Source of the DNA: Flavimaricola sp.
GTDB lineage: Bacteria; Pseudomonadota; Alphaproteobacteria; Rhodobacterales; Rhodobacteraceae
Assembly: GCA_029255105.1 (NCBI GenBank)
Contig: JAQWWH010000087.1
Location: 1-64,000 of the forward strand
Reading direction: 5' to 3'
Length of the DNA stretch: 64,000 bases
Shown: in pieces, positions 1 through 64,000 of the stretch
How positions within the stretch are numbered: position 1 is the first letter of the stretch
Layout of the letters: each line of letters opens with the position of its first letter
Position numbers and translations under genes: made by a program
The notes under the pieces: generated by a model
Databases searched by the model: none
Seen by the model: only the letters and a program-made list of their open reading frames with translations
Told to the model about the DNA's origin: nothing

Positions 1-468
1 AACAACGCCGTCGCCGCCAGCCTCGTGTCCGGCTATTATGCCATGGATCTGCGAAACCGGATTGGCAGCCTTGGGAACCACGGGCAATCGCCGCCGCCGC
101 AGTATGCCGTTTCTAACCAGATTGATGCGTCGAACGGGAATATGAAGTCCCTTTACCACGAATCCGACCGGCTTTGGTTGTTGTCCCATATACTCCAGCG
201 GGAAAGCGGATGGCGGGGGTTTGTCACCCTGGGCAAACGTCGCCCCAAATTGGACGCGCCGTTGGAGAGTCTGGCTCAACGGGCCAGACGCCTACGTATT
301 GGTATCGCGCCGCCCCCCAACTTTGACGAAACGGCCTACCTCAAGAACAATTCGGACGTGAGCGAAGCGTGCAGCAAGGGCGAGTTTCATTCAGGGTTTG
401 AGCACTACATTCTGGAAGGCCGAAAAGAGGCGCGGCCAAGGACAAGCCGAAACCACCACGGCGTCTGA
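1..468 (+). CDS. C-terminal part of an unidentified protein (left-edge partial)
   Basis: The reading frame is open from base 1, so the gene begins outside the window and only its last 155 codons are seen. Near the C-terminus there is a FDETAYLKNN.DV...G.F.SGFEHYILEGRKE stretch. From memory this short repeat-like motif occurs in many alphaproteobacterial glycosyltransferases, methyltransferases and other polysaccharide-related proteins, usually as an appended module. That is the only clue to function, so a role in surface glycan synthesis is an inference. An in-frame GTG lies at base 25, but I see no convincing ribosome binding site for it. The gene is convergent with the ABC exporter gene that ends at 515. 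Confidence 0.55.
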   Translation, partial: NNAVAASLVSGYYAMDLRNRIGSLGNHGQSPPPQYAVSNQIDASNGNMKSLYHESDRLWLLSHILQRESGWRGFVTLGKRRPKLDAPLESLAQRARRLRIGIAPPPNFDETAYLKNNSDVSEACSKGEFHSGFEHYILEGRKEARPRTSRNHHGV

Positions 469-514
469 TGGCACCTGTGCCGGGACAGGCTGGCGGGGCG
501 TCGAAGCTCAGTCG

Positions 515-2395
515 TTATTCGGCGACTTGGGCGTCTTTGTCGGACGGCGGGTCTGCCTGCAGAAAGCCACCGGACTGACGTTGCCAGAACCGAGCATATA
601 GGCCATTGCGCGACATCAGCACGTCGTGTGGCCCATCTTCGACGATTTGACCCCGCTCCATCACCACGATGCGGTCCATCTGGGCGATGGTGGACAGGCG
701 GTGGGCGATGGCGATGACGGTCTTGCCTTCCATCATGCCATAGAGTGTCGACTGAATGGCCGCCTCGACCTCACTATCGAGGGCGGATGTTGCCTCGTCC
801 AGGATCAGGATCGGCGCGTCCTTGAGCATTACCCTTGCCAGCGCGATCCTCTGCCGTTGTCCACCCGACAGCTTTACCCCCCGTTCGCCGACATGGGCGT
901 TGTAACCTGTCCGCCCCTTGGGGTCTTGCAGGGTCAGGATGAACTCATGCGCCTCCGCCTTGCGGGCGGCGGCGATCATCTGTTCCTCGGTCGCATCGGG
1001 CCGGCCGTAAAGGATGTTGTCCCGGACCGACCGGTGCAGAAGAGAGCTGTCCTGCGTCACCATTCCGATCGAGGCCCGCAGGCTGGATTGCTGGACCGTT
1101 TGTACGTTCTGGCCGTCAATCTCGATCGACCCGCTTTCGGCGTCGCGAAAGCGGAGCAGAAGGTTAACGAGCGATGATTTTCCTGCACCTGACGGCCCGA
1201 CAAGGCCAATCCTTTCGCCACCGCGCACTGTCAGGTTGATGCCATTCAGCCCGCCCTGCCCCTTGCCATAGTGATGCGTCAGGTCGCGCAGAACGATAGA
1301 GCCTTGCGTTACCTTGATCGGCGGCGCGCCGGGTGTGTCCGTCACAGTTTGTGGCACGGCAATGCTTTGCAGTCCCTCGCGAATGGTCCCCATATGTTCG
1401 AACATCCGCACCGTCATCCACATGATCCAACCGGTCATGGTGTTCAGCCGCAGGGCCATCGCGACGGCTGCCGCCACTTCACCGATGGACAAGACCCCAT
1501 TGCTCCACAGCCAAAGGGCTGGACCGATGACCAACAGCATGGCGAGGGAGTTGAAGACCGCCATCGCCCCCTGCTGCAACGCAAAGAGCCGCATCAAGGC
1601 CCCAAACCGCAGGCGCTGCCGCCGCATCGCGTTGCGGGCAAAGGCCTCTTCCCGCTCTGCATGGGCGAATAGCTTGACGGTTTCCATGTTGGTGTAGCTG
1701 TCGACAACACGGCCTGTGGTCAGAGAATTGGCATGGCTGTTCTTTTCGGACGCCGTCCCGGCACGGGGGGCCAGCCACAAAACAAACACAACAAACGACC
1801 CGATCCAAAGGGCAAGCGGCAGGGCAAGCCGCCAGTCCATGCCCGTCAGCAGAATGAGGGTCGCGATCGCGAATGCCGCCGCCTGCCAAAAGGCCTCGAA
1901 CAGCAGGAACGACGAATCCTCGACCGCATAGCCCATGTTCAGAACCCGGTTGGATAGGCGCCCGGCAAAGTCATTCTGGAAGAAGCCGACCGGCTGGCCC
2001 AGCATATGGCGATGCGACCGCCAGCGGGCCTGGGTCAACATATTCGTCGAAATGCCCGAGAACAGGACAATCGCATTCAGCCCGACGACAAGGGGCCGCA
2101 GCATCAGAAGGACGACAGCCGCCAAAACCAGTTCGATCCCATGGTCGGAAAAGAACGTGCCGGGCCCGGCGGCCATCTGATCAACCAGCCGTCCGGCGTA
2201 CCAGATCAGGCCTAGTTCCAGCACGGCAACAAGGCCACCCAGAACCCCACCAATCCACATCACCGTAGAAAAGGGTCGCAGATGCGACAGCATGAAGTGG
2301 AGCGGCCGCTTGTCCGGGGTCTGTTCGGGGTAGGGACCAAACGGATCGACGCGCCCCTCGATCCAGACGAAAAGGCGGTTCAGTATCTGTTTCAT
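515..2395 (-). CDS. ABC exporter, fused permease and ATPase (second of a tandem pair)
   Basis: This 626-residue type I ABC exporter half has a six-helix transmembrane region (about residues 40-340) followed by an ATPase domain. Walker A GPSGAGKSS lies near residue 400, the signature LSGGQRQR near 509 and Walker B ILILDEATSALD near 529; the switch histidine is in IAIAHRLST. All catalytic residues are present, so this half should hydrolyse ATP. It starts 5 bases after the stop of a paralogous exporter gene on the same strand, so the two are cotranscribed and may form a heterodimer. The substrate cannot be read from sequence; lipid or drug export is typical for the family. Confidence 0.9.
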   Translation of the reverse strand: MKQILNRLFVWIEGRVDPFGPYPEQTPDKRPLHFMLSHLRPFSTVMWIGGVLGGLVAVLELGLIWYAGRLVDQMAAGPGTFFSDHGIELVLAAVVLLMLRPLVVGLNAIVLFSGISTNMLTQARWRSHRHMLGQPVGFFQNDFAGRLSNRVLNMGYAVEDSSFLLFEAFWQAAAFAIATLILLTGMDWRLALPLALWIGSFVVFVLWLAPRAGTASEKNSHANSLTTGRVVDSYTNMETVKLFAHAEREEAFARNAMRRQRLRFGALMRLFALQQGAMAVFNSLAMLLVIGPALWLWSNGVLSIGEVAAAVAMALRLNTMTGWIMWMTVRMFEHMGTIREGLQSIAVPQTVTDTPGAPPIKVTQGSIVLRDLTHHYGKGQGGLNGINLTVRGGERIGLVGPSGAGKSSLVNLLLRFRDAESGSIEIDGQNVQTVQQSSLRASIGMVTQDSSLLHRSVRDNILYGRPDATEEQMIAAARKAEAHEFILTLQDPKGRTGYNAHVGERGVKLSGGQRQRIALARVMLKDAPILILDEATSALDSEVEAAIQSTLYGMMEGKTVIAIAHRLSTIAQMDRIVVMERGQIVEDGPHDVLMSRNGLYARFWQRQSGGFLQADPPSDKDAQVAE

Positions 2396-2400
2396 GCCGC

Positions 2401-4260
2401 CTACTCCGCCGCTGCCGTGTCGTCGTCCAGTTGATCGCCCAAGAACCCGCCGGACTGGCGGGCCCAGAGACGGGCAAACATTCCGCCCCGTTCCAGCAAC
2501 TCGGCGTGGGTTCCGTCCTCGATGATACAGCCCTGATCCATCACGATGATCCGGTCCATCTCGGCAATCGTCGACAGGCGGTGCGCAATGGCGATAACGG
2601 TCTTGCCCTGCATCATGGTTTGCAACGTCTGCTGGATGACCGCCTCAACCTCGCTGTCCAGGGCAGATGTCGCTTCGTCCAGCAAAAGGATGGGCGCGTC
2701 TTTCAGGATAACCCGTGCCAGCGCGATCCGTTGGCGTTGGCCACCAGAAAGCTTGACCCCCCGTTCACCGACACGGGCGTCATAGCCTTTGTTTCCCTCG
2801 GAATCTTCAAGGTCGAGGATGAAATCATGCGCCTCGGCCTTGCGGGCGGCCTCGATCATCTGCGCCTCGGTTGCGCCGGGACAGCCATACAGGATGTTCT
2901 CGCGCACCGACCTGTGCAGAAGGGCGGTGTCCTGCTGGACCATTCCCATCGTGCTGCGCAGCGAATCTTGTGTGACGGTGGCGATATCGGTTCCGTCAAT
3001 CAGGATGCGCCCGCCCTCGGCCTCGTAAAAGCGCAACAGCAGCTTGACGAGGGTCGATTTGCCAGCACCTGAGGGGCCCACAAGGCCGACCTTTTGTCCT
3101 GCGGGAATGGCCAGAGTAATCCGGTCCAATCCACCCGCCAGACGGCCATAGTGGTGTGTCAGACCCTGAATTTCGATCTGGCCCTCGGTCAGTTGCAGCG
3201 GTCCGGCATTCGGCTGATCGGTCATGGCGATCGGCTGGGCGATGGTCATCATCCCCTCGGCCACGACGCCAAGCGATTGCACGAGGTTGGTGGTCGCCCA
3301 CATGATCCAATAGGTCAGGTTGTTCAGCCTCAGAACCAGCGCCGCCGCGGCAGCCACGGCCCCAACGGTCATCTGGCCGTGAAACCACAGCCACAGGGCA
3401 AGCCCGATCAGCGAGACGATCAACGCCCCGTTCAGGACAGTCAGGGTCACGTCCATCCGGGTGATGATGCGCATCTCGCGGAAAAAGGTTTGCCGGGCCT
3501 CTTCGATCGCCTCGCGGGCATAACCAATCTCGCGGTCATGGTGGGCAAAGATCTTGACCGAATGGATGTTGGTATAGCTGTCCACCACCCGCCCGGTAAT
3601 CGCGGATCGGGCATCGGACGACGCGGTCGAGGCAGGACCCGCCCGCTTGACGGTCCAGACCATGAGCCAAAGATATAGCCCGATCCAGCCAAACAGGGGT
3701 ATCAAAAGCCGGACATCGGCATCGCCCAGAAGGATCATTGCCCCGATCACTGTCGTCAGGGCAAAGGTCACCGCATCCAGCACCTGAAACACGGCCTCGC
3801 CCGCGGCGGGCGGCGTTTGCATGATCCGGTTCGCGATCCGCCCGGCAAAGTCATTCTCGAACCAGCCAACCGGCTGGCGCAGGACGTGCCGATGGGCCCG
3901 CCAACGCATCATGGTTCCGAAATTCGGCAGGATCGTGTTGTGCAGAAGGGCCACATCGATGCCAGCAAGTAGCGGCCGCACAACGACGATAACGCCGGCC
4001 ACAATCAGCACTTCCGTCTTCTTCAGGGCCCAAACATCGGCGGGGGTGCCCAGCGACAGGTAGTCGATGACCTTTCCCATGTACCAGACGATGGCAACAT
4101 CGCCAAAGGCAACGATCGTCTTGAAAATGATGGCAAGGACAAGAACCCCCCGAAACGGGACCAGATATTCCTTCAGGAACGGCCAAAGCCGGGTCGGCGG
4201 GGTATCCTGCTCTGCATAGGACAGATAGGGGTCGACAAGGTTTTCAAAGAAACGAAGCAT
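2401..4260 (-). CDS. ABC exporter, fused permease and ATPase (first of a tandem pair)
   Basis: This 619-residue protein is closely similar along its length to the downstream exporter: it shares the QPVGWFENDFAGR segment near residue 128, the GRVVDSYTN segment near 223 and the ATPase motifs GPSGAGKST near 395, LSGGQRQR and LLLDEATSALD. Both copies keep the catalytic glutamate, so neither is a degenerate site. The arrangement suggests an old tandem duplication followed by heterodimer formation or two separate homodimers. A GGAAG ribosome binding site precedes the ATG at 4260. The 180-base leader before it contains a ten-codon ORF with its own strong ribosome binding site. Confidence 0.9.
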   Translation of the reverse strand: MLRFFENLVDPYLSYAEQDTPPTRLWPFLKEYLVPFRGVLVLAIIFKTIVAFGDVAIVWYMGKVIDYLSLGTPADVWALKKTEVLIVAGVIVVVRPLLAGIDVALLHNTILPNFGTMMRWRAHRHVLRQPVGWFENDFAGRIANRIMQTPPAAGEAVFQVLDAVTFALTTVIGAMILLGDADVRLLIPLFGWIGLYLWLMVWTVKRAGPASTASSDARSAITGRVVDSYTNIHSVKIFAHHDREIGYAREAIEEARQTFFREMRIITRMDVTLTVLNGALIVSLIGLALWLWFHGQMTVGAVAAAAALVLRLNNLTYWIMWATTNLVQSLGVVAEGMMTIAQPIAMTDQPNAGPLQLTEGQIEIQGLTHHYGRLAGGLDRITLAIPAGQKVGLVGPSGAGKSTLVKLLLRFYEAEGGRILIDGTDIATVTQDSLRSTMGMVQQDTALLHRSVRENILYGCPGATEAQMIEAARKAEAHDFILDLEDSEGNKGYDARVGERGVKLSGGQRQRIALARVILKDAPILLLDEATSALDSEVEAVIQQTLQTMMQGKTVIAIAHRLSTIAEMDRIIVMDQGCIIEDGTHAELLERGGMFARLWARQSGGFLGDQLDDDTAAAE

Positions 4261-4337
4261 TGGGAAACTTCCGAAAGGAGACTGTGCAACAAGGCGAAGC
4301 GGCTATTGACGGGCCGCCCTGATCAGGATCGGTCCGG

Positions 4338-4370
4338 TTAGGCCAGACGTCGGGGGATCCTGATTTCCAT
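4338..4370 (-). CDS. possible ten-codon leader peptide upstream of the ABC exporter pair
   Basis: ATG at 4370 is preceded, six bases away, by AGAGGAGAG, one of the strongest ribosome binding sites in the window, and the frame closes after ten codons (MEIRIPRRLA). It sits in the gap between the cca gene and the first exporter gene, in the same orientation. Three of ten residues are arginine, two encoded by AGG and CGA, which are usually infrequent codons in GC-rich alphaproteobacteria. A translated leader controlling the exporter operon would explain this; a chance match is the alternative. I do not recognise a known leader family. Confidence 0.35.
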   Translation of the reverse strand: MEIRIPRRLA

Positions 4371-4440
4371 GTTGCTCTCCTCTTGGGTATGGTTTGCGAT
4401 ACCCCAAAGCAGACGCCCTGTCAGCCCTGAATTTTGTCCC

Positions 4441-5589
4441 CTATCGCAAAAGGTCTGCTTTGCTGAGGGCAAAGCCTGAGGCGATCCAACGTGCTTCGAT
4501 CTCCTTAAGCCGCTTTCCCAAGGCTTCACCCTGCATCTCTGGCATCAGGTCAGCGGCCCGGACCGGGCACTTCTGCCCAGCGCCAAACAATGCGTCTTTG
4601 GTGGCGACGGGGGACAAATCGCCACCAAGAAGTGCCGCCCGCAAGGCAAGAATGTCGACCGCCTCTGTCGCCCCGTACCGATAGCCAAGCTCTGCGGGAC
4701 CCATCCCATCCTCGACACCGCGTCGCAAACGGACAAGCTGGCTGATTTGCGCCTTGCTTAGACGCAGATCATCAGCCCCTTCGCCGCCCAGCGCGGCAAG
4801 CCTGCGTATCGGATCGGGGGTAAGCATTGCCCCCCCCTCAACATGAACGAGGATCGGGAGGGCCAGCGACGACGCCCCCGGAAGGATGACAGCAAGGGCC
4901 CCAGTCGCCGCCATCGCAGCAAGGGCCGGCCCCGGGTCGGGTGCGGAGAGAAGCTTGATCAGTTCTGCCCCAACCCTCTCTTTCGACAGGTTGCCGATCA
5001 GGTCGATATGGCCCGCGCAGGCCGCCAGACCATCAGGGTCTATTCCGCCTTCGGGGTCCCCATAGACCGCATGAAACCGAAAGAAGCGCAGGATGCGCAA
5101 GGCGTCCTCGAGGATACGGTCCTCGGCCTCTCCAATAAAGCGGACGCGGCGGTCCTGCAGATCGGGCAACCCACCCAAGGGATCAGAAAGGATGCCCTCG
5201 GGATCGGCGTAAAGGGCGTTCATCGTGAAATCACGTCGGGCGGCATCCTCCGCGATATCATCGGAAAAGCGTACGACGGCGTGGCGGCCATCGGTCTCTA
5301 CGTCCTTGCGAAAGGTCGTGATCTCAAACGGCTGGCCGTCCACAAGGATGGTAACCGTGCCATGTTCGATCCCAGTGGGCAGGGCGCGCAGGCCCGCAGC
5401 CTCGGCCAGTTTCATCACCGTTTCGGGGCGGGCATTGGTGGTCAGGTCCAGGTCTGTCGTCGGCAGACCCAGCAGCGCGTTGCGGACACATCCGCCGACA
5501 TACCAGGCCTGATAGCCAGCGTCGGTTAGCATGCCGCAAACGGCCTGTGGTCCGGGTTCCGTCAGAAAGGGCGCGTCGATGCGCGTCAC
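4441..5589 (-). CDS. cca: CCA-adding enzyme / poly(A) polymerase family nucleotidyltransferase
   Basis: A class II tRNA nucleotidyltransferase of 382 residues. The N-terminal head has YVGGCVRNALLG near residue 30 and the catalytic pair DLDLTT shortly after; the RRDFTMNAL element near 138 and the RILRFFRFHA helix near 165 are family hallmarks. It is expected to add or repair the 3' CCA of tRNAs in the cytoplasm; a poly(A) polymerase role cannot be excluded by sequence alone. The GTG start at 5589 overlaps the stop of the upstream Nudix gene by four bases (GTGA), so the two are translationally coupled. Confidence 0.9.
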   Translation of the reverse strand: MTRIDAPFLTEPGPQAVCGMLTDAGYQAWYVGGCVRNALLGLPTTDLDLTTNARPETVMKLAEAAGLRALPTGIEHGTVTILVDGQPFEITTFRKDVETDGRHAVVRFSDDIAEDAARRDFTMNALYADPEGILSDPLGGLPDLQDRRVRFIGEAEDRILEDALRILRFFRFHAVYGDPEGGIDPDGLAACAGHIDLIGNLSKERVGAELIKLLSAPDPGPALAAMAATGALAVILPGASSLALPILVHVEGGAMLTPDPIRRLAALGGEGADDLRLSKAQISQLVRLRRGVEDGMGPAELGYRYGATEAVDILALRAALLGGDLSPVATKDALFGAGQKCPVRAADLMPEMQGEALGKRLKEIEARWIASGFALSKADLLR

Positions 5590-6182
5590 CGGGCCATCCG
5601 TTCTGCAAGGGCCCGCAGGATACGGGCTGTCGCCCCCCAGATGTAATAGGGGCCATAGGGAACAGTGTAGTAATAGCGGCGGCGGCCTTGCCAGCGCCGC
5701 GCCTCGATCCGGAAATTCGCGGGGTTGGTCACATGGGCCAACGGGACGCGGAACACTTCTTCCACCTCGCCGGCTTCAGCGCGTTCGGTGAAGTCGGCCG
5801 TGACCCGGCCGATAACCGGGGTGATGGTAAAGCTTGTCACGGTTTCATGGGTCGGCAACGTTCCCAGAACCTCGACCAATTCGCGGGGCAACCCGATCTC
5901 TTCTTCCGCCTCGCGCAAAGCGGCTGCAACAGGCGAGGCGTCGCCCGGGTCCTGTTTGCCCCCCGGGAACGCTATCTGGCCCGGATGGTGTTTCAGCCTC
6001 GCGGACCGTTTTGTCAGGATAACATCGACCCGCCCCGCCCGTTCCTGCAGCGCGCACAGTACGCCCGCTGGCCGAAGCACCCTGCCTTCGGGCAGGCGCA
6101 CATCGGGGTTCAGGTCGAAATCCGACGAATCGCCGCCGCGCAGCGCCAAAGCGCGGGCAACGGCGGCGATGGGATCAGGCAT
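5586..6182 (-). CDS. Nudix hydrolase, CoA pyrophosphatase type
   Basis: 198 residues from the ATG at 6182. The motif FPGGKQDPGDAS...AALREAEEEIGL is the variant Nudix box with one extra residue seen in the CoA diphosphatase (NudL/YeaB) group, so hydrolysis of coenzyme A or acyl-CoA to phosphopantetheine and 3',5'-ADP is the likely reaction. The frame stays open upstream to 6281, but a start there would overlap most of the hslO 3' end; the ATG at 6182 overlaps the hslO stop by eight bases, which fits the coupled layout of this hslO-nudix-cca operon. Confidence 0.85.
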   Translation of the reverse strand: MPDPIAAVARALALRGGDSSDFDLNPDVRLPEGRVLRPAGVLCALQERAGRVDVILTKRSARLKHHPGQIAFPGGKQDPGDASPVAAALREAEEEIGLPRELVEVLGTLPTHETVTSFTITPVIGRVTADFTERAEAGEVEEVFRVPLAHVTNPANFRIEARRWQGRRRYYYTVPYGPYYIWGATARILRALAERMAR

Positions 6183-7173
6183 TGTCACCTGGCGTCTCTT
6201 CTGCTTCGAAACCAAGGGTCTTTGGGTCGAGCTCATAGTGGGCCCCACAGAACTGACAGTCGGCGGTAACGATGCCCTCATCCGTTGTCATGTAGCGGAT
6301 GTCCTTGGCGGAATAGATCGACAGGCTTTGCCGAACCTTGTCCGACGAACAAGAGCATCCGAAGGTCACTGGCTGGGGATCAAAGACTCTTGGACGTTCC
6401 TCATGAAACAGCCGAACCAGAAGGTCCGTGGGCTGAACCGAGGGGCCGATCATTTCGATCTGCTCAACCGTATCGAGCAGGACATTGGCCCGGTTCCAGT
6501 TTTCGCCCTCGTCCTCATCAAGGATATCGGTCGCCTCCAAAAGGCCGCCTTCGCCCGATCCGCCGTCCTTGGCATAGGGCGAAGCTTTGGGCATGTGCTG
6601 CAGCATCATCCCACCAGCCCGCCAGGATTCGTCCTCTTTGGGCAGGCGGGACCGGCCAAAGGCCAGCGAGAAGCGGGTTGGCAACTGTTCGGACTGGGCA
6701 AAGTAGGTCTCGGCGCAGGCGGACAGCGATCCTCCGGCAATTGGCGTGATGCCCTGATAGGGGGTCGTTCCCTCGCCCTGGTCGATCAGCACGGCAAAGT
6801 AGCCCTTGCCGATCTGGCTAAAGGGTTCGGCGCTATGATCAAGCCGTTCAGCATCGAAACTGGCATAGGCACGAATGCGGGCGGGTTCGCCATCATCCGT
6901 CGGACCGTAGTAGTCCGTCGCGATCAGTCGGGCCGGTCCGTCACCGCGGACTTGCAGCGACAGTTTCCAGCGCAGTTTGATTGTCTGGCCGATCAAAGCG
7001 GTCAAAAGCGCCATCTCGGCCACGAGGGCTTCGATAGACGGCGGATAGTCATGTTGTTCAAGTACACGATCCAACACCCCGTCGAGTCGCGCGACGCGAC
7101 CCCGGATATCCGAGCGGTCGAGTTGGAACGGCAGGACGGTATCGTCCCAGGCAATACGGGCGCCGAGGGTCAT
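6175..7173 (-). CDS. hslO: Hsp33 redox-regulated chaperonin
   Basis: 332 residues from ATG 7173, preceded by AAGGAAAG at good spacing; the longer frame to 7260 adds an unlikely N-terminus and overlaps the divergent Nudix start. The four zinc-binding cysteines are present as CSC (C273, C275) and CQFC (C306, C309), matching the Hsp33 CxC...CxxC switch. Under oxidative unfolding the zinc is released, disulfides form and the dimer holds unfolding cytosolic proteins. It heads an apparent operon with the CoA pyrophosphatase and cca genes. Confidence 0.93.
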   Translation of the reverse strand: MTLGARIAWDDTVLPFQLDRSDIRGRVARLDGVLDRVLEQHDYPPSIEALVAEMALLTALIGQTIKLRWKLSLQVRGDGPARLIATDYYGPTDDGEPARIRAYASFDAERLDHSAEPFSQIGKGYFAVLIDQGEGTTPYQGITPIAGGSLSACAETYFAQSEQLPTRFSLAFGRSRLPKEDESWRAGGMMLQHMPKASPYAKDGGSGEGGLLEATDILDEDEGENWNRANVLLDTVEQIEMIGPSVQPTDLLVRLFHEERPRVFDPQPVTFGCSCSSDKVRQSLSIYSAKDIRYMTTDEGIVTADCQFCGAHYELDPKTLGFEAEETPGDNA

Positions 7174-7252
7174 GGGCTTTCCTTCAAAGATCGGAATTGG
7201 CATACCGCGTCCATATAGGTGCAGCAAGCAAGAGACCAATGGGGAAGCGGGT

Positions 7253-7702
7253 ATGATCAAGCGACATGGCGAGGCGCCCGAGGCAGGACGTCGCTACATC
7301 AGACGCCCCGGGGTCTATGCAATCCTGCCCCGGGGCCGGGATTTGCTGCTGACCTTTCAGGCCCAGCCTTCGCCGGAAATCCAGCTTCCTGGCGGCGGGA
7401 TCGACAAGGGCGAAAACCCCATAGCGGCCCTGCACCGTGAAGTGTTCGAAGAGACCGGTTGGCGGATAGCATCGCCCCGTCGTTTGGGGGCATTCCGCCG
7501 GTTCACCTACATGCCTGAATATGACCTATGGGCCGAAAAACTCTGTCATATCTATATCGCGCACCCTGTGAGGCCTCACGGACCACCAACTGAGGTTGGG
7601 CATTCAGCGCTTTGGATGGCTGCGGCAGAGGCAGCTGAAACACTGGCCAATAGCGGTGACCGCGCCTTTGTTGCCCTGCTTCAGGGCAAGGGGCGTCCCT
7701 GA
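7253..7702 (+). CDS. Nudix hydrolase
   Basis: 149 residues from ATG 7253, with GGGGAAG in front. It contains an exact Nudix box, G(x5)E(x7)REVFEETGW, at about residues 47-69. Apart from the box there is nothing that fixes the substrate; the family hydrolyses nucleoside diphosphates linked to other groups. It is divergent from hslO with about 80 bases between the two start codons, so the two likely share a promoter region. Its last 22 bases overlap the convergent membrane protein gene. Confidence 0.85.
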   Translation: MIKRHGEAPEAGRRYIRRPGVYAILPRGRDLLLTFQAQPSPEIQLPGGGIDKGENPIAALHREVFEETGWRIASPRRLGAFRRFTYMPEYDLWAEKLCHIYIAHPVRPHGPPTEVGHSALWMAAAEAAETLANSGDRAFVALLQGKGRP

Positions 7703-8445
7703 ACCAGATGACCGTAAAGGGTGGTCAGAACCGAGGTTCCGATCATCAAGGTGACCCAGGACACCGAAAGGTTGACGACCAGTCCAATCGCCGATTGTCC
7801 AAAGAACAGCTCGAGGATCGCGCCAACGACAAAATTCAGACCGACAAGGATGACCGACGCGCTCAGGATGTCGCTGCTGGCTGGGATGGACAGGGTCCAA
7901 GCCTCGCGAATCGATATCGGTTGGTTGATGGCCGTCGCGGGCAGGACCAGTGCGACGCGCAGCCAGACAAACGTAAAGAACAACCCCATCGCAAAACCCA
8001 CGACAAGGCCGCCTAAAGCGGAATTGATCAGGCCCAGCGCGGACAGAACGATCCCGGCAATTGCCGCAACCGGCAACAGGATCAGGGTCATCAACAGCGC
8101 CAGAACAACCGATCGCCCGATATAAGGGAGAACATGAGTACTGTTCAGCATCGGCATCAGACCGGGATACTCTTCCTTGAGGATAAAGCGGTGCCAGGCC
8201 ACGGCGACCCAAGACAGGACAAACAGGCCGACCAACAGCGCAAAAAAGACAACCAGCGCGGCGGCGCCAGCGTCCTCGCTCGTCTGGGGCGCCAATAGGA
8301 TGCTCTGGGGCGAGGTGCCAGTAACATAAAGGGCGACGACGATCAGTGCCCCGCCGATCAGCAACGGACCAACTGATACTTTCAGCGCATCACTGAAGTT
8401 CCGTGACAACAGAATGAAGCTATGCCTGACGATCCGCCATCCCAT
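7681..8445 (-). CDS. predicted integral membrane protein of unknown function
   Basis: 254 residues from ATG 8445, with AGGAGG nine bases upstream. The sequence is strongly hydrophobic with about six membrane segments (for example near residues 25-45, 68-90 and 120-145). I do not recognise a domain with confidence; the spacing and composition resemble proteins with glycerophosphodiester phosphodiesterase-type membrane domains, but that is only a resemblance. It is divergent from argG and convergent with the Nudix gene, with a 22-base overlap of the coding ends. Confidence 0.75.
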
Positions 8446-8590
8446 GAAGCCGCACTCCTCCTGTTTCCGACCGTGGAGGTCGCATGAATACGGGGCGTTG
8501 GTCAACGTCGCTTGCTTGCCCCTTTTGCCGAAACGCTTTAACGCAAGCTGCCAGACCCCAGCCGGATCCCTTCAGAGTGAGATTGTCAAA

Positions 8591-9826
8591 ATGCCCGCCC
8601 AAAAGCACGCCCCCAAGAAAGTCGTCCTTGCCTATTCGGGCGGCCTCGATACCTCGATCATTCTGAAGTGGTTGCAGACCGAATACGGCTGTGAGGTCGT
8701 CACTTTTACGGCAGACCTTGGACAAGGCGAAGAGTTGGAGCCTGCAAGGGCCAAGGCAGAGCTCTTGGGGATCAAGCCCGAGAACATCCACATCGAGGAT
8801 GTCCGCGAAGAGTTTGTGCGCGATTTCGTCTTTCCGATGTTCCGGGCCAATGCGCTTTACGAAGGGCTCTACCTGCTTGGCACCTCCATCGCCCGGCCCC
8901 TGATCTCAAAGCGGCTGGTCGAGATTGCCGCAGAATGCGGTGCCGATGCTGTGGCGCATGGGGCAACCGGCAAGGGCAACGACCAAGTGCGGTTCGAGCT
9001 AAGCGCCTATGCCCTGAACCCAGATATTAAGGTAATTGCCCCATGGCGTGAATGGGACCTGACCTCGCGGACCCGGCTTCTTGAATTTGCAGAAGCGAAC
9101 CAGATCCCGATTGCCAAGGACAAGCGCGGCGAGGCGCCGTTTTCGGTCGACGCTAACCTGCTTCACACCTCGTCCGAAGGTAAGGTTCTTGAGAACCCCG
9201 GCGACGAAGCGCCCGACTATGTCTACCAGCGCACCGTCGATCCCGAGGCCGCGCCGAATGTCCCCGAAATGGTCGAGATCACCTTTGAAAAAGGGGACGC
9301 CGTTGCGATCAATGGTGAGGCGCTTAGCCCTGCCACTATCCTTACCCGTCTGAACGAACTGGGCGGCAAGCACGGCGTAGGCCGCCTCGACCTCGTGGAA
9401 AACCGTTTTGTCGGGATGAAGTCGCGCGGTGTCTACGAAACACCCGGCGGCACGATCCTTCTGGAAGCGCACCGCGGGATCGAACAGATCACCCTCGACA
9501 GCGGCGCGGGCCACCTCAAGGATTCGATCATGCCGCGCTACGCCGAGCTGATCTATAACGGCTTTTGGTTCAGCCCCGAGCGCGAGATGCTGCAAGCCCT
9601 GATCGACAAGAGCCAGGAAAACGTGAGCGGCACGGTCCGCATCAAGCTTTACAAAGGTAGCGCCCGCACCGTCGCCCGCTGGTCCGACGCATCGCTATAT
9701 TCCGAAGCGCACGTGACGTTCGAAGAAGACGCCGGTGCCTACGACCAGACCGACGCCCAAGGCTTTATCCAGCTCAATGCCCTGCGGCTAAAGCTTTTGG
9801 CAGCACGCAAGCGCAGGCTGGGCTGA
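8591..9826 (+). CDS. argG: argininosuccinate synthase
   Basis: 411 residues from ATG 8591, the usual length. The ATP-binding signature AYSGGLDTS is at residues 14-22, followed by the [14 protein letters not shown] citrulline/aspartate region and GVYETPGG. It joins citrulline and aspartate with ATP to make argininosuccinate in arginine synthesis. The frame remains open upstream to 8414 but that part covers the opposite-strand gene start and lacks any homology, so the later start is preferred, although only a weak GAGTGAG ribosome binding site is visible. Confidence 0.96.
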
Positions 9827-9828
9827 TC

Positions 9829-9849
9829 ACGCACCCCTGAAGGGTGCGT
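9829..9849 (+). terminator. hairpin after argG
   Basis: ACGCACCC (9829-9836) pairs with GGGTGCGT (9842-9849) around a five-base loop, two bases after the argG stop. There is no following U-run, so it may be a 3' stabilising hairpin or a Rho-dependent end instead of a simple intrinsic terminator. Confidence 0.4.
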
Positions 9850-9869
9850 TGAGTGAGGGAAACAGGACG

Positions 9870-10376
9870 ATGCCTGACATTACCCTGCGCCCTGTGACAC
9901 GGGATGACCTGAGACCGCTGTTCCGGCTTAAGGTCAATCCCGAGCAGGCGGACTTTGTTGCGCCCAATGAAATTACGCTTGCTCAGGCACCTTATGAAAC
10001 GGGGGCAGAGGTTTTTGGCCTTTGGCAGGGTGAGACCCTTGTAGGGATGATTGCCACAATTGATATGGCCAGGCATGCCTATCGGATGGAAGGCGATGAC
10101 GCAGAGTCGCTATACATCTGGCGTCTGATGGTCGGGGCAGAACATCAGGGCAAGGGCTACGGTCGCGCCGCCTTGGCCGCTATGCACGAACGGGCCAACG
10201 GGGGCGGGTTTCGACGGCTTTCCCTTTCGGTGGTTCCAACAAACAGTGTTGCAATTGCACTTTATGAGAGTGTCGGATTTCAGAATTCCGGTCGGATCAT
10301 CGATGGAGAAATGCTTCTCCTCAAGGATCTGGAGCCTGCAGACTCAAAGCAACAAGGGGGTCAGAATTCAATCTGA
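9870..10376 (+). CDS. GNAT family N-acetyltransferase (diamine/spermidine acetyltransferase-like)
   Basis: 168 residues from ATG 9870, preceded by AGGACG. The acetyl-CoA site is recognisable as WRLMVGAEHQGKGYGRAAL near residue 90 (the R/Q-x-x-G-x-G/A loop) and the C-terminal ALYESVGF motif is typical of GNAT enzymes. The N-terminal ITLRPVTRDDLRPLF and the VGFQNSGRIIDGE end resemble the BltD/PaiA-type polyamine acetyltransferases, so a polyamine or amine substrate is an inference. The last bases, including the stop codon, fall inside a ten-base-pair inverted repeat. Confidence 0.8.
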   Translation: MPDITLRPVTRDDLRPLFRLKVNPEQADFVAPNEITLAQAPYETGAEVFGLWQGETLVGMIATIDMARHAYRMEGDDAESLYIWRLMVGAEHQGKGYGRAALAAMHERANGGGFRRLSLSVVPTNSVAIALYESVGFQNSGRIIDGEMLLLKDLEPADSKQQGGQNSI

Positions 10377-10381
10377 CCCCC
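10356..10381. repeat. perfect ten-base-pair inverted repeat (REP-like GGGGTCAGA...TCTGACCCC)
   Basis: GGGGGTCAGA (10356-10365) and TCTGACCCCC (10372-10381) flank a six-base loop. It overlaps the acetyltransferase stop codon and has no T-run on either side. The GGGGTCAGA core resembles ends of REP elements associated with RAYT-type transposases, as I remember them; the alternative is a terminator acting without a U-tract. Confidence 0.6.
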
Positions 10382-10659
10382 CGTAACTCGTTACTCATTA
10401 ACTGGTCCAGCCACAAACGCCGACACTCAGGTGCCTGACCGTCTATGGGTGTTACACCCAGCACACTAGAATTTCGTATGCCTTAATGTATTTGTTATGG
10501 AATTTTTTGCCGCTCCGATACTAAAAACCTCCGAACTAACCCAAGAAACCCAGAAATTTTTACCATTTTTGACGAGGTGTCGGCCAAGCTGCCTATTTAT
10601 TAGGCAAAAATGAATTAATACTAGTATGTTAGGTGTCGTAGAGAGGTGTAACGAATCAC
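10377..10659. other. AT-rich gene-free gap with clustered short inverted repeats
   Basis: No credible ORF is present. The base composition is visibly poorer in G+C than both flanks. Besides the repeat at its left edge there are perfect short palindromes at 10383-10394 (GTAAC/GTTAC), 10427-10438 (TCAGG/CCTGA), 10446-10460 (TGGGTGT-T-ACACCCA) and 10591-10605 (GCCTA/TAGGC). I see no promoter or gene remnant that I can name. Confidence 0.6.
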
Positions 10660-11358
10660 CTAGAGCTTATCCCTCTCAAGCGCCCGATAGTGGGGCAGCG
10701 CTTCTCTCAAAAGCTCAGCGGCCATTCCGACCAGCTCTGGCGGCGGCCCTTCTGCGCCTGCAAATCCGGTAGACTGGTGGACCGCCTCGTACCAATGCCG
10801 GGCCCAAACGCCGTCTTCTACTTTCGGCCCAGCTGGCCAGGAGAGCATTGCCGGGCTGAAGGGTAGATCAATCCTGTCGCAAAGCTTTCGCAACATGCCC
10901 TCCGGATCAGCACGTATATCGGCGCTGTCGATAACGACCCCACCGAACCGTCGATAAAGCGCCGCCTGTTGGACAAACCCGATGTCATCCAGCTCCACCG
11001 CATCGCGCTTGGCGCCATAGCTGGCAATAACGCGGGCCGGATGACGGATAAGGTGGATATTGATACACCCATCCACCCAATCCAGCGGAAAATCCGGCAA
11101 CATGTGGTGCGGCATATGTTTCATGTAAAAATGCGGTTTGCCGTCTGGGATCGGTCCGACGCACCGGGCTGCAACCTTGATCGGATCGACCTCATGTGCC
11201 GCCGTGATCTGGTCTGCCATAGGATGGTCGTATCCCGTCTTTGCCAGATAGGGCGCATAGAACGGCTCGTCCCAGACCGCGAAATCCTGGCGGTTGCCAA
11301 AAGCGTACATCATGGCGGTGGACAGGTTGCGAGGGCCTGACCACATGGCAATCTTCAT
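10660..11358 (-). CDS. sulfotransferase-like P-loop protein
   Basis: 232 residues from ATG 11358, with CGGAGAAC upstream. The N-terminal MWSGPRNLSTAMMYAFGNR resembles the 5'-phosphosulfate-binding loop of PAPS-dependent sulfotransferases, and HLIRHPARVIASYG near residue 108 matches their 3'-phosphate-binding arginine/serine segment. Proteins of this group are often misnamed branched-chain aminotransferase-like because they neighbour or fuse to such enzymes. Here the gene follows a class IV aminotransferase gene by 31 bases, so both probably act on the same small amino compound; the substrate is unknown. Confidence 0.75.
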   Translation of the reverse strand: MKIAMWSGPRNLSTAMMYAFGNRQDFAVWDEPFYAPYLAKTGYDHPMADQITAAHEVDPIKVAARCVGPIPDGKPHFYMKHMPHHMLPDFPLDWVDGCINIHLIRHPARVIASYGAKRDAVELDDIGFVQQAALYRRFGGVVIDSADIRADPEGMLRKLCDRIDLPFSPAMLSWPAGPKVEDGVWARHWYEAVHQSTGFAGAEGPPPELVGMAAELLREALPHYRALERDKL

Positions 11359-11389
11359 CTTTGTTCTCCGATGACCAAATGGCCGGGCC

Positions 11390-12289
11390 TCATGCCCCGA
11401 CCAACGCCTTGTAAAGATCCCGCAACCTTGCAGTGACCGGACCCATTTCACCTGTCCCGATCTGTCGACCGTCAATCTGGCTGACCGGGGTCTGGGCGCC
11501 GAATGTCCCTGTCAGAAAGGCCTCGTCCGCGCCGTAAGTATCGACAAGCGAATAGTTCCTCTCGAACACCGGAATGTCGTTGGCGCGGCATAGGTCGATG
11601 ACCTTTTGCCGGGTGATCCCGTTCATGCAGTAGTCCCCGGTCGAGGTCCAAACCTCACCTTTGCGAACGATGAAAAAGTTGCAGGCATTGGTGGTGTTCA
11701 CAAAACCATGCACATCCAGCATCAACGCCTCGTCCGCGCCGGCCTTTTCCGCCGCGATGCAGGCAAGGATGCAGTTCAGCTTGGAATGCGAGTTCAACTT
11801 GGGATCCTGGGTCATCGGCAGACCCCGTTGGTGGGGCACTGTCGCCAGACGGATCGGACGTGGGATCGAGGGGCGCGAATGTTCCATGATGATCACGACC
11901 GTGGGGCCGGACCGGGACAGCGACGGATGTTGAAACGGCCTGACCTTGACCCCACGCGTCACCATCAGCCGGGCATGGGCATCCGTGGTCATGCCGTTGG
12001 CGCTGGCCGTCTCGTCGATCGCCCGGGCGAGGGCGGCCCTGTCCATCCCGATGTCCAGATCGATGGCCAATGCCGCCTCGAACAGACGGTCAAGATGTTC
12101 ATCAAGGAATGACCAGCGCCCATGATAAAGACGAATCCCTTCCCAAACCCCATCCCCAAGCATGAAGCCGCTGTCATAGACGCTGACGAGGGCCTCTTGC
12201 TTGGGCTTGAGGCTGCCATTGACCCAGATCAGGATGCTTTCGTTGCGGGCATCATCGGCCGCCTGATGCGTGGTGACATGATCGTCCAT
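11390..12289 (-). CDS. class IV aminotransferase (branched-chain / D-amino acid aminotransferase family)
   Basis: 299 residues from ATG 12289, preceded by AGGAGAACGTTG; an earlier in-frame ATG at 12304 overlaps that ribosome binding site and is rejected. SVYDSGFMLGDGVWEGIR near the N-terminus is the fold-type IV entry motif, HSKLN carries the likely PLP lysine, and EALMLDVHGFVNTTNACNFF is the conserved glutamate/threonine region. The family transfers amino groups between 2-oxoglutarate and amino acids; the exact substrate is not fixed by sequence. It forms a two-gene operon with the downstream sulfotransferase-like gene. Confidence 0.85.
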   Translation of the reverse strand: MDDHVTTHQAADDARNESILIWVNGSLKPKQEALVSVYDSGFMLGDGVWEGIRLYHGRWSFLDEHLDRLFEAALAIDLDIGMDRAALARAIDETASANGMTTDAHARLMVTRGVKVRPFQHPSLSRSGPTVVIIMEHSRPSIPRPIRLATVPHQRGLPMTQDPKLNSHSKLNCILACIAAEKAGADEALMLDVHGFVNTTNACNFFIVRKGEVWTSTGDYCMNGITRQKVIDLCRANDIPVFERNYSLVDTYGADEAFLTGTFGAQTPVSQIDGRQIGTGEMGPVTARLRDLYKALVGA

Positions 12290-12431
12290 CAACGTTCTCC
12301 TCATGGGTTTTCGGGAACGCTAGGGGGTTGGGCAAATTGTTCCAAGGGGTAAAGAGCGCGTGATAGGAGGCGACAAGACGTTGCCGGATTGGTCAGAGAG
12401 GCGCAGAATTTTCTGGAAAGGAGCCTGTGCC

Positions 12432-12566
12432 ATGACCAGTGCTGCAAATTCACTCAAGACAATCGTCCTTGTCGTCGCAATCGCAACGGGCTGGGTCGTG
12501 CAGGCCAAGACCGCGCATGCCGACTGCCAGCTTGCAAAGATCACGACCGAACAGACCGCCAGTTAA
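12432..12566 (+). CDS. possible 44-residue secreted peptide
   Basis: ATG 12432 follows GGAAAGGAG and opens a 44-codon frame. The first 30 residues look like a clear Sec signal peptide: a lysine-containing n-region, the hydrophobic stretch TIVLVVAIATGWVV and an AKTAHA cleavage site. Only about 14 residues (starting DCQLAKIT) would remain after cleavage. The stop overlaps the stop of the convergent ribokinase gene. It could be a real small exported peptide, a lipoprotein-like remnant or the start of a truncated gene. I recognise no homologue. Confidence 0.45.
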   Translation: MTSAANSLKTIVLVVAIATGWVVQAKTAHADCQLAKITTEQTAS

Positions 12567-13441
12567 AGACCCTGACGAAAGGCCTGCACCTCTGACAGGT
12601 CGGGGATCGCGTCGGCTGCACCGTGTCGGGTGACCATCAACGCGCCCGCCCGAATGGCCATGCCGATGGCCTGACCCATTGGCTGCCCCCGGTCCAGACC
12701 GGCCAGAACATAGCCGGTAAAGGTATCCCCCGCACCGGTCGTATCGACGGGATCAACCTTGATGGCGGCAAAGTCCTGAACCGTGCCCGTGCGATTATCA
12801 AACCAACGCGCCCCATCGGCCCCAAGCGTGACCACCACATCCTTGACCGGCAGGTCGCTAGCCGCCTGCCCCGTTGCCGCCTCAAGCTGGGCGGCCTCAA
12901 CCGCGTTCAGGATCAGGAAATCGGCCAAAGGCAGGATCTTGCGTGTCGCCTCTGCGTCAAAGGGCGCCGCGGCATAGGCCACATGCAACCCCATATCGCG
13001 GGCAAGTGTCGCCGCTTCGGCCTGAAAGTTGGTTTCGTTCTGGGTCAGGAACCAGTCGCCTGTCTGTGCCTCTGACAAAGCGCTTTGGATGGCATCCATG
13101 GGAACGGCCCGGTTGGCGCCGGGAAGGACAATGATCGAGTTTTCGCCATCGTCGGCCAGCGCGATGATAGCCTGACCTGTCGGTTCGCTCAGCTTCACGA
13201 TCCACCGGGTATCTACGCCGTATTCCGTCAGCCGGTGGACGGTCCAGCCACCTTCCGGCCCAATCGCCCCGATATGCCCGACGCGCGCGCCGGCACGGGC
13301 GCAGGCGACGGACATATTGGCGCCCTTGCCGCCCAGACCGGTGGTCAAACCGGTCGAGGCAAGCGTTTCGCCCGGGGCAAGGATATGTGGAACGGCGTAG
13401 ACAAGGTCCGCGTTGATAGACCCGAGGTTCCAGATTGTCAT
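12563..13441 (-). CDS. rbsK: ribokinase (PfkB family sugar kinase)
   Basis: 292 residues, normal for ribokinase. The N-terminal PfkB signature GLGGKGANMSVACARAGA lies near residues 34-51 and the C-terminal signature DPVDTTGAGDTFTG near 228, whose aspartate is the catalytic base. It should phosphorylate ribose or a related sugar or nucleoside with ATP. It lies 12 bases downstream of the malic enzyme gene on the same strand, so it is probably cotranscribed with it. No sugar transporter is near, so the substrate remains open. Confidence 0.85.
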   Translation of the reverse strand: MTIWNLGSINADLVYAVPHILAPGETLASTGLTTGLGGKGANMSVACARAGARVGHIGAIGPEGGWTVHRLTEYGVDTRWIVKLSEPTGQAIIALADDGENSIIVLPGANRAVPMDAIQSALSEAQTGDWFLTQNETNFQAEAATLARDMGLHVAYAAAPFDAEATRKILPLADFLILNAVEAAQLEAATGQAASDLPVKDVVVTLGADGARWFDNRTGTVQDFAAIKVDPVDTTGAGDTFTGYVLAGLDRGQPMGQAIGMAIRAGALMVTRHGAADAIPDLSEVQAFRQGL

Positions 13442-13453
13442 TGCTGTCCCTCC

Positions 13454-15709
13454 TTATCCCAGATTGCAGGCCGCCATGACTGCCATGTTCATGATATCGT
13501 TGGCCGTTGAAACCGACGAACAAATCTGGATCGGACGGTCGAGCCCGGTCAGGATCGGGCCAATAACCGTCGCCCCCGCCATTTCCTGCATCAGCTTGGT
13601 CGAGATCGAGGCCGAGTGCCGTGCAGGCACGACAAGAACGTTGGCGGGGCCCGTCAGGCGCGAGAATGGATAGCTTGCCATCACGGCCGGGTTCAGGGCC
13701 ACGTCGACGGTCATCTCGCCCTCATACTCAAAATCGACGCCGCGCTTGTCCAGAACGGTGGCGGCCGCCTGCATCTTGGCCGCCCGCTCGGACACCGGGT
13801 AGCCGAACGTGGAAAAGCTTAGGAAGGCAACCCGCGGCGTCAGGCCAAGGTGGCGGGCCACGCCAGCCCCGCGTTCTGCAATATCGGCAAGGTCCTCTTC
13901 ATCCGGCCACTCATGGACCAGCGTATCGGCGATCAGGACGATCTTGCCCTTATGCATCACAACCGACACGCCGACCGCGCCGTCATGGGGGCCTGCATCA
14001 AAGACGTGGTTTATCAGTTCAAGGATATGGGCCGACTTGCGCGTCGCGCCCGTCACCATCCCATCCGCATGACCATGAGCGAGCATAAGCGAGGCAAAAA
14101 CATGCCGGTCGCGGGCAGCAAGGCGGTGGATATCTTGGTGGTCAAACCCCTTGCGCTGATTTCGCTCATAGAGGAACGCTTTGTAGGTTTCGAGGTGCTC
14201 GGTATTGGCGGCGTTGACGACTTCCAACTCCTGAATGGCGTCCTCCATGCCTTCGGCCTTCAGCTTTTCAGCCACATCCGCTTCACGGCCAACGACAAGA
14301 GCTTTGCCCATGCCGGCCCTTTGATACCCAACGGCGGCCCGCAGAACGCGGGTATCGTCGCCTTCGGCAAAGACGATGGTCGACTGGGCCGCGCGGGCGC
14401 GAGCGTTGATGCCGCGCAGGACAGCGGCGGTGGGGTCCATCCGGATCTTCAAGCTTTGCTCGTAGGCGTCCATGTCGATGATCGGGCGGCGGGCGACGCC
14501 CGTTGCCATTCCGGCCTTGGCCACAAACGGCGGGACCCGGTGGATCAGACGCGGGTCAAAGGGGGTCGGGATAATGTAGTCCCTGCCAAAGGCCAGCTTC
14601 CGACCATAGGCAACCGCCACCTCATCGGGCACATCCTCGCGGGCGAGTTCGGCAAGCGCCTCGGCGCAAGCGATTTTCATCGCGTCATTGATTGCCCGGG
14701 CATGAATGTCCAACGCGCCCCGGAACAGATAGGGAAAGCCCAGAACGTTGTTCACCTGATTGGGATAGTCGCTGCGACCGGTTGCGACGATGGCATCCTC
14801 GCGCACTGCGTGGGCCTCTTCGGGCGTAATTTCAGGGTCAGGATTTGCCATCGCGAAGATCACCGGATCGCGGGCCATCGAGGCGACCATATCCGCCGTC
14901 ACCGCACCCTTGGCCGAAACGCCTAGGAACACATCCGCCCCATCCATCGCCTCTTCGAGGGTGCGCAGATCGGTGCGGGCGGCGTGGGCGGACTTCCACT
15001 GGTTCATCCCTTCGGTCCGACCCTGGTAGATGACACCCTTGGTGTCGCACATGATGCAGTTATCATGGCGCGCGCCCATAAACTTAAGGAGTTCGAGACA
15101 AGCGATCCCTGCCGCCCCTGCCCCGTTCAAAACGATGCGGACATCTTCGATCTTCTTTCCCGAAATGTGCAGCGCATTGATCAACCCGGCCGCGCAGATA
15201 ACAGCCGTACCGTGCTGGTCGTCGTGAAAGACAGGAATATCCATCTCTTCCTTCAACCGCTGCTCGATGATGAAGCATTCGGGGGCCTTGATATCCTCAA
15301 GGTTCACACCGCCAAAGCTTGGGCCCATCAGGCGGACGGCGTTGCAAAAGGCGTCAGGGTCTTCGGTATCAAGCTCAATATCAATCGAGTTGATGTCGGC
15401 GAACCGCTTGAACAGAACTGACTTGCCTTCCATCACCGGCTTCGACGCCAGGGCACCAAGGTTGCCAAGGCCAAGAACCGCCGTCCCGTTCGAGATGACG
15501 GCAACTAGGTTGCCCTTGTTGGTGTAATCATAGGCCGTTTCCGGGTTGGCCGCGATTTCCTCGCAGGGGATCGCGACGCCCGGCGAATAGGCCAGAGACA
15601 GGTCGCGTTGGGTCGCCATGGGAACAGTGGCCTGCACTTCCCACTTCCCCGGGCTTGGCTCCATGTGAAAAGTCAGCGCATCCTCGCGGGTAAAGCGGGG
15701 CTTTGGCAT
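13454..15709 (-). CDS. maeB: NADP-dependent malic enzyme, MaeB type with phosphotransacetylase-like C-terminus
   Basis: At 751 residues this is the long bacterial form. Residues 1-430 are the malic enzyme: SLAYSPGVAIPCEEI near residue 39, the FHDDQHGTA metal/substrate motif near 161 and the NGAGAAGIACLEL dinucleotide loop near 195. Residues from about 440 on are a phosphate acetyltransferase-like domain (for example THRKSAH-like GATRKSAHI and HWPDEEDL-type segments), which in this family is regulatory and binds acetyl-CoA instead of catalysing transfer. It decarboxylates malate to pyruvate, yielding NADPH. It is divergent from mutS. Confidence 0.95.
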   Translation of the reverse strand: MPKPRFTREDALTFHMEPSPGKWEVQATVPMATQRDLSLAYSPGVAIPCEEIAANPETAYDYTNKGNLVAVISNGTAVLGLGNLGALASKPVMEGKSVLFKRFADINSIDIELDTEDPDAFCNAVRLMGPSFGGVNLEDIKAPECFIIEQRLKEEMDIPVFHDDQHGTAVICAAGLINALHISGKKIEDVRIVLNGAGAAGIACLELLKFMGARHDNCIMCDTKGVIYQGRTEGMNQWKSAHAARTDLRTLEEAMDGADVFLGVSAKGAVTADMVASMARDPVIFAMANPDPEITPEEAHAVREDAIVATGRSDYPNQVNNVLGFPYLFRGALDIHARAINDAMKIACAEALAELAREDVPDEVAVAYGRKLAFGRDYIIPTPFDPRLIHRVPPFVAKAGMATGVARRPIIDMDAYEQSLKIRMDPTAAVLRGINARARAAQSTIVFAEGDDTRVLRAAVGYQRAGMGKALVVGREADVAEKLKAEGMEDAIQELEVVNAANTEHLETYKAFLYERNQRKGFDHQDIHRLAARDRHVFASLMLAHGHADGMVTGATRKSAHILELINHVFDAGPHDGAVGVSVVMHKGKIVLIADTLVHEWPDEEDLADIAERGAGVARHLGLTPRVAFLSFSTFGYPVSERAAKMQAAATVLDKRGVDFEYEGEMTVDVALNPAVMASYPFSRLTGPANVLVVPARHSASISTKLMQEMAGATVIGPILTGLDRPIQICSSVSTANDIMNMAVMAACNLG

Positions 15710-15835
15710 TGGTAGTCCTCCCTAAACGTCACCGAGTGATACCGGTCTTATGATGTTGGGGGCAACGGGGGAGTTTTCGACTTTCGTCGATAACAGGCTC
15801 TGGGTAGGGTCAGCCGGGCAAGCCGGGGGGCCAGA

Positions 15836-18466
15836 ATGACCGAAACCGTTACGCCAATGATGGCGCAATACCAGGAAATCAAGGCAGGCTATCCCGACGC
15901 CCTCCTGTTCTACAGGATGGGCGACTTCTACGAGATGTTCTTTGACGACGCCGTCGCTGCATCGGCGGCCCTCGACATCGCCCTGACCAAGCGGGGCAAG
16001 CACTTGGGCGAAGATATTCCGATGTGTGGCGTGCCGGTGCACAGCGCTGAAGGGTATTTCCTGACCCTGATCCGCAAAGGGTTCCGGGTCGCCGTCTGCG
16101 AACAGCTTGAAGACCCGGCAGAGGCGAAAAAGCGCGGGTCCAAAGCCGTGGTAAAGCGGGATGTCGTCCGGCTGGTCACGCCGGGCACCTTGACAGAGGA
16201 CACTCTGCTTGACGCACGACGACACAACTTCCTGGCAGCATACGCCGAGGTCCGGGATACGGGCGCGCTGGCCTGGGTCGACATTTCAACCGGCGCGTTC
16301 TCGGTGATGGTCTGTCCCCGGGTGCGGCTGGGGCCAGAACTCGCCCGGCTGTCGCCCCGCGAGGTTCTGGTATCCGAGGCGCTGGAACATGACCTTCAGC
16401 CCGTTATCGAAGATGCAGGTGCGGCCATCACGGCACTTGGCCGGTCCGCTTTTGACAGCACGCTAGGGGAAAAGCGGCTGACAGGGCTGTTCGGCGTCGC
16501 CTCGCTTGACGCCTTTGGCGCCTTTGGCCGGGCAGAAGTCGCCGCAATGGCGGGGCTGACGGAATACCTGCACATCACGCAAAAGGGGAACATGCCGCTG
16601 CTGCGACCGCCCGTCCAGGAAGGCGACAACCCGGCGATGCAGATCGACGCGGCGACGCGGCGATCGTTAGAGCTCACGCATGCAATGGGTGGCGGACGGC
16701 AAGGCTCATTGCTCGCCACCATCGACAGAACGGTCACGGCAGGCGGCGCGCGGCTGCTGGAGCAGCGACTTGCATCACCCTCCTGCCAGGTCGACCAGAT
16801 TGTCGAACGGCAGGCATCCATCGCATTCCTGCTGGAACAGGGTCGATTGGCCAGCGACCTGCGGGATATTCTTCGCGGCGGACATGATGTGGACCGGGCG
16901 CTGTCCCGGCTTGCTCTTGACCGGGGCGGGCCACGCGATCTGGCGGCTATTCGGAACACCCTCGAGGTTGGCGAACGGGTCGCAACCACCATCGGACGGC
17001 TGAAACTGCCGCAAATCCTTGCCGCCGCAACACGGGATCTGACCGGACATGACGATCTGACCGATCTTCTTGGCGCAGCACTGGTGGCGGAGCCCCCCAT
17101 GCTGGCCCGTGACGGTGGCTTCATCGCACCGGGCTATGACAGCGAGCTTGATGAGGCCCAAAAACTGCGGGACGAAGGGCGAAGCGTCATCGCAGGGCTT
17201 CAATCGGACTACGCCGCGCAAGCGGGGGTGCAAAGCCTAAAGATCAAACACAACAACGTTCTGGGATACTTCATCGAAACAACCGCGACACATGCGGAAA
17301 AGATGATGGCGGCACCTTTGAACGAAACCTTTATCCACCGCCAGACGACCGCCAATCAGGTCCGATTCACAACGGTCGAACTCAACGCCCTCGAAACGCG
17401 GATCCTGAACGCCGGCGGCCATGCGCTTGAAATCGAAAAGCGGCTCTACTTCAGCCTGAAAGAGGCTGTTCTTGAAAAAGCGGCGGGGCTTTCCGCCCTC
17501 GCTCGTGGCCTTGCCGAAATCGACCTTGCCACTAGCCTGGCAGAACTGGCGAAAAGCGAAAACTGGGCACGGCCATCCATCGACAAAAGCCGGGCGTTCG
17601 AGATTGAGAACGGACGGCATGCGGTCGTAGAGAGTGCCCTTCGTCGAGCGGGCACACCCTTCATCGGCAATGACTGCGACCTCAGCAGCAACGCAATCTG
17701 GTTGCTGACGGGACCGAACATGGCAGGCAAATCCACCTTCCTGCGGCAGAACGCACTTATCGCGGTGCTTGCCCAGATGGGCAGCTATGTTCCGGCCAAA
17801 TCAGCGCATATCGGCATCGTCAGCCAGATCTTCAGCAGGGTCGGGGCCTCAGACGACCTGGCACGTGGGCGATCGACCTTCATGGTCGAGATGGTCGAGA
17901 CAGCAGCCATCCTGAACCAGGCCGACGACCGGGCGCTTGTTATCCTTGACGAAATCGGTCGCGGGACCGCGACCTATGACGGGCTGTCCATCGCTTGGGC
18001 CACGCTCGAACACCTGCATGCCGTCAACAGGTGCCGGGCCATCTTTGCCACCCATTATCACGAGATGGCAGCACTGGCGGGCAAGCTCGACGGCGTTGAG
18101 AACGCGACCGTCAGCGTCAAGGAGTGGGAAGGAGACGTGATCTTCCTGCACGAGGTGCGGCAGGGCACGGCAGACCGGTCCTACGGCGTACAAGTCGCCA
18201 GATTGGCCGGCCTGCCCGCCAGCGTGGTGGATCGGGCTCGGATCGTTCTGGACGCTCTGGAAAAGGGCGAACGAGAGGGTGGAGGCAAGCGGGCAACGCT
18301 AATTGACGACCTGCCCCTCTTCGCTGCCCAGTCTGCGCCCGCGCCCAGGCCCCAAAAGGCGTCAAAGGTGGAAGAGAGGTTGAAAGACCTTCTGCCGGAC
18401 GACCTCACCCCGAAAGAGGCGCTGGCCTTGATCTACGAGCTTAGGGATCTGGTCACAAAAGACTGA
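15836..18466 (+). CDS. mutS: DNA mismatch repair ATPase MutS
   Basis: 876 residues with the full domain order. The mismatch-reading Phe-Tyr-Glu is at about residues 31-33 (GDFYEMFF), the clamp and lever domains fill the middle, Walker A GPNMAGKST lies near 626 and Walker B DEIGRGT near 705, followed by the ATHYHEM helix and a C-terminal dimer/tetramer tail (DLTPKEAL). It recognises base mismatches and loops and recruits MutL. The gene stands alone between maeB (divergent) and grpE (convergent). Confidence 0.97.
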   Translation: MTETVTPMMAQYQEIKAGYPDALLFYRMGDFYEMFFDDAVAASAALDIALTKRGKHLGEDIPMCGVPVHSAEGYFLTLIRKGFRVAVCEQLEDPAEAKKRGSKAVVKRDVVRLVTPGTLTEDTLLDARRHNFLAAYAEVRDTGALAWVDISTGAFSVMVCPRVRLGPELARLSPREVLVSEALEHDLQPVIEDAGAAITALGRSAFDSTLGEKRLTGLFGVASLDAFGAFGRAEVAAMAGLTEYLHITQKGNMPLLRPPVQEGDNPAMQIDAATRRSLELTHAMGGGRQGSLLATIDRTVTAGGARLLEQRLASPSCQVDQIVERQASIAFLLEQGRLASDLRDILRGGHDVDRALSRLALDRGGPRDLAAIRNTLEVGERVATTIGRLKLPQILAAATRDLTGHDDLTDLLGAALVAEPPMLARDGGFIAPGYDSELDEAQKLRDEGRSVIAGLQSDYAAQAGVQSLKIKHNNVLGYFIETTATHAEKMMAAPLNETFIHRQTTANQVRFTTVELNALETRILNAGGHALEIEKRLYFSLKEAVLEKAAGLSALARGLAEIDLATSLAELAKSENWARPSIDKSRAFEIENGRHAVVESALRRAGTPFIGNDCDLSSNAIWLLTGPNMAGKSTFLRQNALIAVLAQMGSYVPAKSAHIGIVSQIFSRVGASDDLARGRSTFMVEMVETAAILNQADDRALVILDEIGRGTATYDGLSIAWATLEHLHAVNRCRAIFATHYHEMAALAGKLDGVENATVSVKEWEGDVIFLHEVRQGTADRSYGVQVARLAGLPASVVDRARIVLDALEKGEREGGGKRATLIDDLPLFAAQSAPAPRPQKASKVEERLKDLLPDDLTPKEALALIYELRDLVTKD

Positions 18467-18506
18467 CCTCTTCGCTCTGTCCGAAATACTCCCGCCGGAG
18501 GCGTAA

Positions 18507-18524
18507 GGTGGGTCCTGACCCACC
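18507..18524. terminator. hairpin between convergent mutS and grpE
   Basis: GGTGGGTC (18507-18514) and GACCCACC (18517-18524) are perfectly complementary. The structure lies in the 64-base gap between the two convergent stop codons and could end transcription from both sides, although neither side has a T-run. The neighbouring CCCGCCGGAGGCG string looks like a clade-typical intergenic repeat. Confidence 0.45.
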
Positions 18525-18530
18525 ACCCCG

Positions 18531-19088
18531 TCAGGAGGCAGGGGTGGAGGACACACCAACCTGCGCCGGCCGCAAAAGGCGATCGTGCAGGAAAAAGCCT
18601 TCGGTCATCACCTGGATTATATCACCTGCCTTGGTGCCGGGAACCGGGGCCTCGAACATTGCTTGATGGGTCTGCGGGTCAAAGCGGTCACCAACTTCGG
18701 GAACGATCGGCTCTACCCCGTGCTTCTTGAACACGGTGATCAGCTCCCGCATGGTAAGCTCAATGCCTTCGATCAGGGCGGCCTGAGCTTCTTTCTGTTC
18801 GTCCGTCACGGTCTGCAAGGCACGGCGCAGGTTGTCATAAACTGGCAAAAGATCGCGGGCGAGTTTCGATCCGCCATAGTTCTCGGCCTCGCGACGATCG
18901 CGGTCTGCCCGCTTGCGGGTGTTTTCCGCATCCGCGAGCGCGCGCATGAACCGGTCACGGAAATCGTCACGCTCTGCGCGCAGGGCCTCGATCTCGTCAA
19001 AGCCTTCTCCCGCCTGTTCCGCCTCGATGGCATCAGCCTCGGCGGCCATTTCATCCAGTGTTTGCGGTTCGGTCTTCGGCTCGGACAT
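18531..19088 (-). CDS. grpE: GrpE nucleotide exchange factor
   Basis: 185 residues. A long charged N-terminal helix (ALRAERDDFRDRFMRALADAENTRKRADRD) leads into the compact C-terminal region with FDPQTHQAMFEAPV near residue 138, the family hallmark. It releases ADP from DnaK and thereby resets the chaperone cycle in the cytoplasm. The gene starts 15 bases after the hrcA stop, so it is the second gene of an hrcA-grpE operon; dnaK and dnaJ are not in this window. Confidence 0.96.
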   Translation of the reverse strand: MSEPKTEPQTLDEMAAEADAIEAEQAGEGFDEIEALRAERDDFRDRFMRALADAENTRKRADRDRREAENYGGSKLARDLLPVYDNLRRALQTVTDEQKEAQAALIEGIELTMRELITVFKKHGVEPIVPEVGDRFDPQTHQAMFEAPVPGTKAGDIIQVMTEGFFLHDRLLRPAQVGVSSTPAS

Positions 19089-19103
19089 ATCTTCTCTTTC
19101 TCT

Positions 19104-20165
19104 TCAGGACCGGTCCGACAGAAGCCTGCCGACCAGTTGAGCTGTGTAATCAACGATGGGCACGATACGCCCGTAGTTCAAACGTGTGGGGCCGATCACG
19201 CCGACCGCCCCGATAATCTTCCGGTCGGCGTTCATATAGGGAGAAACAACCAAAGAGGAACCCGAAAGTGAGAAAAGCTTGTTCTCAGACCCAATGAAAA
19301 TGCGCACGCCCTCGCCTGCTTCGGCCAGATCCAGAAACTGGGCGATATCACGTTTACGCTCGAGGTCGTCGAACAACGATCTGATCTTGTCGAGGTCTAC
19401 CTCGGTATCGTCACCCAGAAGGTTGCCGCGCCCTCGAACAATCAGCCTTTCGCCCTGTTCGCCCTGGTTGACCCAGGTAGCAAGTCCGCTTTCGACCAGT
19501 TCGGCAGCCAACAAATCGATCTCTTGCCGCCGCTTCCCGATCTCGGTGGCTATAACAGAAGAGAGTTCAGACAGGGTCCGACCCTCTGCAATCGAATTGA
19601 GAAAGTTTGCCGCCTCTCGCATGGACGAGGGTGTCTGGCCGGATGGTGGTGCGAATACGCGGTTCTCGACATGGCCATCACCAAACACCAGGACGACAAG
19701 GGCCCGCTCTCGGTCAAGGGACACAAAGTCGATGTGTTTGATCGGGGCTTCGTGCTTTGGTGTCAGAACAAGGCTTGCCCCCTTCGTGACACCTGACAGG
19801 GCAGAGCCGATCCGATCCAGAAACCCAGCGACATCGCCATTGTCCCGGGCCGCGGATTCATCAAGACGTGCCCGGTCTTCGCCATTCAGGTCACTAACTT
19901 CGAGAAGTCCGTCGACGAACATGCGCAACCCTAACTGAGTCGGGACCCGTCCTGCGCTGACATGCGGGCTTCCCAAAAGGCCCAGGTATTCGAGGTCCTG
20001 CATGACATTGCGGATGGTGGCCGCGCTGACCTGTTCGGACATTGTCCGCGTAAGACTGCGCGAGCCAACAGGAATTCCACTTTCAAGATAGCCTTCGACG
20101 ACGCGGCGAAACACTTCGCGCGACCGGTCGTTCATCTCTTCTATCCGTGGCGTCTTGTCTGACAT
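19104..20165 (-). CDS. hrcA: heat-inducible transcription repressor HrcA
   Basis: 353 residues from the second of two adjacent ATG codons (20165); the first at 20168 sits directly on the ACAGG ribosome binding site. The N-terminal winged helix (SREVFRRVVEGYLESGIPVGS...AATIRNVMQDLEYLGLL) and the C-terminal YGRIVPIVDYTAQLVGRLL are typical. HrcA represses chaperone genes through CIRCE operators. No CIRCE inverted repeat is visible before this operon, so autorepression is not evident here and its targets, probably groESL, lie elsewhere. Confidence 0.95.
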   Translation of the reverse strand: MSDKTPRIEEMNDRSREVFRRVVEGYLESGIPVGSRSLTRTMSEQVSAATIRNVMQDLEYLGLLGSPHVSAGRVPTQLGLRMFVDGLLEVSDLNGEDRARLDESAARDNGDVAGFLDRIGSALSGVTKGASLVLTPKHEAPIKHIDFVSLDRERALVVLVFGDGHVENRVFAPPSGQTPSSMREAANFLNSIAEGRTLSELSSVIATEIGKRRQEIDLLAAELVESGLATWVNQGEQGERLIVRGRGNLLGDDTEVDLDKIRSLFDDLERKRDIAQFLDLAEAGEGVRIFIGSENKLFSLSGSSLVVSPYMNADRKIIGAVGVIGPTRLNYGRIVPIVDYTAQLVGRLLSDRS

Positions 20166-20199
20166 CATCCTGTCCGGCCCGTTTCAACAAGGGCGAGCC

Positions 20200-20228
20200 A
20201 ATTAAAGCCTCGAGGTCGCCGGCGTCAA
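20200..20228 (-). promoter_or_regulatory. putative sigma-70 type promoter of hrcA-grpE
   Basis: On the minus strand TTGACG (20228-20223) and TTAATT (20205-20200) are separated by 17 bases and lie about 35 bases before the hrcA start codon. The -35 element is good and the -10 element moderate; this is a pattern match only. Confidence 0.4.
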
Positions 20229-20307
20229 TCGGTGCTTGCGTCAAACAGGGTTGGAATCACGTTGCCGTGCGCGTATCTCCGCGTCAGTTGGAAAAAAGGG
20301 AAATATC

Positions 20308-21015
20308 ATGCGTCCATCGGGCCGTCAGATCAACGAAATGCGCGCCGTCTCGATCGAGACGGGGGTAAACCGTCATGCAGAAGGATCTTGCCTGATCAAG
20401 ATGGGGGAGACGCATGTTCTTTGCACAGCAACCATCGACGAGAAAGTCCCATCTTTCATGAAGAATTCTGGGCTTGGCTGGGTCACGGCAGAGTACGGTA
20501 TGCTACCCCGGGCGACGAATACCCGCATGCGCCGCGAGGCGAAGAACGGACAGTCCGGCCGGACACAAGAGATCCAGCGCCTGATCGGCCGCTCATTGCG
20601 GGCCGGTGTAGACCGGGTCGCTCTCGGAGAGCGTCAGATCGTGGTGGACTGCGATGTCATTCAGGCAGACGGCGGCACCCGGTGCGCGTCGATCACCGGA
20701 GGTTGGGTCGCCTTGAAACTGGCGGTGAATAAGCTGATGGCCGCCCGCCTGATCACATCCGACCCCTTGATTGCGCCGGTTTCCGCGATCAGCTGCGGCA
20801 TCTATGCCGGTCAGACCTTGCTTGACCTGGATTATCCCGAAGACAGCGAAGCAGGCGTGGACGGCAATTTCGTCGTGACCGACGGCCGCCTGATCGAAGT
20901 TCAGATGTCGGCCGAGGGTGCGACATTCACCCGCGAACAGATGGACGCCCTGCTTGACCTTGCGCTTGAAGGCAACTCCGCGCTGGCCGCGGCGCAGATG
21001 GCGGCGGTTGCCTGA
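20308..21015 (+). CDS. rph: ribonuclease PH
   Basis: 235 residues from ATG 20308, preceded by AAAGGGAAATATC; the frame extends upstream to 20236 but RNase PH proteins begin at the MRPSGR motif. [27 protein letters not shown]-type sequence near residue 70-95, and the [12 protein letters not shown] phosphate/metal site near 113-124, identify the enzyme, which trims 3' ends of tRNA precursors using phosphate. It heads the rph-rdgB-hemW cluster. Confidence 0.96.
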
Positions 21016-21016
21016 C

Positions 21017-21628
21017 ATGACCCGGCGGTTCGATGGATCAGCATTGGTGGTAGCGACGCATAACTCTGGAAAGCTGGAGGAGATCGCAGCTTTGCTTGCG
21101 CCCTATGGCGTCAACCTAAGCTCAAACGCCGATCACGGCTTGCCAGAGCCTGAGGAAACCGAAGAGACGTTTGTCGGGAACGCCCGGATCAAGGCACATG
21201 CCGCTGCAAAGGCCACCGGCCTTCCCGCCCTTGCAGATGATTCTGGCATCGAGATTGACGGCCTTGGCGGTCGTCCCGGTGTTCACACGGCCGATTGGGC
21301 GGAAACGCCGCAGGGCCGCGACTTCAACATGGCGATGGAGCGGACCTGGGCAGAGCTTGAGGCTGTCGCCGCCCCGGAACCAAGGACGGCGCGGTTCTGC
21401 TGTACCCTCGTCTTGGCATGGCCCGATGGACACGACGAGGTGTTCGAGGGTCGCATGCCGGGGCAGATTGTCTGGCCCATGCGGGGCGATCAGGGGCACG
21501 GCTATGATCCTATCTTTCAGCCAGAGGGCCATACAGTGACGTTTGGCGAAATGGATCGATGGGAAAAGAACCAGATCAGCCACCGGGCAGACGCGTTCGC
21601 CAAGCTTGTGAAGGGCTGTTTTGCCTGA
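21017..21628 (+). CDS. rdgB: XTP/dITP diphosphatase (RdgB/HAM1 family)
   Basis: 203 residues starting one base after the rph stop. VVATHNSGKLEEI near the N-terminus, ETFVGNARIKA near residue 52 and LADDSGIEID near 74 form the substrate and metal site, and GHGYDPIF near 160 completes the family signature. The enzyme removes deaminated purine nucleotides (dITP, XTP) before they enter DNA. It overlaps the hemW start by eight bases. Confidence 0.95.
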   Translation: MTRRFDGSALVVATHNSGKLEEIAALLAPYGVNLSSNADHGLPEPEETEETFVGNARIKAHAAAKATGLPALADDSGIEIDGLGGRPGVHTADWAETPQGRDFNMAMERTWAELEAVAAPEPRTARFCCTLVLAWPDGHDEVFEGRMPGQIVWPMRGDQGHGYDPIFQPEGHTVTFGEMDRWEKNQISHRADAFAKLVKGCFA

Positions 21629-22814
21629 CCTGTCTCAGGAAGACTGGCGGGCGGGCGGCTTTGGCCTTTATATCCATTGGCCCTTTTGCCAGTCAAAATG
21701 CCCCTATTGCGACTTTAACAGCCATGTGGTCGCCAGCATCGATCAACCGCGCTGGACCCGCGCCTTTCTGAGCGAGATTGCTCGGGTGGGTGTCGAGACC
21801 GAAGGTCGCGTCCTCAACTCTGTCTTTTTTGGGGGCGGGACCCCTAGCCTGATGGACGCAGAGACGGTGAACGCCATCCTAGAGGCGGTCCGCGCGACCT
21901 GGCCCGTCGCGAACACCGTCGAAGTCACGCTGGAAGCCAATCCCACCAGCATCGAAGCTGGTCGGTTCGCCGACTATGCGGATACCGGGGTCAACCGGAT
22001 CTCCATGGGGGCGCAGGCTTTGAACGATGCTGACCTCAAGGCGCTGGGCCGGCTGCATTCGGTCAAAGAGGCGTTGGACGCGTTTGACATCGCTCGTAGG
22101 CTGTTTGGTCGGGTCAGTTTTGACCTGATCTACGCCCGTCAGGACCAAACGGTCGCTGCCTGGGAGGCGGAACTGAAGCAGGCCTTAGCCCTCGCCGTCG
22201 ACCACCTCTCCCTTTACCAATTGACCATCGAAGAGGGTACGGCCTTTGGCGACAGGTTTGCTGCCGGCCGCCTGAGGGGGCTGCCGGACGAAGATCGCGC
22301 TGCTGATATGTGGGAGGTGACGCAGGCAGTCACCGCGGACGCTGGGTTTGGGGCCTATGAAGTGTCCAACCATGCCCGGCCCGGTGCAGAGAGCCTGCAC
22401 AATCTCATCTATTGGAAAAGTGGTGACTACGCCGGCATCGGTCCCGGCGCACATGGCCGGATGACCGTTGGTGGTTTCCGGCTCGCGACAGAAGCCCCCA
22501 AAGCGCCAACCGACTGGCTGTTACAGGTAGAGCGATCCGGCACAGGCGAATGCGTCCGGGAGGCGCTCTCCCCCGAAGACAGGCTTGCCGAATTTCTTAT
22601 GATGGGACTGCGTTTGACAGAAGGTGTTTCAACAGAACGACTTGCCGCCCTCGCAGCCCCTTCCCCAGTAGCCCCTTCGAACGATGATTTATATAACAAT
22701 ATCAAAATATTAGAGGATATCGGTATGCTTTTCTCGGGCGATGGCGCCCTTCGCGTCACAACGGAGGGGCGGCCCGTTCTCAACGCTATTCTACGCAAGC
22801 TTCTTGGGGCCTGA
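21621..22814 (+). CDS. hemW: HemW-type radical SAM heme chaperone
   Basis: 397 residues from TTG 21621, which overlaps the rdgB coding end. The radical SAM cluster cysteines are C23, C27 and C30 in CQSKCPYCDF, followed by FFGGGTPSL and the C-terminal HemN-like domain. Members were long called oxygen-independent coproporphyrinogen III oxidase, but proteins with this short N-terminus belong to the HemW heme-trafficking group. The gene closes the rph-rdgB-hemW run and ends four bases before the convergent parB stop. Confidence 0.9.
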   Translation: MPDLSQEDWRAGGFGLYIHWPFCQSKCPYCDFNSHVVASIDQPRWTRAFLSEIARVGVETEGRVLNSVFFGGGTPSLMDAETVNAILEAVRATWPVANTVEVTLEANPTSIEAGRFADYADTGVNRISMGAQALNDADLKALGRLHSVKEALDAFDIARRLFGRVSFDLIYARQDQTVAAWEAELKQALALAVDHLSLYQLTIEEGTAFGDRFAAGRLRGLPDEDRAADMWEVTQAVTADAGFGAYEVSNHARPGAESLHNLIYWKSGDYAGIGPGAHGRMTVGGFRLATEAPKAPTDWLLQVERSGTGECVREALSPEDRLAEFLMMGLRLTEGVSTERLAALAAPSPVAPSNDDLYNNIKILEDIGMLFSGDGALRVTTEGRPVLNAILRKLLGA

Positions 22815-22818
22815 AAGC

Positions 22819-23709
22819 TTAGCCCCCGGAAAGGGCGCGAAGCAGGTCGTCAAGTTGACCCAGATTTCGATAGCGCAAGGTTAGGGTCCCCCCTTCTTGT
22901 CCGTCGGGATGGTCGATGCTGACGGCCATGCCCAGCGTTGCGCCCAATTCCTTTTCGATCTGAATGGTATCTGCGTCCTTGGCGCCCATGGCGCGGGTAG
23001 ACCGGGCAGGACGGGATGCCGCACCGTCGGTCTTGGCAAGCTTTTCGGCATCACGGACGGAGAGTTTTCCCTGAATGATGCGATTGGCAAACTCTGACGC
23101 CTTTGGATGACCGATAAGCGCGCGGGCGTGGCCGGCGGTCAGCGCGCCGCTGATCACATGGGCCTGTACGTCTTCAGGGAGAGAGAGCAAACGCATGAGG
23201 TTGGCAATGTGGCTGCGACTCTTGCCAAGCGCGGCGCCAAGCTGCTCTTGCGTATGGCCGAAACGGTCCATGAGCTGTCGATAGCCTGCCGCCTCATCAA
23301 TCGCGTTCAAGTCGGCGCGTTGAATGTTCTCGATGATGGCGACTTCTAGAACCTCGGTATCGGTATAATCCCTTAGAATCACGGGGATTTCGTGCAGGGA
23401 GGCCATCTGAGCAGCCCTCCAACGACGTTCGCCTGCGACGATTTCGTAGCCACCGGGATTCTCGGGGTCCTGCCGAACGATGAGAGGCTGGATGATCCCC
23501 TTTTCGCGAATTGACGCGGCCAGTTCATCCAGGGCCTCCTGACCAAAGCTGCGACGAGGCTGGTTCGGATTGGGCCGCAAAGCCTCGACCGGCACCCGCA
23601 AGTCAGGGCGACGGCTACGACCTTCGGCTTGGGGTTCATGGTTCACATCGGCCATGAGAGCGGACAATCCGCGGCCAAGACCTCGGGTACGGTTGTTTTT
23701 GTCGGCCAT
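22819..23709 (-). CDS. parB: chromosome partitioning protein ParB
   Basis: 296 residues. The N-terminal LRPNPNQPRRSF, the CTP-binding GERRWRAAQ near residue 96 and ENIQRADLN near 130 form the CTPase domain; the central helix-turn-helix SRSHIANLMRLL binds parS. The C-terminal part is the dimer domain. ParB loads at parS, slides along DNA using CTP and works with ParA to move origin regions apart. It is the last gene of the minus-strand block and follows parA by 18 bases; two parS sites lie 1.4-3.3 kb upstream in the same block. Confidence 0.96.
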   Translation of the reverse strand: MADKNNRTRGLGRGLSALMADVNHEPQAEGRSRRPDLRVPVEALRPNPNQPRRSFGQEALDELAASIREKGIIQPLIVRQDPENPGGYEIVAGERRWRAAQMASLHEIPVILRDYTDTEVLEVAIIENIQRADLNAIDEAAGYRQLMDRFGHTQEQLGAALGKSRSHIANLMRLLSLPEDVQAHVISGALTAGHARALIGHPKASEFANRIIQGKLSVRDAEKLAKTDGAASRPARSTRAMGAKDADTIQIEKELGATLGMAVSIDHPDGQEGGTLTLRYRNLGQLDDLLRALSGG

Positions 23710-23727
23710 GGTCTATCCCTTCCCGGA

Positions 23728-24525
23728 TCAACGTTCGCGAGCAATCAATTCCGCAGCAAGGGCGCGGTAGGCCAGGCTGCCGGTGGACCCAGTATCGTAG
23801 TCCAGGACGGGCATAGCAAACGAGGGCGCCTCACTAAGTCGGACATTCCGGGGAATGACCGTTGCAAAGACAAGATCCCCAAGGTTCTGACGCGCATCCG
23901 CCTCGACCTGTTGGGACAGGTTATTGCGACGGTCATACATCGTCAGGACGACCCCTTCGATCCGAAGCTTGGGGTTCGCCGCCTGCCGGACCTCTCGCAG
24001 CGTGAGCATGAACTGGGACAGACCCTCAAGTGCAAAAAACTCGGTTTGCAGCGGTACAATGACGGATTGTGACGCAACCATTGCGTTAACCGTCAATATG
24101 TTGAGGGAAGGGGGGCAATCGATCAATACATAGTCAATATTGAGCGCCTCCATCGCGGGGGCGCGAAGAGCATCATGAAGCAAGTAGCTGCGCTTTTCGT
24201 TCGCGATAAGCTCAATATCCGCAGAGCTCAGGTCGGTGGTCGCCGGAACAATCAGAAGGTTGACGACGTCTGTTTCCTGGACCGCCTCCTGAGGTGTCGC
24301 GTCCCCTAGCACGAAATCGTAGGTCGTGACCTTGCGGCTTTCTGGCCCTATCCCAAGACCGGTCGACGCATTTCCCTGAGGGTCCAGATCCACAAGCAGA
24401 ACGCGTCGATCCGCTTCGGCCAGTGCCGCACCAAGATTGATGGCTGTTGTCGTCTTCCCAACGCCGCCTTTCTGGTTTGCTACCGCGATGATCCGTGGAC
24501 CGCGGGTATTCAATAGGTCAGACAT
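23728..24525 (-). CDS. parA: chromosome partitioning ATPase ParA
   Basis: 265 residues. The deviant Walker A KGGVGKTTTAINL starts near residue 19, LLVDLDPQGNAST near 43 and DYVLIDCPPSL near 130. It is a nucleoid-bound ATPase that with ParB segregates the chromosome origin. Its start codon overlaps the end of rsmG by eight bases, so the rsmG-parA-parB unit is translationally coupled. Confidence 0.96.
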   Translation of the reverse strand: MSDLLNTRGPRIIAVANQKGGVGKTTTAINLGAALAEADRRVLLVDLDPQGNASTGLGIGPESRKVTTYDFVLGDATPQEAVQETDVVNLLIVPATTDLSSADIELIANEKRSYLLHDALRAPAMEALNIDYVLIDCPPSLNILTVNAMVASQSVIVPLQTEFFALEGLSQFMLTLREVRQAANPKLRIEGVVLTMYDRRNNLSQQVEADARQNLGDLVFATVIPRNVRLSEAPSFAMPVLDYDTGSTGSLAYRALAAELIARER

Positions 24526-25138
24526 GAGCGATCCTTGTGAGGGCTAGAATCCGGGCGCCAGATTCGGTCTGACTGTCATGAGATAGCAGGTCAAAGGTCC
24601 AATCCGCACGAGCCAATTCGACCTCATCAGCTGCTGTGCGCCCTTTTTGCAAAAGCGCTGTACCCTCGGAAGCGAGGTGCCTTTGGACCAAGCCAATAAG
24701 GGCCGGCAAAGGCGCAAGTGCGCGCGCTGAAACCACATCCGCCGACAACGGGGGCACGGCCTCGATCCTCGATGACAGCACCGATACTGCAAGTCCAAGC
24801 TCACGAACGCAGGTCCGCAGGAAGGCCGATTTGCGTTGATCACTTTCGATCAGGGTTATGGACTTGTCAGTGTCGGCAGCCATGATCGCAATGACAATTC
24901 CCGGAAAACCTCCGCCACTGCCCAAGTCTGCCCAGCTATGCCAACCAGCTGGCGCCAAAGGAAAAAGCTGCGCTGAATCAAGGATATGACGGCTCCAAAG
25001 GTCCGGGACGGTGGCTGGCCCAACAAGATTGATCTTTGGGGTCCATTTACGTACCAACCCCTCGAATACCGTGAGTCGATTGGTCGTTTCACGTGAAACA
25101 TCCAGACCTGGCAAAAGCGTCTCCAGATCACTTTTCAC
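24518..25138 (-). CDS. rsmG: 16S rRNA (guanine-N7) methyltransferase RsmG
   Basis: 206 residues from GTG 25138, which overlaps the mnmG stop (GTGA). The SAM-binding loop [14 protein letters not shown] is near residue 67 and FLRTCVREL shortly after. It methylates G527 of 16S rRNA. Codons 13-18, giving DVSRET, are imposed by an embedded parS site, a known feature of gidB genes beside chromosome origins. Confidence 0.95.
25086..25099. other. parS centromere site inside rsmG
   Basis: GTTTCACGTGAAAC is a perfect 14-base palindrome and, extended by one base on the right, matches 15 of 16 positions of the consensus parS (TGTTTCACGTGAAACA). It is embedded in the rsmG coding sequence near its start. 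ParB encoded 1.4 kb away is the expected ligand. Confidence 0.93.
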
Positions 25139-27003
25139 GCCGGTCGTGCCACTTGTTTTCGTTTCAATCGGGCTGAAATCAGAAGAAGCGCCGAAGGGGT
25201 CATGCCGTCGATACGCGCCGCATGGCCCAGGGTCGCTGGCCTTGTACGATTGAGTTTCAACTGGAGTTCTGTCGAAAGACCCGGAATACCCGAGTAAACG
25301 AAATCCGAAGGGATGACGTCCGCCTCGTCCTTCCGGAGCGAAGCGATGTCACGGTTCTGCCGCTCAACATAAGTCGCATAAAGTGCGTCACGTTTCAGCT
25401 GTTCACTAATTTCGGTTGGAATATCAGCTAGTTCAGGCGCCAAGCTGGCGATCTGATGAAATGTTGAATCACTTAGACTAAGCGCCTCAAGCCCTGTCCT
25501 GCGTTCCTTGTCAGGGTTGATGTTGATGCCCTGCCCCGCCAGTTCGCGGGCAGAAAAGCTGTATCTCCCTATTCGCAACCTAGCCACCTCCAACGCTTCG
25601 GCCTTGGTTGAGAATAGCTCCCAACGGGTGTCATGCACTAATCCCAAATCGCGGCCAAGCGACGTCAATCGCTGGTCTGCATTGTCTGCCCTAAGCGACA
25701 ACCGAAACTCGGCCCGCGAGGTGAACATGCGATAGGGTTCACTGACACCCTTGGTAACAAGGTCATCAATCATGACGCCGATGTACGATGTCGTCCTGCT
25801 GAAATGTACCGGCTCAAGATCTTGCGATAGCCGGGCGGCATTCAAGCCTGCAACCAGCCCCTGCGCTGCGGCCTCTTCATAGCCGGTGGTTCCATTGATC
25901 TGGCCCGCCAAGAACAATCCTGGCACATCTCGAAGGGCAAGGGCCGGCGTCAGGGCACGGGGATCAACGAAATCATACTCAATCGCATATCCGGGCTGGA
26001 GGATGATTGCATTCTCGAGGCCGCTGATAGACCTGACATAATCCTCCTGGACATCCCTGGGAAGCGACGTCGAAATGCCATTTGGGTAGATGGTGTGATC
26101 ATCCAGTCCTTCTGGCTCAAGAAAGACCTGGTGAGACATCTTGTCCGCAAAGCGAACAACCTTATCCTCGATCGAAGGACAGTAGCGAGGGCCAATGCCC
26201 TCAATATGCCCACCATACATTGCGGAGCGACCCAGGTTTTCTCGAATGATTTCATGGGTTTTGTCGTTGGTATGAGTAATCCCGCAACTAATCTGGCGTG
26301 CCAGCGGTGTGGTGGACCGAAACGAAAACAGTGTTGGATCATCATCACCCGGTTGCATCTCGAGACCCGACCAATCAATAGACCGGCCATCGAGCCGCGG
26401 AGGAGTGCCCGTCTTCAAACGGCTGAGCGGAAGACCAAATTCATCGAGCCGCTCAGCCATCCGCACAGATGGGCGTTCCCCCATTCTTCCACCTGGATGG
26501 GAGGCATCGCCAATATGTATAACGCCGCGCAGAAACGTCCCAGTGGTCAGCACAACGGCCTTGCTATGCAAGATTGATCCATCGGCCGAAACGATGCCAC
26601 AAACCCGGCCATCCACAATGTTAAGATCTACAGCTTCACCCAGAACGATGTCCAATCCGGGGCAGTTGTGAATTTCTTGCTGCATCGCAAGGCGGTAGCG
26701 GGCCCTGTCAGCTTGGGCCCGTGGGCCCTGAACGGCCGGCCCCTTCTTCCGATTAAGTAAACGGAACTGTATGCCCGCAAAATCGGCGACCCGGCCCATA
26801 ACCCCGTCCAGCGCATCAATTTCGCGCACCAGGTGCCCTTTTCCCAGTCCCCCAATCGCAGGATTGCAAGACATCGCACCGATACCCCTTTGGTCCAACG
26901 TCACAAGCGCAACGCGGACGCCCGTTCGTGCTGCCGCATGCGCCGCCTCGCAGCCCGCGTGGCCACCCCCAATAACGATGACATCATGCTCGCGGTGTTT
27001 CAC
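25135..27003 (-). CDS. mnmG: tRNA 5-carboxymethylaminomethyluridine synthase subunit MnmG
   Basis: 622 residues from GTG 27003. The FAD loop [12 protein letters not shown] begins near residue 11, followed by [21 protein letters not shown] near 45, [22 protein letters not shown] near 360 and a C-terminal helical MnmE/tRNA-binding domain. With MnmE it modifies U34 of certain tRNAs. The GTG start codon lies within a parS palindrome, so translation start and centromere share sequence. Confidence 0.96.
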
Positions 27004-27010
27004 GTGAAAC
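26997..27010. other. parS centromere site at the mnmG start codon
   Basis: GTTTCACGTGAAAC, preceded by T, matches 15 of 16 consensus parS positions. It spans the mnmG start (GTG read on the minus strand at 27003-27001) and the mnmE-mnmG gap. It is the second exact palindromic core in the window, 1.9 kb from the first. Confidence 0.93.
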
Positions 27011-27015
27011 GGTCC

Positions 27016-28299
27016 TCACTTACCGATGCAAAAGCTGGAGAAGATTTCTCCCAGAATATCCTCGACATCCACCCTGCCGACAAGTGAGTCGACAGATCGA
27101 ATGGCTGAACGCAGGTTCTCTGCCAAAACGTCTGCTTGTTCAACAGCATTGGGCATCATTCTTATCGCGGCGTCGATATCCCTGATCGCACCAAGCATCG
27201 CCATCCGATGCCGCTCGCGCATCGCAACACCGACGCAAGCTGTTCTCTCCCGGAGAGTCGTTGAAATGCGCGACACAAGACCGTCAACACCCTGCCCTGT
27301 CAGTCCAGAGATCCCCACTTCTTCGGAATCTCCGATATCGACTTTTGACTGCACCACGATATCACCCTCTTTTACCTTGAGCGCTGGGTGACCTCCGGGG
27401 TCGATCATGTGTATCCGCAAATCAGCGCCAAGTGACCGCGCTGTGCCTCTCTCAATTCCAATCTGTTCAACTTGATCATCCGTTTGTCGAAGGCCTGCCG
27501 TATCCAGAACAGTGACCGGCAAGCCATCCAGAACCATTCTCACTTCAATGATGTCGCGTGTTGTCCCAGCGAACTCAGACGTTATCGCCGCATCTCGCCC
27601 TGCCAACCGATTGAGCAATGTCGACTTCCCGACATTTGGCGGACCGACGATCGCAACCTCAAAACCCTCGCGAATTCGCTCGGCAATCCGGACTCCCTCT
27701 GCCTCCTGTGCCATCTCGGTACGAACTGCCGTCAGCAGGTCCGACACTTCGGGGCTGACATCAACTGGTACGTCTTCATCCGCAAAATCTATCGTTGCCT
27801 CGATAAGGGCAGCAGACCGGATCAACGCCGCCCGCCAACGTTCTGCCAAATCTCCAAGGGCGCCAGAAAAGACACGGACAGCCTGCTGTCTTTGGGCCTC
27901 GGTCTCGGCGTCGATCAGATCGGCCAGGCCTTCGACTTGCGCCAAGTCCAAACAACCATTCTCAAGCGCACGCCTGGTGAACTCCCCCGCCTCTGCTTGT
28001 CGTAAGCCGGGGATTTCGCCCAGTAACCTAAGTACGACCGCAACGATCGCTGTACTTCCATGCAAGTGAAGCTCTGCGACCTGTTCCCCGGTGAAGCTCC
28101 GCCCCTTTTCAAAGCTCAGGATCAGGGCATTGTCGACAAGTGAACCGTCTGGGTCCCTAACGGGCCGAAGGCTACGTCCATGATCAGGTAGCGTCCCGGT
28201 CATTCCTTCAACCGCAATCTTTGCGCCAGGACCCGAGACCCGAACAACAGCCACACCTGCCCTGCCCTGGGCCGTCGCTAGAGCAAAAATCGTGTCCAT
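27016..28299 (-). CDS. mnmE: tRNA modification GTPase MnmE
   Basis: 427 residues from ATG 28299 (a GTG directly before it at 28302 is the alternative). The N-terminal folate-binding domain carries [13 protein letters not shown] and HLHGS; the inserted G domain has GPPNVGKST near residue 221, GTTRD and DTAGLR. The G4 motif reads SKVD instead of NKxD. The C-terminus is FCIGK, with the essential cysteine. Partner of MnmG in wobble uridine modification. It lies between rho and mnmG with 30- and 12-base gaps. Confidence 0.95.
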
Positions 28300-28329
28300 C
28301 ACTCTAAACCTTTGTTATGAAAAGATAAC

Positions 28330-29601
28330 TCAGGTGTTCATGGAGTCAAAGAAGTCCGAATTGGTCTTTGTCTGCTTCAACTTGGATATCAGGAACTCAA
28401 TCGCATCTGTTGTACCCATCGGATTCAGAATGCGGCGCAGAACGTAGGTCTTGGCCAGATCAGACTTCTCAACCAAAAGCTCTTCTTTCCGTGTTCCGGA
28501 CTTGAGGATATCCATAGCCGGGAAGACCCGCTTGTCCGCGACCTTCCGGTCGAGAACGATCTCGGAGTTGCCTGTGCCTTTGAATTCTTCAAAGATCACC
28601 TCATCCATACGGCTGCCAGTATCGATCAGGGCGGTCGCGATGATGGTCAACGACCCACCCTCTTCGATGTTCCGGGCTGCACCAAAGAACCGCTTGGGCC
28701 GTTGCAGGGCGTTCGCATCCACACCACCGGTCAAAACTTTGCCGGACGACGGTACGACCGTGTTGAATGCCCTACCAAGACGCGTGATCGAATCCAGGAG
28801 GATCACAACATCACGCTTGTGTTCCACCAGGCGCTTGGCCTTTTCGATAACCATCTCGGACACCGCAACGTGACGCGATGCAGGTTCATCGAAGGTTGAG
28901 GATACAACCTCACCCTTTACCGATCTCTGCATGTCGGTAACTTCCTCTGGCCTCTCGTCAATCAACAGAACGATCAGGTAGCATTCCGGGTGGTTCTTCT
29001 CGATAGAGTTGGCGATGTTCTGCAAAAGAACTGTTTTACCCGTCCGTGGCGGGGCAACAATCAAGGACCGCTGCCCTTTGCCGATAGGCGACACCAGGTC
29101 AATGATCCGCGCTGACCGGTCCTTCACGGTCGGATCAGCCACTTCCATAATCAAACGCTCATCCGGGTAAAGCGGGGTCAGGTTGTCGAACGCCACCTTG
29201 TGCTTGGCCTTTTCGGGATCCTCAAAATTGATCGATTCCACAGTGACCAGCGCAAAATAACGTTCGTTGTCATTCGGCTCCTTGATGACGCCCTGGACCG
29301 TGTCACCCGTGCGCATAGAGTGTTGCCGGATCATCTCGGGGCTGACGTAGATATCATCCGGGCCCGGCAGATAGTTTGCCTCTGGCGACCGAAGAAAACC
29401 AAAGCCGTCCTGAAGAACTTCAAGAACGCCGTCCCCACCAATGACCCATTCCTCATCAGCCCGTTCCCGCAGGATGGCGAACATCATGTCGCCTTTGCGC
29501 ATGGTAGAGGCATTTTCGATCTCAAGCTCTTCAGCAAGGGACAGAAGATCCTTGGGGCTTTGCGCCTTCAGGTCAGCAAGGTTCAGACGGTCTTGGGACA
29601 T
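28330..29601 (-). CDS. rho: transcription termination factor Rho
   Basis: 423 residues. The N-terminal domain ([15 protein letters not shown]) and the RNA-binding cold-shock-like fold ([15 protein letters not shown]...[16 protein letters not shown]) are followed by Walker [12 protein letters not shown] near residue 180, [13 protein letters not shown] near 215 and the C-terminal [10 protein letters not shown]. It forms the hexameric RNA helicase that ends many transcripts. A 129-base leader separates it from hemJ and could hold autoregulatory sites, but I cannot identify one. Confidence 0.97.
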
Positions 29602-29730
29602 AGGGTCATCCTAATACGACCTCAAAAAAGGGCCGATCACACAGGTATGTAGAATTGAAAAGCATTGCCCCGGACGGAGCTGCAAAATCGCACTTAAGCG
29701 ACCGATCGTCGCGAGTCAATCTCTAGGCTG

Positions 29731-30180
29731 TCAAAATGGCCGAACCACGACGGCTGTAACGATGACAAGCATCAGTACCGTCGGTACTTCGTTAGCCAGC
29801 CTATAGGACCGTCCGGTCCTCGTGTTGGTCCCTGCGGCAAACTCTTTACGCCGGGCGCCTAGCCAACCGTGCATCCCCGTCATCGCGATGATAGAGGCCA
29901 GCTTGATCCATGACCAGGCGGCACCCCAGTCAAAGGCACCAAGACCAATCAGGATCAACCCAAACACCCAGCTTGCGATCATCGCTGGGGCCATGATGAG
30001 GCGAAGCAGCTTCGCCTCCATGACCTGAAACGTCTCATCAAGCTCTGAACCAGGCTTTGCCCGTTCTGCGTGATAGACGAATAGCCGGGGTAGATAGAAC
30101 ATCCCCGCCATCCAGCTGATCACCGACACGATGTGAAGCACCTTGATCCAAGGATAGGCTGATACCAGAAGATCGGTCAT
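29731..30180 (-). CDS. hemJ: HemJ-type protoporphyrinogen IX oxidase
   Basis: 149 residues from ATG 30180, preceded by GAAAGGACG. Four membrane segments are visible; WIKVLHIVSVISWMAGMFYLPRLFVYH carries the conserved histidines and PRL motif of the UPF0093/HemJ family, and WIKLASI...MHGWLGA the second half. HemJ oxidises protoporphyrinogen IX in the penultimate heme step and is the usual enzyme in alphaproteobacteria. It borders the origin region, as heme genes do beside several alphaproteobacterial origins. Confidence 0.92.
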   Translation of the reverse strand: MTDLLVSAYPWIKVLHIVSVISWMAGMFYLPRLFVYHAERAKPGSELDETFQVMEAKLLRLIMAPAMIASWVFGLILIGLGAFDWGAAWSWIKLASIIAMTGMHGWLGARRKEFAAGTNTRTGRSYRLANEVPTVLMLVIVTAVVVRPF

Positions 30181-30255
30181 TGAACGTCCTTTCACTCACG
30201 GCTTTCTTCCTTAAATGAAAGATAAGAAAAGAAAAGATGATGTTGATTAAGGGGC

Positions 30256-30264
30256 GGTGGATAA
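30256..30264 (-). other. DnaA-box-like site
   Basis: Read on the minus strand TTATCCACC matches eight of nine positions of the TTATCCACA consensus. It lies 92-84 bases left of the AT-rich tract. Confidence 0.65.
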
Positions 30265-30268
30265 GACG

Positions 30269-30285
30269 GGATGAATGATTCATCC
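30269..30285. repeat. perfect 17-base palindrome in the origin region
   Basis: GGATGAAT, one central G, then ATTCATCC. It stands between two DnaA-box-like sites and includes a GATTC methylation target. It may be a protein-binding site; I do not recognise the protein. Confidence 0.6.
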
Positions 30286-30291
30286 GCAACT

Positions 30292-30300
30292 TTGTCCACA
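30292..30300 (+). other. DnaA-box-like site
   Basis: TTGTCCACA matches eight of nine consensus positions (A to G at position 3). Confidence 0.65.
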
Positions 30301-30345
30301 GTTAAAAAGTGCGCTGTTAACCGCTGCTCTCGAAGAAGACAGGTC

Positions 30346-30378
30346 TTAATATATTGATAAAATTAAATAAAAAAGTTA
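30346..30378. other. AT-rich candidate DNA unwinding element
   Basis: Thirty-three bases with only two G and no C, the most AT-rich tract I see in the window, within the putative origin and flanked by DnaA-box-like sequences. Such tracts are where origin melting starts. Confidence 0.6.
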
Positions 30379-30588
30379 CGAGAACATGAACTTTCCATCA
30401 TTGCCTCACTTGACTCTTTTGGATTCAGAGAGACATCCACAGTCAGCTGTTATCCTTACCCACCGTGGATGAATGACCTGTACACCGGTCGTTTGTACAA
30501 AGTTCTCCCCTCGAATTGCACTTCCCCACGCAGGGCGTAAGTTGACCCCAGCCCATCAACACAGTTGCCCTCAGGAAACCCCCCAGGT

Positions 30589-30597
30589 TTGTCCACA
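30589..30597 (+). other. DnaA-box-like site overlapping the maf start codon
   Basis: TTGTCCACA is identical to the site at 30292-30300; its last base is the first base of the maf ATG. DnaA bound here could affect both origin activity and maf-operon expression. Confidence 0.6.
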
Positions 30598-31196
30598 TGA
30601 CCACCTCGATCATTCTCGCCTCTGGCTCTGAGATCCGCGCGACCCTCATGCGCAACGCAGGCGTTCCGTTCGAGGTCATGGTAGCGCGTATTGATGAAGA
30701 GGCGATCAAGTCCGCCCTTCTGGCCGAGGCCGCAAATCCACGAGATCTCGCCGATACCCTGGCAGAGTTGAAGGCCCGCAAAATATCCGCCCGGACACCA
30801 GGGGCACTTGTGATCGGCTGCGATCAGGTCCTTGAGGTCGGTGGGGTGCTTCTTTCGAAACCGACAAACCCGACCGAAGCGCTAGCCCAGCTGAAAAGCC
30901 TTCAGGGCAAGACGCATCGTCTGTTGTCAGCGGTCGTGATCTACCAAAATGACGAACCCCTTTGGCGGCATGTCGGTACGGTGCGGCTAACCATGCACCA
31001 GAACTCTGAAACCTGGTTGTCTGCCTACGTTGACCGCAACTGGCCAAGTATCCAGAGTGCAGTCGGCTCCTATAAGCTCGAGGAAGAAGGTGTTCGTTTG
31101 TTTTCCCGGATCGAGGGTGATTATTTCACTGTCCTTGGCCTACCATTGCTAGAACTTCTGTCATATCTGAACCAGCGAGGGGTACTGCCGACATGA
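30597..31196 (+). CDS. maf: Maf-family nucleotide pyrophosphatase
   Basis: 199 residues. ILASGSEIRATLMRNAGVPFEV at the start and VIGCDQVLEVGG near residue 73 are the Maf substrate loop and catalytic aspartate region; QSAVGSYKLEEEG near 150 is also conserved. Maf enzymes hydrolyse dTTP, UTP or modified nucleotides. Its ATG shares a base with a DnaA-box-like site and has only a weak AGG ribosome binding site. It leads a tightly coupled maf-aroE-coaE-dnaQ operon pointing away from the origin. Confidence 0.93.
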   Translation: MTTSIILASGSEIRATLMRNAGVPFEVMVARIDEEAIKSALLAEAANPRDLADTLAELKARKISARTPGALVIGCDQVLEVGGVLLSKPTNPTEALAQLKSLQGKTHRLLSAVVIYQNDEPLWRHVGTVRLTMHQNSETWLSAYVDRNWPSIQSAVGSYKLEEEGVRLFSRIEGDYFTVLGLPLLELLSYLNQRGVLPT

Positions 31197-32026
31197 CGCA
31201 ACATCGCATTCCTCTAGCGGGTGTCATTGGCAACCCCATCGCACACTCCCGCTCCCCCCGCCTGCACAAGCATTGGCTCAAGACCTATGGCATCTTGGGG
31301 GACTATGTTCCGCTTCATGTAACAGACGAGGACCTGCCCCAGGTGATCGCGACCCTTCCCAAGATGGGGTTCGTAGGCGTCAACGTCACCATTCCGCACA
31401 AGGTTGCTGTCCTTCAATACGCCGATCAGATCAGCGATCGCGCAACCCTCATCGGGGCAGCGAACACCTTGATCTTCAGGGCAGATGGCAAGGTTCATGC
31501 AGATAACACGGACGGATACGGCTTTCTTGCCAATCTTCGCCAAGGCGCCCCTGATTGGGATCCCTCGGCAGGGCCGGCGGCGGTTTTGGGCGCTGGTGGG
31601 GCTGCGCGGGCGATTATCGCCGCCTTGATCGAGGCGGGGACAAAGGAAATTCTGCTTTCCAACAGGACGAGGCCCAAGGCCGAAACCCTCAAGGCGGATT
31701 TTGGGTCCCGGGTGACGGTCGTGGACTGGGTGCAAGCCGGAAACATGATCGAAGCCTCCGCGACAGTCGTCAACACAACGTCGCTCGGTATGGTTGGCGC
31801 GGCAGAGTTTCGTGTTCCCCTCGACGGATTGCGCCGCGGGATGGTTGTTACGGACCTCGTCTACACCCCATTGCGGACCCGTCTCTTACAGGCTGCCGAA
31901 GAGGCTGGATGTACCACTGTCGACGGTCTTGGGATGCTGCTTCATCAGGGCGTGCCGGGCTTTGAACGTTGGTTCGGTCAGCGGCCAGAGGTCGATGAAG
32001 CAACACGGGCGGCCGTTCTGGGATGA
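31193..32026 (+). CDS. aroE: shikimate dehydrogenase
   Basis: 277 residues. GVIGNPIAHSRSP near the N-terminus binds shikimate, NVTIPHK near residue 64 carries the catalytic lysine, NTDGYGF near 105 the catalytic aspartate, and VLGAGGAARAI near 130 is the NADP loop. It reduces 3-dehydroshikimate to shikimate in aromatic amino acid synthesis. The start overlaps the maf stop (ATGA). Confidence 0.96.
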   Translation: MTQHRIPLAGVIGNPIAHSRSPRLHKHWLKTYGILGDYVPLHVTDEDLPQVIATLPKMGFVGVNVTIPHKVAVLQYADQISDRATLIGAANTLIFRADGKVHADNTDGYGFLANLRQGAPDWDPSAGPAAVLGAGGAARAIIAALIEAGTKEILLSNRTRPKAETLKADFGSRVTVVDWVQAGNMIEASATVVNTTSLGMVGAAEFRVPLDGLRRGMVVTDLVYTPLRTRLLQAAEEAGCTTVDGLGMLLHQGVPGFERWFGQRPEVDEATRAAVLG

Positions 32027-32616
32027 CCTTTTGCCTAGGCCTGACCGGCTCAATCGGAATGGGCAAGTCGACGACAGCTGCGATGTTTTCTGAAGAAGGC
32101 GTCCCGGTCTGGGATGCCGACGCCGCTGTTCATCGTCTTTATGCAGCTGGTGGCGCGGCTGCTGAGATTTTGGCAAAGGTCATGCCGGATGTCATCAAAG
32201 ATGGGGCCGTTTCCCGTGATCTGATCAAAGCCGCCATTGCCCGCGACCCCTCCGTTCTGTCGAAGATCGAAGGCTACGTGCATCCATTGGTGGCCGCCGA
32301 TCGGGCCGCGTTTGCTGGCCGCTCCGATGAACCGATTATCCTCTTTGATATTCCGCTTCTATTTGAAACGGGTGCTGACGTTGGGATGGATGCCGTCGTG
32401 GTGGTTTCTGCCCCACCCGCCCTTCAAAAGGAGCGGGTCCTTGCCCGTCCTGGCATAACCGAAGCGCAATTCGAAATGATTCTGGCCCGCCAGATGCCAG
32501 ACGCTGAAAAGCGGGCCAGGGCGGACTATGTGATTGAGACCGTCTCTCTGGACGATACCCGGGCTGCTGTGCGAGATGTCTTGACGAAGATCAGGGGAAA
32601 ACTGGCCGATGCGTGA
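32023..32616 (+). CDS. coaE: dephospho-CoA kinase
   Basis: 197 residues. The P-loop [14 protein letters not shown] is at the N-terminus, followed by [13 protein letters not shown] near residue 28 and the [11 protein letters not shown] segment near 107. It phosphorylates dephospho-CoA in the last step of coenzyme A synthesis. It overlaps aroE by four bases and dnaQ by eight. Confidence 0.96.
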
Positions 32617-33298
32617 AATCGTACTGGATACCGAAACCACAGGGTTTGAGCCTGATGACGGCGACCGCATTGTTGAGATTGGGGCGGTTGAACTCTTGAA
32701 CCACGTCCCGACGGGTCGGACCTATCACCAGTATATCAACCCCCAACGGTCCATGCCGAAAGAGGCGTTCGAGGTGCATGGTCTTGGTGACGAATTCCTG
32801 CGCGACAAACCGCTTTTTGTCGATATTGCCCAGGCATTCGTGGATTTCATAGGTGAAGCGACCCTTGTCATTCACAACGCCGCCTTCGATATGAAATTTC
32901 TGAATGCCGAACTTGGTTGGGTGAAACGGCCGCTTTTGCCGATGGACCGCGCCCTCGATACCCTCGCTATCGCGCGCAGACGGTTTCCAGGTTCTCCCGC
33001 GTCGCTTGATGCCCTGTGCCGCCGATTTGGAATCGACAACTCCAACCGAACCCTTCACGGGGCGCTTCTAGATAGCGAGATCCTGGCAGAGGTATATCTG
33101 GAGCTTATTGGCGGCCGACAGCCCGACTTTGCCTTGGCAACCGATCCGTCTGATCAAAGCAGAGGTGAAACGGGATCGACTTGGCGCGCAAGACCACGGC
33201 CAACGCCCTTATCTTCGCGCCTGACAGAGGCCGAAGCCGCCGCCCATTCGGCCTTTATAGCCGAATTGGGCGACGACGCTTTCTGGAAAAAGGCTTAG
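32609..33298 (+). CDS. dnaQ: DNA polymerase III epsilon subunit (3'-5' exonuclease)
   Basis: 229 residues. The three exonuclease motifs are [11 protein letters not shown] (Exo I, residues 5-15), [11 protein letters not shown] (Exo II, near 91) and [14 protein letters not shown] (Exo III, near 150), with the DEDDh residues in place. The last 40 residues are variable and likely carry the alpha-subunit contact. It proofreads for the replicative polymerase. It ends the maf-aroE-coaE-dnaQ operon and overlaps the secB stop by four bases. Confidence 0.96.
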
Positions 33299-33813
33299 GC
33301 GCTGGGCGCTGCTTCGCCGGCCTGTTGGGCCTGAACCCGCCGGGCAAGTTCATTGCGGTAAAGCGTGAGGAAATCGATCGTCTCAAGATTGATTGGCACA
33401 AAACCACCATCCCGCGTGACGTCGCTGACAATGCGGCGCAGGAAGGGGAAGGTGATGCGCGGGCATTCGATCAAAAGGTAGGGATGCATCTGCTCTTCCG
33501 GGACACCTTCGATCTGGAAGACACCGGCATATTCGATTTCGAACAGAAAGATCGTCTCGCCGGACCCTTTGGCCTTTGACGTGATCTTGAGCTTGGTAAT
33601 CACTTCGTACTGGTTGTCGGCGCCGCGCTTGCGGGCATCAAGGTTCACTTGAACCTGCACTTCCGGTTGCAGATCGCCCTGAAGCCCCTTTTGGGCCAGA
33701 ACGTTTTCAAATGACATGTCGCGGACGTATTGGGCAATGACCCGCTGGGTGACTTTGGGGGTCTCAGCAGGTGCGGCAGCAGCGGCGCCGTTGTTTTCGT
33801 TTGTGTCGGCCAT
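33295..33813 (-). CDS. secB: protein-export chaperone SecB
   Basis: 172 residues from ATG 33813 (an in-frame TTG lies directly before it). [17 protein letters not shown] near residue 24, the VNLDARKRG segment near 56 and [17 protein letters not shown] near 138 are strongly conserved in SecB. The tetramer keeps preproteins unfolded and passes them to SecA. The acidic, alanine-rich N-terminus is usual for alphaproteobacteria. Confidence 0.96.
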
Positions 33814-33886
33814 CAAGGTGCTCCGTTGAAACTCTGGTCCGTATTCCTCTAGCAGGAGGAGGGCTCCGCCTCAATGGTAACGCCGC

Positions 33887-34387
33887 CTAGTGTTTCGTCC
33901 AACCGGACGGGGGGTGCGTTGGGGGTTTGGATGACGACAAATCCTCAAATTCGCCCTCGATCACCTGGTCACGGGGCGCACGGCGCTGACTTGGGTGCGC
34001 ACCTGGACCGGAAGGCTGTTGCCCCATCGTAAAGGACCGAACTTTCATTCGGGCGCGTGCCTGCCTCATAACCCAAAGGCGCACGGACGGGACGAGCAAG
34101 GCAAATCCGACGGCGTCGGTAAAGAACCCCGGCGTCAACAACAGGGCACCTGACACCAAAATCATGGCACCATGGGCCAAGGCCTCGGACGGATCGGAAA
34201 GATCGCTGAACGACCTTTGCAATTCGGACAACGCCCGAGAGCCCTGGCTGCGGACCAAGGCGGTTCCAGCTACGGCGGTCAGCACAACGACAAGAAGCGT
34301 CGGCCAAAGGCCGATAAGGCCGCCAACCTGGATGAACAGAGCGATTTCAATCAGCGGAACCGCAAGAAAAGCGAAAAGCAGCCACAT
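33887..34387 (-). CDS. fxsA: FxsA-family membrane protein
   Basis: 166 residues. The N-terminal LFAFLAVPLIEIALFIQVGGLIGLWPTL and the LLTPGFFTDAVGFALLVP helix define the FxsA family; three to four membrane segments are visible, and the tail from about residue 115 is polar. In E. coli FxsA relieves phage exclusion by F plasmid; the native role is unknown. It lies upstream of secB on the same strand and divergent from the Tim44-like gene. Confidence 0.9.
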   Translation of the reverse strand: MWLLFAFLAVPLIEIALFIQVGGLIGLWPTLLVVVLTAVAGTALVRSQGSRALSELQRSFSDLSDPSEALAHGAMILVSGALLLTPGFFTDAVGFALLVPSVRLWVMRQARARMKVRSFTMGQQPSGPGAHPSQRRAPRDQVIEGEFEDLSSSKPPTHPPSGWTKH

Positions 34388-34493
34388 TTGTGACCTCCAT
34401 CTTAGTTAGTTGGCGTGCGGTGGACTTGAACACACCCCTGCCCTACATAGGTTTGAGTTGGCGGTTTGCTAAGACCGCTCCAAAGAGGCACGC

Positions 34494-35156
34494 ATGAATT
34501 CTCCAATTATCCAGCTGCTCGTTCTTGCGGGTATCGCCGTTTTCCTCATCCTGCGTTTGCGCAACGTGCTTGGCACGCGCGAAGGTTTTGAAAAGCCACC
34601 CGCAACGATAGGTGCAGAGACCAAGCGCCGCTCGCAACCCGAACTCGAAGTGATCGAGGGCGGGCCGGACCGTGATATCACTGACCATGTTGCCGAGGAC
34701 AGCGATGCCGCCAAGGCGCTTGCCGCCATGAAAGGTGTTGATCGGTCGTTTCATCTGGGCGAATTCCTTCAAGGTGCCCGGGGTGCCTATGAGATGATCC
34801 TGATGGCGTTCGAGAATGGTGACCTCGCCTCGGTCAAGCCCTTCCTGTCGGACGAAGTTTACGCCGCCTTCGCCAGTGTCGTCGAAGAGCGGGAGCGCAA
34901 TGGCCTAAAGGTTGAAGCGACCTTTGTCGGGATCAGCGAACTTAACCTCAAGGACGTTGAATTTGATCGTGACACGCGCGAAGCAGAAGTGAGCGTCAAA
35001 TTCGTAGGTGAACTGACCGAGGTCGTTCGTGATCGGGCCGGTGATCTTGTTGAAGGCAGCTCGTCTGCGATCAAGCGCCAGAGGGATGTCTGGACCTTTG
35101 CCCGCACGATGGGCAGCGCCGATCCCAACTGGATCCTTGTCGCCACAAGCGAATGA
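34494..35156 (+). CDS. Tim44/TimA-like membrane-anchored protein
   Basis: 220 residues. One N-terminal membrane helix (IIQLLVLAGIAVFLILRL) is followed by a charged linker and, from about residue 85, the Tim44-like domain (FLQGARGAYEMILMAFENGDL...LKPFLSDEVY type), related to the mitochondrial import subunit Tim44. In bacteria the domain is thought to act in membrane protein handling. It overlaps mltA by four bases and is divergent from fxsA. Confidence 0.88.
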   Translation: MNSPIIQLLVLAGIAVFLILRLRNVLGTREGFEKPPATIGAETKRRSQPELEVIEGGPDRDITDHVAEDSDAAKALAAMKGVDRSFHLGEFLQGARGAYEMILMAFENGDLASVKPFLSDEVYAAFASVVEERERNGLKVEATFVGISELNLKDVEFDRDTREAEVSVKFVGELTEVVRDRAGDLVEGSSSAIKRQRDVWTFARTMGSADPNWILVATSE

Positions 35157-36208
35157 TCCGGGCCGCTGCGGGGGCTTTGATGCTTGGCCTCGCAGCGTCG
35201 GGGGCGGTGATGGCTGAACCCAAAATTACGGTTCTGGCGTTTTCCGATCTTGCCAGCTGGTCCGATGATGATCACAGCGAGGCGTTATCCGTCTTCACCA
35301 ATACCTGTGGGGATATGCCAGATCGCGACTGGTCAAACCTATGCGCGCTGGCCAAAACCGGGCCAGAGGCACGCAGCTTCTTTGAGTTGTTCTTTCTTCC
35401 GGTCCTGATCGAGGATGGATCAGACCCCCTCTTTACCGGATATTTTGAGCCAGAGCTTTCTGGCTCACGTGTAGAAACTGCGAGATTTCGGTACCCCATC
35501 TATGGTGTTCCGCCCGATCTGCCGACCGGAACCGCTTGGTTGACCCGCAAAGAGATCGACGACGGCGCGTTGGCTGATCGGGGGCTAGAGCTTGCCTGGC
35601 TTAGCGATCCGGTGGACCTGTTTTTCCTGCAGGTCCAGGGATCGGGCCGCATCCGGTTGCAAGACGGCACCGTCATGCGGGTTGGTTACGGCAACAACAA
35701 CGGCCATTCCTATTCGTCAATCGGCGCCGAGATGGTCGCCCGTGGCATTTACCAGCCCCATCAGGTCTCGGCCGACGTTATCCGTAGTTGGGTCAGTCGA
35801 AACCCCGAAGATGGTCGGGACCTGCTTTGGACAAACCGTTCTTATGTCTTCTTCAGGGAAGTGTCCGAGGTCCCGGCGAATGAAGGCCCGTTGGGCGCAA
35901 TGAACCGCTCTATCACTCCGTTGCGAACCGTTGCAATCGATCCTGCGATTGTGCCCTTGGGTGCACCGGTCTGGATCGAAAAAGACGGCGAGGTTCCTAT
36001 GAACCGGCTGATGATCGCGCAAGATACCGGGTCCGCCATCAAGGGTGCGCAGCGTGCGGATATCTTTTACGGGACCGGCACACAGGCTGGACGCGAGGCG
36101 GGCCGTATTCGGGATGGCGGTCGCATCGTCGTCCTAATGCCGATTCAACGTGCCTATGCCTTGATCCCCGATGTCTTGGGTGATGCCAGCCCCCTGGCTG
36201 ACGGCTGA
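35153..36208 (+). CDS. mltA: membrane-bound lytic transglycosylase MltA
   Basis: 351 residues with a Sec signal peptide ending near AMA at about residue 21. FTGYFEPELSGS near 100 and FFLQVQGSGRIRL near 158 belong to the MltA domain, and the C-terminal 3D domain shows RTVAIDPAIVPLG and AQDTGSAIKGAQRADIFYG with the three conserved aspartates. It cleaves peptidoglycan with 1,6-anhydro product formation. The neighbouring Tim44-like and Smr genes are joined to it by 4- and 1-base overlaps. Confidence 0.94.
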   Translation: MIRAAAGALMLGLAASGAVMAEPKITVLAFSDLASWSDDDHSEALSVFTNTCGDMPDRDWSNLCALAKTGPEARSFFELFFLPVLIEDGSDPLFTGYFEPELSGSRVETARFRYPIYGVPPDLPTGTAWLTRKEIDDGALADRGLELAWLSDPVDLFFLQVQGSGRIRLQDGTVMRVGYGNNNGHSYSSIGAEMVARGIYQPHQVSADVIRSWVSRNPEDGRDLLWTNRSYVFFREVSEVPANEGPLGAMNRSITPLRTVAIDPAIVPLGAPVWIEKDGEVPMNRLMIAQDTGSAIKGAQRADIFYGTGTQAGREAGRIRDGGRIVVLMPIQRAYALIPDVLGDASPLADG

Positions 36209-36807
36209 TGCGGCGGCCCAGGCATCTTTCGCCCGAAGAACGGGATTTGTGGAACCTTGTCGCCAAGCGGGCAAAGCCGCTCGGCCCTGAACGGACTGAG
36301 TCTGTCGCCCCTCCACCAACCGCGGCGCCGCCCAAGAAAAAGGTTGGACCGATCCGTAATGACACGCCCCTGCCCGACTTTCGGGTTGGTCAGGCCGTGG
36401 ACCATCACCGCACGAACGACCTTGTGCCCAGCCTTGTTGCCCAGATGTCGGGCCAACCGATCCAGATGGACAACAAGTCCTTTGGCAAGATGAAGCGTGG
36501 CAAGCTGGTGCCCGAAGGTCGGATTGACCTGCACGGCATGACCCTGTCCGAGGCTCATCCTGCGCTGATCTCTTTTATCCTGCATTCCCATGATGTGGGT
36601 CGTCGGCTGGTCCTTGTGATCACAGGCAAGGGTAAGCTGAAGGATTATGAAGCGCCGATGCCGGTCCGTCAGGGGGTTCTGCGCCATCAGGTTCCGCAAT
36701 GGCTGAACCTGCCGCCCCTGCGCGCGCGTGTCTTGCAGGTGACCCCCGCCCATATCCGTCATGGGGGGCAAGGCGCCTATTATGTCTACTTACGCCGGGG
36801 CCGGTAA
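36208..36807 (+). CDS. Smr-domain protein
   Basis: 199 residues. The N-terminal half is basic and proline-rich; from about residue 105 there is a Smr domain: RIDLHGMTLSEA, LVITGKGK near 135 and HIRHGGQGAYYVYLRR at the end. Smr domains cut RNA or branched DNA, and small bacterial members are implicated in ribosome rescue. It shares a base with the mltA stop, and its last 18 bases overlap the convergent MFS gene. Confidence 0.9.
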   Translation: MRRPRHLSPEERDLWNLVAKRAKPLGPERTESVAPPPTAAPPKKKVGPIRNDTPLPDFRVGQAVDHHRTNDLVPSLVAQMSGQPIQMDNKSFGKMKRGKLVPEGRIDLHGMTLSEAHPALISFILHSHDVGRRLVLVITGKGKLKDYEAPMPVRQGVLRHQVPQWLNLPPLRARVLQVTPAHIRHGGQGAYYVYLRRGR

Positions 36808-38013
36808 GGTCGTCGCTGCCCGCATCACGCCGATGGCAGCAAGAAGCCCCGAGGCGGCAAAGTAGGCGGCCATCAGGTAAAGCTGCGTTTCAAAGGCGAT
36901 GTTCCAGTCGATCAGAACCCCTGTCACGCCGGGCCCGATAGCCGAACCGAACACCATGATTGCCGCGGCTGTCGCCTTGATGGAACCGACGTAGCGGGTG
37001 CCAAAGAATTCCGCCCAGAATGCACCGGGCAATGTGCTTTGAAGCCCCTGGCCAACTGCGACCATTACCATCCCTACCGCGGCCCCGCCCAGGCTATGGG
37101 TCGCGCCCAAAACGATGAAACCAGCCGCAAAGGGGATCATATAGGGCACGGTCACCCATGCACTGCCGAACTTGTCGATGGCCCAGCCGCTGACAAAGGT
37201 GGCGGCGATCACTGTTACGGTGAACAGGGGCATCAACGAAACGAATTCGGCCAACGTCCAGCCCTTTACTTCGGTAAGATGGACCTGCTGAAAGAACAAC
37301 GCCGTGCTCCAGGCTGGCGGGCCAAGAAAAACGGGCACCATCATCCAGAACAGGGGATGCCGCAAAACCTCGGACCTCGTCCAATGGCGACCCTCCATTC
37401 CTGCGGCCTGAACGTCAGCGGCAATGGATTGGGGCGTCCGCTCCAGACGCAAAAGCATCGCGACGAACGGCAAAGAGGCCAGGACAAGCCCCGCCGCAAC
37501 AACCCAGACCCAGCGCCAGTCCATCAGCATCATCAATGCTACGAAAGCGACCGGCAGGATCGCCTGTCCAAAGGCAAACCCCATTGATGCAATCGACAGC
37601 GCCCGACCCCGGGTCGCGACGAACCAGCGCGCCATTGAAACGATGGCGATATGACTGATCATGCCCTGCCCGGTAAAGCGCAGGGCAAAGATGACACCAA
37701 CCAGCATCCAAGGCCCAGTCACCGCAGCCATCGCCAGGCACGACAAGGCCAGAAGGACAGAAGTGATCGGAGCAAGGACGCGGACACGGAACAGATCCGT
37801 CAGTCCACCCGCCCAGACCATCACAATGGCCGAAGCGGCGGTTCCAAGGGTGTAGATCCCCCCCCACTGTCCATGCGACAGGGAAAAAGCCTCCATGATC
37901 TCGCCCGCAAAGATCGAGATTATGAAGGTCTGGCCGTAGGACGACGTAAAGGTCAGAAGGAACCCGGCCAGAAGGAAGGCCCGGTTCTCTGCCACGAAGC
38001 GAAGAAAACTCAT
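36790..38013 (-). CDS. major facilitator superfamily transporter
   Basis: 407 residues with about 12 membrane segments. GGLTDLFRVRVLAPI near residue 70 is the conserved loop 2-3 motif, and a similar loop GWAIDKFGSAWVTVP near 277 shows the second half. The substrate cannot be assigned; the organisation resembles oxalate/formate or monocarboxylate-type antiporters only loosely. The gene follows hslU on the same strand after a terminator, so it is probably independent. Confidence 0.85.
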   Translation of the reverse strand: MSFLRFVAENRAFLLAGFLLTFTSSYGQTFIISIFAGEIMEAFSLSHGQWGGIYTLGTAASAIVMVWAGGLTDLFRVRVLAPITSVLLALSCLAMAAVTGPWMLVGVIFALRFTGQGMISHIAIVSMARWFVATRGRALSIASMGFAFGQAILPVAFVALMMLMDWRWVWVVAAGLVLASLPFVAMLLRLERTPQSIAADVQAAGMEGRHWTRSEVLRHPLFWMMVPVFLGPPAWSTALFFQQVHLTEVKGWTLAEFVSLMPLFTVTVIAATFVSGWAIDKFGSAWVTVPYMIPFAAGFIVLGATHSLGGAAVGMVMVAVGQGLQSTLPGAFWAEFFGTRYVGSIKATAAAIMVFGSAIGPGVTGVLIDWNIAFETQLYLMAAYFAASGLLAAIGVMRAATTLPAPA

Positions 38014-38040
38014 TCCGCTGTCGTCTCAGCTTGTACTAAA

Positions 38041-38066
38041 AAAGAAAAGGGGTGTTGTGGCACCCC
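38041..38066 (-). terminator. intrinsic terminator after hslU
   Basis: Read on the minus strand, a six-base-pair G/C stem (38066-38061 with 38054-38049) is followed by TTTTCTTT and continues into more T's. It lies ten bases past the hslU stop and ends the hslV-membrane gene-hslU unit. Confidence 0.75.
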
Positions 38067-38075
38067 CTTCCAATA

Positions 38076-39386
38076 TCAAAGAACGTAGCGGCTCAGATCG
38101 GTAGATCGGCTAAGTTCACCCAAGTGCTTTTCGACGAACGCCGCGTCCACCTGAACGCTGTCGCCAGCCTGATCGGGGGCGTTGAAACTCAGATCCTCGA
38201 ACACCCGTTCCATGACGGTGTAAAGCCTGCGGGCCCCGATATTTTCGATGGTCTGGTTCACCTCTGCGGCGATCCGGGCAAGGGCTGCGATGCCTTCGGG
38301 GGTGAAGGTGACCGTGACATCCTCGGTCTTCATCAGGGCGGTGTATTGCAGGGTCAGGGCGTTGTCGGTTTCCGTCAGGATGCGCACAAAATCGTCCTCT
38401 GTCAGCGGGCGCAGCTCGACCCGGATCGGAAGGCGACCCTGAAGTTCCGGCAACAGGTCAGACGGCTTAGCCACGTGAAATGCGCCCGATGCGATAAACA
38501 GGACGTGGTCTGTCTTGACCGGCCCGTGTTTCGTGCTGACGGTCGTCCCTTCGATCAGGGGAAGAAGATCGCGTTGCACCCCCTCGCGGCTGACATCGGC
38601 ACCACGGGCGTCAGCGCGGGCGCAGACCTTGTCGATCTCGTCCAGAAAGACGATGCCGTTCTGCTCGACCGCTTCCAGCGCGGCCTTGGTGACGGTTTCG
38701 TCGTCCAAAAGCTTGTCAGCTTCATCCGCGATCAGGACGTCATAGCTTTCTGCGACGGTCATCCGCTTTTTAACGGTCCGGCCACCCATCGCTTTGCCGA
38801 ACAGATCACCTAGGTTCATCATGCCACCCATTCCGGCACCGGGCTGGCCCGGAACCTCGAACCCGCCCAAGGGGTTGGATGTGTCCTGCAACTCAAGCTC
38901 AATAATCGTGTTATCAAGCTCTCCGGTTTTTAGCTTGCGGCGGAACAGGTCCCTCGTGCCTTCGCGGGCATCGGTGCCTGCAATAGCGGTCACGACCCGT
39001 TCTTCCGCCGCCTTCTGGGCCGAGGCTTTGACATCCTCGCGCATGTGTTCGCGGGTATTAAGGATGGCGATATCGACAAGATCACGGATGATCTGCTCAA
39101 CATCGCGGCCAACGTAGCCAACTTCGGTAAACTTGGTCGCTTCAACCTTGATGAAGGGCGCGCGGGCAAGCTTGGCCAGACGGCGGCTGATCTCGGTCTT
39201 GCCGACGCCGGTGGGGCCGATCATCAGGATGTTCTTTGGGTAAACCTCATCGCGCAGATCGTCGCCCAACTGCTTTCGCCGCCAGCGATTGCGCAAGGCA
39301 ACGGCAACGGCACGCTTTGCACCATTCTGGCCAATGATGAAACGGTCAAGCTCTGACACGATTTCGCGGGGGGTCAGGTCAGTCAT
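38076..39386 (-). CDS. hslU: HslU ATPase subunit of the HslVU protease
   Basis: 436 residues. [17 protein letters not shown] opens the protein, Walker [16 protein letters not shown] is near residue 56, Walker B LIADEAD and VFLDEIDK follow the intermediate domain, and the C-terminus ends in the SRYVL tail that docks into HslV. It unfolds substrates for the HslV peptidase. It is separated from hslV by a 1-kb membrane protein gene in the same orientation, with a nine-base gap on this side. Confidence 0.96.
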
Positions 39387-39395
39387 GGAATATCC

Positions 39396-40445
39396 TCAGA
39401 CGGATGGGGGCAAGCGATCAAGGGGCAGCACCGGCCCCAACCCCCGAAGGAGAAGGGCCCGGAGCTTTTCCCAGAACGCACCCAGAAGAAGCAGGGCAAG
39501 GCCAAGGGCAAAGATGGTGAACGCTCCCCCATCGCCGCCAAAGACGGTAAAGGCGAGGGTCACGCAGTAGCCAACAGCGGTGATGAGAAACGACCGGCGG
39601 TCGATGATGACGGCGATCACGGCAAACACTGCCAAGACCACGGCGAGGGGAACCGAGGACCCGCTGGTCAGAAGTGTCAGCGCGATCGTGTTCACAAGGG
39701 CAGGGGCCGCGACCACGTGTAGCCAGAACCCGTTGGCAGATCGGCGGGTGACACGATGCGGGTCCGACATGTCAAAAGCCATGGCTGCGGCGAAGACCAC
39801 CAGTCCGATCAGCAGGGTGATCCAGGCAAACCGGCCATCAGCTGACAACAGAAACAGGTCCTGGAACGGCTCTGGCGACCCACCAGAGGTCGAAGCCGAG
39901 ACGAGGGCCACGGCAAACGCTCCAAGGGCAATCATTGCCATGGCAAAGGGAACCCGGAACCGGAACCAGAACACAAGAACCGCAAGCGTGGTCAGGGCAA
40001 GCGGCAGAGGCAGGCTGGAAAAGTCCTGCTGTGCGACCATGAACGGCTGCGAAAAGTTGGCCGATAGCCCAACACTGGCATTCGCCGCCCAAAGGACCGC
40101 AAGCGTGATGGCCGGCGCGACCATCCGACGGCGGCGGACAAAGTATTCGGACAGCAGCCAAAGCATGACCGCCCCGATTCCGGCAAAACCTGTCGCCCGG
40201 GCAAAGTAGTTTCCACCTTCGACGTAGAGGGCGCCGATTGCAGACCATCCGATTGTCAGAATGATCATCCCGACAACGATGAAAATCTCGTTGAACCCGC
40301 GAAACAGCTCAAACGGTTCATCCCCGGGTGCCAGATCCGTGCGCGCCCCTCTGCGACTGTCGGCCAGACTGGCCAGGCTTGCCGCCTGCGCCTCGGTGAT
40401 CAGCCCCATTCCGACGGCTGCCTTAAGGTCAGCCCGTTCAATCAT
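39396..40445 (-). CDS. predicted polytopic membrane protein between hslV and hslU
   Basis: 349 residues: a short soluble start ([24 protein letters not shown]) is followed by about ten hydrophobic segments from residue 50 to 330. The soluble start recalls the N-terminal helices of DUF2157-type membrane proteins, but I cannot assign the family with certainty. Its ATG overlaps the hslV stop (ATGA), and its stop lies nine bases before hslU, so it must be translated from the same message as the protease. Function unknown. Confidence 0.8.
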
Positions 40446-40999
40446 GCAGAGATGCTTTCGACGGTCAGATTGCCGTTGGTGTAAACGCAGATGTCTGATG
40501 CAATGGCCATCGCGCGTCTGGCAATCGCCTCGGCGCTCAGGTCGCTGTCCATCAGGGCGCGGCCAGCGGCGAGTGCATAGTTGCCACCCGATCCGATCGC
40601 GGTCACATCATGCTCAGGCTCCAGAACATCGCCAGCCCCGGTGATGACCAGCAGTTCCTTGCCATCGGACACGATCAGCATCGCCTCAAGCTTTTGCAGG
40701 TACTTGTCGGTCCGCCAGTCCTTGGCCAGCTCCACGCTGGCGCGGGCAAGCTGACCGGGCGTCGCTTCAAGCTTTTTCTCAAGCCGTTCCAGCAGGGTAA
40801 AGGCATCCGCCGTCGATCCCGCGAAACCGGCGATCACGTCATGCCCGCCGGGCGACAGGCGGCGGACCTTGCGGGCTGTGCCCTTGATGACGGTCTGGCC
40901 AAGGCTGACCTGCCCATCGCCGGCGATCACAACCTCGCCGCCTTTGCGCACGCCGATAATGGTTGTGCCGTGCCAGCCGGGAAACTCTTGCTTGCTCAT
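40442..40999 (-). CDS. hslV: HslV peptidase subunit of the HslVU protease
   Basis: 185 residues. An 11-residue propeptide ends at HG, exposing catalytic Thr12 in [31 protein letters not shown] and [16 protein letters not shown] are family hallmarks, and [15 protein letters not shown] is near residue 137. It forms the dodecameric proteolytic core of a stress protease. A sigma-32-like promoter pattern lies just upstream. Confidence 0.96.
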
Positions 41000-41022
41000 C
41001 GTCTTGTCCTCGCTTTGACCTC

Positions 41023-41052
41023 TATATGCGGGCGGGCCTGCCCTGCTGCAAC
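41023..41052 (-). promoter_or_regulatory. putative heat-shock (sigma-32 type) promoter of hslV
   Basis: On the minus strand GTTGCAG (41052-41046) and CCCGCATATA (41032-41023) are 13 bases apart and about 24 bases before the start codon. This resembles the CTTGAAA/CCCCATNT pattern used for hslVU in enterobacteria; the match is partial. Confidence 0.35.
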
Positions 41053-41077
41053 GCCTGCGGCGAAATTCGCAGAAACG

Positions 41078-41107
41078 AAAAAGGCGTCCCCAGACTGGAG
41101 ACGCCTT
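41078..41107 (-). terminator. intrinsic terminator after trxA
   Basis: Eight-base-pair stem AAGGCGTC/GACGCCTT (41107-41100 with 41088-41081 read on the minus strand) followed by TTTCG, giving five consecutive T's counting the stem end. It begins 22 bases after the trxA stop. Confidence 0.75.
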
Positions 41108-41129
41108 GTTTCATTGCGGTTTGGTCGGC

Positions 41130-41450
41130 TCAGATCGACTGGTCGATCCAGCTTTGCAGCGCGGCCTTGGGGGCAGCACCGGCACGGTTCGATACGACTT
41201 CGCCGTCCTTGAAGACAAACAGAGCCGGGATACCGCGAACACCCATACGGGCGGGCGAATCGGGGTTTTCGTCGACGTTGATCTTCACGATCTTGATCTT
41301 GCCGTCATACTCGGCGGACAGTTCTTCGAGCGCTGGGCCGATCTGTTTGCAAGGGCCGCACCACTCGGCCCAGAAATCCACGACTACAGGGATTGGCGAC
41401 TGCCGAACTTCGGCATCAAAAGTGGCGTCGGTGACTGCTACGGTTGCCAT
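41130..41450 (-). CDS. trxA: thioredoxin
   Basis: 106 residues from ATG 41450, with AAGGAGATG upstream. The active site WCGPC has cysteines 31 and 34, and the cis-proline region [12 protein letters not shown] is near residue 72. It reduces disulfides in the cytoplasm. It starts 58 bases after the addA stop on the same strand and ends in a strong terminator, so it closes the tsaE-to-addA chain or has its own promoter in the gap. Confidence 0.96.
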
Positions 41451-41508
41451 CAGGCATCTCCTTGGCACATGACTTGGTGGCTGAACCTAGGGGCGGCAAC
41501 CACATAGG

Positions 41509-44500
41509 TCAAGGCAGGGTCGCACGAGCGAGAGCAGTTGTAACAAGGGCCTGTGGCATCGGCATCAACCGTGCCTCGGCGGTCCACAGGATCGCGACGT
41601 CGATTGTCCGTCCGGGCCAAATCTCTGTCAGCATGGCGTGATAGGCGCCCATCTGGCGCAACAGCCCTTCGGGCGTGTCCTCAGGCCGGTCGGGAACAAC
41701 GCGATTGGTCTTGTAATCAATCGCCAGAATGCGATCGCCCTCAATGATCAGCCGGTCAATCGCCCCATGCAACCGAACCGCCGGGGCATGGATCTGTGCG
41801 GTCACGTCAACCTCGGTCAGCGCGTCTGCCCCAAAGATATCGGCAAGGTGTGGGGCGTCGATCAGGGTAAGGGCGTCTGCCACCAGTTCTGGATTGTGCG
41901 GGGCAAGCTGCGTGCCAAGTCTGGCCCTGTCTTGCGGTGCCGCGCCCGGCAAATGTTCCAAAAGTCGGTGGACGAGGGTCCCGCGTTCCATCGGGTCCAA
42001 GTCAGCGTCGTAATCCGCCTCGCCCGGCAGCACCTTGTCGCCACCAAGGTCAGAGGGCAGCAAGGGTTTTGATGTATTTACCCGTTTGCCTATGGGCCCA
42101 AGTTGCGCCGGCATAGACACTGGCACCGGCGCATCATCGTCTTGCAGCACTGTATCGCCAGCATCCCAATCGTCGTTGCTTACGCGCAGGCCGGGGCCTA
42201 TGCCAAACTCGTGCGTCACAGCGCCTGAACGGGCCATGCCGTCTTGCACCATGGCATGCCAACTTTCGCCGCCCGATCCCGTATCGCCAGCTGCGCAGAC
42301 CACGAGCCAGCTTTGGGCCCGCGTCATGGCTACGTACAAAAGCCTGCGCCTTTCCCGTTCGTTGGCGGCTTTCCGGTCCTCCCTCGCGTCGGTCATGACC
42401 TGTGGCATGCTGCCAACATTGCCCGCCCACATGACCATATCGCCCGATGGTAAAAGCGGGTCCTTTACGGTGTTCTGCCGTTTGCCGCCGTCAGGCAGAA
42501 AGACGATCGGCGCCTCGAGGCCTTTGGCGCCATGCACTGTCATGACCCGGATCTTGCCGCTTGATCCGTCAGCCTGACGCTTGATCTCAAGATCGTCCTC
42601 GCCCAGCCATTCAAGAAACCCTGTCAGGCCCGGGATGTTTGACCGCTCATACCCAAGGGCCTGAGACAAAAGGGCGTCAATCCCATCCTCGGCCTCTGGG
42701 CCCAACCGGGCCAGCAGACGACGGCGGCCGTCATGGCGGGTCAGAATCCGGTTGATAAGGTCGTAGGGCCGCATGAAGTCTGCCCGGGCAAGCAAATCAA
42801 ACAGGACTGCCTTGGTATCGTCATGCCCCTCGGCCTCTCTGAGGGCCTGCCATAGAAATGCTGGCCCCCGCGGCTGCGCCAGATCGAAAAGCGCCTTTTC
42901 GGACCAGCCGAAAATTGGCGACCGGAGTGCGGCTGCCAACGACAGATCGTCCTCGGGCAAGGCCAGGAATTTCAGCAGCGCCTCGATATCCTTTACCGCC
43001 AACTCTGCCCCAACGCGAAGCCTGTCTGCCCCGGCCACGTCAAGGCCAGCCTGTTTGCAGGCCCGGATGATTTCGGCGAACAGATCGGACCGTCGTTGAA
43101 CAAGGATCAGGACATCGCCAGCCGTTATCGGACGGCGCTGCATTGGTCCATTTGGTACGGGTTGGGCATGAATAGTCTCGGTTTCGATCATGCGTTTGAT
43201 CTCTGCCGCGATCGCTTCGGCCAGACGGACCTTCTCATGTCGCGTACCAATGGCGTCAACCGGGGCGGTCCAATCGCTTGGGGCCTCGTCTTCCTTGATC
43301 TTCTCAAGCGGGGGCCAAAGGTCGACACGCCCCGGCAAAGTCTCTCTGAAGGCAAAGTGTTCAGGCGCGTCGGGGCCGAGGCCGTCCAGCAGATCATCGA
43401 CAAAGGTTGTATCAACCGTCCTCAGGACAGCGCTTGCCGACCTGAAGGAGTATTGCAGGTCCAGCTTCTCCAACCTCTCCTGAACATTTCCCAAGGCTTG
43501 TTCAAAGTGGTCCCGCATCCGGTCGAACCCTTCTGGGTCCGCACCTTGAAACGAGTAGATGGACTGCTTTTTGTCGCCCACGACGAAGATCGTCCTTCGA
43601 CGGTCCGGCAGTGCGCCCTGTCCGGCCGAGAATTCCTGCGCAAGGCTCTCGATCACGCTCCATTGTGAGGGGCTGGTGTCCTGCGCCTCATCCACCAGAA
43701 TGTGATCGATCCCACCATCAAGGCGGAACAGCACCCATTGCGCCACGTTCGGATCATTCAGAAGCCCGCGCGCCCGATCGATCAGATCGTCGAAGTCAAG
43801 CAGACCGCGCGCCAGTTTGGCCGCCTCGTAGCGATGGACGAACTCGGTTGCGAAGGCATATAGCGCCTGCGTTCGGGCAATAGCCGCAAGGCCCAGACGC
43901 AAGGGCCGGGCATCCTGCAAACGGACCATCAGGTCGTCGATCTCTTCGACCAGTTCAGGGGCCTTCTTTTGAAGCGGTTTGGTCGGAACAGTGCCTATCT
44001 TGGCGCAAAGCGGGTTCTTTGTCTTGGGACCAAAGACAAACACATCTTCAAGCTGTTCCAGATGCTGGGCGTTTAGGGCGCCGGTTCGTGGTATCAGACG
44101 CAGCTTGGCCGCCGTCTTGAGATCCGTCGTCGATCCGGTCTCACAAAGGGTTATGAATGCCCCCAGGTTCTTGCGGTCGAGGTCTGTCAGAGTGTTCGAC
44201 AAGAGCGTCTCGATGGTAAGCCCGGATGGAACCCCGAATAGATCATAAAGCGCGCTGATGTCTGGCCGGACCGCAAAGGCCCGTTTTTTGGCGGCAATCG
44301 CCTTGAGAAGCGGATCAAGATCGTCGCCCGACATATGCCGGGCCAACCCCTGAACGATCTGGGGCATATCTTCCGAGATCTTGTCGACGACCTCGTTTCG
44401 CAGCAGGACGGCGGTCCGATCTTCCATCTCTGAAAACTGCGGGCTTACGCCAGCCTCAAGCGGGAACCGGCGCAACAGACCCGCACAGAATGAGTGGATG

Positions 44501-44868
44501 GTCTGAATGCGCAGCCCACCGGGCGTCTCGATTGCCCGGGCAAAGAGTGTTCTGGCACGCTTGAGGTCGTCATTTGACAGGTCATCCTCGACCCCAAGGG
44601 TCCGCAACTGTTCGGTAAGCTCGGCCGCCGACATCATCGCCCAGGCGCCCAGGCGCTGAAACAGTCGGTTCTGCATCTCGCTTGCGGCGGCTTTGGTGTA
44701 GGTCAGGCACAGGATGTTCTGAGGGTCGACCGCGTCAAACAACAGCCGTGCCACCCGGTCGGTCAGAACCCGCGTCTTGCCAGAGCCTGCATTGGCGGAA
44801 AGCCATGTTGATTTGCGCGGATCAGAGGCGCGGACCTGCTGTTCTGTCGCGTCATCCCTTGGGGTCAT
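41509..44868 (-). CDS. addA: AddA subunit of the AddAB helicase-nuclease
   Basis: 1119 residues from ATG 44868, which overlaps the addB stop (ATGA); the longer frame to 44907 is less likely. UvrD-type helicase motifs are clear: SANAGSGKTRVLTDR near residue 26, LVDEAQDTSP near 390 and VMTVHGAKGLEAPIV near 780. The C-terminal RecB-family nuclease has ILAIDYKTNR near 1060. AddAB processes double-strand breaks for RecA loading. The ALPDRRRTIFVVGDKKQSIY segment is helicase motif III. Confidence 0.95.
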   Translation of the reverse strand: MTPRDDATEQQVRASDPRKSTWLSANAGSGKTRVLTDRVARLLFDAVDPQNILCLTYTKAAASEMQNRLFQRLGAWAMMSAAELTEQLRTLGVEDDLSNDDLKRARTLFARAIETPGGLRIQTIHSFCAGLLRRFPLEAGVSPQFSEMEDRTAVLLRNEVVDKISEDMPQIVQGLARHMSGDDLDPLLKAIAAKKRAFAVRPDISALYDLFGVPSGLTIETLLSNTLTDLDRKNLGAFITLCETGSTTDLKTAAKLRLIPRTGALNAQHLEQLEDVFVFGPKTKNPLCAKIGTVPTKPLQKKAPELVEEIDDLMVRLQDARPLRLGLAAIARTQALYAFATEFVHRYEAAKLARGLLDFDDLIDRARGLLNDPNVAQWVLFRLDGGIDHILVDEAQDTSPSQWSVIESLAQEFSAGQGALPDRRRTIFVVGDKKQSIYSFQGADPEGFDRMRDHFEQALGNVQERLEKLDLQYSFRSASAVLRTVDTTFVDDLLDGLGPDAPEHFAFRETLPGRVDLWPPLEKIKEDEAPSDWTAPVDAIGTRHEKVRLAEAIAAEIKRMIETETIHAQPVPNGPMQRRPITAGDVLILVQRRSDLFAEIIRACKQAGLDVAGADRLRVGAELAVKDIEALLKFLALPEDDLSLAAALRSPIFGWSEKALFDLAQPRGPAFLWQALREAEGHDDTKAVLFDLLARADFMRPYDLINRILTRHDGRRRLLARLGPEAEDGIDALLSQALGYERSNIPGLTGFLEWLGEDDLEIKRQADGSSGKIRVMTVHGAKGLEAPIVFLPDGGKRQNTVKDPLLPSGDMVMWAGNVGSMPQVMTDAREDRKAANERERRRLLYVAMTRAQSWLVVCAAGDTGSGGESWHAMVQDGMARSGAVTHEFGIGPGLRVSNDDWDAGDTVLQDDDAPVPVSMPAQLGPIGKRVNTSKPLLPSDLGGDKVLPGEADYDADLDPMERGTLVHRLLEHLPGAAPQDRARLGTQLAPHNPELVADALTLIDAPHLADIFGADALTEVDVTAQIHAPAVRLHGAIDRLIIEGDRILAIDYKTNRVVPDRPEDTPEGLLRQMGAYHAMLTEIWPGRTIDVAILWTAEARLMPMPQALVTTALARATLP

Positions 44869-47822
44869 GACAGGTCCTCGGGCGTGATTTCGGTTGTATC
44901 GTCCCATTCGCCATATCGGGACAGATGGTCATAGTCGCTGGCGTACTTCATGAGTTTCGGCGTCATCCGGGCCGTGTAGCCCCGGGAATGAACGGCCCAT
45001 CGTTGCATCAGGACGCGCAATTCGTCCCAGACAACCGTGGTGGGAACATCCTCTAGCGGAGCCGGGACCAGAACCTGGGGTGTCAGCCCGATATAGGTGG
45101 CTGCGAGCGTTTTTGCCGTTTCCAGACCCTTAAAGCCGCCCTGATCCACGATTGCCGCCTCAAGCAAGAGCTGCTTTTCAAAGGTCTTCTGTTCTTTTTC
45201 GCTGGGTGGGGTGCCAGTCTTGTAGTCATAGATCAGCGCGTCACCCCCGGCCGTAACGTCAATGCGGTCCGCCTTGGCCGTCAGTGTAAATAACGGGTCG
45301 GTCATAGAGGCACTTCCGGTCTTCTCCAGCAGGAATGGACTGCCTTTGGATTGCCGCTCAATCTCAGTTTCCAGGAACCAGGCTGCGAACCGTTCGACTT
45401 TGGCCTGCCAGATGTGCCGGGTTGTGGGCCATGGGCATTCCTGCTCAAGGATCTGCGCGGCAACGTCCAGAAGTGCCGCCTCGGCGCCTGGGCCATCCGG
45501 CGAAACGTCCGCTTCAAGATAGGTCTCAAAAATCTTGTGAAGGACAGTGCCGCGCAACGGGGCGTCGGCAGATCGGGTCAGGGGGTCAAGTGGCCGCAGC
45601 CGTAGGGTCTTTTCTGCATAAATGGAATAAGGGTCACGGATCAGCCGTCCGATCGCGGTCACCGACAAAACTTTGGGCCGAACGTCAACTGGCGGCATTG
45701 GCGATGGCCGTGGTGCCGGATCTTGTCGCGGGGTTTCAGACTGGGCAAGGGCGGCGGCAATCCAGGGCTCACCGCGGTCCTTCATGGCGCGAAGGCCCTC
45801 CGGCCCTTCCTGTTCGGGCAGTCCGCGCAACAGGTTGGTCAGGCGGTTGATCCAGCGCGACGGGACGGTGTCGGCGTCATCGCTGCGCACGGATCGCGTA
45901 ATCCATACCTCGGCTCCGGCGACAGCCTGCATGTAGTCATGGGCCGACAGTCCAATGCGCCTTTCGGGCAATAATAGACCCGCTCTTTGGCGCAAAGACC
46001 GGTTCAGCCAAGGGTCCGGGGCAGGGGCTTCGGGCCATACGCCTTCGTTCATCCCGGCAAGGATCGTGAGGTCCGCGCTTTGCACCCGCGCCTCAAGGGT
46101 GCCCCAGATCAGGACCTGCGGATGGCCTCGATCACGGTCGCGGACCTCTTGTCCGAAAAGTACGCTGTAGAACAAGGCTGCATAGTCACGCGCATTCAGG
46201 GCACCGGCTGCCTCTGCATGGTCTTGCAAAGCGGTGCAGATGTCGCGGGCACTGCGCCCTGCTGCCTCTTTCCAAAGTTCGCCTGTGCCCAATCCATCAG
46301 AGCCCGCGTCACTCGGTCCGGCGGACAAAGCCTCGGCCAGGGACAGATGCTCTGACAAATGATCGGCAAGGCTACGCTCGTCGACAATGACCCTGTCAGA
46401 CAGGTGCTTTCCCACCCATTCGGCCCAACCGGCCCGACCGGGGTCGTTCTCACCCGTTTTTTCGGCCCATTTGGCAAATGTTGACGCATTGGGAAAGGCA
46501 GGCCCCTCTCGCCGCAAGTAGCGTTCCAGTTCCCGGGTCCGCAAGAGGTGCTGGTTTCTGGCGTCCTGACCAGAATTGCAAAGCGGATGCTTGAGCAAGG
46601 ACAACAGGGGTTCGGCGGTCAGACGCTCGCCAAACAGGGCGGCGACCTGGCGCAGAAACCGTCCCGGTGGCGACAGGGCGAGGGGTTGGCCTGCACTGTC
46701 ATCGGGGACGATGTCCCAACGATCCAGCGCGGCGGCAACCTGGCGGGTCAATGTTCGGTCGGGTGTGATAAGAGCGGCGGTCACCCCATCCTCCACCGCC
46801 TGCCTGAGCCGGATCGCGATCGCCTCGGCCTCGATGCGGGGGGAGGGTGCTTCGAGGAGCGTAAGGCCCTGTGTCGCTGTGACCAGGTCGCCAAGATTGG
46901 GCCCTTCGGCGTGCCACTGGTCCGTCACCGGGGCGGGGCGAAGGGATAGCGATATAAGCCGGTTACGAGCGACCGACGGAGGCTCCACATCCGTCCACGG
47001 CCTAACATCCGCTGGGGTAAGGTCCAGACGGTCCATTAGGCTGCGAAAGCGGAATTGGGGGTGGTCTTCACCTGTCAGCGCATCGTCCAACCTGTCCCAA
47101 ACCGGGCCCGGCATATGATAGTCAAAGCCTGGCAGGATCACGGCCCCTTGCGGCAGCCGGGCAACAGCATCCAGCAGGAGGGCCGTCGCCCCCCGCGACC
47201 CGGTCGAGCCTGCGACCAGAATAGGGTCTGCCGGCGGCGTCATTGTCCACTTTGCTGCAAGCCGTTCGACGATAAGGCGTTGCCGTCGTTCTGGGTCCGG
47301 GGCGTCATCGCTGGGGCCGAAGTAACGTTGCACGATGTCGAGGAACGATAACGTCCTGGCCCAATGCCCGGACTGGTCCGTGATGTCCAAGGACACGACA
47401 GTTTCAGGCCCGACCCCTTCGCCCTGCATTTCATCCATCAGACGGGCGAGGCTGTCGGACAGGTCGAACAGAGCCGACTTAGGCGCAAGATCGGGATTTT
47501 GTTCAAGCAGAGCGGCCACCAGTTGCGACAACTCCAACCGCCTGCGAAGGGGGTTCGCCGGCAGGGGAAGGTCGCTTTCGGCAGGATCACTGGAAAGGTC
47601 CGTGATAAGCCGGATGCGGGGCAGCAGTCTGGCGGGACCGGTGTCAAAGACATCGCGGACCCGCCGCTGCATCCTACGAGTGTTGACGAACAGGGTAACA
47701 CGCGCAAGCGCTTCGACCGGCTGGTCCGCCATGCGTGAAAGTAAGCCGTCAACAAGGGCTTCGGCAAAGTCGACGCCGGGGGGCAATGCGAACAGGCGGG
47801 GGGAAGGGCCGTCAATGAACAT
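44865..47822 (-). CDS. addB: AddB subunit of the AddAB helicase-nuclease
   Basis: 985 residues of the alphaproteobacterial AddB type. The N-terminal half is a degenerate helicase-like domain, and the C-terminus has a RecB-type nuclease with DALIYDYKTGTPPSEKEQ near residue 875 (catalytic D-x-K). No intact Walker A is visible at the start, as in other alphaproteobacterial AddB proteins where AddA supplies the motor. It overlaps the nucleotidyltransferase gene by 11 bases and addA by four. Confidence 0.92.
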   Translation of the reverse strand: MFIDGPSPRLFALPPGVDFAEALVDGLLSRMADQPVEALARVTLFVNTRRMQRRVRDVFDTGPARLLPRIRLITDLSSDPAESDLPLPANPLRRRLELSQLVAALLEQNPDLAPKSALFDLSDSLARLMDEMQGEGVGPETVVSLDITDQSGHWARTLSFLDIVQRYFGPSDDAPDPERRQRLIVERLAAKWTMTPPADPILVAGSTGSRGATALLLDAVARLPQGAVILPGFDYHMPGPVWDRLDDALTGEDHPQFRFRSLMDRLDLTPADVRPWTDVEPPSVARNRLISLSLRPAPVTDQWHAEGPNLGDLVTATQGLTLLEAPSPRIEAEAIAIRLRQAVEDGVTAALITPDRTLTRQVAAALDRWDIVPDDSAGQPLALSPPGRFLRQVAALFGERLTAEPLLSLLKHPLCNSGQDARNQHLLRTRELERYLRREGPAFPNASTFAKWAEKTGENDPGRAGWAEWVGKHLSDRVIVDERSLADHLSEHLSLAEALSAGPSDAGSDGLGTGELWKEAAGRSARDICTALQDHAEAAGALNARDYAALFYSVLFGQEVRDRDRGHPQVLIWGTLEARVQSADLTILAGMNEGVWPEAPAPDPWLNRSLRQRAGLLLPERRIGLSAHDYMQAVAGAEVWITRSVRSDDADTVPSRWINRLTNLLRGLPEQEGPEGLRAMKDRGEPWIAAALAQSETPRQDPAPRPSPMPPVDVRPKVLSVTAIGRLIRDPYSIYAEKTLRLRPLDPLTRSADAPLRGTVLHKIFETYLEADVSPDGPGAEAALLDVAAQILEQECPWPTTRHIWQAKVERFAAWFLETEIERQSKGSPFLLEKTGSASMTDPLFTLTAKADRIDVTAGGDALIYDYKTGTPPSEKEQKTFEKQLLLEAAIVDQGGFKGLETAKTLAATYIGLTPQVLVPAPLEDVPTTVVWDELRVLMQRWAVHSRGYTARMTPKLMKYASDYDHLSRYGEWDDTTEITPEDLS

Positions 47823-48507
47823 CTGAACCTCTCAACAGGGCCTCAGCCAAAGGCAGGCTCTCTGGCTGGCCGACATCACACCAACGACCGCTATGGACAG
47901 CACCATAAAGGGTACCCTTCTGCAACATATCATCCCATAGCCGGTTCAGGGAAAAAACAGGGTCCTGAATTGTGGATAAACCATCAGTCTGGATGATCTG
48001 GGCGCCAGAATAGACAAGACCGGCTCCGCGGCCCAACCGCCCTCCCTCATCTACAAAAAAATCACCCAGCCCCTTGTGACCAAGGGCATTTTCACGCGGG
48101 ATCAGCAACAAAAGCCCGTCCATCCGGTCCTCGTCCCAACTATTGACCAGGGTGCTGAGGGGGTTCGGCCCGTCCCAGACGGCATCGCTGTTCAGGGTAA
48201 AGACGGGACCCTCACCAAGCAGTGGCAGAGCTTTCTTTAACCCGCCCCCCGTTTCGCGCAACATGTCGGATTCGTCGGACAGGACAACGCTGGAACCTGC
48301 AAGGTGGTGTCGCAAAAGGTCGCCATGGTAATGCAAGTTGGCGACGCAGTTCAGAGGCGAAACCGCCGGATCCCTGGTTAGGGCGAGGGCATGGTCGATC
48401 AGCGCCGTGCCCCCAACTTCGATCAGGGGTTTTGGGCGGTCTTTTGTCAGAGCACCCATCCGTGTGCCGCGTCCGGCCGCAAAGATCATGATCGCCTTTG
48501 GAGTCAT
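47812..48507 (-). CDS. murU: sugar-1-phosphate nucleotidyltransferase, MurU-like
   Basis: 231 residues. The N-terminal IFAAGRGTRMGALTKDRPKPLIEVGG nucleotidyltransferase motif is clear (split here: AAGRGTRMG then RPKPL). With the adjacent kinase it matches the AmgK-MurU pair that converts N-acetylmuramic acid to UDP-MurNAc for peptidoglycan recycling; that role is inferred from the pairing. Its start overlaps the kinase stop (ATGA). Confidence 0.82.
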   Translation of the reverse strand: MTPKAIMIFAAGRGTRMGALTKDRPKPLIEVGGTALIDHALALTRDPAVSPLNCVANLHYHGDLLRHHLAGSSVVLSDESDMLRETGGGLKKALPLLGEGPVFTLNSDAVWDGPNPLSTLVNSWDEDRMDGLLLLIPRENALGHKGLGDFFVDEGGRLGRGAGLVYSGAQIIQTDGLSTIQDPVFSLNRLWDDMLQKGTLYGAVHSGRWCDVGQPESLPLAEALLRGSDVH

Positions 48508-49466
48508 AGTGCGCCGTCCGGCAGCAAAGGCGACATGATCCGCGACAGGTCGCCCAGTTCGGGATGGGACAGGTCCATTCGAAGATGTCTTATGACGCGG
48601 GGCATCAGGGTGCGATAGTGAACCTTGCCATCGCGCTGGTCAAGGCGGGCAAAAATCCCAAGTATGCGCAGGTTTCTTTGCACGCCCAAGGCGGCGCATG
48701 CTGACGTTACCTGATCAACCGTCTTGCCGCTGCCTGCTGCGAAACGACGGATCATTTCGGCGCAAACGTCTGGACTGACATCTCTCCGGGCATCGCGCAG
48801 GAGTGAGACAAGATCGTACTCGGGTGCGGCCAAGAAGGCGTCCTGAAAATCCAGGATCCCAATCCGGTCAGTCCCGGCCATTTGCGGCCGCCAGATCAGG
48901 TTCTGTGCATGAAAGTCGCGCAGCGCCAGGCAGGTCGGTTCACCGCTCAGCGCCGCAAAGGACGTCTGCAAGGCGGCGCGAACCTCAAGGCGTTTGGCTT
49001 CGGGGACTTGTGGCAGATACCACTCAAAAAATGGGTCGATCATCACGCTGGCGACTTTGGGGGAAAGTGCCGATAGTCCCTTTGGTGGCCCATGCTGTAA
49101 CACTGCCAAAAGAACGTCAATTGCAGTGGAATAGAGACGGCTTTCATCCTCTGGCCGATGAAGAAGCCATGTGGCCAGATCGTCGTAGCCGAGATCCTCT
49201 AGCAAGAGGAAACGGTTCAAATCCTCCAGCGCCAGCACCTTTGGCGCGCATAGCCCGATGTTCATAAGATGCGTCCCGATCCGCAGAAACGGGGGAACCT
49301 GGGTTTGGGCGTCTGGACCTGCGTCCATAAGGATGGTTGTTGCGCCACGAGGGCCGGTCAACCGGGCGTAGCGGCGGGAGGATGCATCCCCCGCAAGCCA
49401 GTTCAACGACCAGTTATCATAGCCGGCCGTTTTCAGAAATTGGGCAAGGTCCGACGGTTCCGTCAC
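48504..49466 (-). CDS. amgK: aminoglycoside phosphotransferase family kinase, AmgK-like
   Basis: 320 residues from GTG 49466, which overlaps the tsaE stop (GTGA). The frame upstream is open to 49595 but would run inside tsaE. GDASSRRYARL near residue 25, FLLLEDLGYDDLATWL near 95 and the catalytic LRDFHAQNLIW near 195 followed by GILDFQDAF identify the fold. AmgK phosphorylates the anomeric hydroxyl of MurNAc/GlcNAc; a MurU-like gene follows directly. Confidence 0.85.
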   Translation of the reverse strand: MTEPSDLAQFLKTAGYDNWSLNWLAGDASSRRYARLTGPRGATTILMDAGPDAQTQVPPFLRIGTHLMNIGLCAPKVLALEDLNRFLLLEDLGYDDLATWLLHRPEDESRLYSTAIDVLLAVLQHGPPKGLSALSPKVASVMIDPFFEWYLPQVPEAKRLEVRAALQTSFAALSGEPTCLALRDFHAQNLIWRPQMAGTDRIGILDFQDAFLAAPEYDLVSLLRDARRDVSPDVCAEMIRRFAAGSGKTVDQVTSACAALGVQRNLRILGIFARLDQRDGKVHYRTLMPRVIRHLRMDLSHPELGDLSRIMSPLLPDGAL

Positions 49467-49927
49467 GAAAGGCCCTCCAACCGGTGGGCCCAGGATTGTG
49501 GGCCGCTCACCTCTACCCGATGGGTGTTGGGACCGGCCTCGAACGCAAGTCTCAAAGCGTTTCCGGGTGCGAGATTGCCGAGCCTGTCCGGCCACTCAAT
49601 AAGGCAGATCGCCGTTTCGAAGGCTTCGTCAAGGCCGAGTTCGAGGGCCTCGTCGCTGCTGTGCAGCCGGTACAGATCGCAATGCCAAATGTCGCCATCT
49701 TCGTGCGGATAGGTCTGCACGATGGTGAATGTCGGGGACGGCACGTCTTCGGATGGATTGGTGAGCCGGGCTCGGATAAGGGCGCGGGCAAATGCCGATT
49801 TTCCGGCCCCGATCGCACCAGTCAAAAGCAGAGTGTCGCCGCGTTTCAGGTGTGGGGCGATAGCCCCGGCCCAGTCGGCGGTTTCAGCTTCGGTCGCAAA
49901 GGAAAATGTGCCAAGGTGTAGGTGCAT
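49463..49927 (-). CDS. tsaE: TsaE, ATPase of tRNA threonylcarbamoyladenosine synthesis
   Basis: 154 residues from ATG 49927; the open frame extends to 50059 into the PAS gene, but the family starts with the FSFATEAETADWAG segment. Walker A LTGAIGAGKSAFARAL is near residue 33, SPTFTIVQTY near 60, and HCDLYRL near 77. It assists the TsaD-TsaB complex in t6A37 formation; tsaD lies 12 kb away at 61122-62216. The ribosome binding site is weak. Confidence 0.93.
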   Translation of the reverse strand: MHLHLGTFSFATEAETADWAGAIAPHLKRGDTLLLTGAIGAGKSAFARALIRARLTNPSEDVPSPTFTIVQTYPHEDGDIWHCDLYRLHSSDEALELGLDEAFETAICLIEWPDRLGNLAPGNALRLAFEAGPNTHRVEVSGPQSWAHRLEGLS

Positions 49928-49985
49928 TCGGACAGGATATGGCTCTGGTTCCTGCTCGCAAGGTGAAAACCTGGTGCGACCAGTG

Positions 49986-51572
49986 TTATGCGTAGCGAAC
50001 CTTTGTATCGGCCTGGTCGTCGGGGGCCATGTGCGCCTCTCCTTCTTGGTCTGCGTCAACGGGATTGCAGAGTCGGATCATCGTCATCCCTCCCTCAAGC
50101 GGTGTCGCGGTCACTTGGATGGGTGGACAGCCTGGCTTGGGGATTTTTGCCCGAAATTGGGCGCGGGGCGAGGTGCCCTGGACCAATTCGACTAGCATGT
50201 CCCAAGCGGGAGAAGGGGTAGACAGGCCTCGCCAGCGTGCCACTTCATCCGTGATCCGGGCGTCATTCATGCCGTCAGCAAGGCCACCCCAGGTCGCGAG
50301 GTAGCTCGCATTCTTTGTGACCATCCGACCGGTCGGCGAAAACACGACGATTGCGTCCTGGATCGTGTCGATTATGCCTTGCGCAGTTTCAATCTCGGAC
50401 CTGAAGCGCCGCTTCAGGGAGACCTCTTCCGAGATATCTTCGAACATGAGTGCGACGGCGCCGTCCGGGTGGGGCCGTCCCGTCACAAGGTATGTCTGTC
50501 CTCCTGGCAGGGTCCAGTTTTCGCGGTAGTTTCCACTTTCTGCTGCGGCCTCAAGCGCGACCATTTGATCGCGCCAACTGGCGTAATCTTTTGGCACTGG
50601 GATCATGTTGAGGTCCCGCAACTGGTCCAGAACCGCCCGGATCGGCGGTCGAGAGGACAGAAAACCTGGCGGTAGACCCGTGAGGTCGATCAACGCCGGG
50701 TTGAACATGACCAGATCCCGCCCCCGGTCAAAGACGGCGATGCCCGTAGAAAGGTTTGCAAAGGTTTTGGTCAAGGTTTGAACAAACAGCCTGCCGTGCG
50801 ATTCCGCTGCCACGGTCGCACCGGCATCTACCGCGAAATGAAGTGTCTCCGTGCCATGTGGGAGGCTGGAAACATCGAACCATTTCGGCTCTGCTTCGGT
50901 GGGATTGTAGACAGACAGCCGCCTGACTTGCGGCGTCGATTGGTGATCCGCAAGAGCCGGAAAGAGGGCGACGGGCGGCCAGTTATGCGCGGCATCTTCG
51001 GCCCCCGATCTCACCTGCCCGGCCAGAGCAAGGTAGGCCCGGTTGACCCAACTGATCTCGCCGGTCTCGGCTTCTATCCACATCAGTTGCGGAGCCTCTT
51101 CGGTAATGCGCCGCAGAATCTGGATCTCATCCTCGATGGCATCGAGTGCGAGGGGATGGACGGGCATAACATTGGACCCAAGGTCATGAAGCGTCAGGCG
51201 AACCATAGTGTCCCAGACCTCAACCATGAGGTGGGAGGGGCCTTCAGCAAGACTGCTCGAAAACCGCCCGGATCTAAGCGTACCGTTTGCAGGATCCCGG
51301 AAATCGGAGAACCGTCGCGACAACAACCACATCAGACGATCCCAAGGCGGATCAAGCTTGTCCTTGTGCCAAAGCAGGTGACGGGCAGAAGCGTTTGCGT
51401 CGACCAGCTCGCGATTGTCGAACAGGAATACGGCGGCAGCTTCGGCTGAAAGAGGCTTGGCTGGCAGCCCACCGCCAAGATTTTCAGGTTTCCACAGATA
51501 CCAGACCCGCACCAACATGATGGCAGTCGCAGCACAAAGGCCAAGGTTCAGGAGGGTTGCGAGTAGGGGCAC
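49986..51572 (-). CDS. PAS-domain protein without a kinase domain
   Basis: 528 residues. One N-terminal membrane helix (LLNLGLCAATAIMLVRVWYL) is followed by at least three PAS-like regions, recognisable near residues 140-250, 275-380 (ANLSTGIAVFDRGRDLVMFNPALIDLTGL) and 395-500 (GIIDTIQDAIVVFSPTGRMVTKN). No histidine phosphorylation box or ATPase domain follows, so it cannot signal as a histidine kinase by itself. It follows regB on the same strand and is preceded by an exact CtrA-type motif. Database names such as sensor kinase or DivL-like would overstate it. Confidence 0.85.
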   Translation of the reverse strand: MPLLATLLNLGLCAATAIMLVRVWYLWKPENLGGGLPAKPLSAEAAAVFLFDNRELVDANASARHLLWHKDKLDPPWDRLMWLLSRRFSDFRDPANGTLRSGRFSSSLAEGPSHLMVEVWDTMVRLTLHDLGSNVMPVHPLALDAIEDEIQILRRITEEAPQLMWIEAETGEISWVNRAYLALAGQVRSGAEDAAHNWPPVALFPALADHQSTPQVRRLSVYNPTEAEPKWFDVSSLPHGTETLHFAVDAGATVAAESHGRLFVQTLTKTFANLSTGIAVFDRGRDLVMFNPALIDLTGLPPGFLSSRPPIRAVLDQLRDLNMIPVPKDYASWRDQMVALEAAAESGNYRENWTLPGGQTYLVTGRPHPDGAVALMFEDISEEVSLKRRFRSEIETAQGIIDTIQDAIVVFSPTGRMVTKNASYLATWGGLADGMNDARITDEVARWRGLSTPSPAWDMLVELVQGTSPRAQFRAKIPKPGCPPIQVTATPLEGGMTMIRLCNPVDADQEGEAHMAPDDQADTKVRYA

Positions 51573-51622
51573 ACATGATTCCGCCGTCGGGAGGGGGCTG
51601 AACCTTTGTGACCTGATCTAGG

Positions 51623-51638
51623 TTAATTCTTGATTAAC
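51623..51638 (+). promoter_or_regulatory. exact CtrA-type binding motif before the PAS gene
   Basis: TTAA-N7-TTAAC is the consensus of the cell-cycle regulator CtrA. It is also a GTTAAT/ATTAAC inverted repeat with a five-base centre, 51 bases upstream of the PAS gene start and four bases past the regB stop. It is the only full match I found in the window by eye. Confidence 0.6.
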
Positions 51639-51641
51639 TCC

Positions 51642-53006
51642 TCAGGCTCTGATGGGGACGTTTTCACCTAGTGCCTCAACCCCGGCGGGCTCGATCATGG
51701 CCCTTGGCCATTCCACCACGACCATTGCGCCGCCTTGTTCGTTGGCGCCGGAGTTAGAGAAGCTCAACCGCGCGCCTGATCGTTCGAGAAGGGTCTTGGC
51801 GATGAACAGACCCAGACCCATCCCTTCGTAGCCTGGTCGCTTTTGCCGATCGTCCTGGGTCCGACGGCGTCCGACAAAGGGGTCCCCAATACGGGCGATG
51901 ATCGACTGAGGAAATCCCATCCCGTCGTCTTCGATCCGAATGGTCACCGTATTGGACGTCCAGGTGGAGTCGATCTCAACCCTGGTATCGGCGAAGTCGA
52001 CGGCATTCTGGATCAGGTTGCGTAGGCCGTGGACGATCTCGGGCCGTCGAAAGATCACGGGCTGTCGAAGGTCGTCGTCACCTGTCGGTGCAACGGAAAA
52101 TACGACCGACTTTCCTCGGTCCAAATGGGGTTCAGCGGCCTCGCGGACCACTGTTTCAAGAGGGGCCTGGCGCAGGTGAAGGTCCTCTTTTCCGGCTCGG
52201 CCCATCGATAGGAGGATATCCCGGCACCGGTCTGCCTGAGAGCGGATCAGCTCCGCGTCTTCGCGAAGTTCGGGCATTTCTTCAAGCTCTTCGATCAGCT
52301 CGCTTGAGACGAGCTTGATCGTGGCCAGCGGTGTTCCAAGTTCGTGCGCGGCGGCAGCGACGACGCCGCCAAGGTCTGTCAGCTTCTGCTCGCGCGCAAG
52401 GGCAAGTTGGGTGGCAAGCAGGGCGTCGCTCATCACGTGCATCTCGGTTGTCACCAGACGGGCATAGATCGACAGAAAGACGACCCCCGTCATGAGCGCG
52501 ATCCAGAAGCCGAACAGGAACAGGGGCGGCAAAGCCAACTCCATGCCGCTGGCATTCAGCATTGGAACGCTCCACTGGCTTAGCAGATTGATCAGAAGGA
52601 TCGCCAGACAGCAAAGCAGCACCGTGCTGCGCAGGTGCAGGACCGTTGCCGCAATCGTGACGGGCGCCAACAACAACAGAGCAAACGGATTGTGTAGACC
52701 GCCGGTGAGGTAAAGCAGGATCGCTAGCTGGACCACGTCAAAGGCCAGCATCAACGTCGCCTCACGTTCTGAGAGGCGCTTGTTCTCTGGGTACAGCGTA
52801 GTGAAATAGAGGTTTGCGGCTATCGATGCACCGACCGCAAGGATGGAAGGCCCCACTTCGAATTGCAGTTGGTAGACGCCCACGGCAACCAGAATAGCAA
52901 TGATCTGGCCAGCAATCGCGAACCAACGTAAGAGGACGAGAGTTCGCAGCCGGACCCAGTTGCTGCGCTGGTGGTCCTGAAACATCTGAAATTCGTTCGT
53001 GACCAT
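51642..53006 (-). CDS. regB: RegB/PrrB redox-sensing histidine kinase
   Basis: 454 residues with six N-terminal membrane segments. The quinone-sensing heptapeptide GGLHNPF is at residues 102-108, the phosphorylation histidine is H221 in AHELGTPL, the redox-active cysteine is C261 in DRCRDIL, and the ATPase N, G1 and G2 boxes are LRNLIQNAVDFA, DDGMGFP and GMGLGLFIAK. With RegA it controls photosynthesis, respiration, carbon and nitrogen fixation genes by redox state. It is divergent from senC-regA, as in Rhodobacter. Confidence 0.95.
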   Translation of the reverse strand: MVTNEFQMFQDHQRSNWVRLRTLVLLRWFAIAGQIIAILVAVGVYQLQFEVGPSILAVGASIAANLYFTTLYPENKRLSEREATLMLAFDVVQLAILLYLTGGLHNPFALLLLAPVTIAATVLHLRSTVLLCCLAILLINLLSQWSVPMLNASGMELALPPLFLFGFWIALMTGVVFLSIYARLVTTEMHVMSDALLATQLALAREQKLTDLGGVVAAAAHELGTPLATIKLVSSELIEELEEMPELREDAELIRSQADRCRDILLSMGRAGKEDLHLRQAPLETVVREAAEPHLDRGKSVVFSVAPTGDDDLRQPVIFRRPEIVHGLRNLIQNAVDFADTRVEIDSTWTSNTVTIRIEDDGMGFPQSIIARIGDPFVGRRRTQDDRQKRPGYEGMGLGLFIAKTLLERSGARLSFSNSGANEQGGAMVVVEWPRAMIEPAGVEALGENVPIRA

Positions 53007-53118
53007 CTGCTTGTCCCGGATATGTGGCAGTCCGCCCCATTGTTATTTGGCGCAGGGTCCCCGATCAATGCAGCCAGAAGACCGGAAAGGCCAGAAGGGC
53101 CAAGAGGAGTGCCTAGCC

Positions 53119-53751
53119 ATGTCCAGAACATTCGCCTTTGCTGCTGCTGGAGTCGTTTTGGCGACCATCGCCGGAACCTGGGTGGCAACAGGTGGATTGC
53201 AGCCAAGGAGCCTAGATGCCCGGTTCGAACGCTGCAACGCAGGGGTTGTGGCGGGGGGGGACATCGGTGGCCCCTTCACGCTTGTCGACGAGGGCGGGAC
53301 AACCGTGACCGATGTGGACGTGATCACTGAACCGTCGATTCTTTACTTTGGCTATACCTTCTGCCCAGACGTATGCCCGCTGGACGCGATGCGCAACGCG
53401 CAGGCTGTCGACATCCTGGCTGAACAGGGCATCTCGGCGACTCCGATCTTTATCACGATCGACCCCGCCCGTGACACGCCAGAGGTTTTGTCCGCTTTTA
53501 CGGACAACTTCAGCGACAAGATGATCGGACTTACAGGTACAGACGAACAGGTGGCGGCAGCGTCACAAGCCTACCGCACCTTCTACAGCAAGCGGGACGG
53601 AGACGATCCCGAGTATTACTTGATGGATCATTCAACCTTCAGTTACATCGTCCTGCCGGACTATGGCTTTGTCGACTTCATTCGCCGGGATGATACCTCC
53701 GAAGATGTGGCGGAAAAGCTGGCCTGCTATGCCGCAGCCGCTACGAATTGA
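53119..53751 (+). CDS. senC: SenC/Sco1/PrrC copper-binding thioredoxin-fold protein
   Basis: 210 residues from ATG 53119, with GAGGAG nine bases upstream; the frame upstream of this overlaps regB's start region. One N-terminal membrane anchor is followed by the Sco domain: copper-binding cysteines 82 and 86 in FCPDVCP and the distal histidine in YLMDHSTFSY. Sco proteins assemble the CuA centre of cytochrome oxidase and here tie respiration to RegB signalling. It precedes regA by 51 bases. Confidence 0.94.
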   Translation: MSRTFAFAAAGVVLATIAGTWVATGGLQPRSLDARFERCNAGVVAGGDIGGPFTLVDEGGTTVTDVDVITEPSILYFGYTFCPDVCPLDAMRNAQAVDILAEQGISATPIFITIDPARDTPEVLSAFTDNFSDKMIGLTGTDEQVAAASQAYRTFYSKRDGDDPEYYLMDHSTFSYIVLPDYGFVDFIRRDDTSEDVAEKLACYAAAATN

Positions 53752-53802
53752 CCACAAGGGGTCAACGGACTACCTCTCGTGTAGCAATCGAAAGGTCAGA
53801 AC

Positions 53803-54354
53803 GTGGAAAGTGAAGGCATCGACCTGGGAGATGATCCCACCCTGCTTCTTGTCGACGACGACGAGGCGTTCCTGAAACGCCTTGGCAAGGCGATGGAAAA
53901 GCGTGGGTTCACTGTCGAAATGGCCGAAACAGTTGCCGCCGGCAAAGCCGCCGCGACGTCCCGTCCGCCTGCCTATGCCGTCGTCGATCTGCGCCTGGCG
54001 GATGGCAACGGCCTTGATGTTGTCGAAACCATTCGGGAACGCAGGCCCGACAGCCGCATTGTTGTTCTGACCGGATACGGCGCCATCGCCACCGCAGTTG
54101 CTGCGGTCAAGATCGGGGCGACGGACTACTTGTCAAAGCCTGCCGATGCCAGAGATGTGACCAACGCCTTGCTCGCCCGGAAAGATGAACTGCCGCCACC
54201 GCCCGAGAACCCGATGAGCGCGGATCGCGTGAGGTGGGAGCATATCCAGCGGGTTTATGAACTTTGCGATCGCAATGTGTCTGAGACTGCGAGGCGTCTT
54301 AACATGCATCGGCGGACCCTGCAGCGCATCCTGGCAAAGCGCAGCCCGCGCTAG
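53803..54354 (+). CDS. regA: RegA/PrrA response regulator
   Basis: 183 residues from GTG 53803. The receiver has the acidic pocket D18-D20, phosphoacceptor D62 in VVDLRLADG and the lysine in YLSKPAD; a proline linker (PPPPENP) joins it to a Fis-type helix-turn-helix NVSETARRLNMHRRTLQRIL at the C-terminus. It is phosphorylated by RegB. Its last four bases overlap the convergent acetyltransferase stop, so the hvrA gene that follows regA in Rhodobacter capsulatus is absent here. Confidence 0.96.
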   Translation: MESEGIDLGDDPTLLLVDDDEAFLKRLGKAMEKRGFTVEMAETVAAGKAAATSRPPAYAVVDLRLADGNGLDVVETIRERRPDSRIVVLTGYGAIATAVAAVKIGATDYLSKPADARDVTNALLARKDELPPPPENPMSADRVRWEHIQRVYELCDRNVSETARRLNMHRRTLQRILAKRSPR

Positions 54355-54857
54355 GCGGGTATTACCTCCAGCTTTTTGCGGATCCGGTCGACCCGGGTGC
54401 CATCGCGCAAGGCGACGGCGGGCAGGACCTCGTAGGTCCTGAACCCCATCTTTTCGTAGTAGCCTAGGCCCGAGCTGTTGTCGGCCCGGATCGTGGCGTC
54501 GATGGTTGTGACCCCGGCTTGGCGGGCCATGATCAGGGTTTGTTCGAAAAGCGCCCGGCCAATGCCTTTTCCTGCCATCGACTGGTCGACAAAGCTTGCG
54601 ATAATTGCCCAGCCGTCTGGAAAAGCATCACCCTCTTCATCGGGCCAGGCAAGTGACTGAAAGCCGGCCGGTGCATCGTCCCATTTTGCAAGAACACAGC
54701 TGACCTTCCGCTTGGGGCTGATGTAGTGGCGCGTCATGCGGGCGTCATCGAAAGGCGTCATATGCGCAGTGGTGCCGCCCGTCATGATGATGGGATTGAT
54801 GATCCCTACCATATCTTGGGCATCTTCTGGTGTTGCCTGGCGTATGTTCAGCGTCAT
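54351..54857 (-). CDS. GNAT N-acetyltransferase, phosphinothricin acetyltransferase-like
   Basis: 168 residues. The N-terminal IRQATPEDAQDMVGIINP and the acetyl-CoA loop VDQSMAGKGIGRALF near residue 92 followed by LGYYEKMGFRTY are GNAT hallmarks. The order recalls the phosphinothricin/methionine-sulfone acetyltransferases (Pat/MddA), but the substrate is unproven. It lies convergent to regA with a four-base overlap and upstream of a gene-poor 188-base gap. Confidence 0.8.
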   Translation of the reverse strand: MTLNIRQATPEDAQDMVGIINPIIMTGGTTAHMTPFDDARMTRHYISPKRKVSCVLAKWDDAPAGFQSLAWPDEEGDAFPDGWAIIASFVDQSMAGKGIGRALFEQTLIMARQAGVTTIDATIRADNSSGLGYYEKMGFRTYEVLPAVALRDGTRVDRIRKKLEVIPA

Positions 54858-55045
54858 GTCCGCTCCATCAGGTCGTTTGGTCGGAAGACTTTAACCACTT
54901 GATAAGGCTTCGCAAGGCCGGTCCTTTTCTGTTGCCCATTGCTGTGCCGACCTATCCGAAATGGTCGGACCAATCCGTCACGCAGGATAAACACAAGGAC
55001 AGGGGCTGCACACGCCTTCATACGTTGCACGGACTGCGACAGTCG
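54858..55045. other. intergenic gap with one short inverted repeat
   Basis: No gene is seen. A CCGACC/GGTCGG hairpin (54947-54952 and 54963-54968, ten-base loop) lies in the middle but has no T-run. The gap should contain the end of the HD-gene transcript and the promoter of the acetyltransferase. Confidence 0.5.
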
Positions 55046-55630
55046 TCACATCTGGCCCAACAGGTAGTAATGCCGGGCAGTGAACTCTGCCCGCACTTCG
55101 GCTGGGGGGCGCAGCTGGATGCGCAGGCCCAGTGTCACACTTGGGTCCGGCTTTCCGAAGAACCTGTCCGCCTCGGCTTCGGTGAACCCCGCGATCTGGG
55201 TCGCCTCAAGCCAGGCGCTGATCTTGTCGGCTTTCTTGATCTGCCGTTTGACCTTGACCGGAGTTACCGCCGGCAGGCCAAACCGAAGGTGCACCGCTGC
55301 TGCGAGCCTATCGTCAAGGGCGCCATAGCCCGGACCGACGGCAGCCTTGACCGGTGATATCATGTCGCCAATGACATACTCTGGCGCGTCATGCAGTAGG
55401 GCCGCCAGCCTCCATTTGACGGGGGCATCCGGAACAATGCGCGAGAACAGTTCTTCCACCAGAAGGGAATGCTCTGCGACGGAATAGGCATAGTCCCCTT
55501 TGGTCTGCCCGTTCCAGCGCGCGACGAAGGCAAGGCCGTGTGCAATATCCTCGATCTCGATATCCACCGGGGTCGGATCCAAAAGGTCGAGCCTGCGGCC
55601 CGACAGCATTCTTTGCCAAGCGCGGGTCAT
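55046..55630 (-). CDS. HD-domain hydrolase, YfbR-like
   Basis: 194 residues. YSVAEHSLLVEELF near residue 47 and ALLHDAPEYVIGDMISPVK near 74 carry the metal-binding His and His-Asp pairs of the HD superfamily, with a distal KKADKISAWLEA aspartate near 135. The closest familiar group is the YfbR-type nucleotidase/phosphohydrolase; the substrate is not certain. It overlaps the GT8 gene by four bases, so the two form one operon. Confidence 0.85.
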   Translation of the reverse strand: MTRAWQRMLSGRRLDLLDPTPVDIEIEDIAHGLAFVARWNGQTKGDYAYSVAEHSLLVEELFSRIVPDAPVKWRLAALLHDAPEYVIGDMISPVKAAVGPGYGALDDRLAAAVHLRFGLPAVTPVKVKRQIKKADKISAWLEATQIAGFTEAEADRFFGKPDPSVTLGLRIQLRPPAEVRAEFTARHYYLLGQM

Positions 55631-56586
55631 GTGTGGACTGTGAGGTCTGTTGGAAACCGGTCAAGATAGTGTGCCATGCGCGGGGCGGCCATGTAGTGGA
55701 GCCAGAGCGTTTTTCGCATCTCGGCACTGTTCCTTGCAGGTTCGGGTCGAATGGTGATGGCTTCTCGTCCGGGGAAGTGGGCGGCAACAAATGGTGCGAT
55801 TGCCTTGGCAAAACGTGGAGGAAAGATGCCCTTGGGATCTTTCCACGGCTTGTTGGGCCCGATGAAGTGAACAAGGTGAGCGTCGGCCATCGATTCGAAC
55901 AAGCGCGATTTCTGCACGTATTGCCAATTCCACACGGGCGAGATTTCGGCCCAGTTCTGATGGAAGACGACGTTCAGAAGTGTCTGATCTTTGTGAACCA
56001 GCTTATCGGCCTTTGTCTGCCCCACGGTCTGTGCCCGGCCAAGGGTATTGGAGTCCAGCCAGGGGCGGGTTTCAATCAACAACACACCCGCATTGAAGTA
56101 TGGCGCAGCAGCAAGGCCCAGCGCCCTTAGATCAGCGGGCCGTCGGTTCGGCGTGCGCCATTGAGGATTGTCGCGCACCGCCGCAATTGGCCGGCCCTTC
56201 ATGTCGATGGACAACAATGCCCCAAGATCGCCACCTTGGACGAAGATGTCGGAATCAAGATACAGGATGCGGTCATAGTCGTTGGCAAATGCATCCGGCA
56301 GGGCAAGACGCAGATAGGTACTCACCGTCTGGCGCTGGTCCCGTCCCATGCCGTCGAAGGCCGCTTCTGCCTCTATTTGGCACAAGCGAACCCCAAGGTG
56401 GTCCAGGCTTTTCGGCAGCTCCAGCCTGTCGATCGAGCAGATGCAGATGTCAAAATCACGCTTTGGTGATTGGGCCGCGATCTGCCTGGCCATGAAGGCA
56501 GCATAGGGCAGGTATCTATCGTCGCAGCACAGCGCGATGGCCCGACGCGAACGGGCAGGGCGATCTGCTTGAAATGCGATGGACAC
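55627..56586 (-). CDS. glycosyltransferase family 8 protein
   Basis: 319 residues from GTG 56586, which has GTGGGG upstream; a TTG at 56610 is the alternative. ALCCDDRYLPYAAFMARQI starts the fold, the metal-binding DxD appears as YLDSDIFVQGG near residue 110, and HKDQTLLNVVF and VHFIGPNKPW are conserved C-terminal blocks. GT8 enzymes transfer galactose, glucose or galacturonate, often onto lipopolysaccharide cores. The acceptor here is unknown. Confidence 0.83.
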   Translation of the reverse strand: MSIAFQADRPARSRRAIALCCDDRYLPYAAFMARQIAAQSPKRDFDICICSIDRLELPKSLDHLGVRLCQIEAEAAFDGMGRDQRQTVSTYLRLALPDAFANDYDRILYLDSDIFVQGGDLGALLSIDMKGRPIAAVRDNPQWRTPNRRPADLRALGLAAAPYFNAGVLLIETRPWLDSNTLGRAQTVGQTKADKLVHKDQTLLNVVFHQNWAEISPVWNWQYVQKSRLFESMADAHLVHFIGPNKPWKDPKGIFPPRFAKAIAPFVAAHFPGREAITIRPEPARNSAEMRKTLWLHYMAAPRMAHYLDRFPTDLTVHT

Positions 56587-56662
56587 GTATGGACCCCACT
56601 GACTGGACAATACCCGCTAACATGACGGATACCGTCGGTACAATCATGCTTGCCGTGCCGCA

Positions 56663-56691
56663 TTGCCTGCAATCGGTCAGAATGCTATCTG
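56663..56691 (+). promoter_or_regulatory. putative promoter of ahcY
   Basis: TTGCCT (56663-56668) and TATCTG (56686-56691) with a 17-base spacer, about 45 bases before the ahcY ATG. The match is moderate. I see no SAH riboswitch in the leader. Confidence 0.35.
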
Positions 56692-56737
56692 CCGGCCAAA
56701 CAAGTATTCAAACATTTCCGCTTAGGAGCAGTTGCAG

Positions 56738-58126
56738 ATGGCAAATGACTACGTCGTTAAGGATATTTCTCTGGCCGCGTTCGGCCGCAAAGAGCTTGAT
56801 ATCGCAGAGACTGAGATGCCGGGCCTGATGGCGCTGCGCGAAGAGTTCGGGGCAAGCAAGCCCCTTTCCGGTGCCCGTATCGTCGGATCTTTGCACATGA
56901 CGATCCAGACCGCAGTTCTGATCGAGACCCTTGTGGCGCTGGGCGCGGATGTCCGCTGGGCCTCATGCAACATCTTCTCGACCCAGGATCACGCGGCCGC
57001 CGCCATTGCCGCGGGTGGCACGCCTGTTTTTGCGATCAAGGGCCAAAGCCTGGAAGAACATTGGGACTACCTCGACAAGTCCTTCATGTTCCCTGACGGC
57101 GCGAACATGATCCTCGACGATGGTGGCGATGCGACCCTTTACGTCCTGCTTGGCGCCCGCGCCGAAGCTGGCGAAGAGATCCTTGCTGTTCCCACCTCGG
57201 AAGAGGAAGCGGTGATCAAGGCACAGATCAAAAAGCGGATGGCAGAAACCCCCGGTTGGTTCACCAAGACACGCGAAGCGATCAAGGGCGTGTCCGAAGA
57301 AACAACGACCGGCGTGCATCGTCTTTATGACCTGCACAAGAATGGCCTGCTGCCCTTCCCCGCCATCAACGTCAACGACAGCGTCACCAAGTCCAAGTTC
57401 GACAACAAGTACGGCTGCAAGGAATCGCTGGTGGACGGTATTCGTCGCGCGACCGACACCATGATGGCCGGCAAGGTTGCTGTCGTCATGGGATATGGTG
57501 ACGTTGGTAAAGGATCGGCCGCATCGCTGCGCGGCGCAGGTGCCCGCGTCAAGGTTACCGAGGTCGATCCGATCTGCGCCCTTCAGGCTGCGATGGACGG
57601 TTTCGAAGTTACCCTGCTTGAGGACGAGGTCGCGACAGCCGATATCTTTATCACCACGACGGGCAACAAGGACGTCATCCGCATCGAACACATGCGCGAG
57701 ATGAAGGACATGGCCATCGTCGGCAACATCGGACACTTCGACAACGAGATCCAGGTTGCCGCTCTCAAGAACCACAAGTGGACCAACATCAAGGAACAGG
57801 TGGACATGATCGAAATGCCTTCGGGCAATCGCCTCATCCTACTCTCCGAGGGCCGCTTGCTGAACCTTGGCAACGCCACGGGCCATCCGTCCTTTGTCAT
57901 GTCAGCATCCTTCACAAACCAGGTGCTGGCGCAGATCGAGCTTTGGACCAAAGGCGAAGAGTACAAGCCGGGCGTCTACATCCTGCCCAAGGCACTGGAC
58001 GAAAAGGTGGCGCGTCTGCACCTCAAGCGGATTGGCGTGAAACTGACCGAGCTGAACAAAGAACAGGCTGACTACATCGGCGTTACCGTCGAAGGCCCGT
58101 TCAAGCCGGAACATTACCGCTACTGA
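56738..58126 (+). CDS. ahcY: S-adenosylhomocysteine hydrolase
   Basis: 462 residues from ATG 56738, preceded by TAGGAG; a TTG two codons earlier is less likely. [13 protein letters not shown] near residue 79, the NAD loop [15 protein letters not shown] near 245 and the C-terminal KPEHYRY-type end (FKPEHYRY) are diagnostic. It splits S-adenosylhomocysteine to adenosine and homocysteine, relieving inhibition of methyltransferases. In Rhodobacter capsulatus ahcY is linked to the reg locus; here three unrelated genes separate them. Confidence 0.97.
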
Positions 58127-58141
58127 TTTTCAATTGGTTTG

Positions 58142-58175
58142 AAGAGGGGGGCTGGCCGGAAGGCTGGCCCCTTTT
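58142..58175 (+). terminator. intrinsic terminator after ahcY
   Basis: A long G/C-rich hairpin (AAGAGGGG, two-base bulge, CTGGCC paired with GGCTGG and CCCCTTTT) with a GGAA tetraloop, 15 bases after the stop and ending in four T's. Confidence 0.8.
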
Positions 58176-58466
58176 GCATGGAACGGACCCGAGTCCCTTT
58201 CCGGGGCCCCATTTGACCGCAGCCGCAGGCGAGAAGGTCTTGAACGGAGTGCATTCGGCCTTTGCTTTCACCACCCCGGCCACGAAGTGCCGCGCTTCCA
58301 GGGCCCGGCCCACGCCTGATTGAAGCGCTGATCTGGGCCATGCGCTTGAGGGAACACAAAGGCCTATTTGCCATTTAACCGCGAGCAACTTCTTGCGTTG
58401 AACAAGAAGACTCAGCAGGATTAACTGACAAACGAAAAAAACCACCATGACAGGGGGACTGCCACC
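58176..58466. other. gene-free leader region before the DUF2853 gene
   Basis: About 290 bases without a credible gene. It carries the CTTCTTG/CAAGAAG inverted repeat at 58389-58409 close to the DUF2853 start, and a short tract of A's (AAAAAA) in front of it. I see no clear promoter; CTTGAG and CCTATTT near 58350-58372 resemble heat-shock elements but are spaced too closely. Confidence 0.5.
58389..58409. repeat. inverted repeat upstream of the DUF2853 gene
   Basis: CTTCTTG (58389-58395) and CAAGAAG (58403-58409) around a seven-base centre, 58 bases before the ATG at 58467. The symmetry suits a dimeric regulator or a leader hairpin. Confidence 0.5.
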
Positions 58467-58808
58467 ATGGGAAAAAGAGACGAGCTTATCGCTCAATACG
58501 CCGATGATCTTCGCAGCAAGTGCGGCATGGAACCGGATATGGATCTTTTGCGCAAAGTAACCATTGGCTGTGGCCCGTCGATCTATGATGCCGACGCACA
58601 AACCGTCGCCGGTAGCCAGCCGTCAGAGCTTGAGACGGTCAAGAAGAACTTTCTTATGAAGAAGCTGGGCCTGAAAGACGGGCCAGAGCTTATGGAAGCC
58701 ATCAACAGCGTCATAGAGGTCTACGGAAAGTCCGAGCGGAACAAGTATCGCGCCGTCGTCTACTACATGTTGACCAAGCATTTTGGCAAAGAAGCCATTT
58801 ACGGCTAA
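58467..58808 (+). CDS. DUF2853 family protein
   Basis: 113 residues, soluble and mostly helical. The features KRDELIAQYADDLRSKCG at the start, TVKKNFLMKKLGL near residue 57 and KYRAVVYYMLTKHF at the end match my memory of the DUF2853 family, which is small and of unknown function. A GGGGG ribosome binding site precedes the ATG. It follows ahcY after a terminator and a 290-base leader, so it is likely an independent transcript. Confidence 0.8.
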   Translation: MGKRDELIAQYADDLRSKCGMEPDMDLLRKVTIGCGPSIYDADAQTVAGSQPSELETVKKNFLMKKLGLKDGPELMEAINSVIEVYGKSERNKYRAVVYYMLTKHFGKEAIYG

Positions 58809-58822
58809 ACTTTATTGGGATT

Positions 58823-58837
58823 GGGCGCAAAGCGCCC
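58823..58837 (+). terminator. hairpin after the DUF2853 gene
   Basis: GGGCGC and GCGCCC with an AAA loop, 15 bases after the stop. There is no T-run, so termination strength is uncertain. Confidence 0.4.
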
Positions 58838-58882
58838 GTCCCTGAAACAACTCATTTTATTCGGATTTGACATTTTCCAGAT

Positions 58883-58912
58883 TTGATTGGGAAAGGCAAA
58901 ACTGACTATAGT
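58883..58912 (+). promoter_or_regulatory. putative promoter of a small RNA
   Basis: TTGATT (58883-58888) and TATAGT (58907-58912) with an 18-base spacer, one of the best sigma-70 type pairs in any gap of this window. Transcription would start near 58919. Confidence 0.45.
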
Positions 58913-58918
58913 GAGTTT

Positions 58919-59011
58919 GTCGGCCAGGATGGCCTGACCTTCAGTCGTTCCAGTGTGGGAGTACACGGGGTGAGAATGGAGGGTCAGCCATCGGCTGGCC
59001 CTCCTGTTTCC
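58919..59011 (+). ncRNA. candidate small noncoding RNA
   Basis: Between the DUF2853 gene and the convergent DUF1761 gene lies a promoter-like pair, then about 90 bases that fold into three hairpins: GTCGGCC/GGCC-GAC at 58919-58938, GTGT/ACAC at 58953-58966 and a 12-base-pair terminator stem at 58978-59004 followed by TGTTTCC. No ORF with a ribosome binding site is present. I recognise no known RNA family. An alternative is a leader or a terminator of the opposite gene. Confidence 0.4.
58978..59004 (+). terminator. strong hairpin terminator
   Basis: GGAGGGTCAGCC pairs with GGCTGGCCCTCC over 12 base pairs (one G-U) around a three-base ATC loop. On the plus strand TGTTTCC follows; on the minus strand the sequence after the stem is ATTCTCA, so it may also end the DUF1761 transcript. 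Confidence 0.65.
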
Positions 59012-59026
59012 CCGAAGGTCATTTGA

Positions 59027-59422
59027 CTAGAATAGGGTCAGTATGACCCCGATGATCGTGCATCCAATCGTGGCATAGCCGCCGTCGATCAGAGTCAGCC
59101 GAAACGGCTTCATCCCGTAGGCATTATTGATCATGATCCAGGGCGCGATAAAAAACAGTCCGATCCCGAGGCCGGACATGAGGCCTTTGCCGACCGTATC
59201 AATGGCCGCCATGGCAAAGATGTGCCGCATCATCCCGGCAACGATGATCATGCAAATCGCCGAAAGGACGAACGGCATCGGGCTACCATTGCCCTGAGGT
59301 CGCCCATTCTCGTCGCGTGGAATGCCTGCTGCTTCCATCCATGGCTTGGACAGCGCCATGTACCAGATCGCCCCGAACACCCATGACCCGGCGGCGGCGG
59401 CCAATATGTTTACAAGCTCCAT
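59027..59422 (-). CDS. DUF1761 family membrane protein
   Basis: 131 residues with four hydrophobic segments. The FGAIWYMALSKPWMEAAG block near residue 17 and the later IMINNAYGMKPFRLTLIDGGY segment are DUF1761 features as I remember the family, a group of small bacterial membrane proteins without a known role. It lies alone between the small-RNA candidate and the EVE-YCII-gpsA-tsaD run. Confidence 0.8.
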   Translation of the reverse strand: MELVNILAAAAGSWVFGAIWYMALSKPWMEAAGIPRDENGRPQGNGSPMPFVLSAICMIIVAGMMRHIFAMAAIDTVGKGLMSGLGIGLFFIAPWIMINNAYGMKPFRLTLIDGGYATIGCTIIGVILTLF

Positions 59423-59466
59423 GATCTTGCCCTTCCCTCTTTGACAGGATCATTATTGCCCAGATC

Positions 59467-59886
59467 TCACATGTCTGTCTTGCCCAATTCGCAGATCACC
59501 GCCCATTCGGCATCGGTCACCGGCTGCACGGAGAGGCGTGAATTCTTCACAAGGACCATGTCCGCCAGCCGCGGTTCTGCCTTGATCTCCTCAAGGCTCA
59601 CCGGCCTTTTTAGTGCCCGCACGGCCCGGATATCCACGCAGTCCCAACGCGGATCATCCGTGGTGCTGTCGGGATGGGACAGGGCGCAGACCTCAACAAT
59701 CCCGACAATCTCGAGACCGCTGCGGGAATGGTAAAAGAACCCCAGGTCCCCCAGTTGCATGGCGCGCATGTTGTTGCGGGCCTGGTAGTTGCGCACCCCG
59801 CCCCATTCTTCGCCCTCGGGTCCCTTGGCAACCTGGGCGTCCCAGCCCCATACGTCGGGTTCCGATTTGAACAGCCAGCGGGCCAT
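59467..59886 (-). CDS. EVE-domain protein
   Basis: 139 residues from ATG 59886. WLFKSEPDVWGWDAQ, then GVRNYQARNNMRAMQLGDLGFFYHS near residue 35, and VGIVEV are hallmarks of the EVE (PUA-like) fold found in THYN1. The fold binds modified bases in RNA or DNA. The start overlaps the stop of the YCII gene upstream (TGATG), so both belong to the tsaD-gpsA-ycii-eve operon. Confidence 0.92.
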   Translation of the reverse strand: MARWLFKSEPDVWGWDAQVAKGPEGEEWGGVRNYQARNNMRAMQLGDLGFFYHSRSGLEIVGIVEVCALSHPDSTTDDPRWDCVDIRAVRALKRPVSLEEIKAEPRLADMVLVKNSRLSVQPVTDAEWAVICELGKTDM

Positions 59887-60161
59887 CAGCCGATCACCCG
59901 GTTCCAATGCTCGATCCGGACAGATGAGAACAGGCCGGCATTGGCGTAGGGGTCGTTTGCGGCCCAAGCCTCGGCTGCCGCGCGATCGGCGACATCCAGC
60001 ACGATAAGGGATCCGGTCATATCGCCTGCCGCATCCAGGAACGGCCCGGCCTGAGTGACGACGCCGCTGCTTTTGAGGTAGGCAAGATGGGCATCCCGAT
60101 TGGATTTGCGGACCTCAAGGTGGCCGGGTTTGTCGGTGCAGATCAGGGAAAAGAGCGGCAT
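59886..60161 (-). CDS. YCII-related protein
   Basis: 91 residues of the YciI ferredoxin-like dimer fold: LICTDKPGHLEVRKSNRDAHLAYL at the start (catalytic-type histidine and aspartate) and ANDPYANAGLFSSVRI at the end. Function is generally unknown. It begins two bases after the gpsA stop. Confidence 0.9.
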   Translation of the reverse strand: MPLFSLICTDKPGHLEVRKSNRDAHLAYLKSSGVVTQAGPFLDAAGDMTGSLIVLDVADRAAAEAWAANDPYANAGLFSSVRIEHWNRVIG

Positions 60162-60162
60162 T

Positions 60163-61125
60163 TCATTCCTCTTTCAGGGGTCGGTTCAATAGGGTTTGCA
60201 TAGCGTCCGCGACACTGTAGCGGCCCTCGACCAGTCCTGCCACCTGGGCGCTGATCGGCAGATCGAGATCCTGGGCAGCGGCCAGGGCAGCCACGGCCCG
60301 GGCGGTCGCCACACCTTCGACGGTGGTAGACGGGTCAAATCCCGCGTTTTGGCCCAAGGCCAGACCGTAGCGAAAGTTACGCGACAGGTCGGACGTACAG
60401 GTCAGCACCAGATCACCAAGCCCGGACAAACCCATCAGCGTCTCTGCCCGCGCCCCAAGGTGGACTCCAAGGCGCTGCATCTCGGCAAAACCGCGGGTCA
60501 AGAGGGCGGCGCGGGCGCTATCGCCCATTCCTGTCCCGATGCAGGCCCCGCAAGCGATGGCCATCACGTTCTTTAAGGCCCCACCAAGTTCCGCCCCGAT
60601 GGTGTCGGTCGTCCGATAAAGCCGAAGCGTCGGCACCGCCAATGCCGCCTGTAGCTGGGCCCCCGTCGAGTCGTCCTGACAGGCAAGGGTCAGCGCGGTC
60701 GGCAATCCCTTTGCGATATCGGCGGCAAAGCTGGGCCCGGTCAGAACGGCGGGTATGGCATCAGGTACAGCCTGCGAAATGATAGCCGTCGGTCCGACCA
60801 GCCGGGTCATGTCGATCCCCTTGCAGCAGGCAACCAGCGGTTTCCCCCTTAGCGCACTGGACCGGGCTGACAGAAAATCGGCCAGCGACTGCATCGGCAT
60901 GGCCAGCAGAATCGTGTCAAAGGCAGCCAGATCGTCAAACCCTGCGCTGACGGCAAGGTTTGGCGGCAGTGTTATGCCCGGCAACCTTTTCGCCCTGCGC
61001 GTCGTCTCCATGCGGTCGATCTCATCGCCTTCGCGCCCCAATAGGGTGACGGCCCGGCCCGCATCGGCAAGGACCACCGCCAGGGCGGTTCCAAAAGCGC
61101 CCGCGCCAACGATCCCGATCTTCAT
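60163..61125 (-). CDS. gpsA: glycerol-3-phosphate dehydrogenase [NAD(P)+]
   Basis: 320 residues. [17 protein letters not shown] is the dinucleotide loop, CCKGIDM near residue 105 and [15 protein letters not shown] near 180 contain the catalytic lysines, and [18 protein letters not shown] near 220 is conserved. It makes glycerol-3-phosphate for phospholipid synthesis. Its start overlaps the tsaD stop by four bases. Confidence 0.96.
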
Positions 61126-62216
61126 GCCTTGGCCCCTTTGCGCCCAGCCCCAAGCATGGGGGCCGCGTTGCTATCTAGCGGCCAGCGCGGACGGGCGGAC
61201 AGGCTCAGGTCATCCCGGTCGCCAAGGGCGAACCGTTCGATCCCGGCATGGGCGATCATGGCGGCATTGTCGGTGCACAGCGCCAAAGGGGGGGCGAGGA
61301 AAGCGACACCCGAACCACTGCATAACGCTTCAAGCGCCGCCCGGATGCTTTGGTTTGCCGCCACGCCGCCTGCAACGGCAAAGGCAGGACTGGACGGGCG
61401 CAGGGCGAGGTATTCGTCAATCGCGCGTCGCGACTTTTCGGCCAGGATATCGGTCACGGCCAGTTGAAAGCTGGCTGCGAGGTCGGCCTGATCCTGTTTC
61501 CGCAGCCCGCCCTGTTCTGCAACAGCGGAATCACGGGCCCGCAAAAGCGCTGTCTTGAGGCCCGAAAATGACATGTCGCAGCCGGGGCGATCCAGCAGGG
61601 GGCGGGGCAGGGGAACCCGCTTCGGATCACCGGACCGGGCCGCCTTTTCAACCTCTGGCCCGCCCGGCTGGGGCAGTCCCAAAAGGCGGGCGGTCTTGTC
61701 AAACGCCTCACCAGGAGCGTCGTCTATGGTGCCACCAAGGCGACGGAAGCTGTCTGGCCCTTCAACGATAAGGAACTGGCAATGCCCACCCGACACCAGA
61801 AGCATCAGGTAAGGAAAGTCGAGGTCATCCGTCAGCCGTGGCGTCAGGGCATGGCCAGCCAGATGGTTCACCCCAATCAGGGGAAGGCCGGTCGCCGCCG
61901 ATAAACCCTTGGCGCACATGACGCCCGCCAGAACACCGCCAATCAGGCCCGGCCCTGCCGTCACGGCGATCCCGTCGATCTGGGAAAGGCTGACGCCCGC
62001 CAAACCAAGGGCTTGTTCGACGCAATGGTCGACCCGTTCGGCATGGGCGCGGGCCGCGATTTCGGGCACGACGCCGCCAAATTCGGCATGAAGGGTCGTC
62101 TGACCTTCGACCACGCTGGACAGGATCGTAGACCGCCCGTCGATCTGACGCACCACCGCTGCAGCGGTGTCATCACAGCTTGATTCGATGCCAAGAAGGG
62201 TAAGCGACTGCGCCAT
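61122..62216 (-). CDS. tsaD: TsaD, tRNA N6-threonylcarbamoyladenosine transferase
   Basis: 364 residues from ATG 62216; the longer frame to 62255 lacks a better start. [16 protein letters not shown] begins the ASKHA fold, the metal-binding histidines are in [10 protein letters not shown] near residue 110, and [10 protein letters not shown] near 137 is conserved. It transfers the threonylcarbamoyl group to A37 of ANN-decoding tRNAs; its partner tsaE is in this window at 49463-49927. Divergent from hemD. Confidence 0.96.
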
Positions 62217-62298
62217 GCCGGTTCCGGTTGCGTCCTGATGGTCAGCAGGTAACACTGGCCTGCGTCCGGAACAATGGCAGGACCAGAGGGAGGGTCAG

Positions 62299-63009
62299 AT
62301 GCAGACGGCCCCGATCCTGTTGATAACACGTCCTGCTGCCGACGGGGAAAGGTTGGCAAAGGCCGTTACAGCCCAGTGCCCGGTTCCTTTCGACACGATC
62401 TATTCGCCAGCGGTTAGAATCGTCGATGAACCCATCGTAGTTGATGCGCCTCCGGCGGGACTAGTCCTGACGTCGGCAAACGGAGCTTTGGCTGCCGGGA
62501 GGTTGCCCGGACTGACCGGCCTGCCAGCCTGGTGCGTCGGCGATCATACGGCACATGTCGCGCGTCAGCAGGGCCTCAAAGCCATCTCTGCTGGGCGGGA
62601 TGCAGATGCCCTTGTCCGCCTCATTCTGGCCCAACGACCCTTTGGCACCCTGCTGCATCTGCATGGGGCACATGTACGGGGCAACGTCGCAGCCAGAATC
62701 ATCTCGGGGGGGATCCCTTGCCAGTCCGCCATCGCCTACCGACAAGAGGCGCAGGTCCTGAGCGGCTCGGCGCTGAGTGCTTTGAATGGGGTTCGCCCGG
62801 TGATTCTTCCGGTGTACTCGCCCCGCACTGGCCGGATTATTGCGCAACAGGGCCCTTTTTCTGCGCCACTTCATATTGTGGCAATTAGTGCCGCAACGGC
62901 AGAAACCTGTCGTCGATTGCGCCCCAAGACGCTTCAACAGGCCCTCAACCCCGATTCCACGACCATGATCGGGGAGATCCTCAAATTATTGATCAGTCAG
63001 CAATTGTAG
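62299..63009 (+). CDS. hemD: uroporphyrinogen-III synthase
   Basis: 236 residues. LLITRPAADGERLA at the start, LVLTSANGALAA near residue 56, WCVGDHTAHVARQQG near 77 and the late VAISAATAETCRRL are the recognisable HemD blocks in this otherwise weakly conserved family. It closes hydroxymethylbilane to uroporphyrinogen III in tetrapyrrole synthesis. A Mic60-like gene follows in the same direction. Confidence 0.92.
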   Translation: MQTAPILLITRPAADGERLAKAVTAQCPVPFDTIYSPAVRIVDEPIVVDAPPAGLVLTSANGALAAGRLPGLTGLPAWCVGDHTAHVARQQGLKAISAGRDADALVRLILAQRPFGTLLHLHGAHVRGNVAARIISGGIPCQSAIAYRQEAQVLSGSALSALNGVRPVILPVYSPRTGRIIAQQGPFSAPLHIVAISAATAETCRRLRPKTLQQALNPDSTTMIGEILKLLISQQL

Positions 63010-63093
63010 CCTTCCGCTTGAGGGCACAGATTGAGCGGGCTAGGTTAAGAAGGTGCGTGACGTCTTTCAGGCACGAGCGATAAGGGGGCCAAG

Positions 63094-64000
63094 GTGGCGA
63101 ATTCGAAAAAGTCCGCGGCATCGACCGAAGCAGACCCCAAACCCGCGGACGACATCCACGACGCGGTGGTCGTTGCGGGTGATACGGTCGACCCAGAGGG
63201 CCAGGGCCAGGAGACGGAAGCGTCGGATTCGGGCGAGCTGGAATCCCAAGCGGACGTTCGCGACGACGTGGTCAACGACATTGATGATACCTCGCCGGAG
63301 TATGCAGAGGATGAGGTAGAAACCGCTTTGTCCGACCCTCAGGAAGAGGGTGCCGATTCCGAGAACATGGTTACCGACCCGGCCGCCAATGAGCCCACGG
63401 CCGAGGACCTTTCGGTTCAAGAGCCGCCCCCCGAATTCGTGGCCAAGGCAGAGCCGGCCCCTCAGGTGACGGTTCAGAAAGTGGGGCTTTTGCCCCTTGT
63501 CCTTGGTGGGGTCATTGCGGGCGGTCTGGGTTTTGGTGCCGCCTACCTGACGTTCGGACAACAGGGGCAGGACCCGACAACCGAATTGTCGGCTAGGCTA
63601 TCGGCGCTTGAGGCGCAGGTTTCCGACCTTCCTACAGACGTTCCTGACATCACCCCGGTCGAGGCCGCTGTGGCAGCGACCCGGGACGACCTGTCCACCC
63701 AGATTGCTGAAATCTCGACATCGGTTGACGCCCGGATTGCTGCTTTTGACGAACGGTTGACCGGGATCGAACGGGCGCCTTCCGTTGATGGAACGCTTGC
63801 CGAAAGTGCAATCGCATCATGGGAGCAGGAGCTTGACGTCCTGCGCGCCGAGATTGCGGCGCAGCAAGGGCGGATGCAGGACATCGCCACCTCGGCCCAG
63901 TCGGAGCTGGACGCAACTCGTGCCGCGGCAGAGGCCGTGGAACAGAACGCCGCCGAGGCTGCACAGCAGGCTGTGGCAAGGGCCGCGCTTGCACGGGTTC
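63094..64000 (+). CDS. Mic60/mitofilin-like inner membrane protein (N-terminal part, right-edge partial)
   Basis: The frame begins at GTG 63094, preceded by AAGGGGGCCAAG, and is still open at the window edge, giving 302 codons. Residues 1-129 are strongly acidic and probably disordered, residues about 130-154 form one membrane helix (LLPLVLGGVIAGGLGFGAAYL), and the rest so far is alanine- and glutamate-rich coiled coil. This layout and the position after hemD match alphaproteobacterial Mic60 homologues, which shape intracytoplasmic membranes. The conserved mitofilin C-terminus lies outside the window. Confidence 0.8.
   Translation, partial: MANSKKSAASTEADPKPADDIHDAVVVAGDTVDPEGQGQETEASDSGELESQADVRDDVVNDIDDTSPEYAEDEVETALSDPQEEGADSENMVTDPAANEPTAEDLSVQEPPPEFVAKAEPAPQVTVQKVGLLPLVLGGVIAGGLGFGAAYLTFGQQGQDPTTELSARLSALEAQVSDLPTDVPDITPVEAAVAATRDDLSTQIAEISTSVDARIAAFDERLTGIERAPSVDGTLAESAIASWEQELDVLRAEIAAQQGRMQDIATSAQSELDATRAAAEAVEQNAAEAAQQAVARAALARV

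Follow-up and report, generated by a model that had tools for sequence, protein, structure and literature searches.

In adenine ON riboswitches of the pbuE type, the strand that closes the aptamer also serves as the 5' arm of the terminator, and a co-directional gene follows. In the Rhodobacteraceae, to our knowledge, few conserved small RNAs (sRNAs) are known. StsR (RSs0827) is a Rhodobacter sphaeroides sRNA of 72 nt that binds Hfq (PMC8307010), RSs0827 being numbered beside lctB RSP_0829 (PMC13027526). UpsM (RSs0682) is an sRNA from the mraZ 5' UTR, in the dcw leader, for which the alternative pairing was reported not to be conserved in the family (PMC5089854). The HRC-8-4 motif is a Rhodobacterales terminator hairpin, found either upstream of hvrB or in the ccoP-ccoG interval (PMC8632094). 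The locus described below, found in Flavimaricola sp., shares features with each of these and is conserved across the family.

The locus and its predicted RNA

The DNA that we analysed (hereafter, the window) is a stretch of 64,000 nt from Flavimaricola sp. The locus lies in the gap between a plus-strand gene for a DUF2853 protein (PF11015; 58467-58808), which is the upstream neighbour and stays outside the RNA, and a minus-strand gene for a DUF1761 protein (PF08570; 59027-59422), which is the convergent downstream neighbour; we know of no function for either protein. An initial annotation, made from the letters of the window alone, had proposed in this gap between convergent genes an unannotated sRNA without ORF, preceded by a TTGATT-N18-TATAGT pair, carrying three hairpins and ending at a 12-bp stem plus TGTTTCC. 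The two genes do converge, no ORF of at least 60 aa was found in the gap, and both the promoter-like pair, at 58883-58912, and the hairpins with their terminal stem were recovered, by promoter scan and by folding, respectively. The -35 element TTGATT (58883..58888) and the -10 element TATAGT (58907..58912), both on the plus strand, agree with the consensus at 9 of 12 positions. As 1.1 sites of equal quality are expected by chance per 2.2 kb, the promoter of the window taken alone is not beyond chance. Transcription would start at about 58918-58921; in relatives, the putative -10 element usually ends 7-12 nt 5' of hairpin 1.

All the elements of the predicted RNA lie on the plus strand. Hairpin 1 (GGCC-AGGAU-GGCC; 58922-58934) is directly followed by a segment, UGACCUUC (58935-58942), that forms the 5' strand of the additional helix P1 described below. 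Hairpin 2 (GUGU-GGGAGU-ACAC; about 58953-58966) is a shortened version of the family form, CACGUGU-GGUG-N4-GGGA-GCACGUG, and has on its 3' side a G-rich single strand, GGGGUGA (58967-58973). Hairpin 3 (58978-59004) is the stem of an intrinsic terminator, GC-rich, with 12 pairs, one of them G-U, and a loop of 3 bases; its 5' arm contains the 3' strand of P1, GAGGGUCA (58979-58986), and it is followed by a U-containing tail, UGUUUCC (DNA TGTTTCC; 59005-59011), which is weak in the window. The fold of 58918-59012 reaches -47 kcal/mol, with a z of -3.4 against dinucleotide shuffles. Upstream of the RNA, the DUF2853 3' hairpin of the window (58823-58837; GGGCGC-AAA-GCGCCC) is without a T run, unlike that of most relatives, so that DUF2853 transcripts may run on into the sRNA in Flavimaricola sp. 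The Flavimaricola genome encodes Hfq.

Distribution, conservation and gene contexts

When the gap was compared with 61 relatives by BLASTN, only chance matches came back, and even the genus mate's syntenic copy was missed. As BLASTN is blind to the relatives, synteny and a covariance model were required, and this failure may account for the absence of the RNA from catalogues. The gene order ahcY - DUF2853 - gap - DUF1761(-) - EVE(-) - YCII(-) is kept across Rhodobacteraceae (relatives L039-L148); the corresponding block of the window (56732-61125) has the same order, then a gpsA-like gene(-). In some genomes the DUF2853-DUF1761 gap is short, at about 55-105 nt; elsewhere it is mostly about 175-310 nt long, and the long gaps share the pattern GGCC-AGNAY-GGCC-GGACC...ACACGUGUGGUG-N4-GGGAGCACGUGGGGUG...GGAGGGUYCGG...CCGGRACCCUCC-U. 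A covariance model (R1) built from 26 sequences led to 71 distinct copies (alignment A3) and from these to a second model (R2), which matched 261 of 394 Rhodobacteraceae genomes (roughly two thirds), nearly always in a single copy. Of 289 genomes sampled across the class, R2 matched only the 4 from Rhodobacteraceae, and none of the approximately 285 from other alphaproteobacterial families. The copy in the window is an outlying member of the family (51 bits vs 95-98 for the best members), and a genus mate (G001, L184/L192; about 5550-5650 of L192) has a syntenic element scoring just 30 bits, with a different terminator arm, GGGGAGGU. By sequence comparison, then, the RNA is evolving fast in the genus of the window. 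Fifteen loci retain both neighbours around a gap of <110 nt that holds no sRNA (including L071, L077, L082, L090, L106, L112, L123 and L134), with a single terminator in the gap at 12 of the 15; they are apparent losses of the sRNA, useful for asking what changes once the RNA is gone.

The initial annotation had made covariation of the stem in relatives its own test of refutation, and all three helices proved to carry compensatory changes in the 71 distinct sequences. On A3, which was fitted to the structure and whose counts therefore lean towards it, 95.1% of the pair cells of the three helices are paired (83.2 in shuffles, 35-49% in slid-helix controls), double compensatory changes occur at 22 of the 24 pairs, double-change cells number 238 vs 58 shuffled, and 0 of 500 shuffles reached any of the observed covariation values. 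A sequence alignment made free of structure already shows double changes at 15 of the 24 pairs. Conservation extends to unpaired letters: the A, G and A of the hairpin 1 loop AGNA (99-100%), the GGUG (84-97%) and GGGA (80-84%) of hairpin 2, and the first two unpaired G's on its 3' side (97-100%). GGA in the hairpin 1 loop is not conserved, its third letter being G in only 65%. In 53 of 71 relatives, four or more U's stand in the tail that follows the covarying GC stem. These comparisons indicate that the folded shape of the element is kept by evolution in Rhodobacteraceae.

A promoter is conserved as well. As a de novo EM motif search yielded mixed motifs, a direct pattern test was used instead: 29 of 71 loci have TTG-N19..22-TAnnnT, a spacing similar to that of the window, adjoining hairpin 1 (2.3, sd 1.5, when shuffled). 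Moreover, DUF2853 has a separate terminator upstream of the RNA in 50 of 70 loci (2-6 shuffled). The RNA is present without DUF1761 at many loci, that gene being missing from many genomes that keep the RNA; in R. sphaeroides it is present without DUF2853, and some copies are distant from both genes. We also judged, from plausible ORFs, the gene that follows in 15 altered or relocated contexts; it is convergent in 14 of them, where a riboswitch or attenuator would have a co-directional gene downstream. The convergent next gene and the presence of the RNA without DUF1761 or DUF2853 argue against a cis-acting leader and for a stand-alone sRNA. At the exceptional locus (L180 of G325), a plus-strand beta-lactamase-like ORF of about 282 aa starts 7 nt past the element, and read-through is possibly relevant there.

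Four other assignments were considered and set aside: (i) a DUF2853 3' UTR is unlikely, given the terminator that DUF2853 has of its own and the occurrence of the RNA away from this gene, (ii) an antisense regulator of DUF1761 is unlikely, as the RNA is kept in genomes lacking DUF1761, (iii) a small ORF finds no conserved reading frame, the ATG in hairpin 1 varying between relatives, and (iv) for a function of the minus strand, the model matches on that strand (14-24 bits) reflect only the self-complementarity of the terminator.

Overall, the conservation of the element, its strong covariation and the conservation of its promoter lift the locus above chance. The element has its own promoter, its own intrinsic terminator and a conserved structure without a conserved ORF, as would an independent sRNA gene, and we are confident that it represents a conserved sRNA gene of about 90-100 nt. 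The proposal of an unannotated sRNA, whose expression we infer, is thereby upheld by covariation, promoter conservation, the DUF2853 terminator, the convergent neighbours of relocated copies and the lack of an Rfam match.

A candidate helix competing with the terminator

Besides the three hairpins, the segment just 3' of hairpin 1 (58935-58942) can pair with the 5' arm of the terminator (58979-58986). This competing helix, P1, goes beyond what the initial annotation had observed and is new in the present analysis. Across the family, the sequences' own P1 duplexes have a mean of -14.06, against -10.68 (sd 0.27) when permuted; in 35 representatives of <72% identity the values are -13.97 and -10.64 (sd 0.38; 0/5000). 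Seven other segments gave z values from -2.6 to +1.1, and only the terminator's own 3' half was stronger (z -11.5). In the alignment columns, 83.9% of the P1 cells are paired, with 61 double-change cells vs 24 shuffled, and the number of P1 pairs with double changes equals that of the shuffles, so that column support is weaker than for the main helices.

When transcripts were cut before the 3' arm of the terminator, P1 was part of the minimum free energy (MFE) fold in 69 of 71 sequences (51.5, sd 2.2, with swapped segments), whereas with full-length transcripts 69 of the 71 MFE folds contained the terminator and 2 contained P1. In the window, P1 and hairpin 1 can form together, and the terminator is all that P1 excludes. 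P1 and the terminator are accordingly conserved helices of the family that exclude each other. Taken together, P1 covariation and the difference between nascent and full-length folds point to a second selected helix that would exist mainly during RNA synthesis, and this modelled competition suggests that the RNA changes shape while it is made.

Proposed mode of action and known RNAs

The reading that we favour, with moderate confidence, is that of an sRNA that acts in trans, probably depends on Hfq and passes through an antiterminator-like state as it folds. A sigma-70-type promoter would start transcription just 5' of hairpin 1, and the resulting RNA, about 90-100 nt long, would fold into three stem-loops and end at its own intrinsic terminator. 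During synthesis, the segment 3' of hairpin 1 would pair first with the 5' arm of the terminator to give P1, enclosing hairpin 2, before the 3' arm displaces P1 and the terminator forms; P1 might in this way tune termination or maturation of the sRNA. The finished RNA would most likely act in trans with Hfq, whose involvement is assumed here, by exposing the conserved unpaired AGNA, GGUG, GGGA and GG(G)GUG to either target mRNAs or a protein.

The same competition between helices could also be that of a switch, in which hairpin 2, closed by P1, senses a small molecule or protein; binding would stabilise P1, block the terminator and lengthen the transcript, so that the sensor would decide between release of the sRNA and its extension into an RNA antisense to the convergent neighbour. 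The covariation of both P1 and the terminator while they compete for one arm, the prediction of P1 as the nascent state in nearly all sequences and the conserved unpaired letters around hairpin 2 are in its favour. We nevertheless hold it to be unlikely, as the downstream genes are almost always convergent and differ between genomes, so that read-through would express no conserved gene, and as the full-length RNA strongly favours the terminator; moreover, we know of no ligand. If this sensor did exist, it would be a riboswitch-like device controlling an sRNA instead of an mRNA.

A protein-binding or sponge RNA of the CsrB or 6S kind, not a base-pairing sRNA, might be suspected from the invariant AGNA loop, the G-rich loop letters and a structure that is conserved with little conserved linear seed. 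It appears improbable all the same: no CsrA is encoded in the Flavimaricola genome and the GGA of the hairpin 1 loop is not conserved, which leads us to reject a CsrA sponge of the CsrB/RsmZ type, and Rfam gave no 6S match. That the element merely terminates the convergent genes DUF2853 and DUF1761, possibly in both directions, with a promoter-like site arisen by chance beside it, would suit its location and the chance-level promoter of the window, but is very hard to reconcile with the terminator that DUF2853 mostly has of its own, the conservation of the promoter and of hairpins 1 and 2, the retention of the RNA where either neighbour is missing or distant, and the 15 short gaps that do without the element.

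The element extends the small set of conserved sRNAs in this group of abundant marine and phototrophic bacteria by a structured RNA that is family-wide and present in one copy, and the copy in R. sphaeroides makes direct testing feasible. A terminator-competing helix with no gene downstream also raises the question of whether co-transcriptional folding sets the amount of an sRNA, and does so under regulation.

Searches of Rfam 15 gave no gathering-score match in the 64-kb window, no credible match in the gap at relaxed thresholds and, for 12 relatives, no match up to E 0.1. A weak match to mir-5365 was put down to chance, and one to BASRCII26 (RF02603; 21.7 bits vs a cut-off of 218) involved the terminator hairpin only. 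The RNA is undescribed in the open literature that we searched, supplementary coordinate tables being outside that search; it is possibly listed as an unnamed transcript among the sRNAs of R. pomeroyi (PMC4809877) or P. denitrificans (PMC5107571).

Identity with StsR was considered for the R. sphaeroides copy, which lies at G076:C4:99298-99398 on the minus strand, between ahcY and the EVE gene. We take G076 to be R. sphaeroides 2.4.1 and the gene close to this copy to be prrB. The genes prrA and prrB are RSP_1518 and RSP_1520 (PMC3320616), and StsR is placed near lctB; no lactate dehydrogenase was noticed in the 19 kb around the copy. Based on this gene numbering and on the presumed identity of G076, the RNA is not StsR.

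Like StsR, the new RNA is short, stands alone and belongs to the same bacterial family, but it differs in its locus and in its length, about 100 nt here vs 72 nt. Its likeness to BASRCII26, a Brucella sRNA, is limited to the weak match of the terminator hairpin. HRC-8-4 is likewise a conserved terminator-associated RNA motif of Rhodobacterales only, but has another context and description. UpsM, too, ends at an intrinsic terminator whose region is predicted to take part in an alternative pairing; unlike UpsM, the new RNA lacks a downstream gene of its own, and its alternative pairing is conserved. Finally, as in the pbuE-type riboswitches, the P1 strand doubles as the 5' arm of the terminator, whereas here the next gene runs towards the element and we know of no ligand.
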